Origin: Thermoplasmata archaeon
Lineage (GTDB): Archaea; Thermoplasmatota; Thermoplasmata; Lutacidiplasmatales; UBA184
Direction of reading: 5' to 3'
Assembly (NCBI GenBank): GCA_021817245.1
Contig: JAKAVQ010000008.1
Span: 1-64,000, forward strand
DNA: 64,000 nucleotides
Part shown: piece by piece, positions 1-64,000 of the stretch
How the letters are laid out: the number at the start of each line of letters is the position of its first letter
Numbering within the stretch: position 1 is the stretch's first letter
Notes under the pieces: model-generated
Databases searched by the model: none
What the model saw: only the letters and a program-made list of their open reading frames with translations
Told to the model about the DNA's origin: nothing
Translations under genes and position numbers: made by a program

Positions 1-122
1 TCCCCGTCTCGAGGGCAGATTGTCCGCGTGTTACTGAGCAGTGCGCCGAGGGCTTACCCCTCTCGACTCGCATGGCTTAAGCGAACTCCAATAGCGGTGC
101 CCGCCGGCAGGATCAACCGGAT
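1..122 (-). rRNA. rrs: 16S ribosomal RNA, 5' end (partial)
   Basis: The minus strand reads the canonical archaeal 16S start, TCCGGTTGATCCTGCCGG, at about 104-122. It is followed by the helix region CTATTGGAGTTCGCTTAAGC, then GCCATGCGAGTCGAGAGG and CTGCTCAGTAACACGCGGAC, all at the spacing expected of archaeal small-subunit rRNA. The gene runs off the left edge, so only about 120 nt of roughly 1,470 are present. The mature 5' end is placed at about 122 by analogy and could be off by a base or two. It is transcribed leftwards, away from the HAD gene, from the promoter annotated next to it. Whether 23S and 5S are linked cannot be seen. Confidence 0.96.
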
Positions 123-431
123 TTGTTCGCACACTTTACGCAATGTGCGGGAATACGTGTTCAAGATCGTGAACGATCAACTGACTGGCGGATATGCTCT
201 TCGCTGGATTGAGCGCTCTTTCGCGTACGTCTCCTCCGTCAGTCCTGAGAGGTCACTCCCCCCGTCTCGGGGGAGGGGATCTCAGGGCTCCACGCCCTGT
301 CGGGCCATCTGTGGCGTCGCCCGGAAGAGCGCGGTTCATGGATCCCCGGCTCGCCGTGGCGGCGTCGGCCCGAGACTGGCCTCCGAAGAGGCCGCCCGGC
401 CGTTCCTTGGGAGCAGTGGGCCGTATTTAAG
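123..431 (-). promoter_or_regulatory. rRNA promoter and 16S leader
   Basis: No gene fits between the HAD stop at 461 and the 16S start. A good archaeal TATA element, CTTAAATA on the minus strand, lies at 424-431, which predicts transcription start near 400 and a leader of roughly 275 nt. The leader contains short inverted repeats: GTTCA/TGAAC around 158-174, overlapping GATCG-TGAA-CGATC, and a 7-bp CTCCCCC/GGGGGAG hairpin near 254-272. These probably contribute to pre-rRNA folding. The usual 16S processing stem needs the 3' flank of 16S, which is outside the window, so it could not be tested. Open frames here show no protein-like features. Confidence 0.7.
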
Positions 432-460
432 GACGCCGCCGGCGCACGGGCGACCGGGGC

Positions 461-1171
461 CTAGGCCCGGCGCTCGAGGCGCGCGACCCAGAGCGGAACC
501 TCGAGGAGCGAGGTGATCTCGGGGGGGTCCTCCCCGTACCCAAATCCGTAGCGGTTCAGCCAGACGCTGTGCAGTCCGGCCGAACCGGCCCCTTTCGCGT
601 CGGTGTGCGGGAGGTCGCCCACGTAGAGCGCCTCGTTCGGCCGAACGCGGATGCGCTCGATGGCCCGGCGGAAGATCTCCCGGGAGGGTTTCTCGATCCC
701 CTCCGTCCCCGAGGAGACGACGCGCTGGAAGTACTCGAGGATCCCGAACCGGTCCAGGATCTGCCGGACCCGGGCCTCGCTGCTCGAGTTCGAGACGATC
801 CCGAGAGTCCGGTGCTGCGCCCGGAGCGTGTCCAGGCACCGCCGCACGTCCGAAAAGAGGTGGATCGGGCGCTCGACCTCCCACAGCGCCGACCGGAACC
901 GACGGGCGAGCTCGGGGTCGATCTCCCGGCCGCTCGCCCGCGCGAGCGTGCGCCGCCAGAACTCGGTCAGGCGGGCCTCGCCGACCAGCCCGTGCGCCTC
1001 CTCGTCCATCGCCGTCTGGACCTCCTGGTACGCATGGGCCATCGTATCGGGATCGAGGTCAAGGAAGAAGCGGCGGGCGATCTCGCAGTTGCCTTCGAAG
1101 TCGCACTCGTCGATCAGGGTACCGCCGAGGTCGAAGAGCACCGCCCGGATCCGAGTTCGTTCCGCGCTCAC
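461..1171 (-). CDS. HAD-superfamily hydrolase
   Basis: A 236-residue haloacid-dehalogenase fold protein, probably a small-molecule phosphatase acting in the cytoplasm. Motif I is FDLGGTL with the nucleophile Asp14. The second acidic position of the usual DxD is Gly16, as in the many family members with an LGGT motif, so the general acid may differ. Motif II is the serine in IVSNSS, motif III the lysine in EKPSREIF, and motif IV is VGDLPHTDAKGA. The alpha-helical cap sits between motifs I and II. A TATA-like GGATAAAG at 1197-1204 (minus) lies about 26 nt upstream of the ATG, so the mRNA is probably leaderless. The substrate cannot be predicted. It is separated from the rRNA promoter by only about 30 nt. 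Confidence 0.85.
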   Translation of the reverse strand: MSAERTRIRAVLFDLGGTLIDECDFEGNCEIARRFFLDLDPDTMAHAYQEVQTAMDEEAHGLVGEARLTEFWRRTLARASGREIDPELARRFRSALWEVERPIHLFSDVRRCLDTLRAQHRTLGIVSNSSSEARVRQILDRFGILEYFQRVVSSGTEGIEKPSREIFRRAIERIRVRPNEALYVGDLPHTDAKGAGSAGLHSVWLNRYGFGYGEDPPEITSLLEVPLWVARLERRA

Positions 1172-1266
1172 GCCGACGTGCTCATCGACCGCCGGACTTT
1201 ATCCTTGGCCCCCGGCCCCGCGAGTTTCGTCCCCCGACCGGTCAGGGGGTGGCCGACCCTCGGGGC

Positions 1267-1800
1267 TCAGAGGCCCATCTGGGCGACCCCTTCCGACCGG
1301 GGGCCGGCCGGGCTCGGCTCGACCGGCTCGGCCAAGAGCGCCGAGCGCCCCTCGAGGAGCTCGCGCAGGAACCATTCCATCTTCTCGTGGACGAGGAGCG
1401 TCCGGGTCAGGAGGTCGGCGCTCCCCGCGTCGCCGGCCCGGTTCGCGAGCGCGATGCCGGTCCGGAGTCCGCGCACGACCTGGCGATGGGCGTCGAGCAG
1501 TCGCTCGACCATCTCGCGGGGCGTGTCGGGCAGCGGTCCGTCCGGGCTCAGCGCGGCGTACCTTCGGAGCGGGGCGATCTGATACTCTGCCTTCGCGCCG
1601 AGGATCCGCTGGCGCTCCGCCAGCGGGTCGATGGTCTCGAGCACGGTCTTCGCGTGGTCGTCGAACAAGAGATGCAGGTCATGGAACAGCGCCCCGGCCA
1701 CGTTCCAATGATAGCCCTTGTACTCGAGGTAGAGGAGGGTCGCGTTCGCCTGCTCGCACCGGAGACTGTCGATCACCGCGGATTCCTCGGAGGGTTCCAT
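1267..1800 (-). CDS. dps: Dps/ferritin-like DNA-protection protein
   Basis: A 177-residue ferritin-like four-helix protein of the Dps family, which oxidises Fe(II) with peroxide, stores iron in a dodecamer and protects DNA. The inter-subunit ferroxidase ligands are all present: His31 in YKGYHWNV, His43 and Asp47 in LHLLFDDHA, and Asp58 and Glu62 in IDPLAER. The C-terminal tail after helix D (about residues 155-177) is not clearly basic, so DNA binding through that tail is not evident. It lies 90 nt downstream of nusA on the same strand. A possible TATA-like GAGAAAGG near 1832 suggests its own promoter. Function confidence is high; in vivo oligomer and DNA binding are inferred. Confidence 0.88.
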   Translation of the reverse strand: MEPSEESAVIDSLRCEQANATLLYLEYKGYHWNVAGALFHDLHLLFDDHAKTVLETIDPLAERQRILGAKAEYQIAPLRRYAALSPDGPLPDTPREMVERLLDAHRQVVRGLRTGIALANRAGDAGSADLLTRTLLVHEKMEWFLRELLEGRSALLAEPVEPSPAGPRSEGVAQMGL

Positions 1801-1890
1801 GATCGGCCTCGGGGGAATGGGGGGCCCGGAGCCTTTCTCACCGGCGTCGAGCCGGCTTCACCTCGCCGGCGACGCCGGCGGGCCCCTCCG

Positions 1891-2316
1891 CTACGCGACG
1901 CTCACCGAGACCACGTCGGTGTGACGGAGAAGGATCGCCCGGGCGACCTTCAGATTCTTGCCGGCCTTGCCGATCGCGCGGGCCTTCCAGGCCGGGTCGA
2001 CCGTCACGGTCGCGTGCCGGCCCTTGCCCTTGGGGCCGAAGTCGACCCGCTTCGGCGAGTACCAGTAGAAGATGTTCTTCACGAGGGCCTCGGGGTCGTC
2101 GGCCCACTCCACGACCTGAATCTCCTTCTTGAGCATCCCCTTGAGGCGGTCGACGAGCACCCCCCCCGGCCCGACGGCCTTGTGGACGTCTCCGGGGTAG
2201 ACCAGGACGACGAGCTTCTCCTCGGTCTCGAAACAGTCCTTCACGCGCGCCCCGGTCCGCTCCTCGAAGAGCCGGATGTAGCCGAGGGTCGCGGTGTCGA
2301 AGGTGACCTCGGTCAT
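1891..2316 (-). CDS. nusA: NusA-like transcription factor (archaeal, KH domains)
   Basis: A 141-residue archaeal NusA homologue made of two KH RNA-binding modules. It lacks the bacterial N-terminal RNAP-binding domain and the S1 domain. KH1 spans roughly residues 1-70 (around VYPGDVHKAVGPGGVLVDRL) and KH2 about residues 80-141 (around AIGKAGKNLKVARAILLRH). It is the last gene of the rpoH-B-A'-A''-rpl30e-nusA transcription unit, the usual archaeal position, and is thought to bind RNA during elongation or termination. The start is the ATG 27 nt downstream of the rpl30e stop. In many archaea rps12, rps7 and EF-2 genes follow nusA; here dps follows instead. Confidence 0.92.
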   Translation of the reverse strand: MTEVTFDTATLGYIRLFEERTGARVKDCFETEEKLVVLVYPGDVHKAVGPGGVLVDRLKGMLKKEIQVVEWADDPEALVKNIFYWYSPKRVDFGPKGKGRHATVTVDPAWKARAIGKAGKNLKVARAILLRHTDVVSVSVA

Positions 2317-2343
2317 CGGAAGGGGTTCGTCCGCATCCGTTCG

Positions 2344-2631
2344 TTAGGTCTCGAGGGAGAGGATCGCGCTCGAACCCGGGTCGAGGACCGCCATCGCGCT
2401 GATCGGGTACGGCCGACCGCACGCCTGGCCGAGGTCGACCGCGGTGCCGTCATAATGGTACACGGGAACCTTGCCGATCTTCCGCTCGCTCCGGAGGGTC
2501 GGGTCGGGGCAGCTGTTCGCCACGATCACGAGCCGGGCCTTGTTGGACCGGGCCGCGGCCAGCGTCTCGTGGAGACCTACCTTGACCCGGCCGGTGTCGA
2601 GGGCGACCTTGAGTGCGTGGGCGAGGTCCAT
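2344..2631 (-). CDS. rpl30e: 50S ribosomal protein L30e
   Basis: A 95-residue L7Ae-superfamily RNA-binding protein. Features of L30e are the early helix MDLAHALKVALDTGRVKVG, the segment ARSNKARLVIVANSCPD, and the closing region with LGQACGRPYPISAMAVLDPG. It binds a kink-turn in 23S rRNA as part of the large subunit. It sits 3 nt after the rpoA'' stop and 27 nt before nusA, the standard archaeal order, so it is co-transcribed with RNA polymerase. Length is normal for the family and no anomaly was seen. Confidence 0.94.
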   Translation of the reverse strand: MDLAHALKVALDTGRVKVGLHETLAAARSNKARLVIVANSCPDPTLRSERKIGKVPVYHYDGTAVDLGQACGRPYPISAMAVLDPGSSAILSLET

Positions 2632-2634
2632 GGC

Positions 2635-3954
<1,320 letters not shown>

Positions 3955-6744
3955 TCACTCCCCTCCGAACTCGGGGCCTTCCTCGGGCGCCCCGAACTCC
4001 TCGGACTCCTCTTCCTCCGCCTCTTCCTCGAGCTGCGCCTCGGCCTGGAGGTCCATCTCCTCCTCCGTCACCGGCGGCGCGCCCGGCGGCGTGTCGGGCC
4101 GGCGCTCCTCGCTCGAACGGACCCGGCGCCCGAGCACCTGGCTCACGACCTCGTCGAGCGAGACCGGCGCCCCCTGGTACGAGCGCGTCGGGTCGATCCC
4201 GTCCTCGCCGTACCGGTACTCGATCACGGTGCCCGCGGTGTTGCGGACCGTCCCGTCCTCGGCGACCTTCAGGTCCTCGAGGGCATTGATGAGCCGCCGC
4301 TGCATGTACCCCGACCGGCTCGTCCGGACGGCGGTGTCGACCAGCGACTCCCGGCCGCCCATCGAGTGGAAGAAGTACTCCGTCGGGGAGAGCCCGCGCT
4401 TGTAGCTCGAGCTCACGAATCCCCGGGCGTCCGCGCCGAGGTCCCCCCGCGCGAAGTGCGGCAGGGTCCGGTGCACGTAGCCCCGCAGCAGGCGCTCGCC
4501 GCGCACGGACTGCTGGCCGACCGCGCCGGCCATCTGCGTCAGGTTCAGCATCGAACCGCGCGCGCCGGACTTCGCGAGAATGACCGCCGGGTTCTCGAGC
4601 CCGAGGTAGCGGCCCGCGATCTCACCGGCCGTGTCCCGCGCCTGACCGAGCTCCCGTCGGACCATGACCTCGAGCGTCTCTTCGAGGGAGCGCCCGGGCA
4701 TCTGCTCGAGCTCCCCCTTGCGGTACTGCTCGACGAACTCGTTGACGTGCGTGCGCGCCGATTCGAGCGCCTCGAGGATCTCCCGCAGCGCCCCCTCCGG
4801 CACGTCCTCGTCGTCGATGCCGGTGGAGAGACCCTTCAGCGAGATCGCGGTGATCGCGAGCCGGCTCATCTCGTCGAGGAACTGGCGCGCCCGCGGCATC
4901 CCGTCGTTGCGCGCGATCGCGTCGAGGACGGCGCCCTTCTCGTAGGCGATCGCCTTCTTGTCGATCGCCCCGGCCTTGAGGACCCCGTTCTCGATGACGA
5001 CCCACGCGTCGTGCTTGCAGGAGAGCGGTGCGCAGTCGCACCGCGCCCAGATGTTCGACCGGAACTCGAGCGTGAGATCCTTCGGCAGGGTGAGCGAGAA
5101 CAGCTGCTTGCCCGTCCAGTACGGCTCGCCGTCCTTGTCCTTCCCCGCGGGAGGCGGAACCGGGTAGTTGAGCTTCGAGAGCAGGTAGGTGACCTCGCTC
5201 CGGCGGAACGACGGGTTCTGGTAGGTCAGGAGGAACCCCGCGGTGATGTGGTCGTGGAGCATCCCGATGATCGGGCCCCCGTACCGCGGCGAGAGGATGT
5301 GCTCCTCGACCTTCATCAGGACCTTCGCCTCGGCGCGGGCCTCCTGGCTCTGGAGGACGTGGAGGTTCATCTCGTCGCCATCGAAGTCCGCGTTGTACGG
5401 CGGGCAGTCGCAGAGATTGAACCGGAACGTCTTGTGGGGGAGGATGCGGACGAAGTGGGCCATCATGCTCATCCGGTGCAGGCTCGGCTGGCGGTTGAAC
5501 AGGACGATGTCCCCGTCGAGGAGCTGACGCTCGACAATCGAGCCGGGCAGCACGAGCTCGGCGCACGCGTCGGCGTTCTTCTCCATCACCTTGATCCGCT
5601 GACCGTCCTCGCGGACGAGGTAGTTCACGCCGCACCGGTACCGGTTCGTCGCGTCCGGCGGCGGGCTCGGGCCGCGCTTGACGAGCTCCTTCGCGACCTC
5701 CTGGTTGTGGACCGTCACCTCGAGCGGGACCGTGAGCCCCCGGGCGACCTCGATCGGGACCCCGACCTCGTTGATCGAGAGCAAGGGGTCCGGGCTGATG
5801 ACCGTCCGCGCCGAGAAGTTGACCCGCTTTCCCGAGAGGTTCGAGCGGAAGCGGCCGTCCTTGCCCTTGAGGCGCTGGGCGAGCGTCTTCAGGGGCCGAC
5901 CCGAGCGGTGGCGCGCCGGCGGGATCCCGCTCGTCTGGTTGTCAAAGTAGGTCGTGACGTGGTACTGGAGCAGCTCCCAGAGGTCCTCGACGACGAGCTG
6001 CGGGGCGCCCATGTCGCGGTTCTCGCGCAGGCGCTGGTTGATCCGGAGCACGTCGACGAGCTTGTGCGTGAGGTCGTCCTCGCTCCGCTCCCCGCTCTCG
6101 AGGGTGATCGACGGGCGGACCTGGACCGGCGGAACCGGCAGCACCGTGAGGACCATCCACTCCGGCCGCCCGAACTTCGGGTTGAGCCCGAGCGCGCGGA
6201 CGTCCTCGTCCGGGATCCGCTCGAGGCGGGCCCGGACCTCTTTAGGGGTGATCTTGTGGCTGTTCTCGCGGAACGTCGTCGGCTTGTCGAGGACGATCCG
6301 CTGCTGCACTTCGTGGCAGTGCGGGCAGACCCGCTCCTCCTTCGGTTCGCGGGCCCGCGGGCTCGGCGTCCCCTCCTCCGATTCGGCGCTCGGCTCCCCG
6401 CGGGAGCTCGGAGCGTCCGGCAGCATCCGTCCGCACGCGCGGCACGTCGACTGTAGCAGCCGCTTGATCTCCTTCGCGTACCCGACGTGGATCACTGGCA
6501 TCGCGAGCTCGATGATCCCGAAGTGGCCCGGGCACTCGTTGACCCGGCCGCCGCAGGTGCGGCAGCGCAGGTTCGGCTCGATGACCCCGAGGTGGAGGTC
6601 CATGAGCCCCATCTCGATCGGGTAGCCGTCGTCGTCGTAGGTGTCGGCCGTGATGATCTTGACCCCGCTCATGCGGCGGATCTCGTCCGGCGACAGGAAC
6701 GCGAACTGCAGGCTGCGGATCCGCTTGGACAATCCTTGCGCCAT
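3955..6744 (-). CDS. rpoA1: DNA-directed RNA polymerase subunit A'
   Basis: A 929-residue N-terminal part of the largest subunit (Rpo1N), holding the catalytic centre. The Mg-binding loop YNADFDGDEMN is near residue 450. The N-terminal clamp zinc site is in CRTCGGRVNECPGHFG, with a second set of cysteines in CRACGRML and CPHCHEVQ. Between these two pairs is a Ser/Glu/Pro-rich insertion of about 30 residues. A cysteine cluster, CDCAPLSCKHDA, is seen near residue 570. The last 45 or so residues form a strongly acidic tail (runs of Glu with Asp) that ordinary A' subunits lack. It starts 9 nt after the rpoB stop. Catalytic function is certain; the role of the acidic tail is unknown. Confidence 0.97.
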   Translation of the reverse strand: MAQGLSKRIRSLQFAFLSPDEIRRMSGVKIITADTYDDDGYPIEMGLMDLHLGVIEPNLRCRTCGGRVNECPGHFGIIELAMPVIHVGYAKEIKRLLQSTCRACGRMLPDAPSSRGEPSAESEEGTPSPRAREPKEERVCPHCHEVQQRIVLDKPTTFRENSHKITPKEVRARLERIPDEDVRALGLNPKFGRPEWMVLTVLPVPPVQVRPSITLESGERSEDDLTHKLVDVLRINQRLRENRDMGAPQLVVEDLWELLQYHVTTYFDNQTSGIPPARHRSGRPLKTLAQRLKGKDGRFRSNLSGKRVNFSARTVISPDPLLSINEVGVPIEVARGLTVPLEVTVHNQEVAKELVKRGPSPPPDATNRYRCGVNYLVREDGQRIKVMEKNADACAELVLPGSIVERQLLDGDIVLFNRQPSLHRMSMMAHFVRILPHKTFRFNLCDCPPYNADFDGDEMNLHVLQSQEARAEAKVLMKVEEHILSPRYGGPIIGMLHDHITAGFLLTYQNPSFRRSEVTYLLSKLNYPVPPPAGKDKDGEPYWTGKQLFSLTLPKDLTLEFRSNIWARCDCAPLSCKHDAWVVIENGVLKAGAIDKKAIAYEKGAVLDAIARNDGMPRARQFLDEMSRLAITAISLKGLSTGIDDEDVPEGALREILEALESARTHVNEFVEQYRKGELEQMPGRSLEETLEVMVRRELGQARDTAGEIAGRYLGLENPAVILAKSGARGSMLNLTQMAGAVGQQSVRGERLLRGYVHRTLPHFARGDLGADARGFVSSSYKRGLSPTEYFFHSMGGRESLVDTAVRTSRSGYMQRRLINALEDLKVAEDGTVRNTAGTVIEYRYGEDGIDPTRSYQGAPVSLDEVVSQVLGRRVRSSEERRPDTPPGAPPVTEEEMDLQAEAQLEEEAEEEESEEFGAPEEGPEFGGE

Positions 6745-6753
6745 GGTCCCCTC

Positions 6754-9700
6754 CTAGCGCATCTCCTCGAGTTGGAGCCGCATGATCACTCCGAGACTGA
6801 TCAGCTCCTCGAGCAGGAGCTTGAACGAGTAGCTCATCTCGACCGGGTAGATCGAGGAGGTGTTGCCGCAGCTCGGGCACCGGAGCGAGCTCGATCGGGT
6901 GTCCGGGATCGCGATGTGGCCGCACTCGGGGTTGCCGCAGACGTACTGGATGGTCCCGTCGGACTCGTCGAGCAGCCGGTCCTTGATGACCATCGCGACG
7001 CCGTGCCCGATCAGGCAGTCCCGCTCCATCTCTCCGAACCGCAGGCCGCCCTGGCGGGAACGTCCCTCCGTCGGCTGGCGGGTCAGGATCTGCACCGGCC
7101 CGCGCGAGCGCATGTGCATCTTGCCCGCGACCATGTGGTGGAGCTTCTGGTAGTAGATCACGCCGACGAAGATCTCGGCCTCGAAGCGGCGACCGGTGAG
7201 CCCGTCGTACAGCGTCTCGCGGCCCGAGGGGTGGAAGCCGAGCGCCTGCAGGCCCTCGCGCAGCGCCTCCTCCCGCGCCCCCGAGAACGCGGTCCCGTCG
7301 ATCGTGCGGCCCTCGAGGGCCCCGACCTTCCCGCCGAGCATCTCGAGAACGTGCGCGACCGTCATCCGGGACGGGATCGCGTGCGGGTTGATCAGGAGGT
7401 CCGGCGTCACGCCGTCGCGCGTGAACGGAAGGTTCTCCTGCGGGACGATGAGACCGATGACCCCCTTCTGGCCGTGACGGCTCGCGAACTTATCGCCGAG
7501 CTCGGGGACGCGCTGGTTGCGCACCTTCACCTTGACGAGCTTGGAGATGTTCTCGCCCTCCGTGAGGATGACGTTGTCGACCCACCCGGACTCACCGAAG
7601 CGGACCGTGACGCTCGTCTCCCGCCGCTTCTGGGGGGTCAACAGGTCGGTCTTCTCCTCGAGGAAGCGCGGCGGGCTCGTCTTGCCGACCAGCACATCGC
7701 CTTCGGTGACCTCAAGTTCCGGGAAGATGAGCCCGTCCTCGCCGAGGTTGCGGTACGCGGTGTCGACGCGGGCGCCCGCGACGTCGGGCCGCGGGATCTC
7801 GAAGCGGTCCTCCTGGCCGCCCGGGTACTTGCGTTCCTCTCCGCGGTACGTCCGGAAGAACGAGGAACGGCCGAGGCCGCGGTCGATCGCGCCCTTCGAG
7901 AAGACGAGCGCGTCCTGCATGTTGTAGCCCTCGTAGGAGAGGACTGCGACCACGAAATTCTGGCCGGCCGGCCGCTCGGTGAAGTGGACGTAGCGCATCG
8001 TCTGCGTCTGGAGCAGCGGGGCCTGCGGATAGTGCAGGAGGTGGCCACGGGTGTCGGGCCGGCGACGATAGTTGACCGACTCGACCCCGAGCGCCTGCTT
8101 CGCCATTCCCGAGCCCATGGTGTTGCGGGGCGCCGCGTTGTGCTCGGGGTACGGGATGAGCCCCGTGCAGACCCCGAGCATGAGGTTCGGGTCAATCTCG
8201 AGGTGCGAACTGCGCTCGGCGAGGAGGTTCGCGGTCGGGAACTGCCCGTGGCAGAACCCGCACTCGACCAGCGCCTCGTCGGTCTTGTCGCCCATCGACA
8301 TCCATCGGATGTCGCTGCGGCTGAGCGCCTTCGCGCACTTCGGGCAGCGGTCCGGAGGCACGTACGCCTCGACCGCGATGAGCGCGTCCTCCTCCTCCTC
8401 GGCGTCGGCCCATTCGATCTTGCCCTGCCGGATGAGGTCGCTGAACGAGAGCGTCCCCCGGGTCAGCTCGTCGAGATCGGAACGCGAGACGCGGGGCACC
8501 CCGCTCTTCACGACGATGAGCGGGCGGCGCAGGCGACCGGAGTCGCAGTGGACGATGACCTCGTTCATCTCCTCGTCGTAGCGGACGTTGAGCTCGTAGG
8601 TCTTGTCGCCGAGCGTCGGGGAGAGGGTGCCGGTCCGGCGGCGGTCCCGGATCTCCCGGACGAGCTCGAGCGGCTGGGAGTGGAGCCCCACGAGGTTCCC
8701 GTTGACGTAGACCCGCGCGGCGCGCTTTCCCTTCGGGGCGGCCGCCTCCTGGAAGACCTCGGGGCCGATCTCGCGGGTGTTGAGGTCGCGCAGGATCAGC
8801 GTGACTTCCTCTTCGTCGGCGCCCTCGGAGACGTCCACGCAGAGGGCGTAGTTCTTGACGAGGCCGCAGTTCTGACCCTCGGGGGTCTCGTTCGGACAGA
8901 GACGACCCCACTGGGTCGGGTGAAGATCGCGGGCCTCGAAGTGGGGCTGACTGCGCGTGAGCGGGCTCGTGACCCGGCGCAGGTGGCTGATCGTGGACAT
9001 GTGGCTCGTGCGGTCGAGCACCTGACTGACTCCGGCGCGTCCGCCGACCCAGTTCCCGGTTGCGAGCGCATGGACGAGCCGCTGGGTCAGGAGGTCGGGG
9101 CGGATCGCGCTCGCGATGCGGAGGTCCTTCTTGCGGGCGAACGAGCGCTCGAGCTGGTACTTGAGGTCCTTCAGGAGGAGCGAGAAGGCGACGCGGAAGA
9201 GGTCCTCCATGAGGTCCCCCGCGAGCTTGAGGCGCTTGTTCGCGTAGTGGTCCTTGTCGTCCTCGCCGCGGACCTTGAGGTGCAGCTCGAGAACGGTCCG
9301 GGCCATGCGCGCGAGGTAGAGCGCCTTCTTCAGGCGGTCCCCCTTCGTATCGCCGAGGTGGGGGAGGAGCGAGCGATCGAGGATGCCGTCGACCTTACGC
9401 TGACGGTATTCCTTCGCCTGCCCGGTCGCGAACTTCTTCTCGAGGAAGATGAGCGCGTCCTCGGTCGAGAGGATGCCCTCGGGGGGATAGAGCTTCTTCG
9501 AGACGCACTCCTCGAGATTGACGTTCAAAAGGTGCTTCATCGTCTGGACGAACGGCTCGTCCAGCGGGAGGAGCTCGCCGAGGACCGCCTGGAAGATCTC
9601 CTCGTCGTTCTTCATCCCGAGGGCCTTCATCAGCACCACGAGCGGGATCTGCCCGCTCGCCGTCGGGACGCTGACCTGGAGGACCCCGTCCTTCTTCTTC

Positions 9701-10425
9701 TCGACGACCGTGAGCGACCGGTAGCCGCCCCGCTGGCTGAACACCTTCGCGCTCTCGATCGGCGTGCCGTAGCGCTCGTTGAACTCGGCGAAGATCCGGT
9801 TCGGCGCGAGATCCTCGAGGCTGATGATCACCCGTTCGGTGCCGCCGATGATGAAGTATCCTCCCGGGTCGAGAGGGTCCTCCCCATACTCGACGAGCTT
9901 CGCGCGGTACTCGTCGTCGGAAAGCCAGATCTGGTCGTCCTCGCTGATCTTGTAGCGATTGAGATTGCACGGCCGGCTCTTGACCATGATCGGCATGTCG
10001 CCGATGTGCACGTCCTCGGGGGCGCGTTCGACGCCGTTCTCGACGACCGTGACCTTGAGGTAGATCGGGGCCTGATAGGTCAGATTGCGCAGGCGGGCCT
10101 CCATCGGCGTGAGGGTGGGCTTCGAACCGACCGGTTCCTTCACGAACGGAGCCCCGATGAAGATCGTCGGCTCGGCCGAGGGGTTGACGTTCCCCCGGGC
10201 GTCGCGGCGCCGGCCGACCCTCACGTAGATCGAGCTCTTCGTCTTCTGGACGTCGAGCCGGATGACGCCGCGCTCGGTCGAGTCCTCGCTGACCCGGGCC
10301 TCGTCGACGATCCGCTGCATCCGGGAGTTCGGGTTGTCCTTGGTGGGCAGGAAGTCGTTGAAACTGGCGAGGTGATGGTTGACGATCGATCGCTCTCGGA
10401 AAAAGCCGTCCACGATTTCGCGCAT
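6754..10425 (-). CDS. rpoB: DNA-directed RNA polymerase subunit B (unsplit)
   Basis: A 1,223-residue second-largest subunit (Rpo2) in one piece. Halobacteria and methanogens usually split it into B'' and B', so the unsplit form fits Thermoplasma-like or crenarchaeal lineages. Landmarks are the protrusion start [20 protein letters not shown], the fork/link segment [20 protein letters not shown], and [19 protein letters not shown]. Further on are the hybrid-binding [16 protein letters not shown] and the C-terminal zinc ribbon CGNPECGH...CPSCG. A mid-protein CPKCAK...CGFCH pair probably binds another zinc. The gene begins 7 nt after the rpoH stop within the same operon. Length and all key motifs look intact. 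Confidence 0.97.
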
Positions 10426-10432
10426 GGATTCT

Positions 10433-10771
10433 TCAATCTCCTCCGACGGAGGCCACGATCAGCCGGTACGCGAGCGCCTCCCCGGCGGTGGCACTCGGTC
10501 GACGGACCCGCACGAGACGGCCGAGGAGGTTCTCCCCCGACTCGCGCATCGCCTCGTATCGGGAATCGGTCTTGAGGCCCGGGTCGGAGACCAGGATCTT
10601 CGGCAGCCGTTCGGGGGGCGTCGAGAGCGACGCGAGGATCTTCTTCGTCTCCTCTTCCGATAGGATCTCGTGCGGGGGCGCGAGGTGGTGGGCGACGAAC
10701 GGTCGCTTCGGGAGCTTCGCCTCCTCGGCCTTCTTGCGGGAGCGACGGGTCGCTCGCGGACTTGGGGTCAT
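10433..10771 (-). CDS. rpoH: DNA-directed RNA polymerase subunit H
   Basis: Archaeal Rpo5/RpoH, related to the C-terminal domain of eukaryotic Rpb5. I chose the ATG at 10771 because a strong GGAGGA ribosome-binding site precedes it by a few bases. Upstream in-frame codons would run through the tRNA-Lys gene. The product is 112 residues: a basic N-terminal extension of about 28 residues ([17 protein letters not shown]), then the conserved domain [17 protein letters not shown] and [12 protein letters not shown]. Family members are usually nearer 80 residues, so the extension is unusual. It begins only 21 nt after the 3' end of tRNA-Lys and is the first protein gene of the polymerase operon. Confidence 0.9.
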
Positions 10772-10806
10772 CGGTTCCTCCCCGGAACGGTACGGGCCCG
10801 GGGGGA

Positions 10807-10844
10807 CGTCCGGAGCGAGCGCGCGGTCGTCGCGGCTCGGCTCG
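10807..10844 (-). other. T-loop intron of tRNA-Lys (bulge-helix-bulge)
   Basis: A 38-nt intron between tRNA positions 59 and 60. The junctions form a textbook hBHBh': the T-stem GGGGG/CCCCC is the outer helix and TTCG/CGGA (one U-G pair) is the central 4-bp helix. The two 3-nt bulges are AAC and CGT, and GAGC/GCTC is the inner helix. Cutting after the second base of each bulge joins TTCGAA to T, giving the consensus T-loop TTCGAAT. Boundaries therefore follow from structure and are probably exact. The enzyme (archaeal EndA) is not in this window. Confidence 0.85.
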
Positions 10845-10884
10845 TTCGAACCCCCGACCACCCGGTTAAAAGCCGGATGCTCTT

Positions 10885-10913
10885 TGTAGGGCCGGCGGGC
10901 CTGCCCACTGGCC
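10885..10913 (-). other. D-loop intron of tRNA-Lys
   Basis: About 29 nt inserted after AGTTAGGTT of the D-loop. TAGG pairs with CCTA as a possible 4-bp core, TTG and CAA can be the two bulges, and GCC/GGC starts the inner helix. This is a looser bulge-helix-bulge than the T-loop one because the outer helix is interrupted before GCTC/GAGC. The ends may be off by one or two bases; excision leaves a D-loop of 9-11 nt. Confidence 0.7.
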
Positions 10914-10969
10914 AACCTAACTGAGCTACGGGCCCGATCCCGTTCGGTGCTTCGGAGACCCGGGCTCCG

Positions 10970-10977
10970 TATTTCAG
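10970..10977 (-). promoter_or_regulatory. TATA box for tRNA-Lys / RNA polymerase operon
   Basis: CTGAAATA on the minus strand, centred about 38 nt upstream of the tRNA 5' end. No other convincing TATA element is seen between the tRNA and rpoH, so the tRNA and the rpoH-rpoB-rpoA'-rpoA''-rpl30e-nusA genes probably share this start. Confidence 0.5.
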
Positions 10978-10994
10978 CCTATCCGTGGGCGGGC

Positions 10995-11312
10995 TCACTG
11001 AAAACTCTCCAGGCTCGAGATGATCGACCAGATCGCGGTGCGACCGTGGGTCGGAAGGTTGGGGTCGTTCGCGAGATCGTCGAGCACGTAGACGGCGCTC
11101 GCGATCCGCACGTCGAGCGCGACCCGCGGCTTCGACAGCTCCTCCTTCGCGGCTTGGGCTCCGCGGCGGACGTTCCGCGGCACGGAGGTATCGTCGGCGA
11201 GCTGGGCGAGCGATTCCACGATCCGCACGATCGCGGGGGCTTCGGTCTCGGGGACCGCCGGGGAGGCCGCGGCGGCGCTCCCGGAGGAGGAGACGCTCCC
11301 GGGAACCGTCAT
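10995..11312 (-). CDS. UPF0147 family protein
   Basis: A 105-residue protein. Residues 30-105 match the archaeal UPF0147 family by the pattern DDTSVPRNVRRGAQAAKEEL, then SAVYVLDDLANDPNLPTHGR and TAIWSIISSLE. The first 28 or so residues are a Ser/Ala/Pro-rich extension not typical of the family, so a later start is possible. The family is small, helical and of unknown function. Its ATG overlaps the stop of the preceding Lrp/AsnC-like gene by 4 nt (ATGA), showing translational coupling. It lies just upstream of the tRNA-Lys/rpoH promoter on the same strand. Confidence 0.85.
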   Translation of the reverse strand: MTVPGSVSSSGSAAAASPAVPETEAPAIVRIVESLAQLADDTSVPRNVRRGAQAAKEELSKPRVALDVRIASAVYVLDDLANDPNLPTHGRTAIWSIISSLESFQ

Positions 11313-11650
11313 GCCGGACGCGTCTCCCCCGCCTCCTTGTAGGCGGTGACGACCAAGAGCGTCTTCGTCTCGCGAATCCCGCGGACCGCCGGTAGGCGGT
11401 GCAGCACGAACTCCTTGAGCTCCTCGTAGTGCGGGAAGCGGACCTTGAGGAAGATGTCGGTGTCTCCGGTGACGAGGAAGACGTCCTCGACCTCGACGAA
11501 CTTCGAGACTTCCCCTGCGACCGTGTCGGCCTCCGAGGTCTCGACCTTGAGGGCGATGAGCGCAACGACGAGCTCGCCCCCCCAGACCTTCGTAAAGGCG
11601 CTCTCGACCGCGCGGCTCACAGGCGGCTTGCTGGTGCTCGGTTTCTCCAC
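11309..11650 (-). CDS. Lrp/AsnC ligand-binding (RAM) domain protein without HTH
   Basis: A 113-residue protein. Residues about 28-105 form an Lrp/AsnC effector domain: VVALIALKVETSEADTVAGE, the EVEDVFLVTGDTDIFLKVRF core, and RLPAVRGIRETKTLLVVTAY. There is no N-terminal helix-turn-helix, so it cannot bind DNA as Lrp does. Stand-alone RAM proteins typically form dimers or octamers that bind amino acids or modulate partners. It overlaps the UPF0147 start by 4 nt, so the two are probably a functional pair. The ligand is unknown. Confidence 0.83.
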   Translation of the reverse strand: MEKPSTSKPPVSRAVESAFTKVWGGELVVALIALKVETSEADTVAGEVSKFVEVEDVFLVTGDTDIFLKVRFPHYEELKEFVLHRLPAVRGIRETKTLLVVTAYKEAGETRPA

Positions 11651-11711
11651 AACCCCCTCCTCCGTACGCGCAATGACCCTTCGGAAAGCGAATGCCCGAC
11701 CCCCGCCGTGC

Positions 11712-11885
11712 TCATGCCGCCGGCGCGGACTCGAACTCCTCTTGGAGGTCGTTGATGACCTGGTCGATCACGGACCCGGCGGTGGGACCCCGGTACTCCC
11801 GGACCCCTCCCGCCTCGCTCGAGACGCGGGCGAGCAGATCGCCGGGCCCGCGGAGAAACTCGACACTGCAGATGAACTCCTCCAT
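11712..11885 (-). CDS. Small acidic protein, 57 residues, function unknown
   Basis: A short reading frame starting at the ATG at 11885 and ending at TGA 11712-11714. The product begins MEEFICSVEFLRGPGDLLAR and contains REYRGPTAGSVIDQVINDLQ before an acidic, Glu-rich end. It is supported by a strong palindromic TATA box (CTATATAG, 11929-11936) about 45 nt upstream and by protein-like composition with an amphipathic C-terminal helix. It lies 61 nt before the RAM-domain gene on the same strand and may head that operon. I do not recognise the family. Confidence 0.6.
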   Translation of the reverse strand: MEEFICSVEFLRGPGDLLARVSSEAGGVREYRGPTAGSVIDQVINDLQEEFESAPAA

Positions 11886-11928
11886 GTCGGCCGGCCCCCC
11901 ACCGCGCCGACCGGCCGAAAAAGGACCG

Positions 11929-11936
11929 CTATATAG
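11929..11936. promoter_or_regulatory. Palindromic TATA box in the divergent 11886-12077 region
   Basis: CTATATAG is symmetric but is spaced for the leftward 57-residue protein gene. The rightward AIM24 gene has its own TATA-like CGTAATAAC at 12033-12041, about 40 nt before its GTG start. Confidence 0.6.
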
Positions 11937-12077
11937 GTTTTCCCCCGTCCGAATCGGCCCGGGGGGACCGGGGCGGGCGCGCGGAAACCGCCCGGAACCG
12001 CCCGCCGGCCCCGCCTTCGGTTCCGACGCATCCGTAATAACCGCGAAGCTCCCTCAAGCGCTCGGGAGATCGCGCAG

Positions 12078-12725
12078 GTGGAGCTCGAAACCCTCAAGGG
12101 GGTGGTGCCGGCGGTCCTCGCGACGCTCGCCCCGCAGGAGTCCGTCTACTGCGAACACGGCATCATGCTCTACAAGGACCCCACGGTGACGGTCGGCCGG
12201 AAGACCGTCCAGTCCGGCGGGATGTTCGGCTCGATCAAGCGGACGACCGTCGGGGGCATTCCGTTCTTCCTCTCCGAGTTCACGGGCCCGGGCAGCGTGG
12301 CGTTCTCCCGAGACGGAGTGGGCGAGATCCGGGACATCGAGCTCGCCCCGAACGAGGTCCTCGACATCGCCGAGGGCTCTCTCCTCTGCGCGGAGAACCG
12401 GATCCCGTACGACATGCTCTACGTGAAGGGGACGAACCGCGTCGGGCGCATGCTCGGCTTCTGGATGGACCGGCTCACCGGACCGGGGAAGATCGCGCTG
12501 CACGGCTACGGCAACATCATCTCGATGACGCTCGCCGCCCAAGAGAAGATCACGGCGGACTACGGAGCGTTGCTCTACAAGAGCGGCAGCGTCGAGGCGA
12601 AGTCGCTCAACCTGCCGTTCGGCGGAGGACTGCTCGGGAAGCTCGAGGCGTACGAGGTGCTCGAGCTGATCGGGCCGGGCAAGGTCGCGCTGCAGAGCAT
12701 CGACCCGAAGAAGGAGCATACGTAG
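12078..12725 (+). CDS. AIM24 family protein 1
   Basis: A 215-residue protein of the AIM24/TIGR00266 family, a beta-rich fold found in mitochondria, bacteria and archaea with no settled biochemical role. Typical elements are APQESVYCEHGIMLYKDP, the motif RTTVGGIPFFLSEFTGPGSV near residue 57, GFWMDRLTGPGKIALHGYGN, and the glycine-rich end NLPFGGGLLGKLEAYEVLEL. The GTG start at 12078 follows a TATA-like element by about 40 nt. It opens a tight cluster with a zinc-ribbon gene and two more AIM24 paralogues, which suggests a multi-subunit assembly. Confidence 0.85.
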   Translation: MELETLKGVVPAVLATLAPQESVYCEHGIMLYKDPTVTVGRKTVQSGGMFGSIKRTTVGGIPFFLSEFTGPGSVAFSRDGVGEIRDIELAPNEVLDIAEGSLLCAENRIPYDMLYVKGTNRVGRMLGFWMDRLTGPGKIALHGYGNIISMTLAAQEKITADYGALLYKSGSVEAKSLNLPFGGGLLGKLEAYEVLELIGPGKVALQSIDPKKEHT

Positions 12726-12736
12726 GGAGGGGAAAG

Positions 12737-12934
12737 ATGCCGATCCCGGAAGAGTTCGTCAAGAAGCGCACCGAGGTCACGATCAGCCGAGCGAGCCTGA
12801 GGGAGATCAGCTGCCGCAGCTGTGGGGCGAAGATCAACTCGCAGAACATCTCGGGCGGTTACGCGAAGTGCGAGTACTGCGGCGGAACGTTCGCGCTCGA
12901 CGTTGCCGGCTCCGAGGCGGGAGGTCCCGCGTGA
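12737..12934 (+). CDS. Small zinc-ribbon protein
   Basis: A 65-residue protein with one treble-clef/zinc-ribbon-like site, CRSCGAKI...AKCEYCGG (two CxxC pairs 16 residues apart). A charged N-terminal helix containing EEFVKKRTEVTISRASLRE precedes it. A GGAGGGGAAAG ribosome-binding site sits directly before the ATG. It lies between AIM24 genes 1 and 2 and its stop overlaps the GTG start of AIM24-2 (GTGA), so it is made together with them. The likely role is a metal-stabilised adaptor; this is inferred from context only. Confidence 0.75.
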   Translation: MPIPEEFVKKRTEVTISRASLREISCRSCGAKINSQNISGGYAKCEYCGGTFALDVAGSEAGGPA

Positions 12935-13581
12935 AGGCCGACACGGTCGGTGCGATCACACCGGCGGTGCTCGTCGCGCTCGCCCCGGGCGAGAAGATCC
13001 TCGCCGCGCACGAGATCATGCTCCACATGGACGGGGCCGTCAAGGTCTCCCGCAAGACCATGAAGCAGCTCGGCGTGAGCCGAGCCCACCTGATGGGCAT
13101 GCACGCCCGCGGGGATGCGGAGGAGAACTACTTCTTCGCCGAGTTCGAAGGCCCCGGGAACGTCACCTTCTCCCGCGACAAGGGCGGCGAGGTTCGGGTC
13201 GTCCACCTCGCGCCGGGGCAGACCGTGCGACTGCGCTCCGGTCACCTCGTCTGCTTCGACGAGAGCGTCCGCTACTTCCCGATGGTCCTCGCGCACTGGG
13301 TGGTGCAGCGCGGCAACGACCAAGAGAACCACTACGTCTTCGCCGACGAGCTCACCGGCCCGGGGACGATCGTCTTCCAGTCGTACGGGAACATCCTGTC
13401 GTTCACGCTCGGCCCGACGGAGGCGATCCGCACGTCGCCCGAGAGCCTGCTCCTCACCGCTCCGAGCAACGGCGTTCAGGTCAACTGGCTCGCGAGCCCG
13501 GGGATGGTCGCGGGAGGCAACCTCGAGCCCGTCCTCGACGTCCGCGGGCCCGGGGCGATCATGGTCCACAGCGGGGTGTAG
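12931..13581 (+). CDS. AIM24 family protein 2 (divergent)
   Basis: A 216-residue AIM24-family paralogue. The GTG at 12931 was chosen because it overlaps the preceding stop and follows GGGAGGT. The family pattern is kept in outline: ALAPGEKILAAHEIMLHMDG, EFEGPGNVTFSRDKGGEVRV, ELTGPGTIVFQSYGNILSFT. It lacks the GG(I/L)PFF motif and the glycine-rich C-terminal segment of its two neighbours, replacing the latter with NWLASPGMVAGGNLEPVLDV. It may therefore be the specialised partner in a heteromeric complex. Function unknown. Confidence 0.8.
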   Translation: MKADTVGAITPAVLVALAPGEKILAAHEIMLHMDGAVKVSRKTMKQLGVSRAHLMGMHARGDAEENYFFAEFEGPGNVTFSRDKGGEVRVVHLAPGQTVRLRSGHLVCFDESVRYFPMVLAHWVVQRGNDQENHYVFADELTGPGTIVFQSYGNILSFTLGPTEAIRTSPESLLLTAPSNGVQVNWLASPGMVAGGNLEPVLDVRGPGAIMVHSGV

Positions 13582-13585
13582 GCCG

Positions 13586-14242
13586 ATGCAGATCCAGGTC
13601 CAGGGGGAGTTCGTTCCGGTCGCCCTCGCCCAGCTGGCGCCGGGCGAGGAGATCTTCTGCGAGGCCGGCCTGATGGTCTACGCCGACCCGTCCGTCCGGT
13701 ACGGGATCCGGGCCTTCACGCAGGGGGGTCTCGGCCAGGTCGTCCGGCGGACGATGGTCGGGGGACTCCCGTTCTTCCTGCACGTCTACCAGGGGCCGGG
13801 CTATGCGGCGTTCAGCCGCTTCACTCCCGGCGAGGTGCGGGTCCTCGAACTCGCGGCCGGCCAGACGGTCGACATCGCCGAGCACTCGCTCCTGCTCGGT
13901 TCGGCGAGCGTTCAGTACACGACCTACTACGTGCCCGGGACCGGCCGCATCGGCCGGATGATCGGGTTCTGGATGGACCGCCTCAGCGGTCCCGGAACGA
14001 TCGTCTACCACGGTCACGGCAACATCCTTGGTTTCGACCTGAAGCCGGGAGAGGCGATGGACGTCGACCACGGCGCGCTCCTCCGCAAGGACGGGAGCGT
14101 GAACGTCCGGGCGTTCAATCAGCCGCTCGGGGGTGGCCTGACCGGTCATGCGCTGAGCTTTGAGGCCCTGCACGCGGAGGGACCCGGACGGCTCGAACTG
14201 CAGACCGTCGACCCGAGCGCGCACCGCTCCGGCGGCGGCTAG
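13586..14242 (+). CDS. AIM24 family protein 3
   Basis: A 218-residue AIM24-family protein starting 4 nt after AIM24-2. Motifs parallel AIM24-1 closely: AQLAPGEEIFCEAGLMVYAD, RRTMVGGLPFFLHVYQGPGY, RMIGFWMDRLSGPGTIVYHG, and NQPLGGGLTGHALSFEALHA. The close likeness of copies 1 and 3 and the divergence of copy 2 suggest duplication followed by specialisation. It ends the cluster; purS follows after 70 nt with a separate promoter-like element (GGTTATCT near 14272). Confidence 0.85.
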   Translation: MQIQVQGEFVPVALAQLAPGEEIFCEAGLMVYADPSVRYGIRAFTQGGLGQVVRRTMVGGLPFFLHVYQGPGYAAFSRFTPGEVRVLELAAGQTVDIAEHSLLLGSASVQYTTYYVPGTGRIGRMIGFWMDRLSGPGTIVYHGHGNILGFDLKPGEAMDVDHGALLRKDGSVNVRAFNQPLGGGLTGHALSFEALHAEGPGRLELQTVDPSAHRSGGG

Positions 14243-14312
14243 TCGCCCGCTCTCGTCGGCCCCGTGGGGCAGGGTTATCTCTCCGTTCCCGTACCGGACG
14301 GCGGGGTCCTCG

Positions 14313-14582
14313 GTGAGCGGCGGTCCCGCGTCGGTGCGAGTGGAGGTCCGGGTCGAGCTGAAGGAGGGCGTCCTCGATGCCGAGGCGCTCAGCATCGAGA
14401 AGTCCTTGGGGCTCCTCGGCATCCCGTCGGTCCGTCGCGTGACGACCGCCCGGGTCTACGACCTCGAGTTCGCCGGCGTCGACGCGAGGGAAGCCGACCG
14501 GCTCGCGGGGGTCGCGGTCGACCGCCTGCTCGCGAACCCCGTGATCCACCGGGTGACCGTCCGCCCGCTCTCCGCTCCGTGA
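14313..14582 (+). CDS. purS: Phosphoribosylformylglycinamidine synthase subunit PurS
   Basis: Small structural subunit of the three-part FGAM synthase (PurS-PurQ-PurL) of purine biosynthesis. The product contains RVEVRVELKEGVLDAEALSI and the conserved RRVTTARVYDLEF strand. The C-terminal ANPVIHRVTVRPL also fits PurS. With the GTG at 14313 the protein is 89 residues. A second GTG at 14334 would give 82 residues, closer to the family norm, so the start is uncertain. It lies 4 nt before purL. PurQ is not in the window. Confidence 0.85.
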   Translation: MSGGPASVRVEVRVELKEGVLDAEALSIEKSLGLLGIPSVRRVTTARVYDLEFAGVDAREADRLAGVAVDRLLANPVIHRVTVRPLSAP

Positions 14583-14586
14583 TCCC

Positions 14587-16893
14587 ATGGTGACCTGGGC
14601 GGACGGCGTCAGCACGGTGGCCGTCCGCGCCGCGACGCTCTCGGGGCTCGGGAAGGTCAGCGCCGAGCGCGGGCTCGGGTTCGACCGTCCCGAGCTCGCC
14701 CGGCTGAAGAGGTACTTCGCCCGCGAGGGCCGAGACCCGACCGACGTCGAGCTCGCCGGGCTCGCGCAGAGTTGGAGCGAGCATTGCAGCTACAAGAGCT
14801 CCCGTCCGTTCCTCCGTCGGGCCTTCGGTGGGCTGCGCCCCCGGCCCCGGGTGCTGGGCACGGGGGACGCGGGCGTGATGCGGTTCGAACCCGGGTTCGC
14901 CTACGCCCTGCGCATCGAGTCGCACAATCATCCGTCGGCGGTCGAGCCGTACGGCGGCGCGGCGACCGGGATCGGCGGGATCCTGCGGGACGTGCTCGCG
15001 GTCGGTGCGAAGCCGATCGCGCTCGCCGATCCGCTGTTCTTCGGGCCGCTCGACCTCCCGGCCGACGCGCTGCCCGCGGGCGTGAAGTCGCCCCGCTACC
15101 TCGCCGAGGGGGTCGTCGCCGGGATCCGCGACTACGGGAACCGGGTCGGCGTCCCGACGGTCTCGGGCGGCATCTACTTCGATCCCGCGTACGTCGTGAA
15201 CCCCCTCGTCAACGTGGGGTCGGTCGGATTCCTGCCGACCCGTCGCCTTCGCCCGAACCGCGCGAACGCGGTCGGCGACCGCCTCCTCCTCGTCGGAGGA
15301 CTGACCGGGAGGGACGGGATCGGCGGCGTCGCCTTCGCCTCTCGGGAGTTGACGGAGCGGAGCGAGACCGAGTCCCGCGGCGCCGTCCAGCTCGGGAACC
15401 CGATCATGAAGGAGCCGCTCATCCATGCGTGCCTCGAGTCGTTCGACGGCGGCTGGGTCCGCGGGCTCAAGGACCTCGGAGGCGGGGGCATCGCGGCCGC
15501 CGCGGGCGAGCTCGCCTACGCCGGGGGCTTCGGCCTCCGGCTCGACCTTAGCCGCGTGCCGCTGCGAGAGGAGGGCCTCCGTCCCTGGGAGGTGTGGATC
15601 TCCGAGTCCCAGGAGCGGATGGTGCTCGATGTACGGCCGGGGGACGTGGCGGCCGTGGCCCGGGTCTTTCGCCGCCACGACGTTCCGCTCACCGACCTCG
15701 GAGAGGTCACGCGCGGCCCGAAGGAGGAGATCCTCTGGCACGGCGCGCCCGCCGCACAGCTCGACCTCGGGTTCCGCGTCGACCCGCCGCCGCTCCGCCG
15801 TCCGACCCGGCGTCGGACTCCGTCCGCCCGGCGGGGGCCGTCGCTCGCGGGGATCGAGCTCGGCGGGCTGTTCGAAGCGCTCATCCTCGCTCCCGACTCC
15901 GTTTCGCGCGAGGCCGTGATCCGGGTCTACGACCACGAAGTGCAGGGACGTACGGTCGTGAAGCCCCTGAACGGTCGGGTGACCTCCCCGTCCCACGGCG
16001 ACGCGGCGGTCCTCCGGCCCCGCGCCGACAGCCGCCGGGGCCTGGCGGTCACGGTCGCGACCCAACCCTGGGCCTGTCGGGAGGATCCGGCCGAGGGGGC
16101 CGTGCTGGTCGTGGAGGAGGCGGCCCGGAACCTGTATGCGGTCGGGGCGCGTCCGGACGCCTTCACGAACTGCCTCAACTTCGGCAACCCCGAGGACCCG
16201 CGGGTGCTGGGAGACTTCGCGGCGGTCACCAGGGGCCTCGCGCGCGGAGCCCGCGCGCTCGGGTTTGCCGTTCCCTCGGGGAACGTCAGCTTCTACAACG
16301 GCGGTCTCGGGGCGGCGATCCCTCCGACCCCGGTCCTGATGGCGACCGGGCTCCTCTCCGACATCGCCCGCGCCACGACGAGCGATCTCAAGGAGGCCGG
16401 CGATCCGTTGTATCTCCTCGGCCGTAGCCGGCCCGAGCTCGGGGGATCGCTCTGGGCCCGCCGGGCCGGGAAGCACGGCCTTGCGGTCCCGCCCGCGGAC
16501 CCGGCCGGGGTGCGACGGGCCGGCACGGCGTTGCTCCGCGCCGGGTCGCGGGGGCTCGTGCGGGCCGTCCACGACGTCTCCGACGGCGGGCTCGCCGTTA
16601 CCCTCGCGGAGATGGCGTTCGGGGGAGGGCTCGGCTTTCGGGTCGACCTCGAACGGTCGGGGCTCGGCTCCCCCGGGCTCGCGCTCGCGGCCGAGGGTGC
16701 CTCGCGCTGGGTCGTGGAAGTACCGAAGGAGGCCGCGGCCCGGTTCGAGCGGTCGCTCGGAACGCTTCGGTGGGCCCGCCTCGGGGAGGTCACCGAACGG
16801 GACGCGACGCTTGGCTGGTCCGAGCGGACCGCCGCCGAAGTGGCGCTCGCGCCGCTCTACGACCGCTGGCGCTCCGGGCTCGCGCTGCCCTGA
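14587..16893 (+). CDS. purL: Phosphoribosylformylglycinamidine synthase subunit PurL
   Basis: A 768-residue small-type PurL, the ATP-dependent FGAR-to-FGAM synthetase subunit. Signatures include AQSWSEHCSYKSS near residue 60, the nucleotide-binding RIESHNHPSAVEPYGGAATG, GLKDLGGGGIAAAAGELAYA near residue 300, and the C-terminal half with CLNFGNPEDPRVLGDF and VHDVSDGGLAVTLAEMAFGG. The two AIRS-like halves are complete. It is co-transcribed with purS. Ammonia must come from a PurQ encoded elsewhere. Confidence 0.95.
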   Translation: MVTWADGVSTVAVRAATLSGLGKVSAERGLGFDRPELARLKRYFAREGRDPTDVELAGLAQSWSEHCSYKSSRPFLRRAFGGLRPRPRVLGTGDAGVMRFEPGFAYALRIESHNHPSAVEPYGGAATGIGGILRDVLAVGAKPIALADPLFFGPLDLPADALPAGVKSPRYLAEGVVAGIRDYGNRVGVPTVSGGIYFDPAYVVNPLVNVGSVGFLPTRRLRPNRANAVGDRLLLVGGLTGRDGIGGVAFASRELTERSETESRGAVQLGNPIMKEPLIHACLESFDGGWVRGLKDLGGGGIAAAAGELAYAGGFGLRLDLSRVPLREEGLRPWEVWISESQERMVLDVRPGDVAAVARVFRRHDVPLTDLGEVTRGPKEEILWHGAPAAQLDLGFRVDPPPLRRPTRRRTPSARRGPSLAGIELGGLFEALILAPDSVSREAVIRVYDHEVQGRTVVKPLNGRVTSPSHGDAAVLRPRADSRRGLAVTVATQPWACREDPAEGAVLVVEEAARNLYAVGARPDAFTNCLNFGNPEDPRVLGDFAAVTRGLARGARALGFAVPSGNVSFYNGGLGAAIPPTPVLMATGLLSDIARATTSDLKEAGDPLYLLGRSRPELGGSLWARRAGKHGLAVPPADPAGVRRAGTALLRAGSRGLVRAVHDVSDGGLAVTLAEMAFGGGLGFRVDLERSGLGSPGLALAAEGASRWVVEVPKEAAARFERSLGTLRWARLGEVTERDATLGWSERTAAEVALAPLYDRWRSGLALP

Positions 16894-16908
16894 GCACGGA
16901 GCCGCCGA

Positions 16909-17610
16909 ATGACCGTGACCGCGCTCGCTTCGGGCGGGAAGGACTCCCTCTATGCGGCGTACCTCGCCGACACGCAGGGCTGGCCCGTCGACGAGCTCCT
17001 TACGCTCCGTCCGGCCGACCCGGAGTCGCGGATGTACCACACGCCGAACCTCGACCTGGTCGAGCTCCAGGCCCGGGCGTGGGGGAAGCGCCACCGCTCG
17101 GTCCCGGTCGCGGGCACGGACGACGCGTCGGAGCTCGCGGCGCTCGAGGCCGCGCTCGGCAACGACCGGGGCCCGGTCGTCGTCGGGGCGATCCTTTCTT
17201 CGTTCCAGTGGGCGCGGGTCGTTCGGGTCGCCGATCGGGTCGGCCGGCGCGTCTACGCACCGCTCTGGCGGGTCCTCCCCGGGCGCGTCGTCCGGGAAGA
17301 GATCGCCGCCGGCCTCGACATCCGTCTCGTCCAGCTCGCGGCCGAGCCGCTGACCTCCGAGCTCCTCGGTCGGAGTCTCGACCTTACGCTCGTGGAGGAG
17401 ATCGAGCGGCGGGGCCGGACCCTGCGCCCGGTGAACGTCGCCGGGGAGGGAGGGGAGTACGAGACCCTGGTCGCGGACGCCCCGTTCTTCCGGCAGCGCA
17501 TCGAGATCGACCGTTCCCGGGCGGTGGTCGGCCCTTCAAGCTCCCGTCTCGTGGTCGAGGCGGCGCATCTTGCCGCCAAGGGTCCGTCCCGCGCGGGGAG
17601 GGCCACGTGA
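16909..17610 (+). CDS. dph6: Diphthine--ammonia ligase (Dph6-type ATP pyrophosphatase)
   Basis: A 233-residue adenine-nucleotide alpha hydrolase. The PP-loop SGGKDSLYAAYLA is at residues 8-20. The family-specific C-terminal segment GEGGEYETLVADAPFF is near residue 180. It amidates diphthine on elongation factor 2 to make diphthamide. It begins 15 nt after purL and its stop overlaps the start of the next gene (GTGA). EF-2 is not in the window. The family assignment is firm; related paralogues with other substrates exist. Confidence 0.88.
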   Translation: MTVTALASGGKDSLYAAYLADTQGWPVDELLTLRPADPESRMYHTPNLDLVELQARAWGKRHRSVPVAGTDDASELAALEAALGNDRGPVVVGAILSSFQWARVVRVADRVGRRVYAPLWRVLPGRVVREEIAAGLDIRLVQLAAEPLTSELLGRSLDLTLVEEIERRGRTLRPVNVAGEGGEYETLVADAPFFRQRIEIDRSRAVVGPSSSRLVVEAAHLAAKGPSRAGRAT

Positions 17611-18395
17611 CGCCGGGCAAAGGGGCCGAGCGGGCGTTCCGAGCGCTCGGCGACCCTCGGTCCCGGCCGAACCGCCGCTGGCTTGACGGGCTCCTCGGGA
17701 GCTCCGATCGGGAGGGGACGGACGGCCTCCTGGACGAGCTCGGGGCGTGCCTCGACGTCGAGCGGGAGATCCGGCGACGGCACCGGGAGGCCGGCCGACC
17801 GACCTACGCCCAGTTCCGCGCCCCGTTCGAGCTGTACGCGCTCGTCCGCCGGCTCCGCCCCGAGCACGTTGTAGAGACCGGAGTGAGCAGCGGGGTCTCT
17901 TCCGCCCACTTCCTGCTCGCGCTCCAGAAGAACGGTCGCGGAACCCTCCATTCGATCGACCGGCCGACGCTCCAGCGGGGCCGGCGCTTCACCGCGCGGG
18001 ACTCGCCGGTGGCGCTCCCGCCGGGCCGGGCCACGGGCTGGGCCGTCCCCGACGGGCTCCGGGCCGATTGGGACCTGCGGATCGGCCCGAGCCAGCGCCT
18101 CCTCCCCGAGCTCGTTCGGGAGCTTCCGACGGTCGGGCTCTTCCTCCACGACAGCCTTCACACGGCGGGCCACCTCACCTTCGAGCTCGAGACCGTCCGG
18201 CCGAAGCTATCCCCGGGGGCGGTCGTGCTGGCCGACAACACCGTCTGGACCGGCCGGGCGTTCCCGCGTTTCGCCCGCTCCCTCGAGGTCCCCGTCGTAC
18301 GGCGCGGCCGGACGGACCTTGTCGGACTCCGTGTCCCCGAGGGCCCGGAGCCCCCGGCCCGGGGCGGAGGGGCCGGTCGTCCCCCATCGTTATAG
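17607..18395 (+). CDS. Class I SAM-dependent methyltransferase-like protein
   Basis: A 262-residue protein with GTG start at 17607 overlapping the dph6 stop. A Rossmann methyltransferase core is seen in RPEHVVETGVSSGVSSAHFL (motif I, near residue 95), GTLHSIDRP (acidic ribose-binding region), and PTVGLFLHDSLHTAGHLTFE followed by LSPGAVVLADNT. The FLHDSLHT motif resembles the methyltransferase-24/cephalosporin-hydroxylase-like group, in which acidic and His residues can bind metal. The substrate is unknown; coupling to dph6 may be positional only. An aspartate or glycine-rich SAM loop of the strict GxGxG form is absent. Confidence 0.7.
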   Translation: MTPGKGAERAFRALGDPRSRPNRRWLDGLLGSSDREGTDGLLDELGACLDVEREIRRRHREAGRPTYAQFRAPFELYALVRRLRPEHVVETGVSSGVSSAHFLLALQKNGRGTLHSIDRPTLQRGRRFTARDSPVALPPGRATGWAVPDGLRADWDLRIGPSQRLLPELVRELPTVGLFLHDSLHTAGHLTFELETVRPKLSPGAVVLADNTVWTGRAFPRFARSLEVPVVRRGRTDLVGLRVPEGPEPPARGGGAGRPPSL

Positions 18396-18419
18396 TGCGC
18401 CCGCGCTCTTCCCTTCTCG

Positions 18420-20138
18420 ATGGCGGAGAGCCGGGCGGCCCGCGCCCCGTCCGCACCGACCGCCGGGGCGACGGGGGGACCGGACCCGGTTCTCGACCGG
18501 CAGGCCCGGTGGGAGGCCGAGCTGCTGCGTCCCGCGCTGGCCCGGACCCCCGAGCGCAAGGAGCGATTCACCACGCTGGGGGGGATCCCGGTCGACCGGG
18601 TCTACACTCCGCGTTCGCCGCGATCGGGCGTCGATCGGATCGGTTACCCGGGCCAGCCGCCGTTCACGCGCGGGGTGCATCCGACGATGTACCGCGGCCG
18701 GCTGTGGTCGATGCGCATGTTCTCGGGGTTCGGGAGTCCCGAGGACACGAACCGGCGCTTCCGCTACCTCCTGAAGCACGGCGAGTCGGGCCTCTCGATT
18801 GCCTTTGACGACCCGACGCTCTACGGGATCGACGCGGACGATCCCGAGGCGCTCGGCGAGGTGGGGAAGTGCGGGGTCAACGTGAGCTCGCTCGACGACA
18901 TGCGCCGGCTCCTCGCCGGTATCCCGCTCGCCCGGGTCACGACCAGCATGACGATCAACGCGCCCGCGAACATCCTCTGGGGGATGTACCTCCTCGCGGG
19001 CTCGACGCACCGCGTCCCGTTCGAGGGTCTCGGTGGGACGACGCAGAACGACATCCTGAAGGAGTACATCGCGCAGAAGGAGTTCCTCTATCCGCCGCGG
19101 CCGGCGCTCCGGCTGGTCACCGACACGATCGAGTTCGCGACCCGCCACACGCCGAACTGGAACCCGGTGTCGATCTCGGGCTACCACATCCGCGAGGCCG
19201 GCTCGACGGCGGTCCAGGAGCTGGCCTTCACGCTCGCCGACGGTCGGGCCTACGTCGCCGAGGCGATCGCCCGGGGGCTCGCGGTCGACGACTTCGCCCC
19301 GAGGCTCTCCTTCTTCTTCAATTCGCACAACGACTTCTTCGAGGAGATCGCCAAGTTCCGGGCGGCCCGCCGCCTCTGGGCCACGATCCTGCGCGACGAG
19401 TTTGGCGCGAAGAAGGAGCGCTCCCAGTGGATGCGGTTCCACACGCAGACCGCCGGCTGCTCCTGCACGGCCCAGCAACCCGAGCTCAACATCGTCCGCA
19501 CGACCGTCCAGGCGCTCGCGGGGGTCCTCGGGGGGACCCAGTCGCTCCACACGAACTCCTACGACGAGGCGATCCAGCTTCCGAGCGAGGATGCCGTCCG
19601 GATCGCCCTTCGGACCCAGCAGATCCTGGCGCACGAGTCCGGCGTCGCGGAGGCCGTGGACCCGTTCGGCGGCAGCTACTTCGTCGAGTGGCTGACCGAT
19701 CGCATGGAGGAGGAGGCGCGACGCTACTTCGATCGCATCGCGGAGCTCGGCGGGGTCGTCTCCGCGATCGAGCGCGGGTTCTTCCAGCGGGAGATCCAGG
19801 AAGCGTCGTTCCGCTATCAGCGGGGAGTCGAAGCGGGCACGGAGAAGATCGTCGGCGTGAACGCATACGCCTCCGAAGCGCCGATCCGCGTTCCCCGGCT
19901 GAAGATCTCCGAGGAGGCGCGACGCTCGCAGTCGCGACGCCTGAAGGCGCTGCGCGACCGGCGGGATCCCCGGCGTCACGCCTCGGCGCTCGACCGACTG
20001 CGGAAGGTCGCGGCGACGGAGTCGGAGAACACCATGCCCGCGGTCCTCGACGCGCTCCGCGCCCGCGCGACGCTCGGCGAGATCGTCCGGGCGTTCCAGG
20101 ACGTCTACGGTTCCTACCGCGAGCGGTCGATGTACTGA
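18420..20138 (+). CDS. mcmA: Methylmalonyl-CoA mutase, catalytic (alpha) subunit
   Basis: A 572-residue TIM-barrel subunit that converts methylmalonyl-CoA to succinyl-CoA with B12 bound by a separate small subunit. Key segments: RGVHPTMYRGRLWSMRMFSG, FGSPEDTNRRFRYLLKHG, the NDILKEYIAQKEFLYPPRPA region, and WNPVSISGYHIREAGSTAVQ. The signature IALRTQQILAHESGVAEAVD leads into PFGGSYFVEWLTD. No B12-binding DxHxxG domain is fused, as usual in archaea; that subunit is not in the window. A TATA-like GTTATAGT at about 18388-18395 is 25 nt before the ATG, so the mRNA is probably leaderless. Confidence 0.93.
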   Translation: MAESRAARAPSAPTAGATGGPDPVLDRQARWEAELLRPALARTPERKERFTTLGGIPVDRVYTPRSPRSGVDRIGYPGQPPFTRGVHPTMYRGRLWSMRMFSGFGSPEDTNRRFRYLLKHGESGLSIAFDDPTLYGIDADDPEALGEVGKCGVNVSSLDDMRRLLAGIPLARVTTSMTINAPANILWGMYLLAGSTHRVPFEGLGGTTQNDILKEYIAQKEFLYPPRPALRLVTDTIEFATRHTPNWNPVSISGYHIREAGSTAVQELAFTLADGRAYVAEAIARGLAVDDFAPRLSFFFNSHNDFFEEIAKFRAARRLWATILRDEFGAKKERSQWMRFHTQTAGCSCTAQQPELNIVRTTVQALAGVLGGTQSLHTNSYDEAIQLPSEDAVRIALRTQQILAHESGVAEAVDPFGGSYFVEWLTDRMEEEARRYFDRIAELGGVVSAIERGFFQREIQEASFRYQRGVEAGTEKIVGVNAYASEAPIRVPRLKISEEARRSQSRRLKALRDRRDPRRHASALDRLRKVAATESENTMPAVLDALRARATLGEIVRAFQDVYGSYRERSMY

Positions 20139-20199
20139 GCGGGCGCCCGCCTTCGGGAGACCCTTTAAGCGCCGGACCGGCTCGGACCGGCCGGGGTCC

Positions 20200-21609
20200 G
20201 TGGAACCCGACGAGTACCGGGCGACGCTGGAAGGGCTGTTCCGGCGCCGTCGGTTCGGCATGCGGCCCGGCCTCGAGGTCATCGGCGCCCTGCTCGAGGC
20301 GCTTCGGCATCCCGAGCGGGCCTACCCGGCGATCCACGTCACCGGCTCGAAGGGCAAGGGATCGGTCTCCGCGATCGCCCAGGCGGTCCTGCGGGCGCAC
20401 GGGATCCGGACCGGGCTGTTCACCTCGCCGCACCTCGTCAGCTACCGGGAGCGGATCCGGCTCGATGACCGGACGATCTCGCGCGAGGAGGTCGTGCTCG
20501 GGGTCCGCCGGATCGACCGGATCGCGGAAGAGCTCGAGCGGTCGGGCCGGATCGATCGGGCGCCGACGTTCTTCGAGGTCACGACGGCCCTCGGCCTCGA
20601 CTGGTTCCGGGCCGAGGGGGCCGAGGCGGCCGTGGTCGAGGTCGGGATCGGGGGGCGGCTCGACTCGACGAACGTCCTCGACACGAAGGTCGGGGTGCTC
20701 ACGACCATCGAGCTCGAGCACACGGACGTGCTCGGCCCGACGCTTGCGTCGATCGCTACCGAGAAGTCCGGCATCCTCCACCCGGGCGCGACCGGGGTCG
20801 TCGGAGAGCTCGCGGAGGAGGCCGCCGAGGTCGTGGAGCGCAGGGCCTCGCGGGCGGGGGTGCCGCTCTGGCACCTGGGGCGGGAGGTCGAGGTGCTCAA
20901 CCGCGAGCTTTCGGAGGAGGGACAGACGTTCACGGTGCGACTCCCGGGCGCGACGCTCACCGACCTTACCCTCCCTCTGCTCGGGCGGTTCCAGCCCGCG
21001 AACGCCGCGCTCGCGATCGCCGCGGGCGCCCGCTTCCTCGCGGCGACCGGGGGTGCGCTCGACCCGGAGGCCGTACGCCGCGGCCTCGCGTCGGTGCGCT
21101 GGCCCGGCCGCCTCGAGCGGATCCGGCGACGGCCCGACCTCTTCTACGACGTCGCGCACACTCCCGAGAGCGCCCGGGCGATCGCCCAGAGCCTGGCCGA
21201 GGTCGCTCCCCTCGCTGACCCGGCGGAGTGCGCTCTCCTCTTCGGCAGCCTCGAGGGGAAGGACATTCCGCGCATCCTGGACGCCCTCGCGCCGCTCGCC
21301 CGGACGATCGTCCTTGTGCCGGTCCGCTCGGCCCGGGGGCTCGCTCCCTCCCAGCTGCGAGCCGCGGCGACCGGACGCTTTGCCCGCGTCGTGCTCGCGC
21401 CGGCGGCCGGGGAGGGGCTCCGGCTCGCTCGGGCAGCGACCGGACCGGAAGGGTTCACGCTCGTGATCGGCTCCGACTACCTGGTCGGAGAGCTCGTGCG
21501 GGGCGACGCGGACGACGGGGAACCGGACCTCTCCGACCCCGGCCTCGCCGGCCGGTCGCTCGCCCCGAGCCCTCCTCCCGAGCGGCCGGCCCGAAGGTCC
21601 CGCGCGTGA
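20200..21609 (+). CDS. folC: Folylpolyglutamate / dihydrofolate synthase family ligase
   Basis: A 469-residue Mur-ligase-type ATP-dependent ligase. The P-loop is HVTGSKGKGSVSAIAQ near residue 47. The family signature VVEVGIGGRLDSTNV is near residue 148, followed by LEHTDVLGPTLASIATEKSG. The C-terminal Mur ligase domain runs from about residue 300 (RLERIRRRPDLFYDVAHTPE). The GTG start at 20200 lies about 30 nt after TTTAAG (20163-20168). The last 40 residues are low-complexity. In folate-poor archaea such enzymes may glutamylate other pterins or be a bifunctional FolC; substrate not resolved. Its stop overlaps the nth start. Confidence 0.88.
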   Translation: MEPDEYRATLEGLFRRRRFGMRPGLEVIGALLEALRHPERAYPAIHVTGSKGKGSVSAIAQAVLRAHGIRTGLFTSPHLVSYRERIRLDDRTISREEVVLGVRRIDRIAEELERSGRIDRAPTFFEVTTALGLDWFRAEGAEAAVVEVGIGGRLDSTNVLDTKVGVLTTIELEHTDVLGPTLASIATEKSGILHPGATGVVGELAEEAAEVVERRASRAGVPLWHLGREVEVLNRELSEEGQTFTVRLPGATLTDLTLPLLGRFQPANAALAIAAGARFLAATGGALDPEAVRRGLASVRWPGRLERIRRRPDLFYDVAHTPESARAIAQSLAEVAPLADPAECALLFGSLEGKDIPRILDALAPLARTIVLVPVRSARGLAPSQLRAAATGRFARVVLAPAAGEGLRLARAATGPEGFTLVIGSDYLVGELVRGDADDGEPDLSDPGLAGRSLAPSPPPERPARRSRA

Positions 21610-22457
21610 GCGGCCCCGCCCCGCCCTCGGAATTCTGGGAGGAGGTCCTCGACCGCCTCTCGGCGTTCTACCGGCGCGGCGACTGGCGCACCCCCTACCT
21701 GCGCGACCACGCGGAGAACCCCTTCCAGGTCCTGATCGGCACGATCCTCTCGCAACGCACCCGGGACGCGAACACCGACGTTGCGTCGGCCCGGCTGTTC
21801 GCCCGGTTCCCCGACGCGGGCTCGCTCGCCCGTGCCCCGACGGACCAGGTGGAGCCGCTGATCCGCGCGACCGGATTCTACCGGGCGAAGAGCCGCGTGG
21901 TCCGCGAGTGCGCTCGGGCGATCCTCGAGCGGTTCGGGGGCGAGGTCCCGCGCTCCTACGACGCCCTCGTATCGCTTCCCGGCGTCGGCCCGAAGACGGC
22001 GAACTGCGTGCTCGTCTTCGGCTACGCGATCCCCGCGATCCCGGTCGACACCCACGTCCACCGCATCGCGAACCGGCTCGGCGTCCTGCGCACCCGGACC
22101 CCGGCCGAGACCGAGGAAGGGCTCCGCGCGATCCTCGACCGACGGTACTGGATCCCGCTCAACCCGCTCCTCGTCCAGCACGGCCAGAACCTCTGCCGAC
22201 CGCTAAGGCCCCGCTGCCCGGAGTGCCCCATCGCCGGGCTCTGCGCCACCGGCCGGGCGCTCAGGGAGGGACGGCGGCCGCCTCGGCCGGAGGACCGGCC
22301 CTGCGGGCGGGCGTCGGCGGGAGGGCGAGGAGCGCGAGGAGGGAGAGCGCGACGATCGCCGCGAGGAGCTCCCACGCGACCGAGTACGAGGTCGCCGCAA
22401 CGATCGCGCCGAACGCGAGGGAGACCAGCGCCCCGCCGGCGAGCTGGATCGAGTTGA
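21606..22457 (+). CDS. nth: Endonuclease III (DNA glycosylase/AP lyase)
   Basis: A base-excision repair glycosylase for oxidised pyrimidines. The helix-hairpin-helix LPGVGPKTANCVLVFGYA supplies the catalytic Lys, and PVDTHVHRIANRLG the catalytic Asp. The [4Fe-4S] loop is C-x6-C-x2-C-x5-C (CRPLRPRCPECPIAGLC). The GTG start at 21606 overlaps the folC stop. The conserved protein ends near residue 220. The frame then stays open for about 65 more Arg/Pro/Gly-rich residues that run antisense into the end of the MFS gene (about 197-nt convergent overlap). That tail looks like a run-on rather than a domain. Confidence 0.9.
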   Translation: MSGPAPPSEFWEEVLDRLSAFYRRGDWRTPYLRDHAENPFQVLIGTILSQRTRDANTDVASARLFARFPDAGSLARAPTDQVEPLIRATGFYRAKSRVVRECARAILERFGGEVPRSYDALVSLPGVGPKTANCVLVFGYAIPAIPVDTHVHRIANRLGVLRTRTPAETEEGLRAILDRRYWIPLNPLLVQHGQNLCRPLRPRCPECPIAGLCATGRALREGRRPPRPEDRPCGRASAGGRGARGGRARRSPRGAPTRPSTRSPQRSRRTRGRPAPRRRAGSS

Positions 22458-23487
22458 ACAGTCCGATCGCGAGCGGGACCTCCGCGGGGTCGACCTCTTG
22501 CCAGAAGTGCGGGAGGACGTACATGATCGCATAGACGGCGCCGTAGCAGAAGGAGAAGAGGATCCCGATCGCGACAGCGCCGGCGAGGCCCGCGACGGGG
22601 ATCAGGGCCAGCGGCAGACCGCCGGCGAGCGTCGCGACCAGGAACTGGGTACGGTGGTTGCGGTGCCGCTCGGCGACCGGCCCCCCCACCGGCCCGCCGA
22701 AGAGGCTGGGGAGCACGTACAGCATCGCGACGATCCCCGAGAGCGCGATCGACCAGCCCGCGATCGTCTCTCCGTACGGCACGAGGAACTGGCCGGTCGC
22801 GAACGTGGCCCCCTCGAGCCCGACGAACGCGAAACCGACCGCCCACACGCCGCGGTACCGCAGCGCCCGGGGGAGACCGCGCGACCTCGGGGCGGTCCGC
22901 GGCGGCCGAGCGCCGGCGGCCCGGGGGACCCAGGCGACGCCGGCGAGGCAGATCGCCGCGAGCACGACGCCGCCGAGGGCCACCGCGAGCCTCCAACCGA
23001 GGTCCGGGAGGAGGAGGGAGGTGCCGAGGACGCCGAGGCCGGCCCCGGCGCTGTACGCCGAGCTGAACGTCCCGACCGGAAGGCCGCGACGGCCCGGCGG
23101 GTACAGGCTCGCGACCAGGCCGATCGCGGGGGAGAAGAACAGCGCCGCGCCGGCCCCCCCGAGGAGGCGGCCCGCGAGCAGCACGGGAAAGGTCGGCGCG
23201 TAGGCCGCCCCGACCGTGCTCACCGCCAGGAGGGCAACGCCGGCCAGCGACACCGTGCGGGCGCCGAAGCGCCGGGCCAGGAAACCGGCCGGGACCTGGA
23301 GGAGACCCGCGCCGAGCAGGAACACGGCGACCAGGAGCCCGAACCCCGCCGGGCCGATCCCGAACTCGTTCCCGATCGGGACGAGCGCCGGCCCGATCGA
23401 GAACCAGTTGTACGCGTACCCGATCCGTAGAGCGATCAGCACGACCGTCGCCCGGCGCACGGTGCGGTCCGACAAGCGCGGCTCCAC
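22261..23487 (-). CDS. Major facilitator superfamily transporter
   Basis: An integral membrane transporter with about 12 hydrophobic segments in two six-helix halves. The inter-helix 2-3 loop GFLARRFGARTVSLAGVALL is the MFS motif A region, and RLLGGAGAALFFSPAIGLVA matches motif B/C. I place the start at the GTG at 23487 (408 residues), preceded by GGAAGGGAA. An ATG at 23571 would add 28 Pro/Gly-rich residues but lies only 4 nt from the TATA box. The substrate is unknown. The 3' end overlaps the nth tail on the opposite strand. Confidence 0.85.
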   Translation of the reverse strand: MEPRLSDRTVRRATVVLIALRIGYAYNWFSIGPALVPIGNEFGIGPAGFGLLVAVFLLGAGLLQVPAGFLARRFGARTVSLAGVALLAVSTVGAAYAPTFPVLLAGRLLGGAGAALFFSPAIGLVASLYPPGRRGLPVGTFSSAYSAGAGLGVLGTSLLLPDLGWRLAVALGGVVLAAICLAGVAWVPRAAGARPPRTAPRSRGLPRALRYRGVWAVGFAFVGLEGATFATGQFLVPYGETIAGWSIALSGIVAMLYVLPSLFGGPVGGPVAERHRNHRTQFLVATLAGGLPLALIPVAGLAGAVAIGILFSFCYGAVYAIMYVLPHFWQEVDPAEVPLAIGLFNSIQLAGGALVSLAFGAIVAATSYSVAWELLAAIVALSLLALLALPPTPARRAGPPAEAAAVPP

Positions 23488-23574
23488 GATGCGTTCCCTT
23501 CCGTGCGGCCCCCCGGCCCCGGCCGCCGACGGCACCGGGGGCCCGAGAGGGCGCGAGCCGCCACCGGACAAACC

Positions 23575-23582
23575 GTTTAAAC
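23575..23582. promoter_or_regulatory. Palindromic TATA box GTTTAAAC upstream of alaS
   Basis: The perfectly symmetric octamer lies 25 nt before the alaS ATG, so alaS is probably leaderless. Its symmetry would also allow leftward transcription, with a start near 23550 that suits the GTG start chosen for the MFS gene. Confidence 0.6.
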
Positions 23583-23606
23583 GCCGGCGGGCGTCCGCGC
23601 CGCGTC

Positions 23607-26171
23607 ATGGACCCTTCGGAGTACGATCTGCCGTTCTTCCACCGCGGAGGGTTCCGCCGTCGTACCTGCGTCGTCTGCGGACACGCGTTCTGGACCCTGG
23701 GCGACCACGATCGCTGCCAGGAGGCCCCGTGCCAGGAGTACACCTTCGTCGGTCGACCGATCTACGGCCGGGCCCTGGACGTCCGCGGGATGCGCGAGAC
23801 GTTCCTCTCGTTCTTCGAGCGGCGGGGGCACTCGAGGATCCGACGGTATCCCACGGTCGCGCGGTGGCGGAACGACGTCTTCTTCACGCAGGCGTCGATC
23901 TACGACTTCCAGCCGTGGGTGACGAGCGGGGCGGTGCCGCCCCCCGCGAACCCCCTCACGATCAGCCAGCCCGCGCTCCGCTTCATCGACCTCGAGGAGG
24001 TCGGGCGGAGCGGCCGGCACTTCACGCTCTTCGAGATGATGGCCCACCACGCGTTCAATCGGCCCGACCACGAGGTCTACTTCAAAGACCGATGCACCGA
24101 GCTCTGCCACGAGCTCATGGTCTCCGAGCTGGGGGCCGACCCGCGGGGCCTGACGTACAAGGAGGAGGTCTGGGAAGGCGGGGGCAATCTCGGACCCTCG
24201 CTCTCCGTGAGCAGCGCCGGGCTCGAGGTCGCCACGCTCGTGTTCATGGAGTACACGCGGGAGGGCGACGCCCTGAAGCCGATGCCCCTCACGGTCGTCG
24301 ACACCGGCTACGGGCTCGAGCGGATGGTCTGGGCGAGCCAGGGGACGAAGTCGGCGTACGAGGCCGTCTTTGCCGAGCAGTACGACGAGCTGCGGCGCAC
24401 GTTCCCGGCCCGGGAGGCGGCGATCCTCGTCGATCACGCGCGCGCGCTCAACTTCCTCCTGACCGACGGGGTCGTCCCCTCGAACAGCAAGGAAGGATAC
24501 TTCGCACGGTTGCTGCTGCGGCGCTCGCTCCGGATCCTCTCGAAGGCCCCCGAGGCACCCTCCGTTCTCGCGATCCTCGACCGAGCCGCCCGGGAGATCG
24601 CCCGCGACTTCCCCGAGGTGGGGATGCACCGCGACGACCTTCACCGGGTCGTCGAGGCGGAGATCGAGCGGTACGGAGAGGCGCTCGGTCGCGCCCGGCA
24701 GACGATCCGACGCTACGAGGAACGGGCGCACGCGGGGGGGACCGCCGTGACCTCCGATGACCTCCTCGAGTGGTACGACTCGCTGGGGGTGCCCCCCGAG
24801 GTCGCGGTCGAAGAGCTCGAGCGGCCGCCTCCGATCCCGGACGACTTCTACGCCCGGGTGGCCGCGCGCCACGAGAACGAGGGACCGGCGACCGACGAGG
24901 GCGCGCCGGCCGCGGGCGCGCCGGAGCCTCCGGCCTCCCTCCCCCGGACCGAGGTGCTGTACTACCTTGACCCCTACACCGTCGCCTTCGAGGCTCACGT
25001 CGCCTGGACCTCGGGACCGTTCGTCGTCCTCGACCGGACGTACTTCTACCCGACCGGGGGCGGACAGGTCACCGACCGGGGGCACCTCGGCGACCTCGAG
25101 GTCGTCGAGGTCTCCGCGGTCGGTCCGCACGTCCTGCATCGGCTCGAGCGAGACGCCCCGTTCGCCGTGGGCGACCGGGTGCGGGGACGCGTCGACCCGG
25201 TCCGTCGGACCCAGCTGATGCAGCACCACACCGCGACCCATCTCATGAACGGCGCGCTGCGCGAGGTCTTGGGCCCGCACGTCTGGCAGGCGGGGGCCTA
25301 CAAGTCTCCCGAGGCCGCGCGGATCGACGTGACCCACTATCGTCCGCTCTCCCGGGAGGAGCTGCGCCGGGTCGACCGCCGCGTCAATCAGGTCGTGCGC
25401 GAGGACCGGCCGGTCAAGAGCTACTTCGAATCCCGCAGCGAGGCCGAACGCCGGTTCGGCTTCCGCCTCTACCAGGGCGGCGCGGTCCCCGGCCGCGACC
25501 TCCGCATCGTCGAGGTGGAAGGATTCGACGTGGAGGCCTGCGGCGGCACGCATTGCACGCACACGAGCGAGGTCGGCGCGATCGAGATCCTCGGGGTCGA
25601 GCGGATCCAGGACGGCGTGGTCCGCCTCACCTACGCGAGCGGAGAGCGAGCCCTCGAGATCCGGGAGGAGCACGAGGAGATCCTCCGGGAGGCTTCGCGC
25701 CGGCTCGGGGTGCCGGTCCAGGGGCTCCCGGACGGGATCGACCGGCTGCTCGGCGAGATCGAGGCGACGCGCCGTCTGGCCCGCGAGCGCCGCAAGGAGG
25801 ACCTGACGACGGTCGCGGCACGGCTTCTCGAGGATCCCCGTTCGACCGAGAAGGTCGACGGGGTGACCGTCATCGGGGCTCGCGTCGACCTCGACCGGGC
25901 GGAGCTGATGGAGCTCTCCCGTCTCCTGTCGAAGGAAGCCGGCCGCATCGTTGTCCTCGTCGGGGAGCGGGAGGGACGCGGCACCCTCTTCGTCGGCTCG
26001 ACCGCGCCCGGGGTCTCCGCTGCCGCGATCGTCGATGCCGCGAAGCCACGGTTCGCCGGGAAGGGCGGGGGGAGCCCGGCGGCGGCGACCGCGGTCGGGG
26101 AGCCGGGAGCCCCGCTCGTCGACGCGCTCGAGGCGGCCCGGGCCGCTGCGCGCGCCGCCGTCGCGCGATGA
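23607..26171 (+). CDS. alaS: Alanine--tRNA ligase
   Basis: An 854-residue archaeal-type AlaRS. The N-terminus carries the archaeal extension with CVVCGHAFW and CQEAPCQEY zinc-like cysteines before the aminoacylation core. Class II motifs are seen at FFERRGHSRIRRYPTVARW and in the FTQASIYDFQPW region; YGLERMVW is also present. The editing domain has QHHTATHLMNGAL (HxxxH) near residue 540 and CGGTHCTHTSEVG near residue 640. The C-Ala/DHHA1 region ends with FAGKGGGSPAAATAVGEPGA. It is complete and has its own promoter. Confidence 0.96.
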   Translation: MDPSEYDLPFFHRGGFRRRTCVVCGHAFWTLGDHDRCQEAPCQEYTFVGRPIYGRALDVRGMRETFLSFFERRGHSRIRRYPTVARWRNDVFFTQASIYDFQPWVTSGAVPPPANPLTISQPALRFIDLEEVGRSGRHFTLFEMMAHHAFNRPDHEVYFKDRCTELCHELMVSELGADPRGLTYKEEVWEGGGNLGPSLSVSSAGLEVATLVFMEYTREGDALKPMPLTVVDTGYGLERMVWASQGTKSAYEAVFAEQYDELRRTFPAREAAILVDHARALNFLLTDGVVPSNSKEGYFARLLLRRSLRILSKAPEAPSVLAILDRAAREIARDFPEVGMHRDDLHRVVEAEIERYGEALGRARQTIRRYEERAHAGGTAVTSDDLLEWYDSLGVPPEVAVEELERPPPIPDDFYARVAARHENEGPATDEGAPAAGAPEPPASLPRTEVLYYLDPYTVAFEAHVAWTSGPFVVLDRTYFYPTGGGQVTDRGHLGDLEVVEVSAVGPHVLHRLERDAPFAVGDRVRGRVDPVRRTQLMQHHTATHLMNGALREVLGPHVWQAGAYKSPEAARIDVTHYRPLSREELRRVDRRVNQVVREDRPVKSYFESRSEAERRFGFRLYQGGAVPGRDLRIVEVEGFDVEACGGTHCTHTSEVGAIEILGVERIQDGVVRLTYASGERALEIREEHEEILREASRRLGVPVQGLPDGIDRLLGEIEATRRLARERRKEDLTTVAARLLEDPRSTEKVDGVTVIGARVDLDRAELMELSRLLSKEAGRIVVLVGEREGRGTLFVGSTAPGVSAAAIVDAAKPRFAGKGGGSPAAATAVGEPGAPLVDALEAARAAARAAVAR

Positions 26172-26280
26172 CGGACGGGGGCGATCGGGCGCACGGAGGC
26201 TCGGGGGCCCCGCGCGCCGGCCGGGCGCCGGCCCTCCCCCGACCGGCCGCCGCTCCTCGTGCGAAACCTTTACTTTCCGA

Positions 26281-26300
26281 CCGTGCCCATCAAGGCACGG
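26281..26300 (+). promoter_or_regulatory. 7-bp hairpin near the transcription start of the GvpD-like gene
   Basis: CCGTGCC-CATCAA-GGCACGG is a perfect inverted repeat. A TATA-like run (AACCTTTACT, about 26264-26273) just upstream places the repeat at or next to the transcription start, with a 5' UTR of about 65 nt. It could be an operator or an mRNA hairpin. The region 26172-26361 holds no convincing gene. Confidence 0.4.
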
Positions 26301-26361
26301 GACACGGAATGGTTCGGTGGGCTCCGGGACCCGCGGTCCGGCCGTGCACAACGGGGTTACC

Positions 26362-27906
26362 ATGAGCGCAAGCGAGGGGAGCACGGTCGGTGGAGTTCCG
26401 CCCGAGGTCGTCACGTTCCTCAGCGGAAGGGGCGGACGTTCGCTGATCGTCAAGGGTGGGGCCGGTACCGGAAAGACGACGTTCGGACTCGAGCTGCTCG
26501 AGCGCGTCGGCCAGGCGAACCGGTCGTACTATCTCTCGACGCGGGTCGGCGACGAGGCGCTCTACCGCCAGTTCCCCTGGCTGCGCACGACCGAGATGCG
26601 CACGCGGATCCTCGATGCGGCCAAGCTGTTCCTCGACTCGATCGTGGCCGGGCAGAAGCCGAGGGAGCCCGAGCTTCCCGAGTCGGAGGCCCGGAAGGTC
26701 CGGGCCGGCCGGGAGGTCCTGGGCAGCTTTGGCCAGGAACGCGGGCCCCCGACCCGGGTCGACCGCACCCACCTCCAAGCCCTTCTGAAGCGGAGCCCGA
26801 TGCCCGAGGTCGAGAACGTCTACAACCGCATCGAGCGGAGCCTCCCGGAGAAGTCGCTCCTCGTCATCGATTCCCTCGAGGGTGTGACCCACAAGTACGG
26901 CCTCGAGATGGAAGAGTTCGTCATGGCCCTCCAGAAGGATCTCGTCGAGGGCTCCAGCACCGACGTCGTCATGATCCTCGAGAAGCCCGAGGCCGGGGGA
27001 ATCGAGTACCTGGTCGACGGACTGATCTCGATCCAGCGCGAGGAGCTGGACGAGCGCCGGGTGCGGCACCTTCGCCTCGAGAAGCTGCGCGCGACGAACA
27101 TCGGCCGGGCCCGCTACGCCGTCACCCTCGACGGGGGCCGGTTCGAGGCGCTCGGCATCCGCGACGGGGCGAGCGCGACGGTGCCGAGCGGGAGCTGGAA
27201 GCCGCTCGTGGACCCCGAGCGGTTCTACTCGACGGGGATCCCCGACTTCGACAAGCTTCTCGGTGGGGGATTCCGCCGGGGTAGCTTCAACGCCTTCGAG
27301 GTCGATGTGAACGTCGGCATCGACGACTACTACATGCTCTTCACGCCCACCTTCCTCAATTTCCTCTCGCAGGGACGCGGGATCATCTCGGTCCTCGCCG
27401 CGGGGGAGTCGCCCGAGAAGCTCCGGGAGACGCTGGTCCGGCACGTGCCGCCGAACCAGTTCGATACGCGCGTGCGGGTGCCGGACTACACCGCGAACGA
27501 GACGGACGAACCGTACATCCTGCCGATGGCCCGGTACGGCCGGGACGAGGCGATGCGCGCGATGGTGACCGCGGAGAAGTCGGTCGCCGGCCCGGAGCGG
27601 AAGCCGTTCCTCGAGTACACGGGGTTCGACACCTTCGAGAGCCTGATGGGCGACCAGGTCGCCATCCGGATGTACTTCCAGGGGGTCTCCCGCACCAAGC
27701 ACGTCGGGAACCTCGGCATCGGTCTCCTGAAACCGGGGCTTCTGGTCTCGAGCGAGATCCTGAACATGATGGACACGTACTTCCGGATCATCAACATCGA
27801 CAACGCCCCGTGCATCTACGGGATCCGGCCGCGCACGACGATCTACGCGATCAGCCCCGACCCGGAGAAGGGCGCCCCGCACGCCGTTCTGACCCCGATC
27901 GTCTAG
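26362..27906 (+). CDS. GvpD/KaiC-like RecA-fold ATPase
   Basis: A 514-residue protein resembling archaeal GvpD-type P-loop proteins. Walker A KGGAGTGKTTFGLELL is at residues 31-46. A Walker B-like SLLVIDSLEGVTHKYG is near residue 170 and SIQREELDERRVRHLRLEKL near residue 225. The second half, from about residue 290 (STGIPDFDKLLGGGFRRGSF), has the start of another KaiC module but no P-loop, so it is a degenerate second copy. The ATG at 26362 is the first good start after the hairpin. No gas-vesicle genes are nearby, so a role as an ATP-dependent sensor or regulator is more likely than gas-vesicle control. Its stop shares CTAG with the convergent gene. Confidence 0.7.
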   Translation: MSASEGSTVGGVPPEVVTFLSGRGGRSLIVKGGAGTGKTTFGLELLERVGQANRSYYLSTRVGDEALYRQFPWLRTTEMRTRILDAAKLFLDSIVAGQKPREPELPESEARKVRAGREVLGSFGQERGPPTRVDRTHLQALLKRSPMPEVENVYNRIERSLPEKSLLVIDSLEGVTHKYGLEMEEFVMALQKDLVEGSSTDVVMILEKPEAGGIEYLVDGLISIQREELDERRVRHLRLEKLRATNIGRARYAVTLDGGRFEALGIRDGASATVPSGSWKPLVDPERFYSTGIPDFDKLLGGGFRRGSFNAFEVDVNVGIDDYYMLFTPTFLNFLSQGRGIISVLAAGESPEKLRETLVRHVPPNQFDTRVRVPDYTANETDEPYILPMARYGRDEAMRAMVTAEKSVAGPERKPFLEYTGFDTFESLMGDQVAIRMYFQGVSRTKHVGNLGIGLLKPGLLVSSEILNMMDTYFRIINIDNAPCIYGIRPRTTIYAISPDPEKGAPHAVLTPIV

Positions 27907-28571
27907 GCGACCGGGGATCCCCCGGGGAGCCCGAGCGCGATCCCCCCGACAAGGTACAGGACGATCGCGGGGACGAACGTCATCGCGAGGTCGTCGTCGA
28001 TCCAGGGGATCTTCGGCCACTCGGAGGCGACCGCGAGCGGCGCGGCGATGAGGGCGAGCCCCGCGGCCGGGACGGCCGGCCAGTCCCCGATCCCCGCGAG
28101 CCCGACGAACGCGAGGGCGGCGTAGGCGAGCGCCGGCACGACCGGATAGGTCCGGTGCCAGCGGGCCGAGGCGCGGAGCTCGCCGGCGAGCGGGTCCACG
28201 AACGCCGTGCCGAGCACGACCGCCGCGGCGATCGGCCGCGGGAAAAGAAGCACCGCCCCCGCGAGGGCGAGCGCGTAGAACACGTAGCTGCCGATCCGCG
28301 CCTCCTCGTACGGGCGGAGCGTCGGAAGCTCGAGGCCGGCCCCGTGCCGCAGCACCTCGAGAAGGACGACCGCGGCGAGCGCGAGGACGAGGACCTCCTC
28401 CTTGGAGAGGACGACGAAGAAACCATCGGGGATCACGTAGTAGAGGAGGACCGCCGCCCCGATGCCGTGCAGGCAGCGGCGCCAGAGCCGGTCCCCGAGC
28501 TGCTCGTCGCCCCCGAATCGGGTGCCCAGCCACCGGCGGAACCGCCCCCCCCGGTGGAGCCGGAGCTCCAT
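27903..28571 (-). CDS. Polytopic membrane protein, possible polyprenol/dolichol kinase-like
   Basis: A 222-residue protein with about seven hydrophobic segments starting after GDRLWRRCLHGIGAAVLLYY. The R-R-x-x-H-G pattern at the first helix and FVDPLAGELRASARW in the middle recall the CTP-dependent dolichol/diacylglycerol kinase family (PF01148-like). The match is loose and key residues cannot be confirmed. If correct it would make a lipid phosphate carrier for glycosylation. The ATG at 28571 lies about 25 nt after a weak TATA-like GATTGATAG. The stop overlaps that of the GvpD-like gene in one CTAG. Confidence 0.5.
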   Translation of the reverse strand: MELRLHRGGRFRRWLGTRFGGDEQLGDRLWRRCLHGIGAAVLLYYVIPDGFFVVLSKEEVLVLALAAVVLLEVLRHGAGLELPTLRPYEEARIGSYVFYALALAGAVLLFPRPIAAAVVLGTAFVDPLAGELRASARWHRTYPVVPALAYAALAFVGLAGIGDWPAVPAAGLALIAAPLAVASEWPKIPWIDDDLAMTFVPAIVLYLVGGIALGLPGGSPVA

Positions 28572-28658
28572 CGGGGTCCCCCACGCGGAGGGGGCTATCA
28601 ATCCATCTTGCGACCGACCGGCGCCAAGGTTTTCTCCCGGCCGGCCTCCCAAACAGCC

Positions 28659-29120
28659 GTGAAGGTCACCGTCCTCGTAGGGAGCAAGTCCGACCTCGAG
28701 ATCGCCGGCAAGGTCAAGGCCCGGCTCGACGAGTTCCGCGTTCCGTCGGAGGTCCACGTCGCCTCCGCCCACCGGAACCCCGACAAGGTCGACCGACTGG
28801 TCGGCGACCCCGACACCGACGTCTTCATCGCGATGGCCGGGCTGTCCGCGGCGCTGCCGGGCGTCGTCGCCGCGCGGACGCTGAAACCGGTCGTCGGGGT
28901 CCCGCTCCACCGCGGGCTCGGCCTCGACAGCCTGCTCTCGGTCGTTCAGATGCCGCCCGGCATCCCGGTCGCGTCCGTCGGCCTCGACGCGGCGGAGAAC
29001 GCGGCGCTCCTCGCGACCGAGGTCCTCGCGCTCAAGTACCCCGAGTTGTACGCCGTTCTCGAGCGCTACCGGGCGAAGTGGCGGGAGGAGCCCCCGGTGG
29101 CCCCGGGAAGCCCCCCGTGA
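28659..29120 (+). CDS. purE: N5-carboxyaminoimidazole ribonucleotide mutase / AIR carboxylase PurE
   Basis: A 153-residue PurE of purine biosynthesis. The phosphate-binding GSKSDLEIAGKVKARLDEF, the catalytic-region SAHRNPDKVDRL, and MAGLSAALPGVVAARTLKPV followed by VGVPL are all typical. The GTG start at 28659 follows a T-rich promoter element by 30 nt. Its stop overlaps the start of guaA(B), so nucleotide genes are coupled here. Whether it acts on N5-CAIR (class I) or directly on AIR with CO2 (class II) is not settled by sequence reading; no purK is nearby. Confidence 0.9.
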   Translation: MKVTVLVGSKSDLEIAGKVKARLDEFRVPSEVHVASAHRNPDKVDRLVGDPDTDVFIAMAGLSAALPGVVAARTLKPVVGVPLHRGLGLDSLLSVVQMPPGIPVASVGLDAAENAALLATEVLALKYPELYAVLERYRAKWREEPPVAPGSPP

Positions 29121-30064
29121 TCGATCCGGCCAAGTTCGTTGCGGAATCGGTCGCCCGGCTCTCCGCGGAAGTCCCCGGCCGCGCGATCGTCGCCGCTTCC
29201 GGCGGCATCGATTCGACCGTCGCGGCGCTCCTCATCGAGCGCGCGCTCGGCGAGCGGGCCCGGGCGATCTTCGTCGACACCGGGCTCCTCCGGGCCGGCG
29301 AGGTCGAGCGGGTGCGCGCGTTCTTCCGAGACAGCGGTCTTCACTTCGAGGTCGTCCCCGCGGCCGACCGCTTCCTGGCCGCGCTCGCCGGCGTCGACGA
29401 CCCCGAAGAGAAGCGCCGACGGATCGGGACCGCGTTCGTGCGCCTCTTCGAGGAGGAGGCGGCGAAGTTCGGCGCCGACTCCCTCGTTCAGGGGACGATC
29501 GCCCCCGATTGGATCGAGAGCGGAGGAGCGCTTCGCGACACCATCAAGACCCACCACAACGTCGGCGGGATCCCGGCGGACTTCCGGCTGCGCCTGGTCG
29601 AGCCACTTCGGGACCTCTACAAGGACGAGGTCCGTGCGCTCGCCCACCACCTCGGCATCCCCGAGGCGGAACGTCAGCCGTTCCCCGGTCCCGGGCTTGC
29701 GGTGCGGGTCACCGGCCCGGTGACTCCCGAGCGCGTCCGACGCGCCCGGGTCGCGAACGCGATCGTGGAGGAGGAGATCGAGCGGGCCGTCGCCGCCGGC
29801 GAGATCGCTCGGCCCTGGCAGTACTTCGCGGTCCTATTGCCCGTGCGGACCGTCGGCGTGCTGGGCGACAACCGGGTTCACGGAGAGGCGGTCAGCGTGC
29901 GGGTCGTCGAGTCCATCGACGCGATGACCGCGACCGCGATGGCCCTGCCGCGCCTCCTGCTCGCTCGGATCGCCGAGCGCGTGACGCGGGAGCTCTCCGG
30001 ACAGGTCGTCCGGGTCCTCTACGACGTCACCGACAAGCCGCCCGCGACGATCGAGTGGGAGTGA
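29117..30064 (+). CDS. guaA: GMP synthase, PP-ATPase subunit (GuaAB)
   Basis: A 315-residue ATP-pyrophosphatase subunit that adenylates XMP for amination to GMP. The PP-loop ASGGIDSTVAALLIERAL is near residue 33. HHNVGGIPADFRLRLVEPLR and FPGPGLAVRVTGPVTPERVR are GMP-synthase hallmarks, and the C-terminal dimerisation domain ends in DVTDKPPATIEWE. The GTG at 29117 overlaps the purE stop. Archaea encode the glutaminase as a separate protein; that gene is not in the window. Complete. Confidence 0.94.
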   Translation: MIDPAKFVAESVARLSAEVPGRAIVAASGGIDSTVAALLIERALGERARAIFVDTGLLRAGEVERVRAFFRDSGLHFEVVPAADRFLAALAGVDDPEEKRRRIGTAFVRLFEEEAAKFGADSLVQGTIAPDWIESGGALRDTIKTHHNVGGIPADFRLRLVEPLRDLYKDEVRALAHHLGIPEAERQPFPGPGLAVRVTGPVTPERVRRARVANAIVEEEIERAVAAGEIARPWQYFAVLLPVRTVGVLGDNRVHGEAVSVRVVESIDAMTATAMALPRLLLARIAERVTRELSGQVVRVLYDVTDKPPATIEWE

Positions 30065-30067
30065 GCC

Positions 30068-30316
30068 GTGACGGGGCCCGACGGGACGCAGCGCAGCGGA
30101 GCCCCGGGGGGTCCCTCCTGCTCGATCGCGCTCCCCGCCGAGCTCGTTCGGGCGGTCGAAGAGCGGATGCGAGGCTCGGCGTTCCCCACGGTCGACGCGT
30201 TCGTCGAGTTCGTCCTCGCGCGGCTGCTCGAGCGACCCGGAGCGGACTCGGGGTTCAGCGAGGAGGACGAGCGCCACCTGAAGGAGCGGCTCCGCTCGCT
30301 CGGCTACATCGACTGA
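30068..30316 (+). CDS. Small ribbon-helix-helix-like protein
   Basis: An 82-residue protein with GTG start 3 nt after guaA(B). The core SIALPAELVRAVEERMRGSA, then TVDAFVEFVLARLLE, has the strand-helix-helix pattern of ribbon-helix-helix DNA-binding proteins. The end EEDERHLKERLRSLGYID is a motif shared by many small bacterial and archaeal proteins. No toxin partner is adjacent. A regulatory role is possible, but DNA binding is inferred from pattern only. Confidence 0.6.
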   Translation: MTGPDGTQRSGAPGGPSCSIALPAELVRAVEERMRGSAFPTVDAFVEFVLARLLERPGADSGFSEEDERHLKERLRSLGYID

Positions 30317-30362
30317 TCGCCCCCGCCAACGCTTAATCGCCGCGTGCGCCGTCCGGTGCGCC

Positions 30363-30722
30363 GTGCTCGCGTGTCCGTTCTGCGGAGCCTCCGAGACCGA
30401 CCGCTTCGAGCTCGAGGGCCACCGCTTCCTCGTTTTCGGCTGCATGTTCTCACCCGCGGTCACGTCGCGCGGGTCGGACGCGGAGATCGCCGAGGAGCTC
30501 CGACGAACGTACGTCGGCGGCGAGGGCGGCGGCTACTTCCGCCGCACCTGCGACCGGCTCCACCTCTACGTCACGCAGGGCGCCGGGGGACGGACCCTCC
30601 GGGCCGCCGAGGGTCCGCCGGCCGACCCGGACGGACCCGTTGCCGGGCCGCTGCCGGTCGGGCCGGAGGGAGGGGATCCACCGCCTCCGCCTCGATCTCG
30701 ACCCGCATCGTCGGGTCGATGA
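30363..30722 (+). CDS. Small CPFC zinc-binding-type protein
   Basis: A 119-residue frame beginning MLACPFCGASETDRFELEGH with a further Cys in LVFGCMF and another in RRTCDRLHLYV. The protein-like part covers about 80 residues. The remaining Pro/Gly-rich tail lies antisense to the end of ridA (overlap 30571-30722) and may be a run-on. CTTAAT (30331-30336) is about 28 nt before the GTG start, which argues for a real leaderless gene. Family not recognised. Confidence 0.55.
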   Translation: MLACPFCGASETDRFELEGHRFLVFGCMFSPAVTSRGSDAEIAEELRRTYVGGEGGGYFRRTCDRLHLYVTQGAGGRTLRAAEGPPADPDGPVAGPLPVGPEGGDPPPPPRSRPASSGR

Positions 30723-31098
30723 GCCCGGCGACCTTCACGAGCGTCGCGGTCGGGCGGACGCGGCGAAACCGGGCAGCGAAGGCGCGGGCGATGGCATCGA
30801 AGTCGGCGAGCTCGGTGACGTAGATCCGGGTGCGGACGACGTGGTCGAGCGAGCTCCCGAGGGACCGCAGCGCCCGGTCGATGTTCGCGAGGACCCGGAC
30901 GGTCTGACGGTACGCGTCGCCCGGCCCCACGATCCGGCCGTCCGGAGCCGTCGCGGTGGTCCCCGAGACCAGCACCCGGTCGCCCACGCGGAGCGCTCGC
31001 GAGTAGCCGACCCTGGGTTCCCAGGGGGTTCCGCTCGCGTAGCGGCGGCGACCGTCCGGGGAAAGCTCAGTGGACGGCCGCTGGGGGGACCTTCGCAA
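30571..31098 (-). CDS. RidA (YjgF/YER057c/UK114) family protein
   Basis: The conserved domain runs from RRYASGTPWEPRVGYSRALR through VSGTTATAPDGRIVGPGDAY to MRVEIEAEAVDPL. It contains the catalytic-type Arg in VVRTRIYVTELADF and the region VRPTATLVKVAGLIDPTM. RidA enzymes hydrolyse reactive enamine/imine intermediates. No ATG exists in a sensible place. A TTG at 31098, inside the end of the SdhE-like gene, gives 175 residues; the next possibility is an internal GTG that would cut the domain. About 30 C-terminal residues after the domain overlap the zinc-binding gene on the other strand. It is the last gene of the sdh operon. Confidence 0.75.
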   Translation of the reverse strand: MRRSPQRPSTELSPDGRRRYASGTPWEPRVGYSRALRVGDRVLVSGTTATAPDGRIVGPGDAYRQTVRVLANIDRALRSLGSSLDHVVRTRIYVTELADFDAIARAFAARFRRVRPTATLVKVAGLIDPTMRVEIEAEAVDPLPPARPAAARQRVRPGRPADPRRPGGSVPRRPA

Positions 31099-31951
31099 GG
31101 ACCGGCTCCGTGGGCACGAGATGGCGCGCGAGCCCCAGCTCTTCCGGGGTCGCCCCCAGCGCGAGCCCGACGACCTGGGGCAGGTGGAAGATCGGCATCC
31201 CGAGCGGAGCGCCGACCTTCTTCTCCGCCCGGTTCTGGTAGGCATCGAGGGAGATGTGGCAGAGCGGGCAGGGGGTCGCCATCGCCTCGGCGCCGTGGGA
31301 CTTCGCGTCGAGGATCTGTCGGCCGGCGATCCCGCTCGCGACGTCGGACTTCACGAACTGGATCGGGAAACCGCAGCACATGACCCGGCCGCGGTAGTAG
31401 ACGGGGGAGGCGCCGAGCACTTCGAGGAGGTCCTCGAACGCGTGCGGCTCCTCGCCGTCCTCCCAGCCCATCTCGTCGGTCGGACGGAGGAGGTGGCAGC
31501 CGTAGAACGCGCCGACCTTGAGGCCCGCGAGCGGTCGTCGGACCTTGGCGCGGAGCGCGTCGAGCCCCACGTCCTCGATGAGGACGCGCAGCAGGTGCTT
31601 GACCTTCACGGACCCACGGTACTCGATCCCGAGCGGACGAAGCGCCGCCTCGACCCGAGGCCGGACGGCCGGGTCCGGGTAGCGGAGGTTCGCGAGCGTG
31701 AGCATCCCCTGGCAGGTCGAGCAGATCGTCAGGAGGTCGAGACCGGCCTTCTCGGCGATCGCGAGGTTCCGGGCGTTGATGGCGACGTTGAGGACCTCGT
31801 TCGCCTCGTCCACGAACCCGGAGCCGCAGCAGGAGAAGCTCGGGAACTCGACGAGCTCGATGCCGAGCGCTCGCGCGACCCAGCGCGTCGCGAGGTCGAG
31901 CTCCTTCCCCGACTCCTGCGCGACGCAGCCCGGATAGTAGGCGATCCTCAT
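31067..31951 (-). CDS. sdhE: HdrB-like succinate dehydrogenase subunit (SdhE type)
   Basis: A 294-residue protein with two CCG-type cysteine domains, as in heterodisulfide reductase subunit B and the SdhE subunits of non-classical archaeal succinate dehydrogenases. Domain 1 has YYPGCVAQESGKE, SFSCCGSGF and CSTCQGMLT. Domain 2 has GAFYGCHLLRP, RVMCCGFPIQF and TPCPLCHISL. Such domains hold an unusual Fe-S cluster or zinc and may dock a membrane or a thiol/quinone electron carrier. The ATG overlaps the sdhB stop (ATGA). No hydrophobic anchor is visible. Confidence 0.85.
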   Translation of the reverse strand: MRIAYYPGCVAQESGKELDLATRWVARALGIELVEFPSFSCCGSGFVDEANEVLNVAINARNLAIAEKAGLDLLTICSTCQGMLTLANLRYPDPAVRPRVEAALRPLGIEYRGSVKVKHLLRVLIEDVGLDALRAKVRRPLAGLKVGAFYGCHLLRPTDEMGWEDGEEPHAFEDLLEVLGASPVYYRGRVMCCGFPIQFVKSDVASGIAGRQILDAKSHGAEAMATPCPLCHISLDAYQNRAEKKVGAPLGMPIFHLPQVVGLALGATPEELGLARHLVPTEPVLAKVPPAAVH

Positions 31952-32922
31952 GCACCGTCCTCCGAGGGCCGGTCGAGCGCCTCGTAGATCTTCTCGATCT
32001 GGTCGACGCCCTCGATCGGGTGCGGCTTGCGCATCACCTCGGGCTTCTTCCGAAGCACGTGGAGGCCTTGCACGAGCTGGCCGGCCATGCCGAGCGTCCC
32101 GTACGTCTGGCGGACGAGCCGGCTCTCGTTCAGCACGCCGCGGTCCCGGAGGTTGTCCTTGAAGCCGACCGCGTGACGCGAGCCGTGCTCGGTCGCCCCC
32201 TGGACGGCGATCGCCATCTCCTTGAGGTCCCGAATCCGCTCGGACGGCCGAACGTCCTTCGGGCAGGAGTCCGTGCACAGATGGCAGCGCAGGCACATCC
32301 AGAGACCGTCCGCCTGCACCCGGACGAGACGGTCTTGGTGGGCCCGGTCGCGCGGATCGACCACGTAGCGGTAGAGCTTCGCGAGCGCCATCGGCCCCGG
32401 GAACCCCGGGTCCGCCTCGACCGCGGGACAGGCGGAATAGCACGACGCGCACGCGATGCAGCGCGGGGTCTCCTTGAACCGCTCGACCTCCTCCGGGGTC
32501 ATCGACGTGGGCCGGCCCTCGGGCATGGGATGCGCGGGATCGAGCTTGAGGAACGGCTCGATGCGGTGATAGTTTTTCCAGAACGACGCCTGGTCGACCA
32601 CGAGGTCCCGAAGGACCGGCTGGTTGCGCATCGGCTCGACGACGATCCGGCCGTGCTGCTCGATCTCGGGGCCGATGTGCGTCTCGCACGCGAGGCGGCT
32701 CTTCGAGTTGATCTGCATCGCGCACGAGCCGCAGATCGCGCTGCGGCAGGAGTACCGCAGCGCGAGGCTCGGATCGACCTCCGCCCGGATCTGGAGCAGG
32801 GCGGTCAGCACCGGCGTGTGGGGCGAGAGTTTGAGCGTGTACCGCTGGTAGCGCGGGCGGTCCCCCTTCGCCGGGTCGTGACGGTACACATCGAACGTGG
32901 CCGAGATCGTGCCTTCGGTCAT
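31948..32922 (-). CDS. sdhB: Succinate dehydrogenase / fumarate reductase iron-sulfur subunit
   Basis: A 324-residue iron-sulfur subunit. The plant-type [2Fe-2S] site is RYSCRSAICGSCAMQ with a later Cys in ACETHIG. Two ferredoxin-like groups follow: CIACASCYSACP and CLRCHLCTDSCPKD. The last 90 or so residues extend past the usual SdhB end, reminiscent of the HdrC-like part of TfrB. ATG at 32922 overlaps the sdhA stop. It passes electrons from FAD in SdhA, probably on to the HdrB-like subunit encoded next. Confidence 0.92.
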   Translation of the reverse strand: MTEGTISATFDVYRHDPAKGDRPRYQRYTLKLSPHTPVLTALLQIRAEVDPSLALRYSCRSAICGSCAMQINSKSRLACETHIGPEIEQHGRIVVEPMRNQPVLRDLVVDQASFWKNYHRIEPFLKLDPAHPMPEGRPTSMTPEEVERFKETPRCIACASCYSACPAVEADPGFPGPMALAKLYRYVVDPRDRAHQDRLVRVQADGLWMCLRCHLCTDSCPKDVRPSERIRDLKEMAIAVQGATEHGSRHAVGFKDNLRDRGVLNESRLVRQTYGTLGMAGQLVQGLHVLRKKPEVMRKPHPIEGVDQIEKIYEALDRPSEDGA

Positions 32923-34604
32923 CAGTACACCCGCTCCTTCGGTTCCCACCGCGTGTAGGCGACCGGGGAGTAGCTCAAGGTGGGACCCTCGGGGCCGCGA
33001 GCGGCCATGGTGTGCCGCATCCAGCGGGCATCGTCGCGCTTCGGATAGTCCGTGCGCGAATGCGCGCCGCGGCTCTCGAGCCGTGCGTAGGCGCCGACCA
33101 CGATCACCTCGGCGAGCTCGAGCATGTTCCCGGTCTCGATCGCGTCGGTGAGGTTGAGGTTGTAGACCGTCGACCGGTCGACGACCCGGACTCGCTCGAA
33201 CCGCTCGCGAAGCCGGCGGATCCGCTGGAGCCCCTCGAGGAGGTCGGCCTCGTTCCGGTAGATCCCGACGTACCGGTCCATCGTCTCCTGCATCTCGGTG
33301 CGCAGGGCGGACGGATCCTCCCCCTCGGTGCGGCCGGACCACGCGCGCAGCGGGGCGACCGCGGTCTCGAGGTCGGTGGCGTGCATTTCGGGCCGGGGCG
33401 CCGCCGCCGCGTACGCCGCCGCCGCGATCCCGGCCTGCTTTCCGAAGACCAGGGTCTCGAGGAGGGAGTTCCCGCCGAGCCGGTTCGCGCCGTGGATCGA
33501 TACACACGCGGCCTCTCCCGCCGCGTAGAGCCCGGCGAGGTTCGTCTCGCCACGGATGTTGGTCCCGATGCCGCCCATCATGTAGTGCTGGGCCGGGTAG
33601 ACCGGGATCGGCTGGGTCACCGGGTCGATCCCCGCAAAGTGACGGCTGTAGTCGCAGATCTCCTGGAGGCGGCTCTCGACCTTCTCCTTCCCGAGATGCA
33701 TCAGCTCGAGGTGAACGTAGCCTCCGTACGGCCCCGCGAGCCCCCGGCCCTCCTTCACCTCCGTGACGATCGCGCGGGAGACGACGTCGCGCGACGCGAG
33801 CTCGACGACGTGGGGGGCGTACTTCGACATGAACCGCTCCCCGGCGGCGTTCTTGAGGTACCCCCCTTCGCCGCGGGCCCCCTCGGTGATGAGGATGCTC
33901 GATTCGAGGAGCGCGGTCGGATGGAACTGGACGAATTCCATGTCCTTGAGGAACGCCCCGACGTCGTAGGCGGCCGCGAGCCCGTCCCCGGTGCAGCTGT
34001 GGGCGTTGGTCGTGCGGCCGTAGATCCGGCCCGCCGGCCCCGTCGCCAGCACGACCGCCTTTGCGGCGATCTCCTCGAACTCCCCCCGCCGCCGGTCGAG
34101 GGCGATCAACCCCTGGACCCGCCCGTCACGCACGACCAATCGTACGAGCTCCGTCTCCTCGTAGAGCGCAAACCGCTCGGTGCCGAGACGCTCCCAAAGG
34201 CCCTGCAGGAGCGCGAGCCCCGTGCGGTCCGCGGCGTAGATGGTACGGGGAAAGCCGGCCCCCCCGAACGCCCGCCGTGCGAGGGAACCGTCCGCGCCCC
34301 GACTGAAGATGGTGCCGAAGTGCTCCATCTCGATGACCGTCGGGCCGGCCTCGCGACAGAAGAACTCGATCGCGTCCTGGTCTCCGAGGTAGTCCGAGCC
34401 CTTCACCGTGTCGTAGATGTGGGTGTCGACCGAGTCCTCGGCGCCGACGGCGGCATTGATGCCGCCCTGCGCCGCGCCCGAATGGGACCGCAACGGGTGG
34501 AGCTTCGAGACGATCGCGACGTCGCGGCCCGCCTCGACCGCCGCGAGCGCGGCCCGTTGACCTGCGAGCCCGGCCCCCACGACGACCACTTCGTGCTGGA
34601 GCAT
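32922..34604 (-). CDS. sdhA: Succinate dehydrogenase / fumarate reductase flavoprotein subunit
   Basis: A 560-residue FAD-containing catalytic subunit. The dinucleotide fold is VVVGAGLAGQRAALAAVEAG. The flavin-attachment segment is RSHSGAAQGGINAAVG, with a His that could carry covalent FAD. The active-site region includes FVQFHPTALLESSILITEGA and PAQHYMMGGIGTNIRGETN. The C-terminus has SRGAHSRTDYPKRDD. It is first in a coupled sdhA-sdhB-sdhE-ridA operon read leftwards from a clear promoter. No cytochrome b or membrane anchor subunit is encoded here. The direction of catalysis is not decided by sequence. Confidence 0.94.
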   Translation of the reverse strand: MLQHEVVVVGAGLAGQRAALAAVEAGRDVAIVSKLHPLRSHSGAAQGGINAAVGAEDSVDTHIYDTVKGSDYLGDQDAIEFFCREAGPTVIEMEHFGTIFSRGADGSLARRAFGGAGFPRTIYAADRTGLALLQGLWERLGTERFALYEETELVRLVVRDGRVQGLIALDRRRGEFEEIAAKAVVLATGPAGRIYGRTTNAHSCTGDGLAAAYDVGAFLKDMEFVQFHPTALLESSILITEGARGEGGYLKNAAGERFMSKYAPHVVELASRDVVSRAIVTEVKEGRGLAGPYGGYVHLELMHLGKEKVESRLQEICDYSRHFAGIDPVTQPIPVYPAQHYMMGGIGTNIRGETNLAGLYAAGEAACVSIHGANRLGGNSLLETLVFGKQAGIAAAAYAAAAPRPEMHATDLETAVAPLRAWSGRTEGEDPSALRTEMQETMDRYVGIYRNEADLLEGLQRIRRLRERFERVRVVDRSTVYNLNLTDAIETGNMLELAEVIVVGAYARLESRGAHSRTDYPKRDDARWMRHTMAARGPEGPTLSYSPVAYTRWEPKERVY

Positions 34605-34632
34605 GCGAACCGGCGGGCGGAAACGGGTCCGC

Positions 34633-34663
34633 CTTTAATGCTCTTTGACTTGGGGGGCCAAGT
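34633..34663 (-). promoter_or_regulatory. sdhA promoter with upstream inverted repeat
   Basis: CATTAAAG (34633-34640, minus) is a TATA element 29 nt before the sdhA ATG, so the mRNA is probably leaderless. Directly upstream, ACTTGG-GGGG-CCAAGT (34648-34663) is a perfect 6-bp inverted repeat in the position of an activator or BRE-adjacent operator. The rest of the 34605-34835 intergenic stretch shows only the psmB promoter. Confidence 0.5.
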
Positions 34664-34780
34664 TCCCCGCGAAACCTCCCCGCTCGAAGCGCGACGGGCG
34701 GGCCCGGAGCGGGTCTCCCCCCTCGATCCGTGCCTTTCCGTCGGTTCCCGAGTGGTCCGTCGGTAAGCGGCGCGTGAGCC

Positions 34781-34830
34781 CTTATATAGCGAGCCCGGGT
34801 CCGCCTCCCGTCATCCGGTGGACCGGAGGT
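34781..34830 (+). promoter_or_regulatory. psmB promoter and ribosome-binding site
   Basis: CTTATATAG at 34781-34789 is a strong TATA box. GGAGGT at 34825-34830 lies 5 nt before the psmB ATG. Unlike most genes here this transcript has a short leader with a good Shine-Dalgarno sequence. Confidence 0.65.
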
Positions 34831-34835
34831 AGTGG

Positions 34836-35510
34836 ATGCAGAGCGGGGTCAGCGCTGCCGATGAGGAGCGCCTCTTGAAGGGCACGACGACGATCGGGCT
34901 CGTCTGCAAGGACGGCGTGGTGCTGGCGACCGAGCGCCGGGCGACCGCCGGGAACGTCATCTCGAACAAGCAGACGCAGAAGCTGTTCAAGATCGACCAG
35001 AACATCGGGATCACGATCGCGGGGCTCGTGGGCGACGCGCAGGTCCTCGCCCGGTATCTCCGGGCCGAGGTCTCCCTCTACCGCCTGCGCCGCAGCGCTC
35101 CTCTGACGGCCGAAGGGGCGGCGACGCTGCTGGCGAACATCCTCAACGGGAACCGATTCTATCCGTACTACGCCTGGCTGATCCTCGGCGGGGTGGACGG
35201 CCGGGGGAACCACGTTTTCTCGGTGGATCCCGCGGGCGGCTGCATCGAGGACCGGTTCGTTTCCGTCGGGAGCGGCTCCTACTTCGCCTACGGTCTCCTC
35301 GAGGAGGGGTACTCTCGCGACATGTCGACCTCCGACGGGGTCGATCTCGCCCTCCGGGGCCTGACCGCGGCGATGAAGCGGGACAGCGCGAGCGGCGACG
35401 GCTACCTCGTCCACATCATCTCCCCGAAGGAATACCGCGAGCTCACCGAGGACGAAATTAATAAACGTCTGAAGGCTCTCAAGATTCCGTTGCCACCCGT
35501 TCTCCCGTAG
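34836..35510 (+). CDS. psmB: Proteasome subunit beta
   Basis: A 224-residue catalytic subunit of the 20S proteasome. A 16-residue propeptide ends at Gly16, exposing the nucleophile Thr17 (LKG/TTTIGLVC). The other catalytic residues lie in KDGVVLATERRAT (Asp and Lys33-equivalent) and SVGSGSYFAYGLLEE. Length is normal. fttA follows 53 nt downstream on the same strand. The alpha subunit and the PAN ATPase are not in this window, though cdc48 is. Confidence 0.95.
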   Translation: MQSGVSAADEERLLKGTTTIGLVCKDGVVLATERRATAGNVISNKQTQKLFKIDQNIGITIAGLVGDAQVLARYLRAEVSLYRLRRSAPLTAEGAATLLANILNGNRFYPYYAWLILGGVDGRGNHVFSVDPAGGCIEDRFVSVGSGSYFAYGLLEEGYSRDMSTSDGVDLALRGLTAAMKRDSASGDGYLVHIISPKEYRELTEDEINKRLKALKIPLPPVLP

Positions 35511-35563
35511 AGAGCGCGGGGCACCCGCCGTAACCCCTTCCCGCGAACCGCTTCCCCTGAAGG

Positions 35564-37468
35564 ATGAGTTTCGACTCGCTGATAGACCAAACCCGGCAGG
35601 CCCTCAAGGAGGTCCTGCCGGAAACGATCGAGGTCACCGACATCGAGCTGGAAGGCCCGCACATCGTCCTCTACACGAAGCAGCTCGACACCTTCCTCTC
35701 GGGGGGCGACTACCTACGTCAGGTCGCCCAGCGGCTCCACCGCCGCGTCGTCGTCCGCTCCGATCCCGAGACCCTGATCGACCCGAAGGAGGCGGAGAAG
35801 CTGGTGCGGGAGCTGATCCCCCCCGAGGCGGAGATCAACCAGTTGTTCTTCGAGCCGGAGACCGGCGAGGTCACGATCGAGGCCGCGAACCCCGGCGCCG
35901 CCATCGGGCGGGGAGGCTCCGTCCTCAACGATCTCAAACGCCGGATCGGTTGGGTCCCTACGGTCGTCCGCACGCCTCCGATCCCCTCGAAGACCGTCGA
36001 AGAGGTCCGCATCCACCTCCGCAACTCGTTCGACGACCGCCGCTCGTTCCTGAAGAAGGTCGGCATCCGCATCGCGCGGGACCCGCTGCCCGAGAAGCTG
36101 TGGGCACGAAACACCGCACTCGGCGGCTATCGGGAGGTCGGTCGGAGCGCCCACCTCCTCACGACCCAGAACTCGAAGGTCCTGATCGATTGCGGGATCG
36201 ACCCCGGCTCCGACCGGACGCCGTTCTTCAACGCCCCCGAGCTTCTCCCGCTCGACTCGCTCGACGCGGTCGTGGTGACGCATGCCCACCTCGACCACTG
36301 CGGCCTCGTCCCCGTCCTCCTCAAGTACGGCTACAAGGGGCCGGTCTACTCGACGGCGCCGACGCGCGACCTGATGACGCTGATGCTGCTCGACGCGATC
36401 AAGGTCGTCAATTCCGAGGCCCGACGCTCCCTCTACGACTCCTCGCACGTCCGGGACCTCGTCACGCGGACGATCCCGCTGCGGTGGGGCGAGACGACCG
36501 ATATCGCCCCCGACATCCGGCTCACGCTCCACAACGCCGGCCACATCCTCGGCTCGTCGATCTGTCACTTCCACCTCGGCGAGGGCGACCACAACCTCGC
36601 CTACTCCGGCGACATCAAGTTCGAGCGGAGCTGGCTGTTCAACGCCGCGACCAATCGATTCCCGCGGCTCGAGACCCTCGTCCTCGAGTCGACGTACGGC
36701 GGCTACCGGGACGTCGGCGCGAGTCGACAGCAGGCGACGGACGCCCTCTGCTCGCTCGCGAGCAAGATCCTGGGACGCGGCGGCAAGCTCATCGTGCCGG
36801 TCTTCGCGGTCGGGCGTTCGCAGGAAGTGATGCTCGTGATCGAGGAGATGATGCGGGAGGGGAAGATCCCGCGGGTCCCCGTCTACCTCGACGGGATGAT
36901 CTTCGAGGCGACCGCGATCCACACCGCGTACCCCGAGTTCCTGAACAGCCAGCTACGGACGCAGATCTTCCAGCAGGGCGACAATCCGTTCCTCTCCGAC
37001 ATCTTCCACCGCGTCGACTCGTCGCAGATGCGCATGGGGATCGTCGACTCGAAGGAGCCGTGCATCGTGCTCGCGACCTCGGGCATGATGAGCGGCGGGC
37101 CGGTGATGGAGTACTTCCGCTCTTGGGCGCCCGAGGAGAAGAACGGACTCGTCTTCGTCGGCTACCAGGCCGATGGGACGTTCGGTCGCCGCCTCCAGCG
37201 CGGCGTCGGGGAGGCGACGTTCCTCGACGGGCCCCGGCAGACGTCGGTACCGGTGCGGCTCGAGCTCGCGACGGTGGAGGGGTTCTCGGGCCACTCCGAC
37301 CGGGTGCAGCTGATGAACTTCGTCGCATCGCTCGATCCGCGCCCCCAGCGGATCATCCTCAACCACGGCGAGGAGTCGAAGAGTCTCGACCTCGCCTCGG
37401 GACTCCACAAGCGCTTCAACCTCGAGTCGCGGGTTCCGTACAATCTCGAGGCGATCCGCCTCATCTAG
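35564..37468 (+). CDS. fttA: aCPSF1/FttA beta-CASP ribonuclease, transcription termination factor
   Basis: A 634-residue archaeal CPSF73 homologue. Two N-terminal KH domains occupy about residues 1-145 (GGSVLNDLKRRIGW is in the second). The metallo-beta-lactamase motif THAHLDHCG is near residue 240. The beta-CASP region contains PVFAVGRSQEVMLVIEEMM, ATSGMMSGGPVMEYF, and EGFSGHSDRVQLMNF, and ILNHGEES is near the C-terminus. The enzyme cuts nascent RNA 3' ends at U-tracts and terminates transcription in archaea. Motifs are complete. It is downstream of psmB. Confidence 0.96.
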   Translation: MSFDSLIDQTRQALKEVLPETIEVTDIELEGPHIVLYTKQLDTFLSGGDYLRQVAQRLHRRVVVRSDPETLIDPKEAEKLVRELIPPEAEINQLFFEPETGEVTIEAANPGAAIGRGGSVLNDLKRRIGWVPTVVRTPPIPSKTVEEVRIHLRNSFDDRRSFLKKVGIRIARDPLPEKLWARNTALGGYREVGRSAHLLTTQNSKVLIDCGIDPGSDRTPFFNAPELLPLDSLDAVVVTHAHLDHCGLVPVLLKYGYKGPVYSTAPTRDLMTLMLLDAIKVVNSEARRSLYDSSHVRDLVTRTIPLRWGETTDIAPDIRLTLHNAGHILGSSICHFHLGEGDHNLAYSGDIKFERSWLFNAATNRFPRLETLVLESTYGGYRDVGASRQQATDALCSLASKILGRGGKLIVPVFAVGRSQEVMLVIEEMMREGKIPRVPVYLDGMIFEATAIHTAYPEFLNSQLRTQIFQQGDNPFLSDIFHRVDSSQMRMGIVDSKEPCIVLATSGMMSGGPVMEYFRSWAPEEKNGLVFVGYQADGTFGRRLQRGVGEATFLDGPRQTSVPVRLELATVEGFSGHSDRVQLMNFVASLDPRPQRIILNHGEESKSLDLASGLHKRFNLESRVPYNLEAIRLI

Positions 37469-37575
37469 GGCCTCGAGGGACGCGCGACCGTCGAACCGTA
37501 CGGGCTCGACAGACGAAACACTTTATACGCGGCACCGGGTGGATGGGACCACTCCGCCGACTCCCCGGTGGTGCC

Positions 37576-39078
37576 ATGGCACGATCGTCCCGACGCTTCC
37601 TCATCCTCGGGGTCGACGGCGGAACGTTCGACCTTCTCGACCCCCTGATGACGGCGGGGGAGCTTCCGTTCCTCCGCTCGCTCGTCCATCGGGGCGTGCG
37701 CGCCCCGCTGCGCTCGGTGTATCCGGCGAAGACGATCCCGGCCTGGTACTCGTTCGCCACGGGACGGGACCCGGGCGAGCTCGGCATCTACGGGTTCACC
37801 GAGCCCGTGGGGCGACCGGGCCGCTCCCGCCTGGTCCAGACGTTCCGGCCCGCGGAGGCGATCTGGGACCGGCTCTCGCGCCGGGGGAAGACGGTGGGGG
37901 TCCTGAACTTCCCCCTGGTCCACCCCTACCCGTTGCACGGTTTCGTACTGCCCGGGATGTTCTCCGAGCATTCCGAGACGTATCCGACCGGCCTGCGCGA
38001 GGAGGTCGAACGGTCGATCGGCGGTCGCTACCCGGGAGAGCTCCCGCCGTACCGCGACCGGGAGCGGGCCGAGTGGCTCGCGACCGCGACCGAGTCGGTC
38101 CTCCGGCGCGGTCACGCCGCCGCCGCCCTCGCCGAGCGGCACCGGCCGGACTTCCTCTTTGCGCTGTTCCGCGAGACCGATCGGGTCGAGCACCAGCTCT
38201 GGAGCGAGCTCAGCCGGCCAGTCGGCGAGATCGCGCCCGAGCTCCTCGCGTTCTGGCGCGCGCTCGACCGGGCCCTCGAGGAGGTCGACCGGGCCTTCCG
38301 CGGGGGCGGAGGACCGGCCATCACCCTGGTGATCTCCGATCACGGCCACGGGGCGATCCGCTCGGAGCTGTTCACGAACCGCTGGCTCGCCGAGCAGCGG
38401 TACCTCGTCTTCCGCGGCGACCCCGAGGGGACCCGACGACGGCTCGTCTCGCGGCTCCTGCTCTACGCCGAACGCTTCGGGCCGGCCCGCCGGCTGACCT
38501 GTCGGCTCGCCGACTTCGTCCGGGACGGACGGCGCGCGGAGCTGGCCGAGTTCTTTGCCGGCCGTACCTCCTTCGAGCAGGTCGCCGACCGGATCGACTG
38601 GCGGCGGACGGTCGCCTTCTCCTATCCGGTGCCGGAGGGGATCTACCTCAACCCCCACAACCCAGATCTCACGCCGGAACGCCGGGACGCGGTGCTCGCG
38701 GAGATCCGGTCCCGGCTTGAGCAGTTCCCCGAGGCGCACATCGAGGTCTTCGGGCCGGCCGACCTCTACCGAAGCCGCGACGCCCGCCGCAGCCCGGCAC
38801 TGTTCATCCGGGTCGACGGCATGCGCACCGAGCCGCGGATGGACTTCAGCTATCCCCAACCGTTCATCCGGGACCGTCCGCAGTTCTTCTACGGATCGGG
38901 GACCCACCGGATGGACGGCATTCTCATTGGTGCCGGGGACGGGGTCCGGCCCTCGGCCCGCTCGACTCCGTTCAGCCTGCTCGACATCGCGCCGACCGTC
39001 CTCGACGGGATGGGGCTCCCGCTGCCGACCGACCTCGCCGGCCGCTCCTTGATCTCCGATCTCGGCCTCGCCCCGTGA
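37576..39078 (+). CDS. Alkaline phosphatase superfamily phosphodiesterase/hydrolase
   Basis: A 500-residue AlkP-superfamily metal-dependent hydrolase. Metal ligands and nucleophile fit the type I phosphodiesterase/nucleotide pyrophosphatase group: VDGGTFDLLDPLM (Asp), YPAKTIPAWYSFATG (Thr nucleophile), FRETDRVEHQLW (Asp/His), ISDHGHGAI (Asp/His), and YGSGTHRMDGILI (His). There is no signal peptide, so it probably acts in the cytoplasm. An in-frame ATG at 37543 is possible, but TATA-like CTTTATAC (37520-37527) favours a short leader and the start at 37576. A glycosyltransferase follows 52 nt later. The natural phosphodiester is unknown. Confidence 0.8.
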   Translation: MARSSRRFLILGVDGGTFDLLDPLMTAGELPFLRSLVHRGVRAPLRSVYPAKTIPAWYSFATGRDPGELGIYGFTEPVGRPGRSRLVQTFRPAEAIWDRLSRRGKTVGVLNFPLVHPYPLHGFVLPGMFSEHSETYPTGLREEVERSIGGRYPGELPPYRDRERAEWLATATESVLRRGHAAAALAERHRPDFLFALFRETDRVEHQLWSELSRPVGEIAPELLAFWRALDRALEEVDRAFRGGGGPAITLVISDHGHGAIRSELFTNRWLAEQRYLVFRGDPEGTRRRLVSRLLLYAERFGPARRLTCRLADFVRDGRRAELAEFFAGRTSFEQVADRIDWRRTVAFSYPVPEGIYLNPHNPDLTPERRDAVLAEIRSRLEQFPEAHIEVFGPADLYRSRDARRSPALFIRVDGMRTEPRMDFSYPQPFIRDRPQFFYGSGTHRMDGILIGAGDGVRPSARSTPFSLLDIAPTVLDGMGLPLPTDLAGRSLISDLGLAP

Positions 39079-39130
39079 CGCTCCGTCCGGCGGAACGTTT
39101 TTCGGGCGCCCACGGCTAGACGCCCGCCGG

Positions 39131-40249
39131 ATGGCGTCCCGGACCGTCGACCTGGTCGCCATCGGCCCCCCTCCGACCGATCCCTTCGCCCCGGCGGCGC
39201 GCGCCTGGGCTCTCGCCCGGGCCCTTGTCCGGCGCGGGGACCGCGTTTCGGTCCTCTATCCCGAGGGTCCGGAGGGCGACCGGGTGCCGGAGGGAGTGAC
39301 GGCCCTCCCGATCGCGGTTCCCCTGCGCCGGCCGGGAACTCCGTTCGCCGACGCCGAGTTCGCCGGGGTCGTCGGGCGTCGGCTCCACCGGGAGGCCGCG
39401 CTCGTGCTCCGGGAGCCGGCCGGACTCGGCGCGCTCGGGGTGCGCGGCCCCCGACTGATCGTGTTCGCGCACGGGGCCGAGTTCCTCGAGTTCGACGCGG
39501 CTGCCGGCGGGGGAGCCTTCCTCGACCGGCTCGACCGCTGGCGGGACCGCCGCTCGCTGCACCGGCTGGAACGGGCCGCGCTCAGCGAGGCGGAGGCGAT
39601 CTTCTGCGACGGCCCGGCGCTCCTCGAGACCCTCCAAACGGAGTACGGGCTTCCTCGGGAGCGGATGCGCGTCTCGTTGCCCCCGGTCCCGGACCTTCCG
39701 GCCGGCCCCTCCCGCGCCGAGGCCCGGGGCTCGCTCGGCATCCCGCCCGATGTCCCCGCGGTGGTCGTACCCGCGTTCTCCGACCGCGCGGAGGAGAACG
39801 GGCTCGCGCTGGCCCGCGAGGCGTTCGGGCGGATCCGCGCGCTCTTCCCGGGCGTCCGGCTCATCCTCGTGGGAGCGACGGCCACGGCCGAACCGGGGAC
39901 CGTCGGTCTTCCCCGGCGCGACGGGAGCTCGTTCGCCCTCGCGTTCAGTGCGGCGGACGTCGCGCTCGTGATCCCGACGCGGACCGGTTTCGACCCCGCG
40001 GCCGTCTTCGCGATGCGCGCGGGCTGCGCCACCATCGCGGCCGCCACCGTCGTGCTGCCGGCCGTCCCCGAGGGCGCGGTGCGGGTGCCGGTCAGCGCGG
40101 ACGCCGGCGATGTCGCATCGGTTCTGGCGGAGCTCGTCGCCGACCCGGCGGCCTGCCGGGAACTGGGGGCCCGGGGCCGAAAGTACGCTCAGGGCTTCGA
40201 CCCCGAGCGCACCCTCGCCGAGGTCGACGCGGCCCTCGGGGGACGCTAG
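39131..40249 (+). CDS. Glycosyltransferase, GT-B fold
   Basis: A 372-residue GT4-like enzyme. The N-terminal domain begins VDLVAIGPPPTDPFAPAARA with the usual glycine/proline loop. The linker is DGPALLETLQTEYGLPRERM. The C-terminal donor domain includes AVVVPAFSDRAEENGLALAR, FPGVRLILVGATATAEPGTV, and GFDPAAVFAMRAGCATIAAA in place of the ExFG-like donor motif. The donor Glu is not obvious, so activity or donor is uncertain. No membrane segment. The stop overlaps the next gene's stop within CTAG. Confidence 0.75.
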   Translation: MASRTVDLVAIGPPPTDPFAPAARAWALARALVRRGDRVSVLYPEGPEGDRVPEGVTALPIAVPLRRPGTPFADAEFAGVVGRRLHREAALVLREPAGLGALGVRGPRLIVFAHGAEFLEFDAAAGGGAFLDRLDRWRDRRSLHRLERAALSEAEAIFCDGPALLETLQTEYGLPRERMRVSLPPVPDLPAGPSRAEARGSLGIPPDVPAVVVPAFSDRAEENGLALAREAFGRIRALFPGVRLILVGATATAEPGTVGLPRRDGSSFALAFSAADVALVIPTRTGFDPAAVFAMRAGCATIAAATVVLPAVPEGAVRVPVSADAGDVASVLAELVADPAACRELGARGRKYAQGFDPERTLAEVDAALGGR

Positions 40250-40800
40250 TCGCGCGGAGGGGAGGGCGTCTCGTCGAGCCGCCACTCCGAGAACCCGCGG
40301 CCGCCCGAGGACCTCCGGATCTCGCGGACGAGCCCGTCCCACCGGATCCCGGCGGGAATCGAGCCATCCTCGAGCGCGCCGAGGACCCGGCGGAACCGCG
40401 CGCGGAGCTCCGCGAACGGGTCGTCGGCACCGGACTCGACCCAGGGCCGGGCGGGACGCACGACGCGGACCCTTCCGCCCCCGAAGCTCCAGATCCCGAT
40501 CGGCCCGGCCCGGGTCCGCGCGGTGCGGGCGGCCAGCCGTTCCGCCGCACGCTCGGAGCCGAGGACGACGGCGGTCCAATCCCCCCAGCCGCGGCGCCGG
40601 AGGGCCTGGGCGAGCACCGTCCGCGCGTCGGCCACCTTCGCCTCCACGAGCCCCACTTCCTCGCCGCGCTGGGCGATCAGATCGAAGTAATCGGTCCCGT
40701 CGACGTCGATGCGGACGCGGTAGCCGAGCCGCTCGAGATGCGCGGCCGCAGCCCGCACGACCTCCGCCTCGGAAGCCCGCGGAGCCCGTCGGGCGGTCAC
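40246..40800 (-). CDS. Putative PD-(D/E)XK nuclease coupled to mutL
   Basis: A 184-residue protein starting at GTG 40800, which overlaps the mutL stop (GTGA). Residues 15-75 resemble the PD-(D/E)XK core: helix EAEVVRAAAAHLERLGYRV, strand with DGTDYFDLIAQRG (candidate Asp), then VGLVEAKVAD (ExK), followed by a helix ARTVLAQALRRRGW. The C-terminal half has RDEP-rich charged helices with no recognised fold. Being the third gene of a mutS-mutL operon, it may act in mismatch repair. The nuclease call is from pattern and context only. Confidence 0.6.
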   Translation of the reverse strand: MTARRAPRASEAEVVRAAAAHLERLGYRVRIDVDGTDYFDLIAQRGEEVGLVEAKVADARTVLAQALRRRGWGDWTAVVLGSERAAERLAARTARTRAGPIGIWSFGGGRVRVVRPARPWVESGADDPFAELRARFRRVLGALEDGSIPAGIRWDGLVREIRRSSGGRGFSEWRLDETPSPPRD

Positions 40801-42557
40801 GGCCCGCTCCGAAGGAACCAGCGGTCGAGGCGACCGCGCGGGATCTCGAGCGCGATCGGGCGTCCGTGGGGGCACGTCGAGGGTTTCTCGGGGAGGGCCG
40901 CGAGGCCGTCGAGCACCCGGGCGAACTCCTCGGCGGAGACCGGGTCGCCCGCACGGATCGCGGCGTGGCAGGCGAGCGTGGCCGCTCGGCGCTCCCGCAG
41001 TCCGTTCGGCACGGTGGTCCGGCCCCCCTCCGCGAGCTCGTCCAAGAGCTCCTCGAGCGCCTCGACCCGCGCCCGGCGACCCCGGTACGTGGGGACGGAG
41101 CGCACCCGGTAGTTCCCGGGGCCGAACGGCTCGACGTCGAACCCGGCCCGGGCGACATCGGCGGCGTGTGCGGAGAGGGCGGCCTTTCGGCTGCCGCTCA
41201 GGGGGATCACGACGGGATCGACGAGCGCCTGGCGGGCGAGGGTGCCGTCCGCCCGCAACGTCTCGTAGAGCAGCCGCTCGCTCGCGGCATGCTGGTCGAA
41301 AAGCACGAGGCCTTCCGGCGACTCGGCGACCCAGTAGAGCGCCTGCAGGCAACCGAGGAGGGCCGGTCGAGGGCGGACGCCGGGCCCCCCTCCAGTGCCC
41401 CGCAGCGCCTCGGGGGGGGACCCGAGCCGCTGCTGGATCCCGGCGGCGGCCGGCATCGGGACCGGGCGGCGAGGCGGGGCGGACGCCCGAGATCCCCGGG
41501 GCGGGACCGCGGCCGGCCCCGGCGCGCCCGGCGGCGCCCCCGGCGCCGACGGCACGGAGATCAGCGCTTCCCGTACCCGTACCCGGAGCGACTCCGCGAC
41601 CTCCCGCTCCCGGGCGAGACGGATCTCCCGCTTCGTCGGGTGGACGTTGACGTCGAGGGCTTCGGGGTCGATCTCGAGGTGGATCGCCCCGACCGGAAAA
41701 CGGCCCCGCGGGAGTTCGACCGCGAACGCCGCCCGCACGGCCTGATGGACCGTCCGGGACACGACCGGACGGCCGTTGACCGCGAGGAAAAGCGCGAGCG
41801 AGGAGGGTGAGGAGAGCGGAGGGCGGCCGAGGATGCCGACGACCCGCCCGCCCGGTACCTCCCCGCGCAGTTCGAACGCTTGCCGGGAGAACTCCTCTCC
41901 GAAGACGTGCCCCGCCGCCTCCCAAAGGCGCGATGTCCCGGGGTAGACCGCGAGCTCGCGGCCCTCGGCTTCCAGACGGAACGAGAGCTCAGGCCTCGCG
42001 AGGTAGCTTCGCTCCACCGTGCGCGCGACCTCGATCTGCTCGGCCGCGGGGCCCTTGAGGAACTTCCGCCGCGCCGGGGTGTTGAAGAACAGCTCCTCGA
42101 CCTCGACGGTCGTCCCAGGGGACCGGGGCGCCGCGAAGCGGCCGGCGACGGTCCCGCCGACGACCGAGAGCCCTTCGCCGACCTCGTGACCCGCAGCTCG
42201 CGAGAGGATCCGCAGTCTCGCGACGGTCGCGATCGCCGCGAGCGCCTCGCCCCGGAATCCCAGAGAGTCGATCCGCTCGATCGGTCCTTCGGGAGGGAGC
42301 TTGCTGGTCGCGTGGCGCTCGACCGCGAGCTCGAGCTCGGGCGGCGGGATCCCGGTGCCGTCGTCCGCGACCTCGATCCGGTCGAGTCCGCCGCCCCCGA
42401 GGCGGACGGTGATCGACGTGGCGCCGGCGTCGATCGCGTTCTCCATAAGCTCCTTGACGACCGAGGCCGGCCGTTCGACGACCTCGCCGGCCGCGATCCG
42501 CTCCACGGTCTCGGGGGCGAGGCGGCGGATCGGCCGTCGGGGAGGGCGGGCGCTCAC
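40797..42557 (-). CDS. mutL: DNA mismatch repair protein MutL (endonuclease type)
   Basis: A 586-residue MutL starting at GTG 42557, overlapping the mutS stop. The GHKL ATPase is complete: VVKELMENAIDAGATSI, IEVADDGTGIPP, ATSKL and DSLGFRGEALAAIA. The C-terminal domain has the metal-binding DQHAASERLLYE near residue 415 and TCPHGRPIALEI near the end, marking the nicking-endonuclease kind of MutL. The middle linker (about residues 320-390) is Pro/Ala/Arg-rich. Bacterial-type MutSL is patchy in archaea, so an ancient transfer is likely. Confidence 0.94.
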   Translation of the reverse strand: MSARPPRRPIRRLAPETVERIAAGEVVERPASVVKELMENAIDAGATSITVRLGGGGLDRIEVADDGTGIPPPELELAVERHATSKLPPEGPIERIDSLGFRGEALAAIATVARLRILSRAAGHEVGEGLSVVGGTVAGRFAAPRSPGTTVEVEELFFNTPARRKFLKGPAAEQIEVARTVERSYLARPELSFRLEAEGRELAVYPGTSRLWEAAGHVFGEEFSRQAFELRGEVPGGRVVGILGRPPLSSPSSLALFLAVNGRPVVSRTVHQAVRAAFAVELPRGRFPVGAIHLEIDPEALDVNVHPTKREIRLAREREVAESLRVRVREALISVPSAPGAPPGAPGPAAVPPRGSRASAPPRRPVPMPAAAGIQQRLGSPPEALRGTGGGPGVRPRPALLGCLQALYWVAESPEGLVLFDQHAASERLLYETLRADGTLARQALVDPVVIPLSGSRKAALSAHAADVARAGFDVEPFGPGNYRVRSVPTYRGRRARVEALEELLDELAEGGRTTVPNGLRERRAATLACHAAIRAGDPVSAEEFARVLDGLAALPEKPSTCPHGRPIALEIPRGRLDRWFLRSGP

Positions 42558-45178
42558 GGTGCTTCCGGCGGCTCCTCGTCCTCGGCGCGGCGACGCAGTT
42601 CCTTCAACGTCGAAAGTGCCTGCTCCGGCGTGAGACGATCGACGTCGATCGCCCGGAGCGCGGCGCGGAGCGGTCCCTCCCCCCGCGACGGTCCGGCGAG
42701 GAGGACGGCCTGGGTATATCGGGGGGCGCGGCCGCGCGCTTTTCGGTGCTCGGGCAGTGCCACCCCCTTCGCCTCGAGCTCGCGCAGGAGGCGGTCGGCC
42801 TCCGACAGGACGTCCTCGGGGAGCCCGGCGAGGCGCGCGACGTGCACTCCGTAGCTGCGGTCGGTCGCCCCGGGGACGAGGCGGTGGAGGAAGACGACCC
42901 CGTCGGGTCGATCGGCGACCGCGAGATGGGCGTTCTCCGCCGCGGCCAGACCGCGGATCAGCTCGGAGAGCTGGTGGTAGTGGGTCGCGAGTACCGCGCG
43001 CGCTCGGGTCGTGTCGTGCAGGTGGCGGAGGGTCGCCCAGGCGATCGCGAGGCCGTCGAACGTGCTCGTGCCCCTCCCGACCTCGTCGAGAAGAACGAGC
43101 GATCGCTCGTCCGCGGCCCGCAAGATCTCGGCGACCTCCGTCATCTCGACCATGAAGCTCGATTTTCCCCGACCGATCTCGTCCGTGAACCCCATGCGGG
43201 TGAACAGCTGGGTGACGAGCCCGATGCGGGCGAACCGGGCCGGGACCCACGAGCCGGCCTGGGCCAGCACGACCAGCAACCCGATCTGACGCATGTACGT
43301 GGACTTCCCCGACATGTTCGGGCCGGTGAGGACGAGCAGGCGACGCCGCTCCGGGTCGAGGTCGATATCGTTCGGAACGAACCCTTCTCCCAGCAACCGG
43401 TCGAGGACCGGATGGCGTCCGTCCCGGACGACGATCGCTCCGTCGTCCTCCACGTTGGGGCGGACGTAGCCGCGCCGCTGGGCGAGGTGGGCGAACGTCG
43501 CGAGGGCGTCGAGCTCACCGACCGCACGCGCGAGGCGTTGGATCTCGGCGACATGTCGGTCGACCTCGGTGAGCAGCTCCTCCCAGTGGGCCGCCTCCTC
43601 GCGTCGGGCGCCCTCCTGGGCCCCGAGCACCCGTCGCTCGATCTCCTCCAGCCGGTCGGAGGTGAACCGTTCGGCCTGCGCGACGGTCTGGCGCCGGCGG
43701 AAGTGGGACGGCACGCGCGCGAGGTGGGGTTTCGTGACCTCGAAATAGTAGCCGAAGACCTGGTTGTAGCCCACCTTCAGCGTCCGGATGCCGCTCCCCT
43801 CCTGCTCGGCGCGCTCGAGCTCCGCGAGCTCCGAGAGCGCGCCCCGCTCTTCGGTCCGCCATCGGTCGACCTCGGGGGCGTGGCCCTCGCGGAAGAGCCC
43901 TCCTGCTTCCTCCGTCGGCGGAAGCGGCTCGGCGAGCGCCTCCTCGAGCCGGGCGAGAAGTTCGGAGGGCGGATCGAGCGCGGGTTCGAGCAGGAGCCGA
44001 CGGTCGGCCGAAGTCTCCTCGGCGAGGAAGGCGCGCAGGCGACCCGCGATCCGCAGTCCGTCTCGCAGCACTCCGAGCTCGGGCGGGCGGGCCCGCCGAC
44101 CGGCGATGCGGGAGGCGATCCGTCCGAGATCGGCGAACCCCCGGAGCCGATGCCGCAACGCCTCAAGCCCGGCGCCCCGGTCGAGCAGCGCCGCGACCGA
44201 GTGCTGACGCTCACGGATCGAACGCACGTCGGCGAGGGGATTCGCGAGCCAGAAGGCGAGGGTCCGACGCCCCGGTGCCGTGACGGTCTCGTCCCAGACA
44301 CCGAAGAGGGTCGTGCCGCCCGGGTCGTCCGGATTCATCGGCCGGGTGATCTCGAGGTGGCGCAGGGTCCGCCCGTCGAGCACGAGTCGCCGGCGGCCCT
44401 CCGACCGTTCCACCAGCGCGAGGTGCGGCAGGAGCCGGGGTTGGGTCACGCGCAGGTAGGCGGCCAGCCGGCGGTCGACGTCGGCGCTCCCCGCCTCCGC
44501 GCCGAGCGCATGGGCGAGGGACTCCGGGAGCTCCCCGGCCGCGAGCGGAGCCGGGGCCGCTTCGATGCGGGCCGTCGGGAACTCCCGGCCGAGGGCGGCG
44601 ACCAGCGCTCGCGCCCCCTCGGCCGAGGGGGCGGCGTAGAGGATCTCCCGGGGAGCGAAGGGGGCGATCGCGGAGACGACTCCTTCCGGGCCGGTCCCCT
44701 CCGCGGCCCCATGGAGCCACTCGCCCGTGGTGATGTCGACGGCCGCCCATGCCCCGGTCCCGCCCGGCCGCTCCTCCACGCCCGCAAGGAAGCTGTGCTC
44801 GGGACCTCCGAGAAGCCGTTCCTCGAGGACCGTGCCCGGCGTGACGACCCGCGTCACCTCCCGGCGGACGAGCCCCTTCGCGAACCGGGCGTCCTCGACC
44901 TGGTCGCAGAGCGCGACCTTGTACCCCTTCCGTACGAGACGGCCGAGATAGGTCTCGACCGCGTGGTGCGGCACGCCGGCCATCGGCATCCGCTCGCCCG
45001 ACCGGTCCGCGGAGCGCGCCGTCAGCACGACGTCGAGCTCCCGGGAGAGGAGACGGGCGTCGTCCCCGAACGTCTCGAAGAAGTCGCCGACCCGGAACAG
45101 CACGAGGTGACCCGGATATCGCGCCTTGACGCCCTCGTACTGTTCGAGCAGCGGGGTGAGGGGAGCGGTCTCGGCCAT
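42554..45178 (-). CDS. mutS: DNA mismatch repair protein MutS
   Basis: An 874-residue MutS1-type protein. The mismatch-reading Phe-x-Glu is in LFRVGDFFETFGDDARLL near residue 35. Connector, lever and clamp domains follow. The ATPase has Walker A TGPNMSGKSTYMRQIG near residue 620, Walker B SLVLLDEVGRGTSTFDGLAI and the His in ATHYHQL. The N-terminal mismatch domain and the C-terminal dimerisation helices are present. It heads the mutS-mutL-nuclease operon. TAATATAG at 45206-45213 is about 30 nt before the ATG. Confidence 0.95.
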   Translation of the reverse strand: MAETAPLTPLLEQYEGVKARYPGHLVLFRVGDFFETFGDDARLLSRELDVVLTARSADRSGERMPMAGVPHHAVETYLGRLVRKGYKVALCDQVEDARFAKGLVRREVTRVVTPGTVLEERLLGGPEHSFLAGVEERPGGTGAWAAVDITTGEWLHGAAEGTGPEGVVSAIAPFAPREILYAAPSAEGARALVAALGREFPTARIEAAPAPLAAGELPESLAHALGAEAGSADVDRRLAAYLRVTQPRLLPHLALVERSEGRRRLVLDGRTLRHLEITRPMNPDDPGGTTLFGVWDETVTAPGRRTLAFWLANPLADVRSIRERQHSVAALLDRGAGLEALRHRLRGFADLGRIASRIAGRRARPPELGVLRDGLRIAGRLRAFLAEETSADRRLLLEPALDPPSELLARLEEALAEPLPPTEEAGGLFREGHAPEVDRWRTEERGALSELAELERAEQEGSGIRTLKVGYNQVFGYYFEVTKPHLARVPSHFRRRQTVAQAERFTSDRLEEIERRVLGAQEGARREEAAHWEELLTEVDRHVAEIQRLARAVGELDALATFAHLAQRRGYVRPNVEDDGAIVVRDGRHPVLDRLLGEGFVPNDIDLDPERRRLLVLTGPNMSGKSTYMRQIGLLVVLAQAGSWVPARFARIGLVTQLFTRMGFTDEIGRGKSSFMVEMTEVAEILRAADERSLVLLDEVGRGTSTFDGLAIAWATLRHLHDTTRARAVLATHYHQLSELIRGLAAAENAHLAVADRPDGVVFLHRLVPGATDRSYGVHVARLAGLPEDVLSEADRLLRELEAKGVALPEHRKARGRAPRYTQAVLLAGPSRGEGPLRAALRAIDVDRLTPEQALSTLKELRRRAEDEEPPEAP

Positions 45179-45205
45179 GCGCCGGCCCGGCGACCGGGGC
45201 CCGCC

Positions 45206-45213
45206 CTATATTA
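45206..45213 (-). promoter_or_regulatory. mutS promoter TATA box
   Basis: TAATATAG on the minus strand within a CCCTA-TAT-TAGGG palindrome, 27-30 nt upstream of the mutS start, predicting a leaderless mRNA. Confidence 0.6.
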
Positions 45214-45241
45214 GGGCAGGGGGAGGGAGCGGAACGGCGAA

Positions 45242-45325
45242 CGCTGAGGGGGAGATTCGAACTCCCGCGGCGAGATCGCCACCAGCTTTCAAGGCTGGCG
45301 CCTTACCGGGCTAGGCTACCTCAGC
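45242..45325 (-). tRNA. tRNA-Ser(TGA)
   Basis: A class II tRNA of 84 nt. Acceptor GCTGAGG/CCTCAGC with discriminator G, anticodon arm CCAGC-CTTGAAA-GCTGG (anticodon TGA), long variable arm TGGCGATCTCGCCGC, T-arm GGGAG-TTCGAAT-CTCCC. It has no intron and no encoded CCA. A TATA-like GGTTTATT at 45352-45359 lies about 27 nt upstream of the 5' end. Confidence 0.93.
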
Positions 45326-45389
45326 GCGGAGTCCGGAGCGGGACCGGGCCGAATAAACCCTCCCCCGGAGGGACCCCCGGGCGGACGGA

Positions 45390-45492
45390 TGCAGGTGCCG
45401 GGAGATCCGCGGCCGGATCGGCGCGGTCCGGTCGATTCGAACCCGGGTGGTCAGCTTGGAGGGCTGACATCCTACCACTAGATTACACCTGC
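45390..45492 (-). tRNA. tRNA-Gly(TCC) with a T-loop intron
   Basis: Exon 1 (45436-45492) has acceptor GCAGGTG, a D-arm ATCT/GGAT, anticodon arm TCAGC-CCTCCAA-GCTGA (anticodon TCC), and T-stem CCGGG followed by TTCGAA. The matching T-stem CCCGG and acceptor CACCTGC plus discriminator A lie 32 nt further on (45390-45403). Removing the insertion gives a 71-nt cloverleaf with T-loop TTCGAAT. No CCA is encoded. A promoter-like GAGATAAC sits near 45529-45536, within the end of cgi121. A contiguous reading would leave the T-stem and acceptor unpaired, so the intron is needed. Confidence 0.88.
45404..45435 (-). other. T-loop intron of tRNA-Gly (bulge-helix-bulge)
   Basis: A 32-nt intron between tRNA positions 59 and 60, the same site as in tRNA-Lys. 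The outer helix is CCGGG/CCCGG, the 4-bp core is TTCG/CGGA, the bulges are AAT and TCT, and the inner helix is CGACCGG/CCGGCCG with one mismatch. Cutting after the second bulge base rebuilds TTCGAAT. Confidence 0.85.
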
Positions 45493-45532
45493 ACGTTCGT
45501 CCGAGGGCCGCGGCGGCGACCGTGCGCGGGGG

Positions 45533-46096
45533 TTATCTCTTTTCCGCCGGGCCGCGGGCCCCGGACGACGAAAGGTCGACCAGCGCGACCCGCTCGAGCA
45601 CCAGCGCCTCCCACATCCCCGACGGCACCGCCGCGCGCTCGGTCTCGGAGATCCCGAGGCGATCGAGGATCGCTCCGTCCACATCCAAGGGATAGGCGGT
45701 CGGGTCCACGACCAGTCCGAACCGGACCGCGACCTCCGCCGGCTCGAGCGGGCGCTCCACGACCACGACGCACCGCTCGGTCGCGTCCGAGACCCCGACC
45801 TTTTCGAGCGCGCGGGGCAGCTGATCGTCCCCGGCCACGTAGAGAGCGAACTCCGCTCCCCGGTCCCGGAGACGGCTCTCTCCCCGCCCTCGCGACCGGC
45901 CCAGGTGGGCCCAGGCCGACAGGAGGTGGCGTTCCCCCGCGATCGCCCGGGCGTCGAACAGGGCGACCAGCGAGGTCCCTTCCCGACCGGCGGCCCGGAG
46001 GCGGGAGATCAGCTCCGCGGTCGAGGGGTCGCCGGGTCCCTTCCGGCGGGCCCCGACGGCGCGCAGGGGGCGCTCTTCGGACGGGGGAAGGGGCAT
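45533..46096 (-). CDS. cgi121: KEOPS complex subunit Cgi121
   Basis: A 187-residue protein matching Cgi121, the KEOPS subunit that binds the tRNA 3' end during t6A synthesis. Family segments are ALFDARAIAGERHLLSAWAH, RGAEFALYVAGDDQLPRALE, EKVGVSDATERCVVVVERPL, and the C-terminal LVLERVALVDL. An N-terminal Arg/Pro-rich stretch of about 25 residues is extra. The Kae1, Bud32 and Pcc1 genes are not in the window. It lies next to two tRNA genes and 10 nt after the metallo-beta-lactamase gene, which probably heads its transcript. Confidence 0.82.
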   Translation of the reverse strand: MPLPPSEERPLRAVGARRKGPGDPSTAELISRLRAAGREGTSLVALFDARAIAGERHLLSAWAHLGRSRGRGESRLRDRGAEFALYVAGDDQLPRALEKVGVSDATERCVVVVERPLEPAEVAVRFGLVVDPTAYPLDVDGAILDRLGISETERAAVPSGMWEALVLERVALVDLSSSGARGPAEKR

Positions 46097-46106
46097 ACGG
46101 GCGCGG

Positions 46107-46718
46107 TCACTCCGCGAGGAAGCGGAGGAACTCCTCCTTCGTCCGGGGGCTCAGGGTGTAGTTCTCCGCGCGCTCCCGTCCCAGCGTCGAGGTCGGCGTA
46201 GCGCCGTAGTCGTGACCCGGCAAGACCACGAGGGCGTCGTCGAGGACGCGCAGTCGGCGGTGGAGCGACTCGTACATCTCGGCCGGGTCGCCGCCCGGCA
46301 GGTCGGTGCGACCGCACTCCCCCACGAAGAGCGTGTCGCCGGTCGCGACGTGACCCTCGAAGAGGTAGAGCACGCTGTCCTTCGTGTGGCCGGGCGTGTG
46401 GAGGACCCGAACCTTCAACCGGCCCGCGTCGACCGCGTCACCGTCGTCGACCGAGAGATCCTGGTCGAGCGGGGCGACGCGGTGGGCCACGACCTTCGCG
46501 CCGGTCCGCTCGCGGACCTCCCGGTTCCCGGCCACGTGGTCGGGATGGCTGTGCGTGTTCAGGATGTAGCGGACCTTCACCCGACGGCGATCGACCGCCT
46601 CGAGCACTGGGTCGATCCCGTACGAGGGATCGATCACGACGCCCTCGCCCCCTTCTTCGTTCGCGACCAGGTAGGTGAAGTTGAGGTACGGGCCGACCCG
46701 AAACTGATCGAGGAGCAT
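46107..46718 (-). CDS. Metallo-beta-lactamase fold hydrolase (glyoxalase II-like)
   Basis: A 203-residue MBL-fold protein. The metal site is NTHSHPDHVAGN (HxHxDH) with later ligands in LHTPGHTKDSVLY, GDTLFVGECGRTDLPGG and LPGHDYG. The pattern suits the hydroxyacylglutathione hydrolase / persulfide dioxygenase group, but substrate is open. The ATG at 46718 is about 22 nt after TCATATAC (46740-46747), so probably leaderless. It is followed after 10 nt by cgi121. Confidence 0.85.
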   Translation of the reverse strand: MLLDQFRVGPYLNFTYLVANEEGGEGVVIDPSYGIDPVLEAVDRRRVKVRYILNTHSHPDHVAGNREVRERTGAKVVAHRVAPLDQDLSVDDGDAVDAGRLKVRVLHTPGHTKDSVLYLFEGHVATGDTLFVGECGRTDLPGGDPAEMYESLHRRLRVLDDALVVLPGHDYGATPTSTLGRERAENYTLSPRTKEEFLRFLAE

Positions 46719-46758
46719 CCCCGTGCCGAGCGGGGGTCCGTATATGACCCCGGGGGGC

Positions 46759-47673
46759 CTAGTACGAGTCGGCCTCGGCCCCGGTGACCCGGCGGCCCGA
46801 GACCGCATCCAGCACGACGCGACCGTCGGATCCTTCGGCGTACCAGTACGGTACGTACAGGAGGACCAGCGGGCCGAGACGCACGTCGTCGACCGTGGGT
46901 GCGATCCGTCGGGCCTCGATGACGAGCGCGCCCCCGTGCTGCTCCGTGTGGTCGACGTGGACCGTATGGTGATGCCGCACCGCCTCGCGCGCGATCGTTG
47001 CCGCGTCGGCGGCCGGCAGCTGGGGGGCGAAGCGGGGGTACGGCACGTCATCATCGGCGACGAGCTCCCGCTCGAGATCGTCCCAGACCTCGGCGCGGCG
47101 GGAGAGGGCATTGACCGCCACCAGCTGCCGCACCACCCGGCCGGCCTCCCCGTGCGGTGACGGCGGCCGGACGTGGTACGCGGCGACGTAGAATGGGACC
47201 AGCCGGAGCACAAACCGGGACGCGCCGACGCCCGAGATCGCCTCGGCCTCTTCCGGACCGATCCGCGCCCGGACGGTGCGTTCGGAGTCCGTCGAGAGCG
47301 ACCAGGGGGGCTCGAGCTCGCCCGATCCCTCCGCGCCCAAAGGCTCTCCTCCGGCCTCGGAACCGCCGAAAAGCAGGAGCTCCCCGAGCGCCGGACCGAG
47401 GGTCGAGGGACCGAGAACCTCGATCGCGCGATCCGCGGCGAGCGCGCGTACGACCGTCCCGGGGTCGTCGTCGTAGACGATCGTCCGGTGGATCGCATCG
47501 GCCGGGAACCAGCCCTCCACTTCGGTCGGGGACCGGGAGCTCGCGAGCACCACCACGGCGCGATGATCGCGGGCCCGCAGCGCGAAGAGCGCCGCCGGTC
47601 GCGCCTCAGTCCGGTAGCCCGCGGCTTCGAGGAGCCGGGCGAGGAGCGAGGAGGCCGCGCGCGATCGGGGCAT
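46759..47673 (-). CDS. Protein of unknown function, 304 residues
   Basis: Start chosen at ATG 47673 because GAGATATG (about 47697-47704) lies about 28 nt upstream. Residues 1-120 contain SSLLARLLEAAGYRTEARPA and RDHRAVVVLASSRSPTEVEG, which loosely recall a degenerate restriction-endonuclease-like fold. Residues 170-300 include RFVLRLVPFYVAAYHVRPPS, a His-rich stretch VRHHHTVHVDHTEQH, and LGPLVLLYVPYWYAEGSDGR. No signal peptide or membrane segment is evident. It is divergent from the DUF72 gene and upstream of the MBL gene on the same strand. I do not recognise the family. Confidence 0.7.
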   Translation of the reverse strand: MPRSRAASSLLARLLEAAGYRTEARPAALFALRARDHRAVVVLASSRSPTEVEGWFPADAIHRTIVYDDDPGTVVRALAADRAIEVLGPSTLGPALGELLLFGGSEAGGEPLGAEGSGELEPPWSLSTDSERTVRARIGPEEAEAISGVGASRFVLRLVPFYVAAYHVRPPSPHGEAGRVVRQLVAVNALSRRAEVWDDLERELVADDDVPYPRFAPQLPAADAATIAREAVRHHHTVHVDHTEQHGGALVIEARRIAPTVDDVRLGPLVLLYVPYWYAEGSDGRVVLDAVSGRRVTGAEADSY

Positions 47674-47770
47674 GCACGCCTCCGACGGAACGCCCGGCAT
47701 ATCTCGGTTCCGTTCCTGGGGCGGTCCCTCTGACCGAAGACGATTAGCCCGGTCCGGTGTCCCCACCCTC

Positions 47771-48571
47771 GTGGGCCGGTACTGGCTCGGCTGTTCGGGC
47801 TGGGCGTACGACGACTGGGTCGGACCGTTCTACCCCCCGGGAACGCCCCCCGGAGAGTTCCTCTCGCGCTACGCCCGGGTGTTCCGCGCGGTGGAGGTCG
47901 ACTCGAGCTTCTACCGCGCCCCCTCCGCGGGCCTGGTACGCCGCTGGGCGGAGACCACCCCGTCCCCCTTTCGCTTCACGCTCAAAGTACCGCGTGAGGT
48001 CACGCACGTTCCTGAGGCCGGGGACCGCGACGCGGTGCTACGCCGATTCCTCGAGAACCTCGCTCCGCTGCGCGGCGCGGGAAAGCTCGGTGGCCTCCTC
48101 CTTCAGTTCCCGGCCAGCTTCCGGGTCGCCCGACAGGAGCGGCTAAGGGAGCTGCTCGAGGCGGTGCCTCGGGAGTTCCCGCTCGCGGTCGAGCTGCGCC
48201 ACGACTCCTGGTGGACGGGCGAGACCCGCACTCTGCTCGAGGCTCGGGGTGCGGTTCTGGTCTGGTCGGTGGTGCCCGGCGTGCGGCCCCCACCGTGGGT
48301 GACCGGGGAGTTCCTCTACGCACGCTTCGTCGGGGACCGCGCGCTCGACCGGTTCGACCGGGTCCAGCGCGACGGCCGGTCGGACCTCGAGGCGATGCGG
48401 CGGCTGTTCGACGCCGAGGGACGGGCCGCCACGACGGTCTTCGCCTTCTCGAACAACCACTTCATGGGGTTCGGTCCCGGCACGACCGCCGCGCTCGCCG
48501 CGGTGCTCGAAGAACCGGCCCCGGATCTCGGCGCGGCCGCCCGCGTCGCCGGCCAGCGGCGGCTCGACTAG
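47771..48571 (+). CDS. DUF72 family protein
   Basis: A 266-residue TIM-barrel-like DUF72 protein. Hallmarks: GCSGWAYDDWVGPFYPPGTP, RVFRAVEVDSSFYRAPS, RFTLKVPREVTH, GKLGGLLLQFPASF, PLAVELRHDSWW, and VFAFSNNHFMGFGPGTTAAL. The GTG at 47771 is about 28 nt after a CGATTAG promoter-like element. The family is widespread and its enzymatic role is not settled, although conserved acidic residues suggest a nuclease- or sugar-active fold. It is divergent from the unknown gene at 46759. Confidence 0.88.
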   Translation: MGRYWLGCSGWAYDDWVGPFYPPGTPPGEFLSRYARVFRAVEVDSSFYRAPSAGLVRRWAETTPSPFRFTLKVPREVTHVPEAGDRDAVLRRFLENLAPLRGAGKLGGLLLQFPASFRVARQERLRELLEAVPREFPLAVELRHDSWWTGETRTLLEARGAVLVWSVVPGVRPPPWVTGEFLYARFVGDRALDRFDRVQRDGRSDLEAMRRLFDAEGRAATTVFAFSNNHFMGFGPGTTAALAAVLEEPAPDLGAAARVAGQRRLD

Positions 48572-48662
48572 CGCCCGCGGTCGAGAGCCGGGGCACGCCC
48601 AGGGGCGGACCCGACGTAGTAAGGCAAGCCTTATGGCTCGCTCCGGGGTCCAACGCTCGCCG

Positions 48663-50888
48663 ATGAGCGAATCGGTCACCCTGCGGGTCGCCGAGGCGTT
48701 CCAGCAGGACATCGGGCTTGGCACGGCGCGGCTCGACGTGCAGACCCGCCAGCGCCTCAAGGTGGGGCTCGGGGATATCGTCGAGATCCGGGGCCGCAAG
48801 CCGACCCCCGCGATCGTCAGTCGGGCCCAGCCCGACGACGAAGGGAAGGGAACCGTCCGCATCGAGGCCGTCGTGCGTCGGAACGCCGGGGTGAGCATCG
48901 GCGACCGGGTCACGGTGCAACGGGTCGACTGCCCGACGGCGGACGCGATCACGATCGCGCCGATCTATGCGGGCTCCGCGCGCATGGACCTCGGCCCCGG
49001 CCTCGAGAGCTTCGTGGCGAAGGCCCTCGCCCGCCGCCCGTTCGTCCGGGGGGACGTCTTCGTGATCCCGGGAGTGTTCCTGATGGGCGGCTCGCTGCCG
49101 TTCATGGTCGTGACGACCCAGCCGAAGGGGATCGTGCAGGTCGCCCCTTCGACGCTGATCACGATCAAGGAAGAGACGGTCAGCGAGACCGAGGTGGCCG
49201 CTCCGCGCGTCTCCTACGAGGACATCGGCGGGCTCAAGGAGAAGCTCGGCCGGGTCCGGGAGATGATCGAGCTGCCGCTCAAGCACCCGGAACTGTTCGA
49301 CCGGCTCGCCATCACCCCCCCGAAAGGGGTACTCCTGTACGGACCGCCGGGGACCGGAAAGACGTTGATCGCGAAGGCGGTCGCGAACGAGGCCGGCGCC
49401 CACTTCATCGGCATCCAGGGCCCCGAGATCATCTCGAAGTACTACGGAGAGAGCGAGAAGGAGCTTCGCGAGAAGTTCGAGGAGGCGGAGAAGAACGCCC
49501 CGAGCGTGATCTTCATCGACGAGCTCGATTCGATCGCACCCCGACGCGACGAGGTCGTCGGCGAGGTCGAGCGCCGCGTCGTGGCCCAGCTCCTGACGCT
49601 CATGGACGGCCTCTCGGGCCGCGGCAATGTCATCGTCATCGCCGCGACGAACCGCGAGGAGGCGATCGACCCCGCGCTGCGTCGGCCGGGCCGCTTCGAC
49701 CGCGAGATCGAGATCGGCGTCCCGACCCAGGAGGGGCGCCTCGAGATCCTTCAGATCCACACGCGCGGGATGCCGATCGAGGGGAGCGACCGGGACCGGG
49801 AGCGGGTTCTGCGGGAACTGGCCGCCCAGAGCCATGGGTTTGTCGGCGCCGACCTCTCGTCCCTCGCCCGGGAGGCGGCGATGCGGGCCCTTCGCCGCTA
49901 CCTTCCCGAGATCGACTTCGACCAGCCGATCCCGCTCTCCCTGCTCGAACGGATGAAGGTCACGGAGACCGACTTCCGTGAGGCGCTGAAGCAGATCGAG
50001 CCGTCGAGCCTCCGGGACGTGGCGGTCGAGGTCCCGACAACCCATTGGGACGAGGTGGGCGGCGTCGAACGGGTCCGGCGCATCCTCGAGGAGTCGGTCG
50101 AGCTTCCGTTCAAGAACCCGGAGCTCTACCGCCGGTTCGGCATCGAACCCCCGCGGGGAATCCTGCTCTACGGGCCGCCGGGGGTCGGCAAGACGCTCCT
50201 CGCGAAGGCCGCGGCGACCGAGAGTCAGGCGAACTTCATCTCGGTGAAGGGTCCCGAGGTGATGAGCAAGTGGGTCGGGGAAAGCGAGAAGGCCGTCCGG
50301 ATGATCTTCAAGAAGGCCCGGCAGGCCTCCCCGTCGATCGTCTTCATCGACGAGATCGACTCGATCGCGCCCCGCCGAGGCCTTCAGACCTCGAGCGGCG
50401 TCACCGAGCGGATCGTCAACCAGCTCCTGACCTCGATCGACGGGCTCGAGAGCCTCGAACGGGTCCTCGTGATCGCCGCCACCAACCGCCCCGACATCGT
50501 GGACGAGGCGCTGCTCCGGACCGGTCGGTTCGACCGCCTCCTGTACGTCGAGCCGCCGAACGTCGCCGGTCGGCTCGAGATCCTCAAGGTCCACTCGAAG
50601 CGCATGCCGCTCGCGGACGACGTCGACCTCGACAACCTCGCGGTGCGCACCGAGGGCTATGTCGGGAGCGACATCGCCGCGCTCTGCCGCGAGGCGGGCC
50701 TCACGGCGATCCGCGACAACGCCCGGGCGGCGAAGGTGACCCGAGCGCACTTTGACGCGGCGCTCAAGCAGGTCCGGGCCTCGTGCGAGCCGGAAAGCCT
50801 TCGCTTCTACGAGGAGTTCGAGAAGCGGCTCGTGCGGGAGCGGACGTCGCGCCGTCGCGAGGAGCCGGTCGAGGCCATCTACCGGTAA
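48663..50888 (+). CDS. cdc48: Cdc48/VCP-type AAA ATPase
   Basis: A double-AAA unfoldase of 741 residues from the ATG at 48663. An upstream ATG at 48633 would add 10 residues, but it lies within or beside the probable TATA box GCCTTATG. The N-domain covers about residues 1-180. D1 has [20 protein letters not shown] and [17 protein letters not shown]2 has [20 protein letters not shown] and [15 protein letters not shown], each with arginine-finger segments [11 protein letters not shown] and [11 protein letters not shown]. It extracts and unfolds proteins, probably for the proteasome whose beta subunit is also in this window. The C-terminus is Arg-rich ([17 protein letters not shown]). Confidence 0.95.
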
Positions 50889-50992
50889 GAACGGGAGCGA
50901 CGCGGTGGGTCGCCGCGCCCGTGAAGCAAGCTATAAGTAGTGAGGCAAGGTTCGGCGCGCCGCCCCCCGATAGGGGGACACCGTAAGGAGAA

Positions 50993-53900
50993 GTGAACGA
51001 GGTGGCCCGCGTCGTGTACCGCGTGGCCCTCTGGGCGCTGGTCGTGGTCGTGCTCGCGAGCACGTTGACCACGTTGCCGGGCGTCCTTGGGGCCTCCCCG
51101 AGCTATACGTTGACCGGTATCGTCGCCCAGCCCGGAGGGGCGCCTGTCCCCAACGGCGTGCAGGTCGATCTGGTCTCTCGGGCGACCGGAACGGTCTACA
51201 CGACCACGACGTTCGGGAACGGCGGCCAGTTCACCTTCACGAGCACGAGCACTTCGGGTGCGCTCGGTCCCGGCTACTGGGGCCTTTGGGTGCCTCCGCA
51301 GGGGAACCAGTCGTTCGCCGGCTGCTCGCCGTGCGCGATCCTGCCGCAGTCCCAGGACCCGGTCTTCAACTTCTTCAGCGCGAGCCAGCTCACCAGCCCG
51401 ACGTTCTCTGCCAGCATCAACAACACCCAGGCGCTCGGGTATCCCGCGACCCTCTCGGGGACCGTGAACTACGAGGGAAGCCCGGCGCTCGGAGCCACCG
51501 TCCGCCTGCTCGCCCCGGTCTACAACGACTTCGTCCTCTCCGTCACCAAGAGCAACGCGACCACCGGCGCCTACAGCCTGAAGGTCCCGAAGGGGACCTG
51601 GGTCCTGCAGTCGACGCTGCCCGGGCCCGCCCCCCAGTACCAGAACGAGACCCAGGTGACGATCTCGAGCCCGACGCCGCCCGCCGTGAACCCGGATATC
51701 CTGAGCTACCTGATCTCGGGAGCGATGGAGACCACCTCCGGGAGCCGGGTGCTGAGCCCCGGGAACGCCACGCTCTTCGACGCGACGAACGGCTACCTCT
51801 ATTCCATGGCGACGCCCTCGGGAGGGTACTACCAGCTCGGGACGTACCCGAACTTCGCGACGAACGCGGCGCAGACGTTCAACGTGGTCCTTTCCGCCGC
51901 CGGCTACTCCACGCGGAACTTCACGCACAGCGTCGCCAGCGGGTCGGGACCGTTCACGCAGAACCTCGAGCTCCCGACCGTCACGCCGGGCCAGCTCGGG
52001 GTCTACAACACGACCCTCGACTTCTCGGGCATTAACGTCCAGACGGGGAAGGGGAGCCTGGTCGTGCAGACGATCGCTCAGCTCGGCAACGACTCGACGT
52101 TCCCGAACCTCCCCAATGCGACCGTCGGTCAGCTCTGGGGCCAGCTCGGCCTCGACTTCGCGCACTCGCTCACGTTCCCGAGCTCCGACCTCGGCGCGAT
52201 CTACGCGTGGGAGAACTCCACCGGTCCGTTCTTCCCAGCCTTCCAGGCGGGAACCGCGGTCAACGGTACCCCGTTCTTCGGCCCGACCTCCCGCCAGAAC
52301 CTCTCGTCGGCGTCGTCGACCTGCAGCGGCAACTGCGACCTCACCAGCCCCGCGACGCTGTCGTTCTCCTGGTCGGAGACCTACGGACTCAACGGCACGC
52401 TGGCGAAGAACAGCTCGTCGTACACGATCTCGTTCAACTTCCGGCACCCCACGAGCAACGGAGACGTCTACAACTACACGCTCGTTCTTCCGGCGGGCTT
52501 CGTTCTAAAGGCCGGCTCCGCCGTTCCGGCGGACTCCCGACTCTCCCCGGCCGGAGCGAACGACACGTGGACCCGCTTCACGCTCTCGGCACTTCCGAGC
52601 GCGACCGCCGGCGGCTCTGCGTCCTTCACGATCGTGAAGTACGCGGCCCTGACCGCGCTCGTCAACGCCACCGTGAGCGACTTCACGTTCTCGAACCACA
52701 ACGTGTTCGACTCGACGAACGGGAACTACACGGTCCAGGTCGGCGTCAACCAGAACGTGACGTTCAGTGCGCTGAACTCGCTCTACCCGGCCGGCACGAA
52801 CGGCACCCGGTTTGCCTGGACCTTCGGGGACGGGACGAGTGCGACCACGAGCACCCCGACCGTCAACCACACCTACACGTCGGCGAGCGGATCCGTGCCG
52901 AACTCGAGCCCCTACACGGGGACGCTGACGGTCACGAGCTCGGGCGGGCTCACGAACGCCACGACCTTCCACGTCTGGGTCGGCTCCGGTCCCGTCACCG
53001 CGGGCCTCGCGAATAACGCGACCGCGGCGCAGGTGCGCACCGCCGGCAGCACGACGTACCTCTTCGTCGACTGGGGGACGACGCTGCAGTTCAACGCCAC
53101 ACCGAGCTCCGCGAAGATCACGCCGACGGCGCCGATCCCGGGGAACATCTCGGTCGCCTCGTACTCGCTCACGAGCTCGGGCGGCTTCCAGCAGACGGCG
53201 AACTTCTCGGCCTCGCAGGGCAGCTCGTACGTACCGTTCTCCAACTGGAGCGTCCAGTTCCTCGGCGCGGGGTCGTACCTCTCGAGCGGGAACGTCAACG
53301 GGACGGCGGTCCCGTTCAAGGGCTGGCAGTACACCCTCACGCTGACCGTCTGGTCGGCCACGGGGCAGTCGGCGTCCACCCGGCTCACGGTCCTGGTCAA
53401 CGACACGGAGAAGCCGGTCTCGGCGTTCCAGGTCCTCAACTCGGCGGGCCAGCCGATCTCGGGGAAGGGGATCATCGCGCTGTCGAATCTCTCGGCGCTC
53501 GTCCAATTGAACGGTGCGAACGCGACGGACCCGCACAACGGATCGATCGCCCACTACTACTGGCTGATCACGAACTCGGCGATCTCGACGGTCCACCTGG
53601 GGTTCAATGCCTCGACGGTCCGGCCGTACCCGAGCGCTTGGCTCGCGGTGTCCGCGACGGCCTACACGGTGAACCTGACCGTCACCGATCTCAACGGCAA
53701 CACCGGCTACGCGACCCAGTCGCTCACCGTCTCGGCGAACACGACCACCACCCCGGTGATGTCGGCGACGAACCTCACCGCGCCCTCCAAGCTCACCGCG
53801 GGCACGTCGTACACCATCTGGGTGAACGTCACGACCGGGGTCGGGACGAAGTCGGTCGCGAGCAACGTTCAGGTCGCGTTCTACACGACGAGCCCCGGCG

Positions 53901-54349
53901 GGACGAGCCGCAGCTACATCGCGGGGACCCCCGGCTCGGTGAAGTTCTATAACTACACCTCGCCCGGCGTGGTGAACACGGTCGCGATGGCGACGGGCAC
54001 GCTCGCGAGCCTGCCGTACAATCAGACGGTCCGGGCAGTCATCACGTGGTCGCCGGTCGCAACCGGGAACTTCGTGCTCTACGCGAACATCTCGGCGGCG
54101 AACCAGTTCACGGGGACGTCCACGTCGAACCTCGCGTCCACATCGATCACCGTGAGCCCGAACCCGACCACGCAGCTCCTGGAGTACGTCGCGATCGGGG
54201 TCGCCGTCGTCGTGGTGCTGGGTCTGATCATCGTCTACTATCGCCGCCGCTCGCGCCGCACCAGTACGCCGCGCTCGTCGGGCCGATCGGGCCTCGAGCG
54301 AGGCGGCGGGAAGCGCCCGAGCGAGGACGCGGACGAAGACGACGAGTAG
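50993..54349 (+). CDS. Giant secreted surface protein with PKD-like domain and C-terminal anchor
   Basis: A 1,118-residue exported protein. A signal peptide is seen at residues 1-34 (VALWALVVVVLAS core). Ser/Thr/Asn-rich beta domains follow with about 40 N-x-S/T glycosylation sequons. A carboxypeptidase-regulatory-like fold (TLTGIVAQPGGAPVPNGVQV) begins the mature part, and a PKD-type module sits near residue 605 (FAWTFGDGTSA). A transmembrane helix near residues 1065-1085 (VAIGVAVVVVLGLIIVYY) is followed by a basic then acidic cytoplasmic tail. It may be an S-layer or pili-like cell-wall protein. GCTATAAG (50930-50937) and a GGAG site precede the GTG start. Base use is less GC-biased than the neighbours, as expected from Asn/Thr richness. 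Confidence 0.8.
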   Translation: MNEVARVVYRVALWALVVVVLASTLTTLPGVLGASPSYTLTGIVAQPGGAPVPNGVQVDLVSRATGTVYTTTTFGNGGQFTFTSTSTSGALGPGYWGLWVPPQGNQSFAGCSPCAILPQSQDPVFNFFSASQLTSPTFSASINNTQALGYPATLSGTVNYEGSPALGATVRLLAPVYNDFVLSVTKSNATTGAYSLKVPKGTWVLQSTLPGPAPQYQNETQVTISSPTPPAVNPDILSYLISGAMETTSGSRVLSPGNATLFDATNGYLYSMATPSGGYYQLGTYPNFATNAAQTFNVVLSAAGYSTRNFTHSVASGSGPFTQNLELPTVTPGQLGVYNTTLDFSGINVQTGKGSLVVQTIAQLGNDSTFPNLPNATVGQLWGQLGLDFAHSLTFPSSDLGAIYAWENSTGPFFPAFQAGTAVNGTPFFGPTSRQNLSSASSTCSGNCDLTSPATLSFSWSETYGLNGTLAKNSSSYTISFNFRHPTSNGDVYNYTLVLPAGFVLKAGSAVPADSRLSPAGANDTWTRFTLSALPSATAGGSASFTIVKYAALTALVNATVSDFTFSNHNVFDSTNGNYTVQVGVNQNVTFSALNSLYPAGTNGTRFAWTFGDGTSATTSTPTVNHTYTSASGSVPNSSPYTGTLTVTSSGGLTNATTFHVWVGSGPVTAGLANNATAAQVRTAGSTTYLFVDWGTTLQFNATPSSAKITPTAPIPGNISVASYSLTSSGGFQQTANFSASQGSSYVPFSNWSVQFLGAGSYLSSGNVNGTAVPFKGWQYTLTLTVWSATGQSASTRLTVLVNDTEKPVSAFQVLNSAGQPISGKGIIALSNLSALVQLNGANATDPHNGSIAHYYWLITNSAISTVHLGFNASTVRPYPSAWLAVSATAYTVNLTVTDLNGNTGYATQSLTVSANTTTTPVMSATNLTAPSKLTAGTSYTIWVNVTTGVGTKSVASNVQVAFYTTSPGGTSRSYIAGTPGSVKFYNYTSPGVVNTVAMATGTLASLPYNQTVRAVITWSPVATGNFVLYANISAANQFTGTSTSNLASTSITVSPNPTTQLLEYVAIGVAVVVVLGLIIVYYRRRSRRTSTPRSSGRSGLERGGGKRPSEDADEDDE

Positions 54350-54544
54350 GGCCGAGGGCGCCGCTCGCTCGCCGAACCCCTTCCGGGCCTTCTTTTCTGC
54401 GTAGAGGACTCCCCGGGCAGCCCCGGCACCGTACGGCGTCCGGGAGGCCACCCGGTGCATGCAGTGGGGCCGCGGGGCTGTGCTCGGGGGATCGAGAGCT
54501 ACGCCCGCGCCCGGAGGTCCGACCGCGAGCGCCGGTTCCGCGGC
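54350..54544. other. Intergenic region without a recognised gene
   Basis: A 195-nt gap between convergent genes. A pyrimidine run CCTTCTTTTCTG near 54382-54395 could be the U-tract terminator of the surface-protein gene. The rest is GC-rich with short inverted repeats but no tRNA or convincing protein. rpoK, often found after rpoN, was looked for and not seen. Confidence 0.4.
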
Positions 54545-54742
54545 TCAGCCGTACGGACCGACCTCGTCCAAGAGGTCGACGTGAGTCAGCAGCATGCGTC
54601 GACAGCAGTACCGTTGCAGGCCGAGCGCGTCGAGGACCGCCCCCGCGGGCTCGCCCCGCGCGGTGCGCTCCCGGAACTCGTCCCAGTGCTGGCCGATCAC
54701 GGCGCCGCAGGTAAAGCAGCGCACGGGCACCATCATCGTCAT
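54545..54742 (-). CDS. rpoN: DNA-directed RNA polymerase subunit N
   Basis: A 65-residue Rpo10/RpoN. The zinc site is [11 protein letters not shown] with [15 protein letters not shown], the normal CxxC...CC arrangement. Start at ATG 54742; two further Met codons follow at once, so MVPVRCFTC is also possible. It is the last gene of the rpl18e-rpl13-rps9-rpoN operon, the standard archaeal order, 29 nt after rps9. Confidence 0.95.
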
Positions 54743-54771
54743 GGCTCAGTTGCTCCCCCGGACCGTCCGCC

Positions 54772-55179
54772 TCAGCGGTACGACTTCTGGCGGCGCTTGC
54801 GCGCCCCCCGGCCACCCGGCCGCTTCGGCAGCTTGCGGCGCGGGTCGTTCACGACGAGCGAACGGTCGTAGTGCTTGAACTGCATGCGGAGCGAGTCGTC
54901 CTTCAGCCACGCGAGCAGCCCCCGGGCGACCGCGGTGCGGGCCGCCGAGGCCTGTCCCACGATGCCGCCGCCCTGGGCGCGCACCGAGATGTCGAGTCCC
55001 CGCGCGCGCTCCCCGACCATGAGGAGCGGCTCCTGGATCTTCTGGCGGACCAGTTCGGGCTCGACGAGCTCGAGCGGTCGGTCGTTGAAGCGGACCAGCC
55101 CGATCCCCTTGCGCACCGCCGCCCGGGCGACCGCCGCCTTTCGCTTGCCGGTGGCGAGGACCACGACCGGTCCCTTCAT
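54772..55179 (-). CDS. rps9: 30S ribosomal protein S9
   Basis: A 135-residue uS9. Signature ATGKRKAAVARAAVRKG at the N-terminus, GGGIVGQASAARTAVARGLL in the centre, and the basic tail DPRRKLPKRPGGRGARKRRQ ending KSYR, which reaches the tRNA in the P site. The ATG overlaps the rpl13 stop by 4 nt. Complete. Confidence 0.96.
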   Translation of the reverse strand: MKGPVVVLATGKRKAAVARAAVRKGIGLVRFNDRPLELVEPELVRQKIQEPLLMVGERARGLDISVRAQGGGIVGQASAARTAVARGLLAWLKDDSLRMQFKHYDRSLVVNDPRRKLPKRPGGRGARKRRQKSYR

Positions 55180-55634
55180 ACCCGGGCTCCGAGCAGGCGG
55201 GTGACCGCTTCAAGGGTGATCGGGGGGCGGATGGTCGGTCGGGGCTTCGCGGTGGCGAGGGTCTCCGCCGAGCTCGCCTGGTAGCGCGGCGGCACGCCGA
55301 TGTGGACCTCGAGCCGAGCGAACGCGACCTTTCCGCGGGTCTTCAGGTGCGGGAGCATGCCCCGCACGGTCCGGCGGAAGATGCGGTCCGGGTACCGCGG
55401 AAAGTGCGGCCCGGTGCGCTTCGACCCGCGGGCGCGGGCTTCCGTGTAGTGCGCGATGACGTGCGCGCGGCTACCGGTCACGACGCTCTTCTCGGCGTTC
55501 ACCACCACGATCGACTCTCCCTCGAGGAGACGCCGCGCGATCAGGCTCGCCGCGCGGCCCAGCACGAGCCCGCTGGCATCGATGACCGTGGCGGGAGCGG
55601 GGGTTTCAGCCAAGGAGACGCACCCCCGCCCCAT
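55176..55634 (-). CDS. rpl13: 50S ribosomal protein L13
   Basis: A uL13 protein. ATVIDASGLVLGRAASLIAR is the conserved start of the domain, with SIVVVNAEKSVVTGS, RRTVRGMLPHLKTRGKVAFA and LEVHIGVPPRY following. The ATG at 55634 gives 152 residues and a 29-nt overlap with rpl18e. A TTG at 55613 (145 residues, MAETPAPATVIDASG) overlaps by only 8 nt and is closer to family length, so it may be the true start. Confidence 0.94.
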   Translation of the reverse strand: MGRGCVSLAETPAPATVIDASGLVLGRAASLIARRLLEGESIVVVNAEKSVVTGSRAHVIAHYTEARARGSKRTGPHFPRYPDRIFRRTVRGMLPHLKTRGKVAFARLEVHIGVPPRYQASSAETLATAKPRPTIRPPITLEAVTRLLGARV

Positions 55635-55971
55635 CGGGCCGGGACTTCATGAGCTCGCCGAGCGAGAGCGCCGAACCGCCCGCGGCGACGACCTTGGAAC
55701 GGGCATCGGCCGAGTACGCGAACGCCGCAACGGTGATCCGCTTCGACAGCGAGCCCGCCGCGAGCAGCTTACCGGGCACGATGACGGTCTCCTCGGGCGA
55801 CGCGACCCGGTCCAGCCGGCCCACGTTCACCGGGATCGTCTGGTGCCGGGGCCGCTCCAGTCGGTCGGCGACGGCCGACCAGATCGGGGCATGCTGGGTC
55901 CGGGCCGTGCGCCGGAGGTCACCGACGAGGCGGACCAGCTCGGAGTTCTGTTTGCGAACGGGGCGAGGCAT
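55606..55971 (-). CDS. rpl18e: 50S ribosomal protein L18e
   Basis: A 121-residue L18e (eL18). The N-terminus MPRPVRKQNSELVRLVGDLR is archaeal, followed by APIWSAVADRLERPRHQTIP and VNVGRLDRVASPEETVIVPG. It starts the ribosomal operon; CTTATATC (56000-56007) is about 30 nt before the ATG. Confidence 0.93.
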   Translation of the reverse strand: MPRPVRKQNSELVRLVGDLRRTARTQHAPIWSAVADRLERPRHQTIPVNVGRLDRVASPEETVIVPGKLLAAGSLSKRITVAAFAYSADARSKVVAAGGSALSLGELMKSRPDGAGVRLLG

Positions 55972-55999
55972 GGGCGGGACGCCTCCGACCCGGGTGCCT

Positions 56000-56101
56000 G
56001 ATATAAGCGTTGCCCGCCCGGCCGCGGAGCGTGCGGTGGTCGTCCGGCTCGCCGGTGCACAACGGGATTCGACGCTTCCTCTTCTCGCCAACGGTTAAAT
56101 A
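56000..56101. promoter_or_regulatory. Divergent promoters: rpl18e operon and PRC-barrel gene
   Basis: CTTATATC (56000-56007, minus) serves rpl18e. GTTAAATA (56094-56101, plus) serves the PRC-barrel gene with a predicted leader of about 10-15 nt. The 164-nt intergenic region holds nothing else recognisable. Confidence 0.65.
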
Positions 56102-56135
56102 CGGCCCCCCGCCATCCGCGCTCGAGGCCCTCCCC

Positions 56136-56378
56136 ATGCGCAAGTTCCTCACCGAACTCCGAGGAAAGACCGTGATGACGAACGATGGACAGATCCTCGG
56201 ACTGATCGACAATTTCGTCGTGGACACGCTCACCGGCGGCATTGCCCACGTGCTCGTGACCCCGAGTGAGGACGTGGAGCAGCGCCTGTTCCAGAGCGAT
56301 GCGTCGGGCCGCCTCGTGCTCCCCTTCAAGAGCATGCGCGCGGTGAAGGACGTCGTCGTGATGGACATTGGGAAGTGA
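56136..56378 (+). CDS. PRC-barrel domain protein
   Basis: An 80-residue single PRC-barrel: MRKFLTELRGKTVMTNDGQI, LGLIDNFVVDTLTGGIAHVL, then LVLPFKSMRAVKDVVVMDIG. Stand-alone archaeal PRC-barrels such as the CdpB proteins of haloarchaea work with SepF/FtsZ in cell division; others modulate RNA or photosynthetic proteins. No ftsZ or sepF is nearby, so a division role is only a suggestion. It overlaps the GT2 gene start by 11 nt. Confidence 0.85.
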   Translation: MRKFLTELRGKTVMTNDGQILGLIDNFVVDTLTGGIAHVLVTPSEDVEQRLFQSDASGRLVLPFKSMRAVKDVVVMDIGK

Positions 56379-57219
56379 GTCGCGCGACGGCGGCCTGATC
56401 TCGATCGTCACCACCGTCCGCAACGAGGAGAGCCACCTCGCGCAGTTCCTCGACAGCCTCCTGGCCCAGGAGGGGCCGCTCGAGATCGTCCTGGTCGACG
56501 CCGAGAGCCGGGACCGCACGTACGAAATCGCCCTCGAGTACGCCGCCCGGCACCCGGGGGTCGTCCGCGTCGTCCGTAGGGCGTGCTCGCGGGGACTGGG
56601 GCGCAATCTCGGGGCTCGGGAAGCGCGCGGAGCGCACCTCGCGTTCATCGACGGCGACTGCTTCGCGGACTCGAACTGGTTGCGCCGGATCCGCGACGGA
56701 CTCGCCACGGCACCGGTCGTCGCCGGGCAGACCATCAACGTGGGGAAGCCCCGCTACGGACAGCTCGAGCGGGTAGAGCTGTTCCAAAGCGGCTACGATG
56801 TGACCTACCCGTCGTGCAACCTCGCCTACCGCCGGTCGCTGTTCGATGCGCTCGGAGGCTTCGACCCGCGCTTCATCACGGCGGAGGACATCGACCTCAA
56901 TCTCAGAGCGGTGCGCTCCGGAGCGTCCATCCTCTACGCTCCCGGGGCCGTCGTCTACCACCATATGCGGACCACCTTCGTGCGCTTTCTCTACCAGGCG
57001 TTCTGGAACGGCTACGGGCGTAAGCAGCTCACGGAGAAGCAGGGAAGCCTCTGGGGGCGGTACCGGGTCCGACGGCTGATCTCCGGCCAGCGCGGAGCGA
57101 TCGCGTGGGCGCGGCTCTTCGCCGCGATGGCCGGCTACGGCGCTCGCGTGCTGACGGGGTCGAGCCGTCGGCTCGGCCTTCGCGAGCCCGGAAGCGGACC
57201 TCCCTTCACGGGAGGATAG
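56368..57219 (+). CDS. Family 2 glycosyltransferase
   Basis: A 283-residue GT-A enzyme. Nucleotide binding LISIVTTVRNEESHLAQFLD at the N-terminus, DAESRDRTYEIALEYAA, the DxD-like HLAFIDGDCFADSNWL, and the acceptor/catalytic TAEDIDLNLRAVRSG are all present. There is no convincing N-terminal membrane helix; a moderately hydrophobic stretch lies near residue 255 (AWARLFAAMAGYGARVL). The TTG at 56368 is the only start that keeps the whole domain; a later in-frame start would delete the first strand. It overlaps the PRC-barrel gene and is probably co-translated. Confidence 0.82.
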   Translation: MGSESRDGGLISIVTTVRNEESHLAQFLDSLLAQEGPLEIVLVDAESRDRTYEIALEYAARHPGVVRVVRRACSRGLGRNLGAREARGAHLAFIDGDCFADSNWLRRIRDGLATAPVVAGQTINVGKPRYGQLERVELFQSGYDVTYPSCNLAYRRSLFDALGGFDPRFITAEDIDLNLRAVRSGASILYAPGAVVYHHMRTTFVRFLYQAFWNGYGRKQLTEKQGSLWGRYRVRRLISGQRGAIAWARLFAAMAGYGARVLTGSSRRLGLREPGSGPPFTGG

Positions 57220-57265
57220 CGAGATCCTCCACCGCCCCGTACGCCGGGGCCCCGGAGGCGTGCGG

Positions 57266-57625
57266 TCAGTTCGCCTTCAGGAGATCGGCGACCTTCACGA
57301 CCTCAACCAGGACCTTGGAAAGGTCCGCGGTCTGGTCGACGACCGCCACGAGCAGCGCCTTCTTGCCGCTCCCCACGATGATCGTCTTCGAGTCGTTGCC
57401 TTCGATCACGATCCGCTCGGGCGGGGCCCGGTTGAGCTCGGTGTTGGCCGTCGCGGCCGCACCGAGGATGGTCGCGCACATGATCGCGAACGTCTCCGTG
57501 TAGACCCCTGCCGGCACGTCCGCATAGAGCACGAGGCCGTCGCGCGAGACGAGCGCCGTCGCGATGCCCGCGATGCGGGTCTTCAGGTCCTTGACCACTG
57601 CGCCCACGTTCCCGGTAGCCATCAT
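57266..57625 (-). CDS. Roadblock/LC7 domain protein
   Basis: A 119-residue Roadblock fold. GNVGAVVKDLKTRIAGIATA is the first helix, followed by LVSRDGLVLYADVPAG, the helix TFAIMCATILGAAATANTEL and the strand/helix end KALLVAVVDQTADLSKVLVE. Such proteins dimerise and regulate small GTPases (MglB-like) or signalling complexes. It lies 16 nt after the V4R gene, so the two form an operon. No GTPase gene is adjacent. Confidence 0.85.
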   Translation of the reverse strand: MMATGNVGAVVKDLKTRIAGIATALVSRDGLVLYADVPAGVYTETFAIMCATILGAAATANTELNRAPPERIVIEGNDSKTIIVGSGKKALLVAVVDQTADLSKVLVEVVKVADLLKAN

Positions 57626-57641
57626 TTCCGTTACGCCCCGA

Positions 57642-58043
57642 TCACATCTCTTCGATATGGAAACGGCACTCGGGGTGCCCGGTACTCGCGCACATCTCTT
57701 CCGTACACTTAACGCGGCCCCCCTTAAAACGTTCGTAGAACTCGCGGAGCATCCCCCGCAGCCGGTGGCACGTCGGAATATCGCTGGGAGCGACCTCGAT
57801 CGATCCCTTCGCGACGACCTCGTGCTCGCTGAAGCGGATCTCCTCGACCCAACCCCGCTCCTGCAAGAGGTGCCCCGCCCGCTCGAAGAACCGGCTCCGG
57901 TCCTTGAGGGCCTCCTCGGCCATCGCCGAGCCGATCACGGAACCTTCCTTGAAGAACAGTCCGTGGCAGGCGTGGGACATGACGCCCTCGTAGAGCTCCT
58001 TGATCTGCCGGAGCTCGCCCTGGTCGATCTTGACCGATCGCAT
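57642..58043 (-). CDS. V4R (4-vinyl reductase) domain sensor protein
   Basis: A 133-residue V4R-domain protein. The helices QGELRQIKELYEGVMSHACH and the terminal KCTEEMCASTGHPECRFHIE, with Cys/His spacing typical of V4R metal or ligand sites, support the call. V4R domains bind small hydrophobic ligands and are often coupled to signalling output. CTTATAAT (58070-58077) is 27 nt before the ATG, so the mRNA is probably leaderless. It is transcribed with the Roadblock gene. Confidence 0.82.
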   Translation of the reverse strand: MRSVKIDQGELRQIKELYEGVMSHACHGLFFKEGSVIGSAMAEEALKDRSRFFERAGHLLQERGWVEEIRFSEHEVVAKGSIEVAPSDIPTCHRLRGMLREFYERFKGGRVKCTEEMCASTGHPECRFHIEEM

Positions 58044-58167
58044 GGACCGCGCGGTGCACCGCGGTACCGATTATAAGATATTGGTCGCGCGGGCCGAGGA
58101 TACCGTGCGGGCGGCGGCCGGCCTCGCGGTCCTTCCTCGCCCGGCGGAGCGGCCCCGAGGGGTCCGA

Positions 58168-58956
58168 TCAGGATTCGGGGGCCCCGGGCGCCGCCTCGGC
58201 GGGCCCCTCATCGTCACCGGTGCTCGAGCTCATCGCTCCGCCCCCGGCGAACGTCGCTTCGAGAGCGTCCAGCGTGGTCATCCGTCCGGAGAGCACCTTC
58301 GGCCATGCCTCGCGGCGATCGAGGAGCACCGCGGGAAGCCCGGCGCGGGCGGCCGCCCGTACGTCGCTCCAGAACAGGTCGCCGACGAACGCGCAGCGGC
58401 TCGCCTTAACGCCGAGCCGCTCGGCGGCGGCCCGGAAGGCCGCCCGGTCGGGAACGAGCGGGGAGCCCGGGTCACCGGCCGCGAGCAAGAGCCGCTCCTC
58501 CAGCCCCGTTCGGTGGAGCAGCCATCGGGCCGACTCGGCGGGCAACGGGGTGACGATGCCCATGGCGAGCCCGAGGGCGCGGAGTCGGTCGAGCGCCGGC
58601 GCCACGTCCGGGTAACGCTCGACGTCGCCCGCGGGGCGGAGGATCCGCCGCACGACCGCCTCGGTCTCGGGGGCGGGCAGCGGGTGCCCCGCGATCGTCC
58701 AGAGCGTCTCGGCAAGATGCTCCCGCAGGGCGCCAAGGTCGGCCACGGGCGCCTTGCCCGTGAGCCCCAGCCAGCGGCGGCGGTCCCAGGCCCGGAGGGC
58801 GCGGCGCACCGCCGCGCGGACCTTTCGCTCGCCGAGGACCGGCCCCTGCGGCCGCCAAGCCCACTGCCACAGGCCGGGGGTGTGGAACGGGACGAGCACG
58901 TCGTCGAGGTCGAACAGGACCGCCTCGACCTCGCCCGCGCCGAACCGGAGCGTCAT
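58168..58956 (-). CDS. HAD-superfamily hydrolase (second)
   Basis: A 262-residue HAD protein. Motif I is LFDLDDVLVPFH with the usual DxD at residues 16 and 18. Motif II is GIVTPLPAESARWLL (Thr), motif III is unclear (an Arg/Asp segment DRAAFRAAAERLG), and motif IV is FVGDLFWSDVRAAARAG. A 25-residue Gly/Ser/Ala-rich tail follows the domain. It begins 15 nt after the coiled-coil gene, with which it forms an operon. The substrate is unknown. Confidence 0.82.
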   Translation of the reverse strand: MTLRFGAGEVEAVLFDLDDVLVPFHTPGLWQWAWRPQGPVLGERKVRAAVRRALRAWDRRRWLGLTGKAPVADLGALREHLAETLWTIAGHPLPAPETEAVVRRILRPAGDVERYPDVAPALDRLRALGLAMGIVTPLPAESARWLLHRTGLEERLLLAAGDPGSPLVPDRAAFRAAAERLGVKASRCAFVGDLFWSDVRAAARAGLPAVLLDRREAWPKVLSGRMTTLDALEATFAGGGAMSSSTGDDEGPAEAAPGAPES

Positions 58957-58971
58957 GACCCCTCGACGCGC

Positions 58972-59835
58972 CTAGCCCCGGCCACTCTTCTGCAGTTCGA
59001 GCAGATCTTCGGTCGAGACCTTCTCTCCCTTCTTCAGGCGGGCGAGGAAGTCCTCTTCGCGAGGAGCCTCCGCCTCGCCCCACGAGGGGGGAGCACGGCC
59101 GCCGCGGGCCGCGTACAGCAGCTTCTCGATGTCCCGAACCTCCTCGATGGCGGTGATGTGCTGACGATGCGCGTCATCGGCCTGCGACTTCACCTCGAGC
59201 AGCTTCGCCTGGACCTCGTCGGCCTGCCGGCGCAGCTCGTCGACCGACTCGTAGAGCCCGACCATCGCCTCGTGGGCGGCTTGGGCCTCGTCGGCCAAAC
59301 GGCCGACCGTCGCGTGGTGCTTCTCGGCCTCGTCGCGGGCTTCGGCGAACGCTTTCAGGGTCTGTTCGACCTCGGGGTCCTGCCGGAGCTGCTCGTCCTG
59401 CTCGCGGATCGCGGCCTCGAGCCGCTTCATCTCCTCGACGAGCCGCTTCTCCTGGTCTCCCGTGAGCGCCGTCGTCATGTGGCGGAACTCGAGCTCCTTG
59501 AGGTCCTTCCGAAGCCGCCAGATCGGAACCGCGCCCGGGCGCGGGGTCCGGGCCCGGCGGAGCTCCTGGACCTTATCGCCGAGCTCCTGGAGCTTGTGGT
59601 TCCATTCCTCGCGGAGCTTCTTCTCGTCGCGCACCTCGCTGTTGAGCGCGTCACGATGGCGACGGTGCTCCTGGGCGTCGGCGCTCTTGTCGTGGAGCTC
59701 GTCGAGGATCCGGGCCCGTTCCTCCGCGACCGTGCGGGCCTCACTGTTCAGCTTGTCGCGGCGGGCCCGGGCCTCGTCGGCCCGGGCGTTCGCCTCCGCG
59801 CGCCTCTGCTCCAGCTCTACTGTCGCCTCGCTCAA
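58972..59835 (-). CDS. Archaeal coiled-coil protein (COG1340-like)
   Basis: A 287-residue protein that is almost entirely heptad-repeat helix, rich in Glu, Lys, Arg and Ala, from about residue 3 to 240. RTPRPGAVPIWRLRKDLKEL, WRLRKDLKELEFRHMTTALT and the LTGDQEKRLVEEMKRLE segment match the conserved region of the archaeal COG1340 coiled-coil family of unknown function. The C-terminal EEDFLARLKKGEKVSTEDLL is also conserved. CTTTATATC (59895-59903) lies about 60 nt upstream. A scaffold or SMC-like tether role is possible. Confidence 0.8.
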   Translation of the reverse strand: MSEATVELEQRRAEANARADEARARRDKLNSEARTVAEERARILDELHDKSADAQEHRRHRDALNSEVRDEKKLREEWNHKLQELGDKVQELRRARTPRPGAVPIWRLRKDLKELEFRHMTTALTGDQEKRLVEEMKRLEAAIREQDEQLRQDPEVEQTLKAFAEARDEAEKHHATVGRLADEAQAAHEAMVGLYESVDELRRQADEVQAKLLEVKSQADDAHRQHITAIEEVRDIEKLLYAARGGRAPPSWGEAEAPREEDFLARLKKGEKVSTEDLLELQKSGRG

Positions 59836-59968
59836 GCGGCCACCGCTCGGACCGGGGATTCCCCCGGTCGGGGAGCGGTTTCACGAGCGGCCTCGATATA
59901 AAGACTTCCGGGCAACGCGCACGGTCCCGGTTTCGCCTGCCACGTCACGCTAATATGCCGAGTCCCGG

Positions 59969-61429
59969 ATGAATCGCCCCGTGGAAGAGGTCGGGCGGAT
60001 CTTCGGGGACGTCGGCCTGGGTCAGTTCCACCTGAACCTTTCCCGCCCGGTCGAGCGCGGAGACTACCTCGCGGTCGAGGACGAACTGCACGGCAAGGTC
60101 CTCTGCCAGCTGGACGATCTCAAGCGCAAGAGCGACTTCGATCTGGAGCGGGCCGGCGCGACCGCGCCGACCGAAGAGGCGGCGATCCACGAGAACCTCC
60201 TCGGGGTCGCCCGCGTCATCGGCTACCGGGACACCCAGGGGCTCGTCAAGCTGCCCACCATCCCGTTCCGTCCCGGCGCCCACGTGTTCCGCGCCGAGGA
60301 ACCGCTGATCGCCGACGTCCTCGGGCTGAAACATCACGCGAACAGCGGCGCCTACGTCGGCCTCCTGAGGAACCACTCTCTGCGCGTCGAGCTCGACATC
60401 AACCAGCTCGTCCAGCGTCACGTGAGCGTGCTCGCAAAGACGGGCGGAGGGAAGAGCTACCTGCTCGGCGTCCTCATCGAGGAGCTCCTCCGCCACAAGG
60501 TCACCTGCGTCATCATCGACCCCCACGGCGAGTACGGCTCGCTCCGCTTCGCCGCCGAGAAGAACGGCGGCCACACGCGGTTCGGGGTGGAGTCCCAGGG
60601 GTTCGCGCGCCAGGTCCAGGAGTACTCGCCCGACGTCTCGCTGAACCCGTCGGCGAAGCCGCTCACGTTCTCCCTGCGGAACATCGATCCCCGCGACCTC
60701 CTCGTCTTCATGGGGCTGACGAACGTCAAGACGTTCCTCGCCCCCCTGAAGCAGCTGATCGAGCGGGTGGCGAGCAGCAACCCCGACTACACCGTCCGCG
60801 ACCTCGTGCGGGCCGCGGAGTCGGGGGAGGGCGCCGTGGCCGAGATGCTCCACGAGCGGCTCGAGTACGTCGAGCAGACGAAGCTCCTCGGACCCGTCGG
60901 GACGAGCCTCAACGACCTCGTGAAGCGGGGGGAAGCGACCCTGGTCAACCTGCGCGGCGTCGCCCCCGACGTCCAGGAGCTCGTGGTCGCGCGCATCGCG
61001 ACGACCCTCTTCGAGAATCGCAAGAAGGAGAAGATCCCCCCACTCTTCCTGGTCATCGAGGAAGCGCACAATTTCGCCCCGCAGCAGGGGACCGCGACGT
61101 GCTCCCGGATTTTGAAGAACATCGCGAGCGAGGGGAGGAAGTTCGGGCTCGGCCTGTGCGCGGTGACCCAGCGGGCGGCGCGGATCGACAAGAGCGTGCT
61201 CTCGCAGTGCAACACCCAGCTGATCCTGCAGGTGACGAACCCGCTCGATCTCAAGGCGATCGCGCAGTCGATCGAGGGGCTGACCGCGGGCATGACCGAG
61301 ATGATCCAGTCGCTGCCCGTCGGCACGGCCCTCATCACCGGTGGGGGGTACCACACTCCGCTGTTCTGTGAGGTCCGCCCGCGGGCGACGCGGCACGGCG
61401 GCGAGAGCGTGCAGATCGTCGCCGCGTAG
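59969..61429 (+). CDS. herA: HerA-like ATPase/helicase
   Basis: A 486-residue hexameric DNA translocase. An N-terminal HAS barrel (about residues 1-110, RIFGDVGLGQFHLNLSRPVE) precedes the RecA-like core. Walker A LAKTGGGKSYLLGVLIEEL is near residue 157, Walker B FLVIEEAHNFAPQQ near 355, and an arginine-finger-like GRKFGLGLCAVTQRAARIDK follows. HerA works with NurA in DNA end resection; nurA is not adjacent. A TATA-like CTAATATG (59949-59956) is unusually near the ATG, so a GTG at 59981 (4 residues shorter) is possible. Confidence 0.9.
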   Translation: MNRPVEEVGRIFGDVGLGQFHLNLSRPVERGDYLAVEDELHGKVLCQLDDLKRKSDFDLERAGATAPTEEAAIHENLLGVARVIGYRDTQGLVKLPTIPFRPGAHVFRAEEPLIADVLGLKHHANSGAYVGLLRNHSLRVELDINQLVQRHVSVLAKTGGGKSYLLGVLIEELLRHKVTCVIIDPHGEYGSLRFAAEKNGGHTRFGVESQGFARQVQEYSPDVSLNPSAKPLTFSLRNIDPRDLLVFMGLTNVKTFLAPLKQLIERVASSNPDYTVRDLVRAAESGEGAVAEMLHERLEYVEQTKLLGPVGTSLNDLVKRGEATLVNLRGVAPDVQELVVARIATTLFENRKKEKIPPLFLVIEEAHNFAPQQGTATCSRILKNIASEGRKFGLGLCAVTQRAARIDKSVLSQCNTQLILQVTNPLDLKAIAQSIEGLTAGMTEMIQSLPVGTALITGGGYHTPLFCEVRPRATRHGGESVQIVAA

Positions 61430-61525
61430 TCCCCAGCCTGACCCACCCGCGCGAGGGGTGATGCGGTTTAAACGACCCTCCGAAACCGGCGACGGGGCTA
61501 TGACCGTCCGAAGCTTTTTTTCTCC

Positions 61526-62356
61526 ATGTCCGAAGGCGAGGTCGTCGCGTCGACCCCCGGGCTCCCGCTGACGCGCCGTCGCGCGGTCGAGGAGCTCCGG
61601 GCGCTCGGCATCACGCCCGGGACCACGATGCTCGTCCACACCTCGCTCCGTTCGCTGGGGTGGGTCGTCGGGGGCGCCGAGACCGTGGTGCTCGCCCTCG
61701 AAGAGGCGGTCGGCCCGACGGGGACGGTGGTGATGCCCGCCTTCTCGCTCAGCGCCCCGGAGCCGTCCCGCTGGGTAGCGCCCCCGGTGCCCGAGGCGTG
61801 GTGGGCGACGATCCGACGCGACTGGCCTCCGTTCGACGTGGACCTCACGCCGACCCGCGGGATCGGCGTCGTTCCCGAGACGTTCCGCAGGCAACGAGGG
61901 ACGCTGCGCAGCGTGCACCCGACAACCTCGTTCTGCGCCCGGGGACCGCTCGCCGTCGAACTCCTGCGGGAACACTCCCTCGACTTCGGTCTCGGAGAGG
62001 GTTCCCCCCTCGCGCGCCTCTACGACCGCGGGGCCCACGTCCTCCTTCTTGGCGTCGACCACAGCACGAACTCGTCGCTCCACCTGGCCGAGTACCGCGC
62101 CGACTGGGTCGGCCGGGATCGCCGGCAGGAGTTCGCCGGCCGGATCGTCCGGGGCGACCGCGAAGAGAGCGTCCGGTTCGAGGACATCGAGGGGACAAGC
62201 GACGACTTCGCCGAGCTCGGAAGGGAGTTCGAGAGCTCCACCGGCGCCGTCACCGTCGGCCGGGTCGGTGCCGCCACCGCACGCCGGATGGAGCAGCGGC
62301 CGCTCGTCGACTACGGGGTCCGGTGGCTCGCGGAGCACCGACCGCGCGCCGCGTGA
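61526..62356 (+). CDS. AAC(3)-family N-acetyltransferase
   Basis: A 276-residue member of the Antibiotic_NAT family. TMLVHTSLRSLGWVVGGAET is the acetyl-CoA-binding start, TGTVVMPAFS and RTFRRQRGTLRSVHPTTSFC-like segments follow (here FRRQRGTLRSVHPTTSF), and VLLLGVDHSTNSSLHLAEYR carries the catalytic-type His/Asp region. Environmental members often acetylate other amines, so drug resistance should not be assumed. GTTTAAAC (61466-61473) upstream gives a leader of about 30 nt. The neighbours show no sign of a mobile cassette. Confidence 0.82.
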   Translation: MSEGEVVASTPGLPLTRRRAVEELRALGITPGTTMLVHTSLRSLGWVVGGAETVVLALEEAVGPTGTVVMPAFSLSAPEPSRWVAPPVPEAWWATIRRDWPPFDVDLTPTRGIGVVPETFRRQRGTLRSVHPTTSFCARGPLAVELLREHSLDFGLGEGSPLARLYDRGAHVLLLGVDHSTNSSLHLAEYRADWVGRDRRQEFAGRIVRGDREESVRFEDIEGTSDDFAELGREFESSTGAVTVGRVGAATARRMEQRPLVDYGVRWLAEHRPRAA

Positions 62357-62398
62357 TCCGGCGCGGCACCGGAGGGAAAGGCCCCCCGGCCCGTCGCC

Positions 62399-63925
62399 TC
62401 AGGAGCGGGCGGAATCGATGAGGTACCGGGTGACGAGCCGCACCCCGAACGCGGTCGCCCCGAGGTTCTGGTACGGGGGCTGGTACTTGTACGTCGTGGC
62501 CGAGGCATAGGCGGGTCCGGCGATGTCGAGATGGGCCCACGGCGTCGGTCCGACGAACGTCTCGAGGAACGCGGCCGCGGTCAGCATTCCCGCCATCGGG
62601 ATCTCGGTCGAGTTCCGGACGTCCCCGATCTCGCTCTTCACGAGCTCGCGGTGATAGTCGGTGAGGGGCATGCGCCAGATCGGTTCCCCGGTCACCGCCG
62701 AAGCGGCGAGCAGCCCCTGGGCCAGCTTGTCGTCCGTCGCGACGAGCCCGGCGGTGTTGTCGCCGAGGGCCACGACCTCGGCCCCGGTAAGGGTCGCGAG
62801 GTCGATGACCTCGTCGGGCTTGTACTGCTGGACGACGTAGCCGAGCCCGTCGGAGAGCACGACCCGGCCCTCCGCGTCGGTGTTCAGGACCTCGATCGTC
62901 TTGCCGTTGTACGTTCGGACGACGTCGCCCGGCCGGTAGGCGGACCCGCTCGGCAGGTTCTCGGCGCAGCAGAGCACGCCGACGACCCGCGGCGGCACCT
63001 TCAGGGTCGCCGCCGCGCGCAGGATCCCGAGGACCGCGACCGCCCCGGATTTGTCGAACTTCATGTGCGACATGTTCAGGGAGGGCTTGATCGAGATCCC
63101 ACCGGAGTCGAACGTGATCCCCTTGCCGACGACCGCCACGGTCCGGCCCCGCTTCGACCCGCCGGGGTACTCGAGGACGATGAGGCGCGGTGGATGCACC
63201 GAACCGCCCCCGACCGCGAGGATCCCGCCGCAGTGCATCTCGGCGAGCTTCTTCTCGTCGAAGACCGTGACCTTGAGCCCGAACTCCTTGCCGAGGGTAC
63301 GGGCCTCTTCGGCGAGCCGTTCGGGGGTGGCCGTATCGGCGGGGAGGTTCGCGATGTCGCGCGTCCAGAGGACCGTGTCGAGGAGCTCCGCCTGCTCGCC
63401 GAAGGCCTTCTTGAGGGCCGCCTCCTCCCGACCGAACTCGTCGCCCAGGTGGATCGTCATCTCCTCGACGGTCCCCTCGGTCTTGGTCTTGTAACGGACG
63501 AACTCGTACCCGCCGAGGAGCGCCCCGTCAGCGAGGGCGCGCGCTGCCCCCTCCGCGGTCAGCGACTCCCGGACGAACGCCGGAAGGCGGAACCCGAGCG
63601 TCCGGGCTCCCTTGCCCTTCAAGTTCCGAACGACCGCGGCCGCCGCCCATCGGACCGTCTCGGCCGAGAATTTCGCGACCGGACCCAGTCCAACGATGAG
63701 GATGCGGCCCTTACCGTCCGGCCGGTGGAAGACGGTGATCTCCTTGGGCTTGCCGCGGATCTCCTTCTTCTCCCATGCGGCGCGCACAAGCCCCTTCGTC
63801 GACTCGTCTTCCTTGAGGAGGCTCCGGGGGAACGTGTCGTCCTTCTCCGAGCGCTCGAATACCGCCCCAACGACCGCGTCGGCGGCCGCCGAGAGCCCCT
63901 CGCGGCGGTCGACGAGGGACCTCAT
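62399..63925 (-). CDS. pepA: Leucyl aminopeptidase (M17 family)
   Basis: A 508-residue cytosolic aminopeptidase. The N-terminal macro-like domain covers about residues 1-170. The di-metal catalytic domain has AVVGKGITFDSGGISIKPSL (Lys and Asp), HMKFDKSGAVAVLGILRAAA (Asp) and the signature NTDAEGRVVLSDGLGY (Asp, Glu, Arg). It cleaves N-terminal residues from peptides, complementing the proteasome. It starts 15 nt after the end of an upstream gene and so is probably second in an operon. Confidence 0.94.
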   Translation of the reverse strand: MRSLVDRREGLSAAADAVVGAVFERSEKDDTFPRSLLKEDESTKGLVRAAWEKKEIRGKPKEITVFHRPDGKGRILIVGLGPVAKFSAETVRWAAAAVVRNLKGKGARTLGFRLPAFVRESLTAEGAARALADGALLGGYEFVRYKTKTEGTVEEMTIHLGDEFGREEAALKKAFGEQAELLDTVLWTRDIANLPADTATPERLAEEARTLGKEFGLKVTVFDEKKLAEMHCGGILAVGGGSVHPPRLIVLEYPGGSKRGRTVAVVGKGITFDSGGISIKPSLNMSHMKFDKSGAVAVLGILRAAATLKVPPRVVGVLCCAENLPSGSAYRPGDVVRTYNGKTIEVLNTDAEGRVVLSDGLGYVVQQYKPDEVIDLATLTGAEVVALGDNTAGLVATDDKLAQGLLAASAVTGEPIWRMPLTDYHRELVKSEIGDVRNSTEIPMAGMLTAAAFLETFVGPTPWAHLDIAGPAYASATTYKYQPPYQNLGATAFGVRLVTRYLIDSARS

Positions 63926-63940
63926 GGCCCCACCGCCGCC

Positions 63941-64000
63941 CTAGAACGAAGGTCGGATCTTCTGTCGGTCGATACGGATCCCCGCCGGTGTGATGGCGAG
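63941..64000 (-). CDS. C-terminal end of an upstream gene (partial)
   Basis: The minus strand reads LAITPAGIRIDRQKIRPSF then a TAG stop (63941-63943). It lies 15 nt upstream of pepA in the same direction, so it is probably the end of a real gene cut by the window. Too short to identify. Confidence 0.5.
   Translation of the reverse strand, partial: LAITPAGIRIDRQKIRPSF

Follow-up and report, generated by a model that had tools for sequence, protein, structure and literature searches.

The window analysed here, a 64,000-nt stretch of contig JAKAVQ010000008.1 (assembly GCA_021817245.1) from a soil Thermoplasmata archaeon, is part of contig C11 of a fragmented 2.31-Mb bin that is 92.9% complete and 4% contaminated. 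Using an exon-based finder, we recognized three tRNA genes in the window (Gly, Lys, and Ser; Table 1). ARAGORN and Rfam RF00005, run on the same 64 kb, returned the Ser gene only and missed both intron-bearing tRNAs. A truncated archaeal 16S rRNA gene lies at the contig end, where cmscan matched 123 bases; an RF01959 search of the whole genome gave no 16S match, with the control matching in 9 of 14 genomes. Judged by an AAA ATPase that the window encodes, its nearest named relatives are Thermoplasmata bins with up to 95% identity, followed at a greater distance by Candidatus Lutacidiplasma silvani with 84%.

Table 1 Features of the window, with positions counted from its first nucleotide
Feature	Position	Strand	Evidence or remark
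tRNA-Gly(UCC) gene with T-loop intron	45390-45492	-	Sequence reading; R1 92.1 bits, R2 76.9 bits (both models were trained on this gene among others)
tRNA-Gly 5' exon, positions 1-59	45436-45492	-	
tRNA-Gly intron, 32 nt, between positions 59 and 60	45404-45435	-	Same-site intron in 26/26 complete orthologues
tRNA-Gly 3' exon: T60, T-stem 3' strand, acceptor 3' strand, discriminator A	45390-45403	-	
Exon strand of Gly splice core, TTCG, positions 54-57	45438-45441	-	
Intron strand of Gly splice core, CGGA	45406-45409	-	Constraint from covariation
tRNA-Lys(UUU) gene with T-loop and D-loop introns	10793-10935	-	
tRNA-Lys T-loop intron, 38 nt, 59/60, core TTCG/CGGA	10807-10844	-	
tRNA-Lys D-loop intron, ~29 nt	10885-10913	-	Boundaries by eye from TAGG/CCTA core; register +/- one or two bases
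tRNA-Ser(UGA), intact, adjoins tRNA-Gly	45242-45325	-	ARAGORN, Rfam RF00005, exon-based finder
Archaeal 16S rRNA gene, 5' end	1-123	-	Truncated by contig end

The tRNA-Gly(UCC) gene is complete, with acceptor strands GCAGGTG/CACCTGC, T-stem strands CCGGG/CCCGG, and a T-loop that reads TTCGAA[32 nt]T. The initial annotation had placed an insertion between positions 59 and 60 and had described a splice core in which TTCG faces CGGA, flanked by the bulges AAT and TCT. We confirmed the boundaries of the insertion to the base, and our reading of the core agrees, including the predicted spliced T-loop TTCGAAT, which is then followed by CCCGG. The Gly gene therefore has the two 3-nt bulges and the 4-bp central helix of the bulge-helix-bulge (BHB) motif found in archaeal tRNA introns. 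The further claim that two of the three tRNAs in the window share this design also holds for the genes that we found, with tRNA-Lys adding a D-loop insert to its T-loop intron.

To collect Gly orthologues, we used the 5' exon pattern alone on named contigs, which gave 27 copies, one of them truncated at a contig end. All 26 complete copies carried an insert of 28-34 nt at the same site, and the Gly insert is therefore not a chance occurrence. When folded without constraints, the Gly precursor does not take the BHB form at minimum energy, whereas in the corresponding folds of Glu and several other precursors the T-stem and intron stem surround an internal loop. The case for BHB introns rests on comparison between genes and not on single folds.

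For this comparison, we aligned 24 genes of different isoacceptors. Pairing was found in 100% of cells for the T-stem, the presumed outer helix, in 89.6% for the core, and in 82.6% for the intron stem, the presumed inner helix, whose value has to be read with the fact that introns were shortened mid-way by hand, presupposing paired ends. Changes on both sides occurred at all six pairs of the intron stem, and the exon stems, too, remain paired through changes on either strand. Within the core, C56 faces G in all 24 genes, and U54 and U55 face A or G in all 24. The whole structure is 94.5% paired in register and at most 54% when slid. A larger set comprised 116 distinct genes; as 81 of them came from searches with trained models or their follow-up, its core statistics carry some bias. 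In this set, pairing in the core reaches 90.5% in register versus 52.6% and 63.8% when displaced by one base, and C56 faces G in 112. The restored loop is standard, with A at position 58 in 116/116, A at 59 in 114/116, and T at 60 in 115/116. These patterns suggest that the intron stem and the T-loop-complementary intron end are held by selection and that the interior drifts; the T-loop introns appear functional by every comparative test made.

Position 57 divides the cores into two types. Among the 116 genes, G57 (n = 71) faces C in 70 and A in one, and A57 (n = 45) faces G in 37, U in eight, and C in none. The 35 genes gathered without a trained model gave the same picture, with G57-C in 30/30 and A57.G in 5/5. 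For instance, in one Gly gene with A57 (L129) the facing base has changed from C to G to match. With G57, the intron strand mostly reads C-G-R-R; with A57, it is usually G-G-A-R and sometimes U-G-A-R. Consequently, the initial proposal of one splice design stands insofar as a T-loop-complementary intron 3' end is followed by a 3-nt bulge; its single word CGGA does not, since the core varies with base 57. A.G is not a standard base pair, and its recurrence suggests that it is accepted or preferred beside the bulge. Weak cores occur in four of the five Asn genes, which have a mismatch at C56, and in one Gly gene (L170). The four Asn introns (L011 131-234, L014 128-231, L182, and L190) keep the conserved site despite the poor core; the fifth gene (L183, genome G018) has A57 and a fully paired TGAA core. 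Both A57.G, found in 37 of 45 A57 genes, and the Asn mismatches count against a strictly canonical BHB.

The initial annotation had also expected a genome-wide family, and scans of the whole genome and of relatives bore this out. Searching the genome with a plain DNA pattern of the core yielded 33 matches versus three for a reversed control, and because only four of these were recognized as tRNAs (Gly, Lys, Asp, and Arg-UCG), we turned to covariance models. Our list of 47 tRNA genes in the bin combines RF00005 (37 matches), a covariance model built from seven T-loop-intron genes (R1), a Pro pattern, the exon-based finder, and some genes read by eye. T-loop inserts interrupt 15 of the 47, about a third: Gly-UCC, Lys-UUU, Ser-GCU, Ser-GGA, Ser-CGA, Glu-CUC, Arg-UCU, Arg-UCG, Ala-GGC, Asn-GUU on two contigs, Asp-GUC, Gln-CUG, His-GUG, and Leu-UAG. 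Hence, 14 isoacceptors have a T-loop intron at one site and with one core logic. Four genes have D-loop inserts (Lys, Leu-UAG, Arg-GCG, and one Met) and four have anticodon-loop introns (Met, Tyr, Glu-UUC, and Leu-UAA), bringing the total to 21 intron-containing genes, as Lys and Leu-UAG carry D- and T-loop inserts together. The tRNA-Leu(UAG) gene (L178, G000:C16:81073-81179), read by eye and covered only partly by its R1 match, adjoins the tRNA-Gln(CUG) gene with its T-loop insert. The Arg(GCG) gene and a Met gene (L016 and L017) have a D-loop intron and a T-loop without intron. Trp and Pro-UGG tRNAs were not found in the bin by the combined tRNA searches.

At E <= 0.001, RF00005 misses eight of the 15 T-loop-intron genes, and the two Asn genes appear as 54-nt fragments. 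Intronless Pro(GGG) and Pro(CGG) genes (L293 and L295) are also missing from its list, and the RF00005 search is therefore incomplete for ordinary genes too. For annotation, this means that tRNAs with T-loop introns are missed or fragmented and so look absent.

A fragmented, incomplete, and slightly contaminated bin could harbor pseudogenes or assembly errors, with intact copies of the same tRNAs doing the work. However, the same kind of insert occurs in independent assemblies, and the exon stems retain their pairing through two-sided changes. In addition, every Asn, Asp, or His gene detected in the bin carries a T-loop insert, and RF00005 and R1 searches of this 92.9%-complete bin found no intact gene for any of the three. 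We rejected this explanation on the conservation of the inserts and regard its probability as close to nil. The T-loop inserts almost certainly have to be spliced out, judging from this comparative evidence. Contigs C15 and C17 of the bin (genome G000) have near-duplicate ends with Asn and CAU tRNAs whose introns have diverged, and they probably stem from two related strains binned together, in keeping with the 4% contamination.

To follow the introns across Thermoplasmatota, we used a second covariance model that includes the BHB pairs (R2). A search at E <= 5e-11 of class genomes with a completeness of 80% or more gave R2 matches in 191 of 349 genomes, a count that is neither free of false matches nor complete, since on known loci normal tRNAs reach 59.1 bits, above the scores of seven T-loop-intron genes (Lys with its D-loop insert, two Asn, three Ser, and Leu). 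The genome's own family, f1, which comprises seven genera and which we infer to be Lutacidiplasmatales, has 71 genomes among the matches listed, all with 4-9 R2 matches each; no f1 genome was seen among the zero-match genomes listed, with 138 further zero-match genomes lying outside this list. The phylum search (genomes at least 90% complete) matched 126 of 284 genomes; 16 of these lie outside the class, and family f42 reaches seven matches. Checked against the sequences, 30/30 automatic loci from the class search had T-loop introns, as did 20/20 and then 12/12 stretches fetched afterwards (of the 12, the finder recognized 11, and the last, a Gly gene that it rejected for its C33, was identified by sequence reading). 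Among fetched matches outside f1, the count is 20/20. The check covered high-scoring matches. From the R1 list, 27 stretches chosen by length comprised 19 with T-loop introns and eight without.

Individual introns also recur over wide distances. The T-loop intron of tRNA-Arg(UCU) is found in families f1, f5, f8, and f21 and in f41 of another class, and f8 carries it in 9/9 fetched genes and 2/2 more. mcrA was present in all eight f8 genomes tested and in none of eight other genomes tested; f8 are therefore methanogens, which we take to be Methanomassiliicoccales, and the question of T-loop intron processing may thus be testable in cultured members. Three families of the order, f1, f2, and f3, share a tRNA-Lys with both D- and T-loop inserts; among individual genomes, both inserts are present in G018, G001, G028, G037, G039, and G038. 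Genomes G044 and G051 of another order had no R1 match of interrupted-gene length among the matches listed. In Thermoplasmata bin AUK033, a tRNA-Arg(CCU) gene (L158, 2952-3071, - strand) has a 45-nt T-loop intron with the core TTCG/CGAA.

We examined which enzymes could process these introns. The genome has one RtcB gene and one splicing endonuclease gene, EndA, whose product contains two PF01974 domains in one chain, the layout of the alpha'2 type. Counted from an assumed GTG start within a longer open frame, EndA has 354 aa; it resembles both the M. kandleri chain 5x89 and A. fulgidus EndA, matching A. fulgidus 1r0v over 258 residues. At the sequence level, it thus corresponds to an alpha'2-type enzyme, one chain of about 300-350 aa with two endonuclease domains. 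Neither mark of a broad-specificity endonuclease, a beta subunit or an insertion like the Crenarchaea-specific (CSL) or ARMAN-specific (ASL) loop, was found: the PF01974 search of the genome yielded the one tandem protein and no beta subunit gene, and the YGS..GD..LS segment before the catalytic half aligns gap-free to A. fulgidus EndA, the placement of CSL and ASL being deduced from where the sequence alignments of the A. pernix and ARMAN-2 chains begin. Relatives are similar, with PF01974 matches in 55 of 61 genomes (own included), of which 52 had two domain matches, two had one, and one had three.

Taken together with the comparative analysis, this indicates that the Gly insert is very probably a BHB intron at 59/60, one of an old set in family f1, that is spliced by the alpha'2-type EndA and RtcB. 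In the precursor, the T-stem would serve as the outer helix, T54-R57 and the four intron bases that directly precede the 3' bulge would make up the central helix, and the two ends of the intron would pair as the inner helix. EndA, the only splicing endonuclease recognized in the genome, would cleave each 3-nt bulge behind its second base, and RtcB would join the exons, restoring TTCGAAT in a mature tRNA that is presumably used. The Gly intron would then be one member of an old set, its interior drifting while the stem and the T-loop-complementary end stay under selection. With the T-loop interrupted, elbow folding and T-loop modification should come after splicing.

Such an assignment has to be weighed against what is reported for euryarchaeal enzymes. 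Passages of three reviews describe euryarchaeal tRNA introns as single and located at 37/38 (PMC4090602, PMC6379350, PMC4033280), and PMC4090602 states that Euryarchaeota with alpha4 or alpha2 enzymes have introns in <10% of tRNA genes, single and at the canonical position. According to passages in PMC4090602 and PMC4033280, alpha4 and alpha2 enzymes take the canonical BHB only, and PMC6379350 limits efficient removal of relaxed-BHB introns to (alpha beta)2 and epsilon2 enzymes. The same source credits the A. fulgidus enzyme with removing BHL introns at 37/38 from full pre-tRNA, and a passage of PMC8707768 grants the homodimer BHL-like motifs; PMC4033280 mentions two Euryarchaeota with multiple-intron tRNAs. 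Abundant 59/60 introns next to a "narrow" alpha'2 enzyme conflict with the reviewed rule for Euryarchaeota: where PMC4090602, in the passages concerned, ties subunit type to intron range, this genome has introns in 21 of 47 tRNA genes, 15 of them in the T-loop, and no beta subunit was found.

Either view of the alpha'2 range would accommodate a canonical BHB relocated to the T-loop; the A57.G and Asn cores, which depart from a strict BHB, would not fit the strict view. This departure could mean that processing needs another broad-specificity nuclease or an unrecognized partner subunit. We consider this improbable, given a single PF01974 protein in the genome with its two domains and the two domain matches shared by 52 of the 55 matched genomes. 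A bolder version of the preferred reading, in which EndA and RtcB act on the T-loop introns, is that the phylum has its own T-loop splice code on an alpha'2 enzyme, with base 57 read as G-C, selected A.G, or A-U, that the intron set is ancestral in the phylum, and that the rule by which endonuclease architecture limits intron position is wrong as written. We offer this combination tentatively, as a possibility that is less likely than not.

BHB introns at 59/60 are known, mainly from Crenarchaeota. The position is among the non-canonical tRNA intron positions that PMC4090602 (Yoshihisa 2014) lists for some archaea, and the non-canonical introns described there resemble ours in site, BHB motif, short length, and the possibility of several per tRNA. 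The rich sources named in its passages are, however, Crenarchaeota and Nanoarchaeota with (alpha beta)2 enzymes, whereas ours is a Thermoplasmatota genome with an alpha'2-type enzyme. Permuted tRNAs of Thermofilum pendens and Cyanidioschyzon merolae share the 59/60 junction and a T-loop BHB, but the genes in that passage (PMC3218864) are circularly permuted and those found here are linear with an intron. A short 31-nt T-arm intron, likewise outside Crenarchaeota, is described for a Lokiarchaeota tRNA-Sec (PMC9499178), although it concerns one gene in another phylum and the passage gives no exact position. The Asgard Atabeyarchaeia and Freyarchaeia, likewise uncultured and intron-rich, have introns in 92-95% of tRNA genes, often non-canonical; they belong to another phylum, and the T-loop does not appear in the main text of PMC11291895.

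The Lutacidiplasmatales paper (PMC9287336) used tRNAscan-SE, and the word intron does not occur in its main text. Since tRNAscan-SE 2.0 detects non-canonical introns (673 in 217 archaeal genomes, with Euryarchaeota in a training set, according to passages of PMC8450103), database entries for some T-loop-intron genes may exist. In titles, abstract starts, and passages of the literature on the phylum, its orders, and euryarchaeal T-loop introns, including passages of PMC9287336, PMC12220078, PMC9499178, and PMC8707768, we found no report of T-loop introns in Thermoplasmatota. As far as this search reached, their scale and their pairing with a tandem alpha'2 enzyme across the phylum are apparently undescribed.

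How the introns came to occupy one site in 14 isoacceptors with one core logic is a separate matter. The initial annotation had seen in the near-invariant T-loop a means of spread, by which a mobile intron family would now be moving among tRNA genes, and large-scale tRNA intron transposition has indeed been described for Thermoproteales (Fujishima 2010 and Sugahara 2008, as cited in passages of PMC4090602 and PMC4033280), where likewise many tRNAs of one genome have non-canonical introns. The introns of different tRNAs are similar in Thermoproteales; here they essentially are not. In 90 pairs of different-tRNA introns within the genome (14 of the 15 introns), the mean similarity score was 12.7 versus 12.5 for shuffled sequences, and active spread found no support in this comparison. 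A slight excess exists, in that 12% of the pairs, against an expected 5%, score at or above the shuffled 95th percentile; one pair of the 90 is a possible exception. Similarity has mostly faded between orthologous introns as well, since of 952 pairs from the same isoacceptor 14% come up to the 95th percentile of pairs from different isoacceptors, and the test is therefore blind to old events. The isoacceptors fetched from G001, G018, G028, and G089, where intron-bearing genes alone were sought, are ones that carry an intron here, which would speak for inheritance, and the 4-9 matches in all 71 listed f1 genomes also argue against a family on the move. We therefore consider ongoing spread unlikely.

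The probable history is an ancient gain, after which the introns were handed down mainly vertically; the family ancestor may have seen a burst of gains. This history is compatible with splicing of BHB introns by EndA and RtcB. Such a history is favored by the Lys D- and T-loop introns shared by three families of the order and by the Arg(UCU) intron that reaches a second class, although repeated independent gains at one site of a given tRNA would give the same picture. The 4-9 matches of f1 do not establish a burst peculiar to this family, since f42, outside the class, reaches seven model matches. The one pair clearly above chance comprises the Ser-CGA and His-GTG introns (L179 and L180; score 25 versus a 99th percentile of 20), a likeness that reflects either a recent copy or GC-rich chance.

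A further feature of tRNA-Gly(UCC) lies in its anticodon loop. In 14 of 29 distinct genes, namely that of the window together with L098-L103, L107, L109, L112, L115, L119, L129, and L141, position 33 is C instead of the near-universal U (loop CCTCCAA); the remaining 15, from close relatives, have U33.
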